Shown piece by piece: positions 1 through 21,587 of a stretch of 21,587 bases of DNA. Positions within the stretch are counted from its first letter, which is position 1; each line of letters begins with the position of its first letter. The position numbers and the translations under genes were made by a program. The notes under the pieces are model-generated. The model saw nothing but the letters and a program-made list of their open reading frames with translations, had not been told where the DNA came from and did not search any database. The DNA comes from a virus: IMG/VR virus record IMGVR_UViG_3300021961_000730, positions 1-21,587 of that record; one strand, given 5' to 3'.

Positions 1-333
1 CCTGAATCTTCTGAGTTTCAATTGTATGAACAAGCAATGGCAGATCCTGCCTACGCACCAATTCTTACAATGCCGAACGCAAGCTTTCTGATGGGTGTAG
101 CCATCGAAGGGATCAAGGCAATACAGGCAAAGCAACCGCAAACCCCGAAGGGAAAAGGTAAGGTCGCTACAACTAAAAAGCCGAAAGCCCCTCCAGCTCC
201 AGCAGGAGCAGCAGTCTCTAAGTCCAAAACTACTACGAATAAACAGAAGGCAATCGCAGCCGCTTACAAAACATACGAGTCAACGGGAAGTGCCGATGCA
301 TACGCAACTTACCTAAAACTTAAAAACTCTTAG
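1..333 (+). CDS. Scaffold-like protein, C-terminal part (5' end outside window)
   Basis: The reading frame is open from base 1, so this is the 3' end of a longer gene; the TTG at 22 is only an internal codon. The visible 110 residues hold a hydrophobic stretch (PNASFLMGVAIEGIKAIQ), a Lys/Ala/Pro-rich low-complexity linker and a short C-terminal helix ending AYATYLKLKNS. Position directly upstream of the major capsid gene, the disordered basic linker and the terminal helix fit a phage scaffolding or capsid-assembly protein, whose C-terminal helix usually contacts the capsid protein. The scaffold role is inferred from context and composition; no catalytic motif is visible. It stops 4 bases before the capsid gene start. 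Confidence 0.5.
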   Translation, partial: PESSEFQLYEQAMADPAYAPILTMPNASFLMGVAIEGIKAIQAKQPQTPKGKGKVATTKKPKAPPAPAGAAVSKSKTTTNKQKAIAAAYKTYESTGSADAYATYLKLKNS

Positions 334-337
334 TACA

Positions 338-1312
338 ATGGCTAAAGCAACAACTTTAAATGCAGCAGGGAATCGGGAACAAATTACCGATGTCCTTACA
401 CTATCGGAGCCAGAGATGACACCAGTCACTTCTGCTGCTCCCAAGAAAAAAGCAACCGCAACATTCCCTGAATGGCAAGTGGACGCACTACAGGAACCAT
501 CGTTTGGTGGTGTCGATGAAGGCAAGGACGTAGATAGCTTTGAGAATAAAGCTGTCAATCGTGTCAAGCTTGGTAACTATATCCAGAAATGGCGTAGAAC
601 CTTCCAAGTCTCTGACATCCAAGAACTTGTTGATACCGCAGGTGTCCCATCTGAGTTCGCACGTGCTCAAGCACTCGCCACCCGTGAAATTAAACGTGAC
701 GTAGAGGCAGCCGTCTGTTCTTCACAAGATCGACAACAACAAGGTGGTGCTGGCACTCCTTATAAGACCCGTGGTATTTTCCGCTGGCTAGGATTCAATG
801 GCACTGCTGGAGGCAACTACCCCTCTGATGTTCCTGCTTCACAGCAGTACACGAACTACGTTGATACTGCCGCTCTCACGGAGACTGAGTTTAATACTCT
901 GATGTCAAATATGTACTCCGAGAATGGTATGCCAAATGGCACACTCATGCTCGTTGCTTCACCTCAGATTCGCCATGATGTATCCGTGTTCTCTCGTGCC
1001 AGTGATGCGACTCTTCGTGTGACACAAGCTGCGGCAGACAAGAAGATCACTCTTAATGTTCGTCAGTATGATGGTGACTTCGGAATGGTAAATATCGTTC
1101 CTGCGTCTCTATTCTTGGATCGCACAAGTGAGTCCGCAACAGTACCTGGCGACCGAGGTCTTCTTCTGGACACTGGAAGTTATTCCTTGTTCACCCTGAA
1201 GGCTGAGTCTAGGTCTGAACTTGAGGATCAAGGCGGAGGTCGCAGAGGCTTCTGTGAGGTTATTGCTGCTCTCGGAGTTGATTCTCCAAAGGCACATGGT
1301 TTTATCTACTAA
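338..1312 (+). CDS. Major capsid protein, SU10-like (DUF5309 type)
   Basis: This 324-aa protein forms the capsid shell. The N-terminal region has the layout of the DUF5309/SU10 major capsid family: a start like GNREQITDVLTLSEPEMTPV (residues 11-30), the FPEWQVDAL stretch (43-51), a KWRRTFQVSD strand (84-93) and the helix REIKRDVEAAV (116-126). The C-terminal part is beta-rich and Gly-rich, ending in a short hydrophobic tail (HGFIY). Length is typical of the family. ATG at 338 has no clear Shine-Dalgarno, but the N-terminus fits the family and it begins 4 bases after the scaffold-like gene. Two decoration-like genes follow. The family call is from recognised sequence pattern, not a database search. 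Confidence 0.85.
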   Translation: MAKATTLNAAGNREQITDVLTLSEPEMTPVTSAAPKKKATATFPEWQVDALQEPSFGGVDEGKDVDSFENKAVNRVKLGNYIQKWRRTFQVSDIQELVDTAGVPSEFARAQALATREIKRDVEAAVCSSQDRQQQGGAGTPYKTRGIFRWLGFNGTAGGNYPSDVPASQQYTNYVDTAALTETEFNTLMSNMYSENGMPNGTLMLVASPQIRHDVSVFSRASDATLRVTQAAADKKITLNVRQYDGDFGMVNIVPASLFLDRTSESATVPGDRGLLLDTGSYSLFTLKAESRSELEDQGGGRRGFCEVIAALGVDSPKAHGFIY

Positions 1313-1320
1313 TCACTAAC

Positions 1321-1327
1321 AAAGGAG
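1321..1327 (+). promoter_or_regulatory. Strong ribosome binding site
   Basis: AAAGGAG lies 10 bases before the ATG at 1338. It is one of only two near-consensus Shine-Dalgarno sequences in the late region, which fits high expression of the decoration-like protein that follows. No promoter-like sequence was recognised in the 25-base gap. Confidence 0.7.
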
Positions 1328-1337
1328 ATTTAACACA

Positions 1338-1868
1338 ATGGCTAACTTAGATATTGACGATAAAGGACAGGTTCTGTCTAACAACGAGGTCGGACGCGGC
1401 TGGAACTTCAAGCGGGTTATTGATTTCAATGACTTTGCTACCAATGGAGCAAGCGAAAGCGACGACGACACTCAGACCTATCAACTAATTCCACTGCCAG
1501 TAGGTGCTTATGTTCGGGATGTAATGATCTTCCTCAATGAGGCATTTGATTACACTGGATCAGAGACTACACTGACAGCAGTAATTGGTGACACTGGTGA
1601 CGCAGATGGTTTTGTGACTTCCACAGAACTTTGCGTTGATGGTACAGAAATCTTTGCCAAGCAAGCCAATGGTGCTTATACCACTGGCACTGATGATAAT
1701 GGAGTTTCTGGTGGTGACACCACTGCTTCTGTTATCAACGGCAAGGCTTACACCACCGCAAACACGCTGGAGGCTTTGTTTACTCCAGCTTCTGGTGCGA
1801 AGTTGTCTGAGACGACTCAAGGCAAGATCACTATCCTAGCTGACATCGCCTTTGCGAATGACGCTTAA
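1338..1868 (+). CDS. Decoration-like virion protein (paralogue 1)
   Basis: A 176-aa acidic, beta-rich protein with no transmembrane segment. Residues around DTQTYQLIPLPVGAYVRDVM and a GDTGDADGFVTS segment are shared with the protein encoded at 1950-2486, where the equivalents are DTQTYQLFPLRPGVIIRDV and GDSDSVNGFMT; both begin MAN-x-DI. They are therefore paralogues. Location directly after the capsid gene, the strong Shine-Dalgarno and the intrinsic terminator just after the stop point to an abundant structural protein, most likely head decoration. Family name not recognised; the role is inferred from position and expression signals. Confidence 0.65.
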   Translation: MANLDIDDKGQVLSNNEVGRGWNFKRVIDFNDFATNGASESDDDTQTYQLIPLPVGAYVRDVMIFLNEAFDYTGSETTLTAVIGDTGDADGFVTSTELCVDGTEIFAKQANGAYTTGTDDNGVSGGDTTASVINGKAYTTANTLEALFTPASGAKLSETTQGKITILADIAFANDA

Positions 1869-1892
1869 TTAATTAATCACTTCTATCCCCAG

Positions 1893-1946
1893 GGGGTGCT
1901 CAGGAATTTTCTAATGTTTCTTTTCTCCTGAGCACCCCTTTTTTTT
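1893..1946 (+). terminator. Strong intrinsic (Rho-independent) terminator
   Basis: A perfect 13-bp stem, GGGGTGCTCAGGA at 1893-1905 pairing with TCCTGAGCACCCC at 1926-1938, closes a 20-base loop and is followed by eight T (1939-1946). It points along the + strand only; there is no T-run on the other side. It ends the capsid/decoration transcript in the middle of the late operon, similar in position to T7's terminator after gene 10, so downstream genes would depend on readthrough or antitermination. The next start codon (1950) begins only three bases after the T-run. Confidence 0.93.
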
Positions 1947-1949
1947 ATC

Positions 1950-2486
1950 ATGGCAAATACAGATATAAACGTGGGGCTTGGTGCTCCATCAGAGAACGAA
2001 CCAGCATTGAGTTACGTCATTGACTGGAAGCAGTTGGTGGACAACGCACCAAGTGATGAGGCGGCAAGTGACACACAAACATATCAACTATTTCCCCTGC
2101 GACCAGGAGTAATTATTCGTGATGTTTATGCTTACGTAGAGGAAAACTTTGCTGGCTTAACCTCACCTATATTCAGTATTGGAGACAGTGATAGTGTTAA
2201 TGGATTCATGACAGCAAAACCTCTAGAGCCTATTCTGGCGTCAAAAGGAAATGCTGGTGATGGTGCATATTTTCAAAGCACCGACACCACCAGTTCTAAT
2301 GGTGAGACAGATGATGTTACTGTTACTCTAGACTCCACTATTAATAGTAAAATTTATTCCTACGATGACACATCTACTGTAAAGTATTTTGTTGTTAGAT
2401 TTCAAGGACCAGGCGGGAAACTAGGCACAGCAACCGCAGGGCGACTCAAGGTCATTGTGGACGTTATCTTCGGCAACCTCCTCTAA
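1950..2486 (+). CDS. Decoration-like virion protein (paralogue 2)
   Basis: A 178-aa protein paralogous to the one at 1338-1868: the same MAN-x-DI start, the DTQTYQLFPLRPG core followed by IIRDVYAYVEENF, a GDSDSVNGFM segment and a C-terminal strand of similar character (GRLKVIVDVIF against GKITILADIAF). It probably has the same fold and a virion role. Its ATG at 1950 sits directly after the terminator T-run and has no Shine-Dalgarno, so expression should be far lower than paralogue 1. The start is supported by alignment with the paralogue's N-terminus. Function beyond structural is not known. Confidence 0.6.
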   Translation: MANTDINVGLGAPSENEPALSYVIDWKQLVDNAPSDEAASDTQTYQLFPLRPGVIIRDVYAYVEENFAGLTSPIFSIGDSDSVNGFMTAKPLEPILASKGNAGDGAYFQSTDTTSSNGETDDVTVTLDSTINSKIYSYDDTSTVKYFVVRFQGPGGKLGTATAGRLKVIVDVIFGNLL

Positions 2487-2488
2487 TC

Positions 2489-2827
2489 ATGGCAGAGTTA
2501 AAAGGAACAGCAAACGCACCACAAGTTTACCTGCCTGAATGGGGGCATTTAGGCAATGGTTCACAGTGGATGAGAAACATGGATCGCTACCTACGCTATG
2601 AGGTAGATCTTGAAAGGCACAAGGTGGCAACCTACGATGCCGTAGCAAGGCGGGAAGCAAGAGAAGCAGGCAACCACACAGTAGACGGGCTAGGTAAGCT
2701 TCAGGGCTGTATTCCAGCTCGTCACTTTTTTAGAGCAATGCAGCATTACGGAGAGGACTGCTGGAGTGACAAAACCTTCGTAAAGGACTGGTACAGGGAC
2801 AACCCTAGCCACAGAGCACAATCATGA
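2489..2827 (+). CDS. Conserved phage protein of unknown function
   Basis: A 112-aa soluble, mainly helical protein rich in Arg, His and Trp. It has a central REAREAGNHTVDGLGKLQG segment and a C-terminal block (IPARHFFRAMQHYGEDCWSD) that ends close to KDWYRDNPSHR. Proteins with this C-terminal block accompany head and tail-connector genes in marine phages as I remember them, but I cannot name a family. It starts two bases after the preceding stop and overlaps the next gene by 4 bases (ATGA), which suggests translational coupling. A role in head completion or tail joining is inferred only from its neighbours. Confidence 0.6.
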   Translation: MAELKGTANAPQVYLPEWGHLGNGSQWMRNMDRYLRYEVDLERHKVATYDAVARREAREAGNHTVDGLGKLQGCIPARHFFRAMQHYGEDCWSDKTFVKDWYRDNPSHRAQS

Positions 2828-3729
2828 GGACAGTCAGCGTAGGCACAATCGCATCTGGTGGGCCAACTACAAGCTTTACCGCTGGTACACTCATTGACAA
2901 GTTTAGGCACAAGTGCGGTCTAACTCAACTCAATGAGGATGAAGCCAATGCTGCACTAGAGTCCTTCAATAAGTATGCAAGGTGGGCAAGGGAACGCACT
3001 CGCTGGCCAGAAGCTACACGGGTCAAACAAGTCATCCCTGACGTACGGGTTCGCTCAGTAGCAGTCGGCAATGGTGGATCTGGATATACCTCGGCACCCA
3101 CAGTAACAATTGCAGCACCAGGAGGTGGAGGCACACAAGCAACAGGAACCGCAACGATCAATGCAGATGGTGAGGTTAATGGGGTGGCAATTACTAATGA
3201 GGGTAGCGGTTACGCTAGTGTACCTGCTGTTACTTTTTCTGGTGGCTCAGGGAGTGGTGCAGAAGCTACAGCAAGCCTCAATGCATATCTGGACTTTGGC
3301 ACAGATGGCGACAGCACCGATACCATATACGAGTTATTTAGGGTGACAGAGGAAGATCCGTGTTCTGGTAACTACGGGGCAACCGAGATCCCGTTCAAGT
3401 TGGTCTATGATAACGTGAATGCCACTGAACTTGGCGAAGCACTGTTAATTAACCGCACATCTACCGCACCAGTCTGGATTGTATATGGATTCCCTAAAGC
3501 TATTTATGCATCGGGTGATACAGATTTTCTTTACGTTTGGAGCGAATACGCTATACAAGGTGCTTATGCAGACTGGTTACATGCAACACGCCAGACAGAA
3601 AAGGCTCAAGTCGCAGAAGGTAGGGCAGAGAGTATTATACTCAATGAACTCGACAGACTTGAACGCCAGCAGGGGCAAACGACATTTACGAAATACACAA
3701 CACACCACACAACCGCACCATATAATTAA
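2824..3729 (+). CDS. Head-tail adaptor-like protein with inserted GSGYTSAPTV module
   Basis: A 301-aa protein. Residues 20-65 are a helical segment (LIDKFRHKCGLTQLNEDEAN then RWARERTRWPE) of the kind found in phage head-tail connectors, and the C-terminal 110 residues are again helical (SEYAIQGAYADWLHATRQTE, then an ILNELDRLERQQ helix). Between them, residues about 75-152 hold a Gly/Thr/Ala-rich module with two imperfect copies of the widespread pattern GxGYTSAPTVTI...ATGTA. This module occurs in many unrelated surface and virion proteins and looks inserted here. Placement between decoration and adhesin genes supports an adaptor role. Confidence in the exact role is moderate; alternatives are another connector or tail-completion protein. 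Confidence 0.55.
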   Translation: MRTVSVGTIASGGPTTSFTAGTLIDKFRHKCGLTQLNEDEANAALESFNKYARWARERTRWPEATRVKQVIPDVRVRSVAVGNGGSGYTSAPTVTIAAPGGGGTQATGTATINADGEVNGVAITNEGSGYASVPAVTFSGGSGSGAEATASLNAYLDFGTDGDSTDTIYELFRVTEEDPCSGNYGATEIPFKLVYDNVNATELGEALLINRTSTAPVWIVYGFPKAIYASGDTDFLYVWSEYAIQGAYADWLHATRQTEKAQVAEGRAESIILNELDRLERQQGQTTFTKYTTHHTTAPYN

Positions 3730-3740
3730 GGAGATATACA
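3728..3740 (+). promoter_or_regulatory. Very strong ribosome binding site, T7 gene 10-like
   Basis: AAGGAGATATACA directly precedes ATG at 3741. It contains a full Shine-Dalgarno with good spacing and is identical over these 13 bases to the leader of T7 gene 10. It overlaps the last two bases of the upstream stop codon. It predicts a high translation rate for the gene at 3741. Confidence 0.75.
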
Positions 3741-4220
3741 ATGGGAGCACAGACACTCAGTAACTTTAAGAGTCTCGTAGTAGACGTAACGCCAACACTT
3801 GACACCAACGCCTATGCACAGAACGATGTGCTGTTTAACTTCACAGAGGTAGCGTTGGGTCAGGGAGATCAAGTTAAGGGAACGATCAACGGCTTCAGTC
3901 TTCTAGATAAAGACGATAACGGAAACCAGGTCACAGTTTATGTGAGTGATAGTTCCACTGCAAGCCTTGGCTCAGTCAATAGTGCGGTAAGCATTAGTGA
4001 TGCAGATGCAGCTACCATCTTGAGTTATGTGGACACTGGAGCTACTTACGAGGACTTAATAGGAAGTCAGATCATAAAGCCTGCTGCGTTTACGCCAATT
4101 CCATTTAACGTGGAAGCAGGCAGTATTTATATTGGCGGAGTATTGCGAGGGGCTGCAACGCCAACCCATACCGCAAGTGGGATTACCATTCGTCTACACC
4201 TTACTATTGAGGGTGCATAA
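3741..4220 (+). CDS. Small virion protein, probably abundant
   Basis: A 159-aa beta-rich, acidic protein without membrane segments or cysteines. Features seen include an N-terminal VVDVTPTLDTNAYAQNDVLF stretch, a TVYVSDSSTASLG segment, and a C-terminal AASGITIRLHL-like strand (TASGITIRLHLTIEGA). The ribosome binding site is the strongest in the window, implying many copies per virion. It lies between the adaptor-like gene and the LamG adhesin and overlaps the latter by one base (TAATG). No family recognised. A tail, head-fibre or decoration subunit is the best inference. Confidence 0.55.
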   Translation: MGAQTLSNFKSLVVDVTPTLDTNAYAQNDVLFNFTEVALGQGDQVKGTINGFSLLDKDDNGNQVTVYVSDSSTASLGSVNSAVSISDADAATILSYVDTGATYEDLIGSQIIKPAAFTPIPFNVEAGSIYIGGVLRGAATPTHTASGITIRLHLTIEGA

Positions 4221-5701
4221 TGTCGCTACGCTTTACAGGCACTGCAAGGGCAGCAATAGTAGCAGCGGATATTGCTGCTGCCGCAAGTCCATTCCCTAAC
4301 ACATACTCAGTTGACTTCGACGGCACGAATGATTACATAGCAATAGATGGTGTTGCTACTGGTTATGCTAGTGACACCACAGGCAGCATAAGTGCGTGGA
4401 TTAAAATGGATGATGCTACTCCTGCTGCTGCTGAATATATTTTTTCTATATCGGACGCAAGTGGCAGTACTTTTACTTCACTTTATGTTAATCCAGAAGG
4501 TCGCCTTACTTTTGCTGTGCAAAAAACGGGAACAAATCAAGTCATTGTTAGAACCGACCCAACCGCATTTAGTGATAACACATGGTATCATGTTGCTGTT
4601 GTTCAAGACGGAGTATTGCCAGTTGTTTATATTGACGGAAGCGCACCCACTCAATCGACCTTGGTTTCCACAGACACAACAGCCTACCTAGGTGATTTGA
4701 CAGGATTGGATGTCGCTACAATCGGTGCGTTGCGATACCAAAATAGTACCTCTCTTTATTACGCAGGTCTTATTGAAGAAGTTTCTTACTTTTCCAATAT
4801 AACTTTAACAGGTGGACAGCTTTCAAGTATTTACAATAGTGGCATTCCTGCAAGCTTGACTTCATATTCACCTTCAGGTTGGTGGCGAATGGGTGATAAT
4901 AATGGCGGTACTGGAACTACCGTTACCGACCAAGGCAGCGGTGGCAATAACGGAACTTTAGTAAATGGCCCCACGTTTAGTACGGATGTTCCAGTTTTTA
5001 CAAACACGTACTCCGTAGATTTCGATAGCACGAATGACTATATTACTATTGCCAATACATTAGCCACGACATTTCAAGCCAGCTTTTCGATAGTTGCTTG
5101 GGTAAAGATGGATGGTACAGGCAGCACTAGAGCCATATTATCAATGGATAATGCGAGTTTCTATGATCGTGTAAGCTTATTTCAGAATAGCAGTGGTCAG
5201 ATAGCGATGTTCTACGCTGCTGACAATACCCAGACATCTACTTTGACCGATACTGTTTCGGGTGTAGACCTAACGGCATGGACTAATATTATTGCCGTGT
5301 TCAAGCAGAATGGTGGTAATATAGATCAAGAGATTTTTATCAACGGAACAAGTCAAGTAACTAACTCGACTGCTGTTACCATGTCTAATTACGGGAACAC
5401 AAATACTCCAGTAGCACCATATATAGGTGCAAGAAATAATAATGGCGGTTCTCCAAGCTTATATTGGAATGGAAAGATTGATGAGTTAGCAATAATTCCA
5501 AGTGCGATTAACTCCACGCAAGCCACAGCAATCTACAATAGTGGCGATCCGATTGATTTGACTACTTATTCCCCTGTCTTATGGCATCGAATGGGTGACA
5601 ATGATGGTGGGACTGGCACAACCATTACCGATCAAGGCTCAGGAGGTAATAATGGAACTCTTACTAATGGACCAACCTTTTCAACGGATATTCCAACATG
5701 A
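4220..5701 (+). CDS. Tandem LamG-like (concanavalin A-like) adhesin
   Basis: A 493-aa protein built from a 26-residue N-terminal segment (probably the virion anchor) and two tandem copies of about 233 residues. Copy 1 begins NTYSVDFDGTNDYIAI (residue 27) and copy 2 NTYSVDFDSTNDYITI (residue 262). Both contain SISAWIKMD or SIVAWVKMD strands, an SSIYNSG / TAIYNSG segment and a WWRMGDNNGGTGTT / WHRMGDNDGGTGTT segment, and end NGPTFSTD(V/I)P. These are hallmarks of LamG-like jelly-roll (laminin G 3) domains, which bind carbohydrate or mediate adhesion in phages. A role in host surface binding is inferred. It overlaps the next gene by 4 bases. Confidence 0.8.
   Translation: MSLRFTGTARAAIVAADIAAAASPFPNTYSVDFDGTNDYIAIDGVATGYASDTTGSISAWIKMDDATPAAAEYIFSISDASGSTFTSLYVNPEGRLTFAVQKTGTNQVIVRTDPTAFSDNTWYHVAVVQDGVLPVVYIDGSAPTQSTLVSTDTTAYLGDLTGLDVATIGALRYQNSTSLYYAGLIEEVSYFSNITLTGGQLSSIYNSGIPASLTSYSPSGWWRMGDNNGGTGTTVTDQGSGGNNGTLVNGPTFSTDVPVFTNTYSVDFDSTNDYITIANTLATTFQASFSIVAWVKMDGTGSTRAILSMDNASFYDRVSLFQNSSGQIAMFYAADNTQTSTLTDTVSGVDLTAWTNIIAVFKQNGGNIDQEIFINGTSQVTNSTAVTMSNYGNTNTPVAPYIGARNNNGGSPSLYWNGKIDELAIIPSAINSTQATAIYNSGDPIDLTTYSPVLWHRMGDNDGGTGTTITDQGSGGNNGTLTNGPTFSTDIPT
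4298..5697 (+). repeat. In-frame tandem duplication of a LamG-like domain
   Basis: Two coding copies, about 4298-5002 and 5003-5697, encode 235 and 232 residues that align from NTYSVDF at the start to FSTD(V/I)P at the end. The ends are the most similar; the middles have diverged, so the duplication is old at DNA level but clear at protein level. Confidence 0.75.
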
Positions 5702-5961
5702 GTGCAGAACATAAATACGCAATTTGCGACCAAGCTAAAGTTGATTCTTTAGACTCAACAAAAATCGTCGAAATACAAGACACGTTTGATTACGATGTGG
5801 TCATTGAGCCAACTCCAATGCCAGACGGGAACTACATCGTAGAGTATTGCGGCAATAAGCCATACGCATTGTACGGAACGACTGTACTCACGGAAGTGGA
5901 AGTCAAAGCACGTAGAGCGGATCTAGAAGATCCTTGGTACGTAGACCCTGACGCAATTTAG
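5698..5961 (+). CDS. Hypothetical protein, 87 aa
   Basis: A small acidic soluble protein with predicted beta strands (DYDVVIEPTPMPDGNYIVEY) and a charged C-terminal helix (TEVEVKARRADLEDPWY). Not recognised. It starts within the adhesin stop codon (ATGA overlap) and ends 4 bases before the next gene, so it is likely translated together with the adhesin. It could be an adhesin chaperone or a small tail protein, but nothing in the sequence decides this. Confidence 0.5.
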   Translation: MSAEHKYAICDQAKVDSLDSTKIVEIQDTFDYDVVIEPTPMPDGNYIVEYCGNKPYALYGTTVLTEVEVKARRADLEDPWYVDPDAI

Positions 5962-5965
5962 ACTC

Positions 5966-6289
5966 ATGGAAATTTCAACGGGAGATTTGATCGGACTAAC
6001 TGGACTAGGTGTAACAGTTCTTGGAGGTGCAGTTGCTCTTGGTAAAGTCTGGAGCAAGGTAAATGACAACACAAGAACGACACACTCTATCGCAGATAAA
6101 GTTGAGAAACTTCAGGACGATAGAGCAGAAGATAGGACTTTAACGATGGTGCAGGAGTCTAAGATAAGTAGTCTTGAGGAGAATAATAACAAACTCTTCG
6201 AGTTAGCGGAAGGACAAGCTAAGACACTTTCCGCAATAGAGTCAGATCTAAAGGTGATTTTGACCAAGCTTGAGGTGAAAAATGGCTAG
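5966..6289 (+). CDS. Small membrane protein with coiled coil (holin- or inner-spanin-like)
   Basis: A 107-aa protein with one N-terminal hydrophobic segment (about residues 7-27, LIGLTGLGVTVLGGAVALGK) followed by a long, highly charged helical region (about 36-103, including KVEKLQDDRAEDRTL and KISSLEENNNKLFELAEG) that reads as a coiled coil. One membrane anchor plus a coiled-coil domain is the shape of an inner-membrane spanin and is also seen in some phage holin-like proteins. It opens a run of small membrane, lipoprotein and DUF1353 genes, which supports a lysis role. It overlaps the next gene by 8 bases. Confidence 0.6.
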   Translation: MEISTGDLIGLTGLGVTVLGGAVALGKVWSKVNDNTRTTHSIADKVEKLQDDRAEDRTLTMVQESKISSLEENNNKLFELAEGQAKTLSAIESDLKVILTKLEVKNG

Positions 6290-6890
6290 GTTTCTTAATG
6301 TCCCTATGCGGATAGACTTAGGGCAAGCAGGTAATCGACTGCTCCTTGAGCCACTGCTCTTTCAGTACGCAGGAGATCCCGTTCCTCCCAATATTGTAGG
6401 CGAGTATTTGGAAGGCTACAAGCAGTTGGTCTACGACTGCAACGTACAATGGAAAGCAAGCACCTACAGAAAAGGCTACAAGGCACTTTATAATAAGCTT
6501 GTCTCTCAATTGGAAGACGAACATATATGGATCGTTCCACCAGGGAAGATTACCGATGGCCCAAGTATTCCGAAATGGGCTAGGCCAGTCATCGACCCTG
6601 CGACCATGAACCTGTCAGGATATTTACATGACGACCTACGTGTTAAGTTTACCACTGGAAATATGGCTACTGATGGCTTCTTGTTTGATGCTGTTCGTAG
6701 TGAAGGTGGGTCTTATCTTAAAGCCCTTGTGGTTTTCTCTGCGGTTAGAGTTGGCACTCATACTGGGTTTAAGTCCACTATTCCTACTTCCGACATTATC
6801 AGCGGCACTAGAGAGTATGCGAGGTATCTTGGGTGTGATTCTTCAGAATTGACATTTGATACGAAGTTCTCTGAGATCAGGATATTATGA
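6282..6890 (+). CDS. DUF1353-like protein
   Basis: A 202-aa soluble protein. Residues 91-97 (TDGPSIP), 113-118 (GYLHDD) and 131-138 (DGFLFDAV), followed by a helix (LKALVVFSAVRVG), match the order of conserved blocks in DUF1353 (Pfam PF07087), a phage and prophage family typified by a (T)DxxSxP motif and an HD pair. Its biochemical activity is not established to my knowledge. The conserved His/Asp residues are compatible with an enzyme, and its place among small membrane proteins invites the idea of a lytic or tail-associated hydrolase, but that is inference. GAGGTG at 6271-6276 provides a ribosome binding site. The stop overlaps the next ATG (ATGA). Confidence 0.7.
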   Translation: MARFLNVPMRIDLGQAGNRLLLEPLLFQYAGDPVPPNIVGEYLEGYKQLVYDCNVQWKASTYRKGYKALYNKLVSQLEDEHIWIVPPGKITDGPSIPKWARPVIDPATMNLSGYLHDDLRVKFTTGNMATDGFLFDAVRSEGGSYLKALVVFSAVRVGTHTGFKSTIPTSDIISGTREYARYLGCDSSELTFDTKFSEIRIL

Positions 6891-7012
6891 AAGAAGAACT
6901 TAGAAATGTTTCTACCCAAGTAGAGCCTGAGCAACACCCTCCCGTATGGCCAATGGTTTTATGTATGACTGTCTTGGGTTTGGTTTCATCTTTATTCATG
7001 TACGTGAAGTGA
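6887..7012 (+). CDS. 41-aa single-pass membrane protein
   Basis: The ATG at 6887 overlaps the DUF1353 gene's TGA (ATGA). The protein starts MKEELRNVSTQVEPEQ, continues with HPPV and has one hydrophobic segment from about residue 21 to 40 (WPMVLCMTVLGLVSSLFMYV) ending in Lys. The polar N-terminus plus a single C-terminal membrane helix gives an N-in topology by the positive-inside rule only weakly. Its stop overlaps the next gene (GTGA). Size, context and coupling on both sides support a real gene. A small holin or holin-regulator is possible, but no family is recognised. Confidence 0.55.
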   Translation: MKEELRNVSTQVEPEQHPPVWPMVLCMTVLGLVSSLFMYVK

Positions 7013-7206
7013 GTGATGCAGAATACTTCTTGAGCGTAGATTGCGGATGCAATGACTTTGGTCGGGAACCATGCCTTCAGTGTGAACTAGGCATAAGTAC
7101 CGAGGAGTACATAGAGAAGTATTGCACCACAGGCCAAGATGATGTATTACAGGAGAATGAAAAAGCTACTATTGATCTTCCCACTACTGACGGGTTGTGT
7201 CACTGA
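7009..7206 (+). CDS. Small Cys-rich protein, possible zinc-binding
   Basis: Read from GTG at 7009, which overlaps the stop of the 41-aa gene, this gives 65 residues starting MSDAEYFLSVDCGCNDFG. An in-frame ATG at 6946 exists but lies inside the membrane-protein gene, so GTG is preferred. Cysteines at 12, 14, 22 and 25 form C-x-C-x7-C-x2-C, a plausible metal knuckle, with another at 39. No membrane segment. The 3' part overlaps the lipoprotein gene in a different frame by about 68 bases. Function unknown. Confidence is limited by length and overlap. Confidence 0.45.
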   Translation: MSDAEYFLSVDCGCNDFGREPCLQCELGISTEEYIEKYCTTGQDDVLQENEKATIDLPTTDGLCH

Positions 7207-7450
7207 CACAATCGACAAGGCAGTAAATAATATCCCACAGCATGAGTTTAGTGAGTTTTCTTACAATCGTGCAGGGAACGCCAGCTCAGGAAGTATCTCT
7301 GCTTCAGGTGCTAGATTTGAGAATGGTCAGCATGTAATAGACGATCTGAACATCTCCCACACCAACAGATTCGTTGGTAATATCTCCGTGTCGTTTAAGG
7401 ATCTGAAGCGACCCATAGGCGTAGGTGCTACGTCTGGCACAGGTAACTAA
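7139..7450 (+). CDS. Small lipoprotein (possible outer spanin)
   Basis: The protein has a lipoprotein signal peptide: basic MYYRRMKK, hydrophobic LLLIFPL and the lipobox L-T-G-C, which would leave a mature chain starting CVTDTIDKAVNN. The mature part (about 84 aa) is Gly/Ser-rich and beta-like (SSGSISASGARFENG). ATG at 7139 gives Cys at residue 20. An alternative ATG at 7157 has AGGAG only one base upstream, too close to be ideal, so the longer form is given. The gene starts inside the preceding one in another frame, as Rz1-type lipoproteins do. An outer-membrane spanin is possible, but the typical Pro-rich stretch is missing. Confidence 0.6.
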   Translation: MMYYRRMKKLLLIFPLLTGCVTDTIDKAVNNIPQHEFSEFSYNRAGNASSGSISASGARFENGQHVIDDLNISHTNRFVGNISVSFKDLKRPIGVGATSGTGN

Positions 7451-7452
7451 TT

Positions 7453-7737
7453 ATGGCAGTGAAGAAAGACCCAAGATTGGCAAGAGCTGGAGTCAGTGGT
7501 TACAATAAACCAAAGCGGACTCCTAGTCACAAAACAAAGTCACATGTTGTCGTGGCTAAGTCAGGCGACCAAGTTAAAACTATTCGGTTTGGTCAGCAGG
7601 GAGTCAGTGGTGCAGGTAAAAATCCACAGACTGCAAGTGAAAAAGCTAGGAAGAAGTCATTCAAAGCCAGACATGCCAGTAATATTTCTAAAGGCAAAAT
7701 GTCTGCTGCGTACTGGGCAGACAAGGTAAAGTGGTAG
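7453..7737 (+). CDS. DUF6321-like small basic protein
   Basis: A 94-aa, very basic soluble protein (KDPRLARAGVSGYNKPKRTP, KTIRFGQQGVSGAGK, a KARKKSFKARHASNI segment and the C-terminus KMSAAYWADKVKW). These blocks match a small protein seen in many marine phages and annotated as DUF6321; the family name is from memory. Activity is unknown. High positive charge and the conserved KSFKARH block suggest nucleic-acid or capsid-DNA contact, which is inference. It begins two bases after the lipoprotein stop. Confidence 0.7.
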   Translation: MAVKKDPRLARAGVSGYNKPKRTPSHKTKSHVVVAKSGDQVKTIRFGQQGVSGAGKNPQTASEKARKKSFKARHASNISKGKMSAAYWADKVKW

Positions 7738-7740
7738 CTG

Positions 7741-7839
7741 ATGCGTAGCTGGATCGCACCCTTCCTCGCCATGTTGGTATTTGGGGCGATTGGAGTGCTG
7801 TTGATTCATATATTGACTATTGTGCTGGAGAAGTTATAA
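7741..7839 (+). CDS. 32-aa single-pass membrane peptide
   Basis: ATG at 7741, three bases after the preceding stop, encodes 32 residues starting MRSWIAPFLAMLVFGAI. Nearly the whole chain after residue 5 is hydrophobic (APFLAMLVFGAIGVLLIHIL), ending with a charged EKL. It fills the only otherwise unexplained space before the nozzle gene. A weak in-gene GGTAGCTG precedes it rather than a true Shine-Dalgarno. It could be a pinholin-like or regulatory micropeptide; it could also be untranslated spacer. Confidence 0.4.
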   Translation: MRSWIAPFLAMLVFGAIGVLLIHILTIVLEKL

Positions 7840-7850
7840 GTTCTGCTATT

Positions 7851-9812
7851 GTGGCAGGATTTAGAAAGTATGGTGAGTTAGATGATCCTCTCGTAACGGA
7901 TGGTGATCGGGAGATTCTTGGTGTTAATACATATATTGACCCAGACAGATTGCCTCCTGGTTATTTGCAGAGCAGCACAAACATGCGTTGCGATGGGCGT
8001 AAGATCAGTCTTCGCAAAGGTGTAGATTTCAAGGCAGGCATGACGGGCGTATCCCCGACTTACACCTATGCTGAGAACGATGAGGAAGTCTTTGGCTCTG
8101 GGATATATAGCGACCCTGACGACGATAAGAAGGATTGGTTGGTATCTGCAACAAAGCAAGCTGCACTAATCTGGGATGGTACAGATACGTACTATGTGAA
8201 TTACTACAGTGCTGACATTGCTTCAGGTAGTGTAGATGCTGGCACAGATGTATGGGGAGCACCAGCACATAAGTTTAACACTGGTGACACAGTTCAGTTG
8301 ACTACAACTGGATCACTACCAACAGGTGTATCCACTGCTACGACTTACTATGTCATAGAGTTCTCAATCAGTAGTATCCAACTTGCTACGACTTATGACA
8401 ATGCTTTAGCTGGAACCCAGATCAATATCACAACCGCAGGCTCAGGGACACACACAGTGCAGTCCATTGTAGATTCCACGCATGAGCCAGAGGTGCTTCA
8501 GGCATTTAACCAAGTGTACATTATGCGTTACAAGGGGCGACCTCTTGTTTGGGATGGAGTTACTACAGCAACAGGCGATGTGGTTGATAGTGAGTTTGAG
8601 TCTTTGAGTAGCGAGGCAACATTGCGAGGCGGAGATGCAGCAACTGGAGATCCGTTTCCTGATACAAACATCACTGCCTATATTGCCAATAGATTGATTG
8701 GCGTACAACCTAGGGAGATTGCTACACCAACGGGAGCCGACACATCCATTGGTGGCATCATAGACTCTTCTACTGTTATCCTTTCTGACCTATTGGAACC
8801 TAATAACTACACTCCATCTGATTCTGAATGGTATATAAACCAAGGTGCTGCCGACTACGTGGTGGGCTTTATGCCATACCAAGAGAATAATATGGTCATC
8901 TTTAATCGTCGGAGCCTCACAGTGGCAACGAACGTACAACAGACCAGTATCAGCACTCGTTACCAGTTGACCACACGTTACGGATGTATTGCCAAGAGGA
9001 CGATTGCACAGGCTGGAGGCTTCACCTTCTTTCTTAGTGATGAGGGGGTTATGCAGCTTAATCCTGCCCTTGATGCAGTAACACAAGCGGGAGCCGCAGT
9101 ATCTAAACTTCAGGGTGCAGTAGTGCCTATCTCCAATACCATTGAGAACTTACTAGATACAGGAGTGAACCCAGATAAGGCATGTGCTATAGTCTATAAT
9201 AATAAATATTATTTGGCTGTAGAGCTATTTTCTAGGGGACACCCCGTGTACCCTAATGGTTTTACTTATGTTTATGTCTATGATATACTTAACGAGGCAT
9301 GGGTTAGTATAGACCAGTACCCGAATATTATTATACGTGACTTCGTTACAATAGAAAATAGTAGTGGGAACTTTTCCCTAGTTGCTTGTACGCCTACAGG
9401 GTGGTATTTATTTGATGACGCAGGGCAAGACTCTTTGGACGACACAAACCGAACAATAGGAAGCGACTCGGAGTCTGATACTACTGAAATACTTGGAAAC
9501 TTCCTGACGAGAGCATACACCTTTGGTACTGATGACATTAAGGACTTTCATGAGGTGCAGGTTGCTGCGGATGTAGCAAACGCAGATGCGTTCTCTACGA
9601 CCATCACCACTACTGACCCAGATAATTTCGATTCACTTGGCACTTATACACATTCAGGATCAAACAACGATGTGGTGCGAAGGCTACCTACTAGACTACG
9701 TGGGCATAATGCCTATGTGTCTGTCTCCGTAACCGCAGGATCTCCAGACTTTAGATACATCCGTGTTAGTGGAACAAGACATGATCTCCTTGGTGGTAGG
9801 AGTTTAGACTAA
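7851..9812 (+). CDS. Tail nozzle-like protein (T7 gp12-type role) with inserted module
   Basis: A 653-aa beta-rich protein. The N-terminus (GELDDPLVTDGDREILGVNT, then RLPPGYLQSSTNMRCDGRKI) and repeated blade-like segments (IMRYKGRPLVWDG, FTFFLSDEGVMQLN, KACAIVYNNKYYLAVEL, YVYDILNEAWVSID) read as a beta-propeller of the kind forming the tail nozzle in short-tailed phages. Residues about 138-205 (HKFNTGDTVQLTTTGSLPTG through INITTAGSGTHTV) are a separate module found in many phage tail proteins. The start is GTG at 7851, with no in-frame ATG nearby; GGAG at 7827-7830 is too far upstream to be convincing. It overlaps the next gene by one base. The fold-level assignment is by pattern only. Confidence 0.6.
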   Translation: MAGFRKYGELDDPLVTDGDREILGVNTYIDPDRLPPGYLQSSTNMRCDGRKISLRKGVDFKAGMTGVSPTYTYAENDEEVFGSGIYSDPDDDKKDWLVSATKQAALIWDGTDTYYVNYYSADIASGSVDAGTDVWGAPAHKFNTGDTVQLTTTGSLPTGVSTATTYYVIEFSISSIQLATTYDNALAGTQINITTAGSGTHTVQSIVDSTHEPEVLQAFNQVYIMRYKGRPLVWDGVTTATGDVVDSEFESLSSEATLRGGDAATGDPFPDTNITAYIANRLIGVQPREIATPTGADTSIGGIIDSSTVILSDLLEPNNYTPSDSEWYINQGAADYVVGFMPYQENNMVIFNRRSLTVATNVQQTSISTRYQLTTRYGCIAKRTIAQAGGFTFFLSDEGVMQLNPALDAVTQAGAAVSKLQGAVVPISNTIENLLDTGVNPDKACAIVYNNKYYLAVELFSRGHPVYPNGFTYVYVYDILNEAWVSIDQYPNIIIRDFVTIENSSGNFSLVACTPTGWYLFDDAGQDSLDDTNRTIGSDSESDTTEILGNFLTRAYTFGTDDIKDFHEVQVAADVANADAFSTTITTTDPDNFDSLGTYTHSGSNNDVVRRLPTRLRGHNAYVSVSVTAGSPDFRYIRVSGTRHDLLGGRSLD

Positions 9813-10126
9813 TGAGCATCGTCAGTCCAGGGCAGGCACTAGATCCCAACGCATGGGGTCGCCAGCAGATAAGTAGTTCTACCACAGAGACTATTGATAT
9901 ATCACGCTGCCCACGTATTGAGATCACTGCATCGGGCAATACGCTCTCCGTAAAGAACCAGCGGGACAACTACGAGTTGGTAGTAGCGAACATCAGCACA
10001 GGTGATGCTTTCTTAAACTTCAATATCATCCTACAGGGAACAACCTTTACCGCACCAGTCACAATGCCAGCGGGTGATGTGTACTGCTTGGTGTGGGATT
10101 CAGCACAAACAGCATTTAGGTTTTGA
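9812..10126 (+). CDS. Small virion-associated protein, unknown
   Basis: A 104-aa beta-rich protein (ETIDISRCPRIEITASGNTL, ELVVANISTGDAFLNFNIIL, then an APVTMPAGDVYCLVWD segment). The alternation of hydrophobic and polar residues suggests one small beta-sandwich. No family recognised. Start ATG overlaps the nozzle gene's TAA (TAATG). Its place between nozzle and other small structural genes suggests a tail accessory or capping protein. Confidence 0.55.
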   Translation: MSIVSPGQALDPNAWGRQQISSSTTETIDISRCPRIEITASGNTLSVKNQRDNYELVVANISTGDAFLNFNIILQGTTFTAPVTMPAGDVYCLVWDSAQTAFRF

Positions 10127-10128
10127 CA

Positions 10129-10302
10129 ATGAGTGGTAATATTATACAGACTATAGGCACGGCCTCGGATGAAAAGATCACGAAAGGCGGACAGGACTAC
10201 AGGGGAGTGGCGGATGTAGAATCCTATTTGGTGTTGAAAGAGATACTGAAACTACAAAAGGAACTCCTAGAATTTTTAAAACAACAATTTGACCAGGAAT
10301 AA
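10129..10302 (+). CDS. 57-aa protein with C-terminal coiled coil
   Basis: ATG at 10129 is two bases after the preceding stop, and the gene ends one base before the next ATG. The sequence begins MSGNIIQTIGTASDEKITKG and ends in an amphipathic Leu/Lys helix (LVLKEILKLQKELLEFLKQQ) suited to oligomerisation. An AGG at 10118-10120 may serve as a weak ribosome binding site. It fits perfectly between its neighbours, which supports it being real. Possibly a trimeric linker or an assembly factor for the following virion proteins; not recognised. Confidence 0.6.
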   Translation: MSGNIIQTIGTASDEKITKGGQDYRGVADVESYLVLKEILKLQKELLEFLKQQFDQE

Positions 10303-10303
10303 G

Positions 10304-10897
10304 ATGGCTCATATCGAAGATCCAAGCACAGGCTATAAAGCCTCAGTAACAAAACGCAACGAACTCAAGACTTTTGCTGTTACCGAATCCGAATCCGAAT
10401 TTGCTAACACAAAAGGCGATGTCTATAATATTAACAGCGGAGAGATAACAAGCCTCTCTGCTGGAGATGCCTCGTTGATTTATTTTTATAACGACGAAGA
10501 CGTGGACTATGTTCTGAGTGCGGTTGCTGTAGGCATTAGGGGGTTCACTGGCTTGTCTGATATGGCGACAGTTACGATCATTCGTAATCCAACGGGGGGT
10601 GATTTAATAAGTGATGCTACTGCTGTATCAATCAATAGTAACAGCAACTTCGGTTCATCAAGAACAACCAGCACAGGAACACTAGCCTATAAAGGCAAAG
10701 CGGCTGGAACCATTTCTGGCGGAGCAGATCATGCCATTATTTACATTGGTAACAACTCAAGGGTTTTTGCCACTATCCCTGTCGAGATCCCAAAGGGTAG
10801 TGCCATTGCTGTTAAGATTGACTCTGATGCTACTGCTGGTTCTGCGTATTGTGCTTTAGTCGGTTACTTTAAGGACGCCACAAGGGAGAATAGTTAA
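10304..10897 (+). CDS. Virion protein with DPxTGxxAxV N-terminal motif (copy A)
   Basis: The ATG at 10304 gives 197 aa and is preceded by AGGA at 10294-10297; a longer frame from TTG at 10289 is less likely. The N-terminus MAHIEDPSTGYKASVTKRNE followed by LKTFAVTESESEFANTKGDVYNIN matches a motif common at the start of phage surface proteins in marine phages. The remainder is beta-rich and Gly/Ser/Ala-rich (TVTIIRNPTGGDLI, ATIPVEIPKGSAIAVKIDSD). The downstream gene begins with a related motif. No database family name is known to me. A head- or tail-surface subunit is inferred. Confidence 0.6.
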   Translation: MAHIEDPSTGYKASVTKRNELKTFAVTESESEFANTKGDVYNINSGEITSLSAGDASLIYFYNDEDVDYVLSAVAVGIRGFTGLSDMATVTIIRNPTGGDLISDATAVSINSNSNFGSSRTTSTGTLAYKGKAAGTISGGADHAIIYIGNNSRVFATIPVEIPKGSAIAVKIDSDATAGSAYCALVGYFKDATRENS

Positions 10898-11541
10898 TGC
10901 CTCAAGGTGCGGTCAAAGCCTATATAGTTGACCCTACTACTGGAAACAATGCGAGGGTTCAGGATGAGGGCGTACTTAATGTCGTTACGCATCCCCATCC
11001 TCCAAAGGGTGAGACAATTGATCCGCTTCCATTTCGTCAATACCTGACCGATGACGGCACATCTTCTGGTGACAATGATATGCTGGTTAATGGCAGCACA
11101 AATAATGTGGATTACTATGTGCAAGCCAATGGAGACTATGATATATACATTGGTCGGATAGATATTCTGATTGCCGATGCCAGTGCCGTATTAAATAAGT
11201 TTGGAAACATCACCGCACTAACCAACGGAGTGCTATTCCAGCACGAGAGTCAGCGTGATGGCATTACTGTAATCCATGAGGGATTGAAAAGTAACTTTGA
11301 TTTCGTGCGATTGGCTGGAGGTAAACCGTCATTCGGTGATGGAGCAGGGGCGTTTCGTGCAGGCAACATGTTTGGTACTTCGGAGGGATACTTGCCTTGT
11401 GTGGACTTTGATGAGATCTTTAACCTTCAGTGGGGTTTAAGACTCCGCAAGGGAACCAATGATCGCATTGTGCTGAGGGTTAGAGATGATGTGACAGGGA
11501 TTGATGCGTTTAACGCACAGTGCTATGGCATCAAGTTTTAA
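10897..11541 (+). CDS. Virion protein with DPxTGxxAxV N-terminal motif (copy B)
   Basis: A 214-aa protein whose start (VDPTTGNNARVQDEGVLNVV) parallels the preceding gene's (EDPSTGYKASVTKRNELKTF). The middle reads as a beta domain (DYDIYIGRIDILIADASAVL), and the C-terminus ends RVRDDVTGIDAFNAQCYGIKF-like (IDAFNAQCYGIKF). It starts in the previous stop (TAATG) and is the last gene before the second terminator. Related N-termini with different bodies suggest a shared docking site with different exposed domains. Role inferred from context. Confidence 0.6.
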   Translation: MPQGAVKAYIVDPTTGNNARVQDEGVLNVVTHPHPPKGETIDPLPFRQYLTDDGTSSGDNDMLVNGSTNNVDYYVQANGDYDIYIGRIDILIADASAVLNKFGNITALTNGVLFQHESQRDGITVIHEGLKSNFDFVRLAGGKPSFGDGAGAFRAGNMFGTSEGYLPCVDFDEIFNLQWGLRLRKGTNDRIVLRVRDDVTGIDAFNAQCYGIKF

Positions 11542-11551
11542 TACTTGCACA

Positions 11552-11602
11552 AATGCCTTAGCTACGTAAGTATGCAGATCACTTTCACTGCCGCAGGGCA
11601 TT
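11552..11602 (+). other. Possible folded leader/trailer RNA upstream of terminator 2
   Basis: AATGCC (11552-11557) can pair with GGCATT (11597-11602) and enclose two very short hairpins (TTA...TAA around GCTACG, and CTG-CCG-CAG). It lies in the 72-base non-coding stretch between the stop at 11541 and the terminator stem at 11614. Pairing is short, and this may be chance. No tRNA or known riboswitch is recognised. Confidence 0.2.
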
Positions 11603-11613
11603 AAACTGTATAG

Positions 11614-11646
11614 GCTAATCACTGAGTAATAGAGGTTAGCTTTTTT
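11614..11646 (+). terminator. Intrinsic (Rho-independent) terminator
   Basis: GCTAATCACT (11614-11623) pairs with AGAGGTTAGC (11631-11640) with one T-G wobble and one A-A mismatch around a 7-base loop (GAGTAAT), followed by TTTTTT (11641-11646). It closes the small virion-protein block. As with the first terminator, the next ATG follows at once (11652), leaving no space for a ribosome binding site or a promoter. Confidence 0.82.
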
Positions 11647-11651
11647 ATTTC

Positions 11652-12113
11652 ATGAGTACAATCATCCCAGATTATTGCGATACGCCCGATGAGGTAGCAA
11701 AGAACCCAGAGGCCAAGAAATATATTGCTCTTTGTGCCAATGGAGATGCACAAGCTTACGACTTTTGTTGGAAATTTTGGTGCTTCACGCATTGTATTGA
11801 TGACCTTGTGGATAAAGATAAATTTGCTCCCCCTGAAGTTATTGTTAAGAGTTTTGTTGGTTTTATAGACGCATTATCAATGAATGCTTTTTATACTAAA
11901 TGGAAGTTTGCCCTATACCCATTCATGATACAAGCGTGTGCAAGGTGGTTAGATGGGGATGCATTGTCTAATTCTGAAAATGAAGAGGATCGCATCAGGG
12001 GTGAGGTTGTTAGATGTGGAGATTTAGAGTTATACTTGCATGTGGCATACATTCAAGGTGGATGGGATTACATGCGTTCAATTAAAGATTTAAGAAAATA
12101 CGACAGGAGATAA
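11652..12113 (+). CDS. Helical protein with DDxxD-like motif, unknown function
   Basis: A 153-aa, mainly helical, aromatic- and Cys-rich protein. The most conserved-looking block is AYDFCWKFWCFTHCIDDLVD (residues about 35-54), where H and DDxxD stand close together on predicted helices; a second block is RWLDGDALSNSENEEDRIRG and a third GEVVRCGDLELYLHVAYIQG. Acidic helical motifs of this kind bind divalent metal in isoprenoid synthase-like and all-alpha NTP pyrophosphatase folds, but I do not recognise a specific family. It lacks a Shine-Dalgarno and follows a terminator, so low expression is expected. The ejection-protein operon begins 5 bases downstream. Confidence 0.55.
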   Translation: MSTIIPDYCDTPDEVAKNPEAKKYIALCANGDAQAYDFCWKFWCFTHCIDDLVDKDKFAPPEVIVKSFVGFIDALSMNAFYTKWKFALYPFMIQACARWLDGDALSNSENEEDRIRGEVVRCGDLELYLHVAYIQGGWDYMRSIKDLRKYDRR

Positions 12114-12117
12114 TAGG

Positions 12118-13695
12118 ATGTACGGAGGAGGAGATGCACCAGAACAAAAAGATTATGGCGAAGCAACAGCGGACACCATACAGGCACAATATGAATTTAT
12201 AACTGGCACTGGTCGGTTTGAGGGCAAAGGCTTACTGGATATGCTCCCTGCCGAGATGCAGGCAAGGGGTGAATATCAAGATGCTGAAATGGATCTATTA
12301 ACTCGTCAATTACTTGGCGAAATAAAACGCACTGATGAACAAGGAAGGTACGTTAGCGGTCAGCGATACCTAGATGCAGGTGGTCAAGAGATTTCAGATG
12401 TTCAACAAATTACTGACGAGTCAGATAGGGGTCGCCTATGGTTACAAGTTCGACCTGACCTGCAAGCTGCATTTGATAATAATGGGGCGGGGCAAGGCAA
12501 AACTGAAGCTAGGCAAATTGCAATCATTAAACAGCAGGGGGGTACTGCGGAGGATTTCGCCAACTGGCATAGGGATAGAGCACAGACTGGTGCATATGGA
12601 TCAACAGAGCAGAATCGAGCTAACCAAGTTCCTGAAGTTGGTGCGTACTATAACCCTGCATCCATTCAAGCTGGCGTATTTAGCGATGATATTTCTGACA
12701 CACTTACCCCAGAAGATGTTTACAGTATTAAGACTGATGCCGAAGGGAATGTACTTGCCAATGCGATATATGATCGTGAAGGCGGTCTGTTAGATCTATA
12801 TGGAGGTAACACAAAGGTTAAGCAATTCAACCAAGCCAAGTATCAGGAAAAACTTGATGAAGGCATGTCCGAGGAGGAGGCTCGTGACGCTGCAACGACT
12901 TGGGGTACGGCAGGCTTTGACCCAGAGACGGGACAGTTTAAGGGGTTGATCCCCATGATGCAGGAGGCTCAAGCCTACATTGCATCGCAGCAACGGGAGT
13001 CAGACATCTCTGATGTTGAGGCATTTGGTGGTAGAGCTACAGAAGCTATTCGCAGTCAGGGTGACATCCAGGAAGTCCTTGATAATATTGAGAGGCAGGT
13101 TGCCGCTAACGAGGCTGCGGTAGATCCGCTACGCCAGCAGTTACTTACAAGGGCTAATGAACTTGCGAACGCACAGTTGTCCGATAGAGAGAAGCAGCAA
13201 CTGAAAGAGTCAATACGAGGACGATGGGCGGCAAGTGGGGGTATACGAGATCGGGGTGCTGACTATGATGAAATTAAAACAATCATAGAAGAGGATTGGA
13301 ACAGGGGAATGCAAGGTGCGTTGGCAGGGGGTCAATTAATGGCAGGGGAGTCTGCAATGCAAACCAATCTACTTGGTCAGCAAATGACGAGGATGGGAGT
13401 AGAGCAGGCGACATCAGCAGATCCCTTCATGGCAATTCTTGGTAGACCATCGCAAGCAGCACCAACCGCTCAAAGCGTACTAAGCACAGGTGCAGGACTT
13501 ATGGCTCAATCTGGGCCAGAGTATATTAACCCAGAGGCAGGACTTCCATACATCAGTAACCAGTACACTAACGAGGCAAACATGTATGCCGCAAATCAGG
13601 CGAAATGGGGTAACATAATTGGTGGTACTCTTGGTGGTGTTGGAGATATACTGAGTGGAGACTGGTTTAAGTACGAAAAGAAGGGAACAGTATAA
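12118..13695 (+). CDS. Internal virion (ejection) protein 1
   Basis: A 525-aa hydrophilic, Gln/Ala-rich protein with no signal peptide. It begins MYGGGDAPEQKDYGEATADT. A long helical middle (NIERQVAANEAAVDPLRQQL, then SDREKQQLKESIRGRWAASG with a following IRDRGADYDEI) and a C-terminal ADPFMAILGRPSQAAPTAQS segment resemble the first ejection protein of short-tailed phages. AGGAGA at 12105-12110 is a good ribosome binding site. It is the first of three genes joined by one-base TAATG overlaps, the typical three-gene ejection block. The C-terminus (IIGGTLGGVGDILSGDWF) has a Gly-rich hydrophobic patch. Confidence 0.65.
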   Translation: MYGGGDAPEQKDYGEATADTIQAQYEFITGTGRFEGKGLLDMLPAEMQARGEYQDAEMDLLTRQLLGEIKRTDEQGRYVSGQRYLDAGGQEISDVQQITDESDRGRLWLQVRPDLQAAFDNNGAGQGKTEARQIAIIKQQGGTAEDFANWHRDRAQTGAYGSTEQNRANQVPEVGAYYNPASIQAGVFSDDISDTLTPEDVYSIKTDAEGNVLANAIYDREGGLLDLYGGNTKVKQFNQAKYQEKLDEGMSEEEARDAATTWGTAGFDPETGQFKGLIPMMQEAQAYIASQQRESDISDVEAFGGRATEAIRSQGDIQEVLDNIERQVAANEAAVDPLRQQLLTRANELANAQLSDREKQQLKESIRGRWAASGGIRDRGADYDEIKTIIEEDWNRGMQGALAGGQLMAGESAMQTNLLGQQMTRMGVEQATSADPFMAILGRPSQAAPTAQSVLSTGAGLMAQSGPEYINPEAGLPYISNQYTNEANMYAANQAKWGNIIGGTLGGVGDILSGDWFKYEKKGTV

Positions 13696-14852
13696 TGGCA
13701 CAGAGATTATTTTCAGGACAATACGGCCCACTTAGCCAAGTGGATACACGCCCCATCGTGCAGGCAGGTCAGGCATGGGGGCAAGCCATACAAGGCACAC
13801 TTGAGAACGTGGGCAAGGCTATTGAGAAGCACCAACTCAATAAGCAGTGGGAGGCAGCAGAACCTAAGTTGCAAGCATACGCTGACTCACTTAACCTGCC
13901 GCCAGATCAACGTGACATAATCATTAATTCAATCAAGAGGGATAAGGATGCGATGTCCAATGGTTATACTGCAATTACTAAAGCAGCAGAACAAGCGACT
14001 GCACAAAAGGGTGTTCAACTCGCTCAGCAGCAGATCCGCCAAACAATGGAAGATAGGAAGAATCAGCAATTAACACAAAAGATTTCCGACCTTGAGCAGT
14101 CTGCCTCTTTCTATATGTCGCAAGGTAAAGAAGTTCCTGAGTCTATACGTGAAGCGTTGTATCGCCACAACCTCAATAAAGGTGGATCACTTGAAGCAAG
14201 TGCTGGACGCATTATGCAAGGCTCACGGAATATCAAGCAAGCACAGGAGGTAGCAGAATTAAATAGGCAAGGCAAGAAAGCGGATATAGATTACAAGAAA
14301 GGACTTACTGGTGCTAATGCATTGCAAAGCACAATCAATCAAATGAAGCTGATGCAATCCTTGAATCCAAGCGTAAAGCCTTTCGTGGATCAATTAGAGA
14401 ATGCTCAAAAGGAATATGATGCGGTTGTTAATACTAAGTCTATTCCCGTAAAAGGTTATGGAACCTTTAGTCTTGCTGAGTTGAAAGCTCTTGAGAATGA
14501 GGATGAGAAGAAGTTCAAGAAGGTAATGAAGATTCTTCAAGACCCTAACACTAACACGAAATACCTAGAGGCTGTGGCGGCAGAACAGGAAATGGCTAGA
14601 CGCAACCAAGAGTTGATGGGTGGTATCAATGTTATGGTGGATATACCTGATGACAAGGATAGTGGTAGACCAGAGGATGCTCCCGCACCTACGCCTACTC
14701 CTCCTTCCTCCGTTCGCCCCCCTGCTGTTCCTTCACCTTATGCTCCAGTAATGCCGCCAGTGACTAATCGCCCACCTGCATTCCCTCCGCTACATAAGGA
14801 CTTAATGCAAAGTCCTCCAGTCGAGGGTCTTAAAAGCATGCTTAATCTATAA
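13695..14852 (+). CDS. Internal virion (ejection) protein 2
   Basis: A 385-aa protein that is almost wholly helical and Gln/Lys-rich through residue about 320 (AQKGVQLAQQQIRQTMEDRK; KISDLEQSASFYMSQGKE), then a Pro-rich tail (APAPTPTPPSSVRPPAVPSP onward) and a final short helix LKSMLNL. Long helices and a flexible tail fit a core or ejection protein that passes through the portal. It starts in the stop of gene 1 and ends in the start of gene 3 of the block (both TAATG). No enzymatic motif is seen. Confidence 0.62.
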   Translation: MAQRLFSGQYGPLSQVDTRPIVQAGQAWGQAIQGTLENVGKAIEKHQLNKQWEAAEPKLQAYADSLNLPPDQRDIIINSIKRDKDAMSNGYTAITKAAEQATAQKGVQLAQQQIRQTMEDRKNQQLTQKISDLEQSASFYMSQGKEVPESIREALYRHNLNKGGSLEASAGRIMQGSRNIKQAQEVAELNRQGKKADIDYKKGLTGANALQSTINQMKLMQSLNPSVKPFVDQLENAQKEYDAVVNTKSIPVKGYGTFSLAELKALENEDEKKFKKVMKILQDPNTNTKYLEAVAAEQEMARRNQELMGGINVMVDIPDDKDSGRPEDAPAPTPTPPSSVRPPAVPSPYAPVMPPVTNRPPAFPPLHKDLMQSPPVEGLKSMLNL

Positions 14853-17800
14853 TGGCAATTGAACAAGTCAGTCTTCAGGAAGCTCTCGAGAAGGGGTACA
14901 ATATTATTGGCCCCGTAGAGGCACAACGCACCACTGATCCAACATGGTTGGAAAACGCAACGCTAATCGCTGCCGAGGTCGCCCCTAGTATAGCGGGTGG
15001 TATCATTGGTTCGTTTGCTTCTCCTGCTGGTACAGCCGCAGGTGGGGCGATAGGTGCAGGCATTGGCAACCTTTGGGCACAGAACCTACGCAGGGATATG
15101 GGACTCTCTGAAGGTATCGGCAAGGGTGAGTTAATGGCTGCGATAGGTACGGGTGCAATCCCTCTTGGAAACCTCGCTAAAGCAGGCACAATGACTCGTG
15201 CTGCATTACGTGGTGCTCAAGGTAGTACGCTTGCTGGTGCTGAACTGTATGCCCGTACCATAATTGACGAAGGCAGAGCACCAACGCAGGACGAGGTAAA
15301 GAACGCACTGCTCTGGGGTGGAGTAATTGGCGGTGGGCTTGGATATGCAGAGGCAAAGTTCTTTAAGGATACTACGGGAGCCGACATCAAGAAAGATATG
15401 ACGCCCGATGAGGTGGATAAAGCTATTTCAATTAAAGATAGCTCAACCATTGAGGAAGCTACTGCAAAGAGGGAACAGCTACAAGATGTATTCTATGAAG
15501 AGTTCAATAAGCTAAAGCCCGAAGATTGGCAACAAGCAGTAGGAGGTAGTGACTTAAAGAAACTTGGTGCTGCTTTACGTAGTGAAGAATTAGGTGATCC
15601 CACTGGAGTGCGAAGGCGTAGTGATCTTGAGTTGCAAGCGTTAAGAGATCAATATCAGCAGCAAGAGAAAATTACTGTTAGGGATTTAATTCCAGAAAAA
15701 GTGAGGGGCATGTATAATGAGATGCAAGCTTTGCAGCAGGGCTTGAAGGAGCGTCAGGTTACAGCATGGGATGACATCAACAAAGATGCCGAGTTCCTTA
15801 ATGAGTTAGTGGATTACAGTTCACCTGCTGCTGTTGCACAAAAGAACCTTGGGACACAGCGTACAGCACAAGAGGGACAACCCACTACACCTACTCAACC
15901 AGGAATTGAATTACAACCCAACCTTGCGACAACCTTAAAGGATGCCATGACTGGTATCTCGGACGACCTCTCTAGTGACATAGGTAGACTGAGTCATGTC
16001 CAGAAGGAGATCGCTAAGTTGGAAGCGATTAAGGCAGATAAGTCGAGGGGCTTCACGAAGTATCATAAGCGGAAGCTTGCCGACCTTCGCAGTCAAGAGA
16101 ATGATGTCACAAGCAGCCTGCCATCAGACAACGCATTTGATGGATACACAGAACAATTTAATAAGATCCAAGCACTTGAGAAAGATGTAGATCAATTAGA
16201 CTACGCCATCCAACAAGCCCGACCCGAACAACGTGGAAAGATTGTTGATGAGCGTAACATGAAATTGAAGGAGTTAAGAAGTGCTAGACTGGATATTCCT
16301 AAAGAAGAGCAGGCAGCAAAAGATTTCTTCACCAGCAAGAAGTTCCAGCAGTATGTAGCTTCTGGTGCATTGAGTGCTGGAGGTGCAGCAGGATTGGCAC
16401 AAGCCATAGCGGGAGCCGAGGGCGATGAGGATAATCTGTACAAGGCAGACATGAGCCACATCTTCGGTATAGGACTACTGGCATTACTGGCAGGTGCTGC
16501 AACTAAGGGTAGATGGCGAGGCAGTGCAAAGAATGTCAATCGCCTAGAGAAGCCTAAGATCAAGAATGGTAAGATCGCCAGAGAGTCAGAGTCTCCTGAG
16601 ATGACGGAGAGTAAGGTTCAGCAAGGGCTACAAGATTTAGAGAAGGGAAGATATAGCAAGACTGCGGTATGGAAGGACGAGGCAAAGAAGCTAATCAGTA
16701 ACGCCATTGATCCACTCTCCCGTGTACTCAAGAACGTAGCTACTCCCATTGCGGAAGCTTTCAAGAAGCATGAGTACAGCGTAATCAATCGCCAAAGCGA
16801 ACTCAAGAAACGTGTTCACCGCTTCTGGGTTCCAATGCAGAACGTCCTTACCAAGAAGGGATTGCTTGCCGAGTTTAATACAGCCGCACGTAATCAAGAT
16901 TGGAAGTCCATTCAGAAGTATATGGACACTTACCACGCTGAGTTGAATGCCGAGATCAAGAAGGTTGCCAAGAAAGCTGGCGACAAGGATTGGCAGAGTG
17001 CTACATTTGATGGCAAGGTACGTGATGAGGCAAAGGATATCCTGGATGAGATCTTTGTAGAGGCACGAGAAGATGCCTCGATGGATATTGGATACATCAA
17101 CTCCTACATTCCCCGTCTACTTAAGAAGGGTGCTTACAAGCAGATGCGTAAGTACATGGATGAGAATGGTATGTCACAGGAGATCAATGATCTTGATCGG
17201 GCGTTGGAAGAATATGCAGCTCGTATGGATGTGCCAGTAGAAGCACTAAGTGACATGGAAAAGGTAGAGGTTGCTAGTCGAGTGCTAGGAACTAAACCTC
17301 GTGGCACAAAGACCAGTCACGAGAAGTCACGGGTATTTGAGCAGGTTGATGATAGGCTTGCAGACTTTTATGAGGATACTGTCACGAGTGTTAGCCACTA
17401 CATTGACTCTATGGTGGAGCGTATTGAGTCTCGTAAGTTCTTGGGACAGCAGGTCAGTAAGGCAAATGAACGTGCAGGCATTCGCACTGTTGATCCTGGT
17501 GGAGATGTATTGCAGAATATTAACGATAGATTTGCTGGAGTGGGTGCGAATGTACGCATTGACGATACACTTGCTGGAAAGCTTGCGGAAACTTTTGGGG
17601 ATAACTTTGGGGTAAAGAGTCAGGACGACTTGCGTAAACTTCAGTATGTAATCCAGAAGAGATTCAATGGGGAGTCTACCAATACAATCATCAACGACCT
17701 GAAGACCGCCAACTACTTCGGAACCATTGCCAACTTTGGCACAACCCTTACTCAGCTAATGGATCTAGTGAATGGGTTCTGGTTTGCGGGTGCTCCCAAT

Positions 17801-18718
17801 ATGATGAAGGCAGCACTCAACAAACAAAGGAGGGATTGGTTTAATGACATTGGGCTTGATCGCAATAACTCCATTGACTTCGGTGCTACATCAGGGGGAT
17901 TCAATAAAGCACTGGACAAGGTGCTGACCGCAACAGGGTTCAATCAATTAGATAAGTGGTCAAAGAATACATCACTCGAAGCACTGTATCAGAAGTTTCG
18001 CAAGAAGGCTAAGGCTAATCCTGATAAACTTAGAACAGAGTTGATTAGTAAGTACGGGGATGACGGCAAGCAGATGGTTGATGACCTGCTTGCTTACGAT
18101 GGTAGTGTTGCTAAGGATGCAGCACCCAAGAGTATTCAAAGCTTACTCTTCAGTGAGGCATCAGACTTCTTGCCACTAAGTAGACTAGAGATGCCAGGTA
18201 TGGCGACAGGTCCGATTGCTCCCATCTTCTACCAACTTAAAACCTACATGGTAAAGCAGGCAGACATCTATCGGGAGATTGCTAATGGTGATATTGCTAA
18301 AGGCTTTGAGTTAATGAAGCAAGGTAAGTTTGACCAGGCCGCAAAGAAGGCGGCTCCCGCTATGGGTAAACTTGCGGCTTATGGAGGATTGCTTGCGGCT
18401 GCTGGTATGCCCGTGGATATGGTGAAGGATTGGATGTATGGCAGACCTATTGAGATGGATGAGACTGTGCAGAACAACTTGCTTCGTATAGCCTTAATCA
18501 ATCGCTACCATGTATATAACGCCAAGCGTGAAGGCATTGGCAAGACTGCCCTAGAGTACATGATGCCTGCCACGACGATGCTTGACCGCACAAGTAAAGA
18601 TATGTGGGCGTTTGCATCAGGTGAAGATATTAAGGGTCACTCCTTACAGGGTACAATCCTTGACCTAGTGTATTGGCATCATGATATGCTTGGTGGTTAC
18701 GAGAAAGCTAATCGCTAA
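14852..18718 (+). CDS. Large internal virion (ejection) protein 3
   Basis: At 1288 aa this is the largest protein in the window. It has an N-terminal Gly/Ala-rich hydrophobic zone with glycine-zipper spacing (about residues 38-78: VAPSIAGGIIGSFASPAGTA, then AGGAIGAGIGNLW), a second hydrophobic zone near 505-550 (SAGGAAGLAQAIAG; IFGIGLLALLAGAA) and a third near 1170-1190 (KLAAYGGLLAAAGMPVDMV). Long charged helices lie between. This suits a protein injected into the host to form or line a trans-envelope channel, like T7 gp16-type proteins. I see no lysozyme-type or protease motif. It ends with a 4-base overlap against the opposite-strand gene. Confidence 0.7.
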   Translation: MAIEQVSLQEALEKGYNIIGPVEAQRTTDPTWLENATLIAAEVAPSIAGGIIGSFASPAGTAAGGAIGAGIGNLWAQNLRRDMGLSEGIGKGELMAAIGTGAIPLGNLAKAGTMTRAALRGAQGSTLAGAELYARTIIDEGRAPTQDEVKNALLWGGVIGGGLGYAEAKFFKDTTGADIKKDMTPDEVDKAISIKDSSTIEEATAKREQLQDVFYEEFNKLKPEDWQQAVGGSDLKKLGAALRSEELGDPTGVRRRSDLELQALRDQYQQQEKITVRDLIPEKVRGMYNEMQALQQGLKERQVTAWDDINKDAEFLNELVDYSSPAAVAQKNLGTQRTAQEGQPTTPTQPGIELQPNLATTLKDAMTGISDDLSSDIGRLSHVQKEIAKLEAIKADKSRGFTKYHKRKLADLRSQENDVTSSLPSDNAFDGYTEQFNKIQALEKDVDQLDYAIQQARPEQRGKIVDERNMKLKELRSARLDIPKEEQAAKDFFTSKKFQQYVASGALSAGGAAGLAQAIAGAEGDEDNLYKADMSHIFGIGLLALLAGAATKGRWRGSAKNVNRLEKPKIKNGKIARESESPEMTESKVQQGLQDLEKGRYSKTAVWKDEAKKLISNAIDPLSRVLKNVATPIAEAFKKHEYSVINRQSELKKRVHRFWVPMQNVLTKKGLLAEFNTAARNQDWKSIQKYMDTYHAELNAEIKKVAKKAGDKDWQSATFDGKVRDEAKDILDEIFVEAREDASMDIGYINSYIPRLLKKGAYKQMRKYMDENGMSQEINDLDRALEEYAARMDVPVEALSDMEKVEVASRVLGTKPRGTKTSHEKSRVFEQVDDRLADFYEDTVTSVSHYIDSMVERIESRKFLGQQVSKANERAGIRTVDPGGDVLQNINDRFAGVGANVRIDDTLAGKLAETFGDNFGVKSQDDLRKLQYVIQKRFNGESTNTIINDLKTANYFGTIANFGTTLTQLMDLVNGFWFAGAPNMMKAALNKQRRDWFNDIGLDRNNSIDFGATSGGFNKALDKVLTATGFNQLDKWSKNTSLEALYQKFRKKAKANPDKLRTELISKYGDDGKQMVDDLLAYDGSVAKDAAPKSIQSLLFSEASDFLPLSRLEMPGMATGPIAPIFYQLKTYMVKQADIYREIANGDIAKGFELMKQGKFDQAAKKAAPAMGKLAAYGGLLAAAGMPVDMVKDWMYGRPIEMDETVQNNLLRIALINRYHVYNAKREGIGKTALEYMMPATTMLDRTSKDMWAFASGEDIKGHSLQGTILDLVYWHHDMLGGYEKANR

Positions 18719-18942
18719 CATCCCCTGACTGCATGGATGTCTTCGATTTCTCTAATAATCTTATTGCCTCCCGCAGCAAACACCTCACCCGATTGGGAAT
18801 GGATGCTAAAATATTCCGCCCCGTCGATATTGAATGTGGGAGTAGGGAATGTTCCAGTAGGCCCGAAGTTCCCGTGAATGATGTAGAGTGCGGGTCCATT
18901 CTCTATCCTATAGGTTAGGGTTTGTGTGTAGGGTCTAGTCAT
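18715..18942 (-). CDS. Hypothetical protein, 75 aa
   Basis: The last gene of the - strand operon. The 75-aa chain starts MTRPYTQTLTYRIENG and has beta-like segments (ALYIIHGNFGPTGTFPTPTF; a FNIDGAEYFSIH block) and a C-terminal helix (GGNKIIREIEDIHAV). A GGGAGG sequence 10-15 bases upstream of the ATG is a fair ribosome binding site. An opposite-strand frame of 61 aa lies in the same place, but it has no ribosome binding site or partner. Not recognised. It begins two bases after the 47-aa gene stop and its own stop codon overlaps the ejection-protein stop. Confidence 0.5.
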   Translation of the reverse strand: MTRPYTQTLTYRIENGPALYIIHGNFGPTGTFPTPTFNIDGAEYFSIHSQSGEVFAAGGNKIIREIEDIHAVRGC

Positions 18943-18944
18943 AA

Positions 18945-19088
18945 TTATTCTTCCTCCCTTGGATTGAGTAGTTGGTAAGCGAGGTTTCCGAGGATACGCA
19001 TGAACTGTTCCCGTTCAAGAGGGTGTAGTTTGTCAGCGGGTTTCCATTTAAGGATCTCGTCTTGGATTTGTTTAAGTTCTGGTGTCAT
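18945..19088 (-). CDS. 47-aa helical protein
   Basis: The ATG at 19088 overlaps the TGA of the upstream gene (ATGA), and the stop lies at 18945, two bases before the next ATG. The sequence starts MTPELKQIQDEILKWKPADK and ends in REEE. It is highly charged and wholly helical with no membrane segment, and may form a small helix pair (LEREQFMRILGNLAYQLL). It fits exactly between its two neighbours. Function unknown; it may act with the diphosphohydrolase-like protein. Confidence 0.55.
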   Translation of the reverse strand: MTPELKQIQDEILKWKPADKLHPLEREQFMRILGNLAYQLLNPREEE

Positions 19089-19882
19089 GACTCGCCCTCC
19101 GTTACTTGTGTGAACTGGTCAAAACTACCTCCGAACGCCTCCAGTTCAGATTCATGCCACCTGTCTGTAAATGACGTACCATCGCTTATGTTGATTAACG
19201 CAAATTGAGTACTCATAAGGCAGCAGAGAAGATAAGTGTTGCCATAGCGTGTCCAACGTGTGCCGACTTGAGGCTCTGATTGTGTTGCTTTCTCCCTTTC
19301 GTTAAGTACGTCCAGCATAATCATGGCGGTGGCTCCTATATGTGCCCAGTGGGATCGTTGTGATTCTGGATCTAGTGCTTCACCATTCATCATGGCGGTG
19401 ACATGTCGTAGTATAGCCCCGTAGTAGGTGGAGTCTTGGATAGAGTCAGTATTGCCACGCCAATTATATACGCCATATTTGTCAGCACCGAGTTTGAGCA
19501 CATGTGCAATCTCCTGCATGGCGGCAGGTGGTAGTAGTTGCAGGGGTGGCTTGGTGGTGGATGCCTGTTGCTTAGGGTCGAGGTTCCCTAATTCGGGATG
19601 CTCACCTTCCCTATTTTGACGTTCCTTCCTCCACTGGTCTAGGTATCCATAGAAGTAGTTGCACTTGGATCGCCAGATGTCGTCAGGGCAAGAGCCTTGT
19701 GGGGACCATTCTAAATCTGACTCACAGATAAACCAGCACCCATGTGGCCCGCCTCCTTCATCCCATAGTATTGCGCCTTCTCGTTTTTGTATATCGCCAC
19801 CAATCTCATTTGGCAGCAAGGCGTACTCCTCTTGTGTAAGTGGTTCCAGTTTAAGTAGTGGGTTTTTCCATTCTGTGTTCAT
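19085..19882 (-). CDS. dATP/dGTP diphosphohydrolase-like (DUF5664) fusion protein
   Basis: A 265-aa protein with three parts. Residues 1-95 are a less common Trp/Cys-containing region (EGAILWDEGGGPHGCWFICE). Residues about 102-196 (KPPLQLLPPAAMQEIAHVLK, GADKYGVYNWRGN, AILRHVTAMMNGEALDPESQ, HWAHIGATAMIML) match the dATP/dGTP diphosphohydrolase N-terminal family (DUF5664, PF18909), whose phage members include nucleotide pyrophosphatases that feed modified-base pathways. Residues about 205-261 (VGTRWTRYGNTYLLC, FALINISDGTSFTDRW) match a small module repeated in other phage proteins. Coupled by ATGA overlaps on both sides. Activity in this fusion is inferred; many DUF5664 proteins are untested. 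Confidence 0.75.
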   Translation of the reverse strand: MNTEWKNPLLKLEPLTQEEYALLPNEIGGDIQKREGAILWDEGGGPHGCWFICESDLEWSPQGSCPDDIWRSKCNYFYGYLDQWRKERQNREGEHPELGNLDPKQQASTTKPPLQLLPPAAMQEIAHVLKLGADKYGVYNWRGNTDSIQDSTYYGAILRHVTAMMNGEALDPESQRSHWAHIGATAMIMLDVLNEREKATQSEPQVGTRWTRYGNTYLLCCLMSTQFALINISDGTSFTDRWHESELEAFGGSFDQFTQVTEGES

Positions 19883-20721
19883 AGTTCTTGTGTGTGTTGG
19901 TTTAGTCGTTGTTTAATCATTCCGTAATTATTTACACCTTCGGGGACTTTAATATCAGGATTTAGTATAAGTCGGTTTTTCTTAAATGGCTTGTAGTTTA
20001 CATGGTGATGCCACCGCCCATACTTTTTTGTTACTCTCGCAACATCTGGGTGCTGATCCACTAAGGATTGTGCGAACTCAAGGCGATTATTAGTTTCAGC
20101 GTAAACAGTGTCAGTGTTCCCGCCCTTCATCCTCATTGTCGTTACCTTGCCGCATAGAAACGCATTAAAAAGTATAGTGCATTCATTTAGCTTAAGAACC
20201 CTTAGTGATAAGTCTGTGTCCTCATTAAACCTGCCTCTCCATCGAAATGGCAAGTTATTGCGAATAAGAATACATGAGTAAATGCGTGTGTTTAAGTAGT
20301 ACGGAGGTACTGCATCGGTAGATTTACAAAAAGAATAGTAGTTCATTCCTGATAATCCAACATTAGTAAAGCGATCAGTGAAGTCTTCACATGCTCGAAA
20401 GGTGGAATCGCACCTTACCTCAAGCTTATCATTAAGATGCAACCGATTGAACGCCTCGATGTTATCGTCTAAAATCCAGTGCCGCTCATGCCCACGCCTT
20501 ATACTGTCCTCCCACACCCAGTTTCGAGCGGGTATTGAGCCTTGGCCTAAGTTTGAAAATGGCAAGTCCACAAGCTTTGATTCGTCTATGCTTTTAGCAT
20601 ACTCTATGTGCTCCTGTGGCTCAATAACCACCTTATAACTCACGCCCATTCGATCCAGCGAGCGAGCTGTAATGCAGTTACTTGGTCGCCCTTTTGAAAT
20701 TATATAGACTGGGTATTTCAT
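19879..20721 (-). CDS. TET-associated glycosyltransferase (TAGT)
   Basis: A 280-aa protein. ATG at 20721 (MKYPVYIISKGR) is chosen over the frame's earlier start at 20775 because it overlaps the upstream TGA (ATGA) and fits the family's N-terminus. Motifs in order: YPVYIISKGR (3-12), a GQGSIPARNWVWE stretch (59-71), the acidic HWILDDNI (81-88) that likely binds metal and nucleotide-sugar, TRIYSCILI (145-153), the WRGRFNEDTDLSLR block (161-174) and MKGGNTD (198-204). This is the pattern of TAGT proteins, encoded by phages with TET/JBP dioxygenases and linked to glycosylation of 5-hydroxymethylcytosine in DNA. Sugar and exact product are unknown. A TET gene is expected elsewhere in the genome. 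Confidence 0.85.
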   Translation of the reverse strand: MKYPVYIISKGRPSNCITARSLDRMGVSYKVVIEPQEHIEYAKSIDESKLVDLPFSNLGQGSIPARNWVWEDSIRRGHERHWILDDNIEAFNRLHLNDKLEVRCDSTFRACEDFTDRFTNVGLSGMNYYSFCKSTDAVPPYYLNTRIYSCILIRNNLPFRWRGRFNEDTDLSLRVLKLNECTILFNAFLCGKVTTMRMKGGNTDTVYAETNNRLEFAQSLVDQHPDVARVTKKYGRWHHHVNYKPFKKNRLILNPDIKVPEGVNNYGMIKQRLNQHTQEL

Positions 20722-20948
20722 TCCTTTACCCATACCTCTTTGCACTCCCTTCGATGCGGCTTGAATGGATGCCATGTGCTTTGCGTTAAGTGTGTTAGCT
20801 TTTGACCAATCATTTCAGAAAACTCCTGTAAGTCTTCTTCACTCTCAAATCGAAAGATAATCTTAGCGTAAGGCTCTTGCTTAGTCTGGATAAACTCTGG
20901 CATTCCTTCCCAGAAGTCTTCGTCCTGTATAAAACTCTCCTGCTTCAT
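20718..20948 (-). CDS. Small conserved protein next to TAGT
   Basis: A 76-aa acidic protein: an N-terminal helix (DEDFWEGMPEFIQTKQEP), a strand and helix block (YAKIIFRFESEEDLQEFSEM) and a loop near the end (GQKLTHLTQSTWHPFKP). The alternating strand-helix order suggests a small alpha/beta fold of ferredoxin-like size. Proteins with this MPEF...FESEEDLQEF...IGQKLT layout recur beside TAGT genes in phage genomes as far as I remember. AAAGGAC sits upstream of ATG 20948, and the stop overlaps TAGT's start. It may be a TAGT partner, or bind DNA or the modified base; this is inference. Confidence 0.65.
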   Translation of the reverse strand: MKQESFIQDEDFWEGMPEFIQTKQEPYAKIIFRFESEEDLQEFSEMIGQKLTHLTQSTWHPFKPHRRECKEVWVKE

Positions 20949-20970
20949 TCTTGTCCTTTCAAGTCGTTGG

Positions 20971-21587
20971 TTATTTCAGTGTTGATGTTGCTCCGTTAAA
21001 AGTAAGTTCCGCTTTACCTTCCTGCCCGTGTCGGTTCTTGGCAATCTTCAAGTTACGTTTGGTCGGGTCGCTATGCTTGTAGATGAACATGACTGTATCT
21101 GCGTCCTGTTCAATACTTCCTGACTCTCTAAGGTCAGACAGTTTAGGTTCAGCAGTCTCGTCAGTATTGCGGTTCATCTGTGAGAGGGTGATGCCTTGTG
21201 TCTGTGTGTCTTTGAATAAGCACTTCAGGTCACGGGACATTTCAGCTACTTGTTGCTCTCTTGAGGCATGTCGATTCAGGCTCTTGATAAGTTGCAGGTA
21301 GTCGATGATACATAGGGTGTTGCCGTGTTTGGCAATGTCCCTGCGGTGTTGTGATGCAACCTTATCGACAGTGGTAGTGTGAGTGTGTGCGATAAATAAG
21401 GGTTTGTCGGCTAGCCATGCCCTAGCTTGCTCCATCTTCTGAAAGTCTTCTTCTGTCAGGAAGCCGTCCCTAGCTCGGTTCATGTCCACACCTGAGCGAT
21501 TCGCAACCATCTTGGCGATGAGTTGTTCGGGTGACATCTCAAGGGAGTGGATGCGTACTGGAATGCCTTGAGATAGGTTGTTGATTG
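20971..21587 (-). CDS. Replicative DNA helicase, DnaB-type, C-terminal part (5' end outside window)
   Basis: The frame is open to the window edge, so the first visible residues (INNLSQGIPVRIHSLEMSPE) belong to a longer RecA-fold helicase; the Walker A motif lies outside. Visible motifs are SLEMSPEQLIAKMV, the Walker B-like strand LCIIDYLQLI, the SQMNR block, KLSDLRESGSIEQDAD and the KNRHGQ arginine-finger segment. These are diagnostic of DnaB-family helicases such as phage replicative helicases. It unwinds DNA at the phage replication fork. It is the most upstream visible gene of the - strand operon, with 22 bases before the 76-aa gene. Confidence 0.9.
   Translation of the reverse strand, partial: INNLSQGIPVRIHSLEMSPEQLIAKMVANRSGVDMNRARDGFLTEEDFQKMEQARAWLADKPLFIAHTHTTTVDKVASQHRRDIAKHGNTLCIIDYLQLIKSLNRHASREQQVAEMSRDLKCLFKDTQTQGITLSQMNRNTDETAEPKLSDLRESGSIEQDADTVMFIYKHSDPTKRNLKIAKNRHGQEGKAELTFNGATSTLK

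Follow-up and report, generated by a model that had tools for sequence, protein, structure and literature searches.

Described TAGT enzymes and the window locus

The TAGT family of glycosyltransferases (Pfam PF20691) includes an enzyme of phage T6, a beta-glucosyl-HMC-alpha-glucosyltransferase, which attaches a second glucose to glucosylated hydroxymethylcytosine (hmC) in DNA (PMC13216743, PMC13390438). The T6 gene overlaps that of dCMP hydroxymethylase, and no GMPEF domain (described below) is found in the neighbouring ORFs. In the Nonlabens phage P12024L, the TAGT known as gp27 has a TET gene and a methyltransferase gene as neighbours; the methyltransferase (L101, 4752-5387) belongs to the N6/N4 type rather than to C5. 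That TAGT contexts vary is shown also by Pelagiphages, where a TAGT-like gene adjoins a thymine-hypermodification cluster (PMC9599517). In a 2026 study, 288 of 753 phage genomes carried a TAGT in the absence of alpha- and beta-glucosyltransferases, the role of the enzyme being left open (PMC13216743).

Here we analyze a TAGT gene found in a stretch of viral DNA of 21,587 nucleotides (IMG/VR record IMGVR_UViG_3300021961_000730), henceforth the window. The carrier is a tailed phage, as it encodes a major capsid protein of the SU10_MCP type. Relevant features are the following:

338-1312, plus strand: major capsid protein (SU10_MCP; PF17236, E 9.3e-48)
19085-19882, minus strand: dATP/dGTP diphosphohydrolase-like protein, third gene of the coupled unit (PF18909, E 1.1e-24)
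19879-20721, minus strand: TAGT-family GT-A glycosyltransferase of 280 aa (PF20691, phrog_842, AlphaFold2 model, invariant motifs)
20718-20948, minus strand: GMPEF-domain partner protein of 76 aa, whose stop overlaps the TAGT start (ATGA), identified by domain linkage and junction sequence
20971-21587, minus strand: 3' part of a DnaB-like helicase gene, the upstream gene of the operon (PF03796, E 3.1e-50)

The start of the PF18909 gene likewise overlaps the TAGT stop by ATGA (junction ACTATGAAC).

The window enzyme is a conserved member of PF20691

The TAGT ORF is intact and encodes 280 aa if read from the ATG at 20721; an alternative in-frame ATG at 20775 would yield 298 aa. Its product covers the PF20691 profile from end to end (1-205 of 205) with an E of 3.1e-44 and 151.8 bits, the curated cut-off being 27.5 bits, and also matches phrog_842 (E 4.3e-40). 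A preliminary description made from the sequence had placed a TAGT at 19879-20721, had given PF20691 as its Pfam number and had proposed a profile search as a check; the full-length match bears out the identification, and both the coordinates and the accession are correct. The motifs quoted there (YPVYIISKGR, HWILDDNI, RFNEDTDLSLR and MKGGNTD) are all present in the protein, and the DDN, NEDTD and GGN residues are invariant across 30 homologues. An AlphaFold2 model (pLDDT 88.9, pTM 0.88) has GT-A glycosyltransferases as its closest PDB structures (Z about 14). Hence, besides its full-length profile match, the protein combines a predicted GT-A fold with an invariant DxD-like motif (DDN), as expected of a PF20691 member. 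Synonymous change is saturated, while non-synonymous differences make up a proportion of 0.15-0.23, equivalent to a dN of 0.17-0.28 after Jukes-Cantor correction; the gene is therefore under purifying selection. It is a conserved enzyme rather than a chance ORF.

Comparison with described relatives places the window enzyme at a distance from both reference systems. Its identity is 44-54% with TAGTs from phages of Aeromonas, Vibrio, Tenacibaculum and Pectobacterium, and drops to 22% with P12024L gp27, with which it shares the Pfam family, the DD-motif and a small tailed phage as carrier. Identity to the T6 enzyme is 16%, although both belong to PF20691 (the T6 protein with 38 bits) and to the GT-A class; for the T6 enzyme, the DNA substrate is known. 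In a tree of TAGT sequences, the clade of the window lies apart from both P12024L and T6, with a basal support of only 0.58. Judged by its sequence, the window protein is outside the TET-linked lineage; the family owes its name to other members, which occur in a TET context. The automatic label ‘beta-glucosyl-HMC-alpha-glucosyltransferase’ is spreading to enzymes of phages with no visible hydroxymethylcytosine route.

A partner domain, GMPEF, accompanies the window clade

The preliminary description was right about the TAGT, proposed a TET pathway that is not supported (see below), and overlooked a conserved partner gene upstream. In the window, that gene (20948-20718) overlaps the TAGT start and so shows the trait by which a GMPEF/ParB-TAGT pair is recognized here, adjacency or fusion of GMPEF to TAGT. 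Its 76-aa product matched no Pfam or PHROG family, and carries a domain, GMPEF, with the pattern WxGMPEF...KIIxRFxxEEDLxxFAxLIGQKLTxKTKSIWxP. Observations on its linkage to TAGT can be summarized as follows:

(i). Because the scans were seeded with motifs of the clade itself, linkage counts describe the window clade and not the whole of PF20691: GMPEF is adjacent or fused to TAGT in 78 of 79 IMG/VR loci (55 upstream, 21 downstream, 2 fused) and in 45 of 50 loci from prokaryote genomes, with weak matches (E up to 0.01) behind a few of the latter. The sole IMG/VR exception begins at a contig edge. The five prokaryote loci without GMPEF comprise two that start at contig edges, two TAGT fragments and one that is seemingly complete (L232).

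(ii). When GMPEF was used as bait, a TAGT was present at 1.5 kb or less in all 76 loci with enough flanking sequence among the best 80 GMPEF hits.

(iii). Among named phages, GMPEF is fused to TAGT in seven and adjacent in one. Fusions found in Aeromonas phages 65 and Aeh1, Vibrio phages 1.076.O and 1.124.O and Tenacibaculum phage PTm1 belong to the TAGT clade of the window (46-54% identity) and have the same partner domain; unlike in the window, both parts are in one polypeptide, and the large phages also carry thymidylate synthase (TS)-family genes. In contrast with the window, P12024L showed no GMPEF, and its gp27 has neither a GMPEF nor a ParB partner.

Additional genes are sometimes found within these loci. 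A SAM methyltransferase-like gene lies exactly between GMPEF and TAGT in L005, L007-L012, L016 and L057, and a radical-SAM/SPASM gene occupies the same place in L062/L063. In L072-L074 and L076-L080, a second, divergent TAGT paralogue follows the GMPEF gene (PF20691 E 6.7e-29 in L072).

GMPEF-TAGT is a distinct two-component variant of the known TAGT family. No report of a GMPEF or ParB partner of TAGT was found in the literature searched, which most subscription papers lie outside. Many TAGT enzymes that appear ‘solitary’ (compare the 288 genomes mentioned above) thus gain a consistent partner.

ParB-like proteins and a sister pair in other viruses

At many loci, GMPEF forms the C-terminal domain of a longer protein (200-240 aa) that resembles ParB/Srx and whose gene overlaps the TAGT start. 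No ParB_N domain was found in the window partner, a stand-alone form of 76 aa, while ParB_N is present at other loci. At one of them (L205), ParB_N, GMPEF and TAGT are joined in a single polypeptide, the ParB_N match (23.7 bits) falling just under the Pfam cut-off of 26.3. Matches of the ParB part are to ParB-like proteins of phages and to the N-terminal region of phrog_498, a family named DNA methyltransferase; this is the chief ground for regarding DNA as the probable substrate.

The ParB part found in Pantoea could be traced to E. coli prophages. There, the terminase gene is closely preceded by two overlapping genes, one ParB-like and the next a PF20691 member (E 1.7e-35); among 5,426 complete genomes of E. 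coli, 885 contain at least 80% of this pair. The same ParB-TAGT order was observed in the Lactobacillus phages jlb1 and phiLdb, adjoining the terminase; in the Nocardia phage NTR1, beside the terminase, the gene that precedes TAGT being annotated as hypothetical but ParB-like in translation; and in HHTV-2, an archaeal virus. A search for TAGT in plasmids found none. What the E. coli, jlb1 and HHTV-2 pairs have in common with the window is a PF20691 enzyme and an overlapping ParB-like gene. They differ in that their TAGTs form a sister clade (support 0.999) and their ParB proteins have another C-terminal domain. As the C-terminus of the jlb1 ParB shows no similarity to GMPEF, partner domains appear to have been exchanged around a constant combination of ParB and TAGT. 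These findings indicate tractable carriers of the pair in E. coli and Lactobacillus.

The phiLdb TAGT gene is broken into two ORFs that overlap (L257, 848-1713) and is perhaps inactivated or frameshifted.

A composite genome of the window phage

The window record is a fragment, as both of its ends fall within genes, and the partner search was therefore impossible for the preliminary description. Overlapping contigs close into a composite map of about 39.8 kb. One contig (L002) is 99.9% identical to window positions 10103-21587 and extends 5 kb beyond, the full helicase ORF (420 aa) being contained in it; another contig from the same sample (L086) joins L002 by a 127-bp overlap. A search of viral contigs with the left-end sequence of the window gave no match, and the closing overlap was supplied by G049, a contig of 18,397 bases that spans the L086 region and overlaps the window on the left (150 bp, 98%) and on the right (49 bp, 86%). 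Because contigs from more than one sample were joined, the composite represents a population genome, not a single clone.

Eighteen Pfam families were matched among 57 proteins chosen from the composite, including capsid, DnaB, RusA, Erf, exonuclease and Laminin_G, and several small ORFs belong to no known family. No dioxygenase or DNA methyltransferase was found among the 57 proteins using Pfam, PHROGs being searched as well. Beyond the window, L086 encodes a probable terminase large subunit (3834-5939), named from its sequence and place, with an intein-like splicing domain (PF14890, E 1.5e-4, below the Pfam cut-off).

Known hydroxymethylcytosine routes are absent

The preliminary description had proposed that cytosine is methylated at C5, oxidized by a TET-like dioxygenase and then glycosylated, and had suggested looking for a TET/JBP dioxygenase and a C5-cytosine methyltransferase in the rest of the genome. 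When this search was made on the composite of approximately 39.8 kb, neither was found: six-frame analysis of its pieces detected no Tet_JBP (PF12851), C5-methylase (PF00145) or TS/dCMP-hydroxymethylase (PF00303) gene. The positive controls worked: Tet_JBP was recovered in P12024L (E 2.8e-29), with a weak match in Nigel as well, and in T6 the dCMP hydroxymethylase was detected adjoining the TAGT. The known routes to hydroxymethylcytosine are absent from the window phage. The position of the window TAGT outside the TET-linked lineage also speaks against the pathway, while a sugar-modified genome, which the same description foresaw, is plausible.

Tet_JBP was absent from all 50 TAGT-bearing records searched, and a similar set of 50 contained one record with a TS-family gene and three with a C5-methylase match, one of them weak; as many records are fragments, these are minimum counts. 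In IMG/VR, only three TET-linked TAGT relatives were found, too few to compare rates. A large clade of TAGT enzymes, that of the window, has no detectable link with TET. Searches of jlb1, HHTV-2, phiLdb and NTR1, and of an incomplete record of an E. coli phage, likewise detected no Tet_JBP, TS-family or C5-methylase gene. TS-family genes are present in each of the five large named phages whose GMPEF and TAGT are fused (Aeh1, 65, PTm1, Kuja and POP12), so that a hydroxymethyl route is possible in them.

A proposed two-component glycosyltransferase and its alternatives

A tentative interpretation, to which we give about even chances, is that the window pair constitutes a two-component phage glycosyltransferase that places a sugar on phage DNA, using an acceptor of non-TET origin. 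TAGT would be the catalytic subunit, given its GT-A fold and its DxD-like DDN motif, with a UDP-sugar as the expected donor. The 76-aa GMPEF protein would act as its dedicated adaptor, a role played elsewhere, we suppose, by a ParB/Srx-like protein with a C-terminal domain or by GMPEF fused to TAGT. Because the AlphaFold2 model of GMPEF is poor (pTM 0.45), the adaptor role rests on genome context. TAGT and GMPEF may form a complex; its most likely target is phage DNA, which the added sugar might shield from host nucleases. The acceptor group could be intrinsic, host-made or produced by a phage enzyme that escapes recognition. By analogy, the action of the T6 TAGT on DNA points to DNA as the substrate. 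One cannot ignore, on the other side, that a glycosyltransferase devoid of a hydroxyl-making partner is odd for DNA modification, that the GT-A fold also includes protein glycosyltransferases, and that the composite comes from different samples and harbors several small ORFs of no known family.

Two explanations appeal to described cytosine chemistry. That the phage glucosylates 5hmC made from 5-methylcytosine by a TET-like dioxygenase is suggested by the family name and by the existence of a real TET-TAGT-methyltransferase cluster in P12024L; yet with neither enzyme in the composite, no TET and only three C5-methylase matches in the records surveyed, and a TET-linked relative that is so divergent and lacks GMPEF, we regard this explanation as extremely improbable. 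Hardly better is the prospect of a T-even route, in which a dCMP hydroxymethylase would provide 5hmC and TAGT would attach the sugar. The adjoining T6 genes and the TS-family genes of the large fusion phages are in its favor, but no TS-family gene exists in the window phage or in the other IMG/VR TAGT contigs tested, nor in jlb1, HHTV-2, phiLdb, NTR1 and the partial E. coli phage record, and the T6 enzyme is a distant relative.

The main rivals of the two-component DNA reading are a host-made acceptor and a protein substrate, each of which we consider rather unlikely. In the former, the phage would bring the terminal glycosyltransferase only, and the host would provide the acceptor base or nucleotide. 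Viruses that possess DpdA only, and use the preQ0 pathway of the host, set a precedent (PMC8651126). Translational coupling of a nucleotide diphosphohydrolase to TAGT fits this view, and so does the apparent lack of a DNA polymerase gene in the phage, which suggests reliance on host supply. The hosts involved are, however, as distant as E. coli, Lactobacillus and Haloarcula, and we know of no host pathway for hydroxylated DNA bases across them. As for the latter, the pair might glycosylate a protein (of the virion, the terminase or the host) instead of DNA: the nearest PDB folds include peptide GalNAc-transferases and a protein O-mannose GlcNAc-transferase, one RefSeq record labels the E. coli homologue ‘GREB1-related’, and the pair adjoins the terminase in prophages. 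Against this possibility, the characterized T6 relative acts on DNA (PMC13216743), and similarity links the ParB partner to the N-terminal region of phrog_498, the phage family that bears the name DNA methyltransferase.

Returning to the two-component DNA reading, a further speculation, doubtful in our view, is that ParB/GMPEF-TAGT is a self-contained DNA glycosylation machine whose ParB/Srx or GMPEF partner presents or activates an acceptor other than a hydroxymethylpyrimidine, giving rise to an undescribed sugar modification of DNA. If so, phages of bacteria and archaea, and about one sixth of complete E. coli genomes, would carry it.

Genes coupled to the pair

Genes for nucleotide pyrophosphohydrolases recur beside TAGT. 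MazG-like genes are located at 50 bp or less from TAGT in L071-L081, and another small MazG-like family is present in L014-L026. Coupling of PF18909 or MazG-like genes to TAGT perhaps links control of the nucleotide pool to modification. A nucleotide pyrophosphohydrolase was also considered as a third universal part of the system and discarded, as PF18909, the MazG-like genes and the other small MazG-like family are each confined to a few lineages.

Elsewhere in the window, an ORF of 493 aa (4220-5701) contains a direct repeat of approximately 165 bp, with copies at 4829-4993 and 5531-5695 that are 72% identical.
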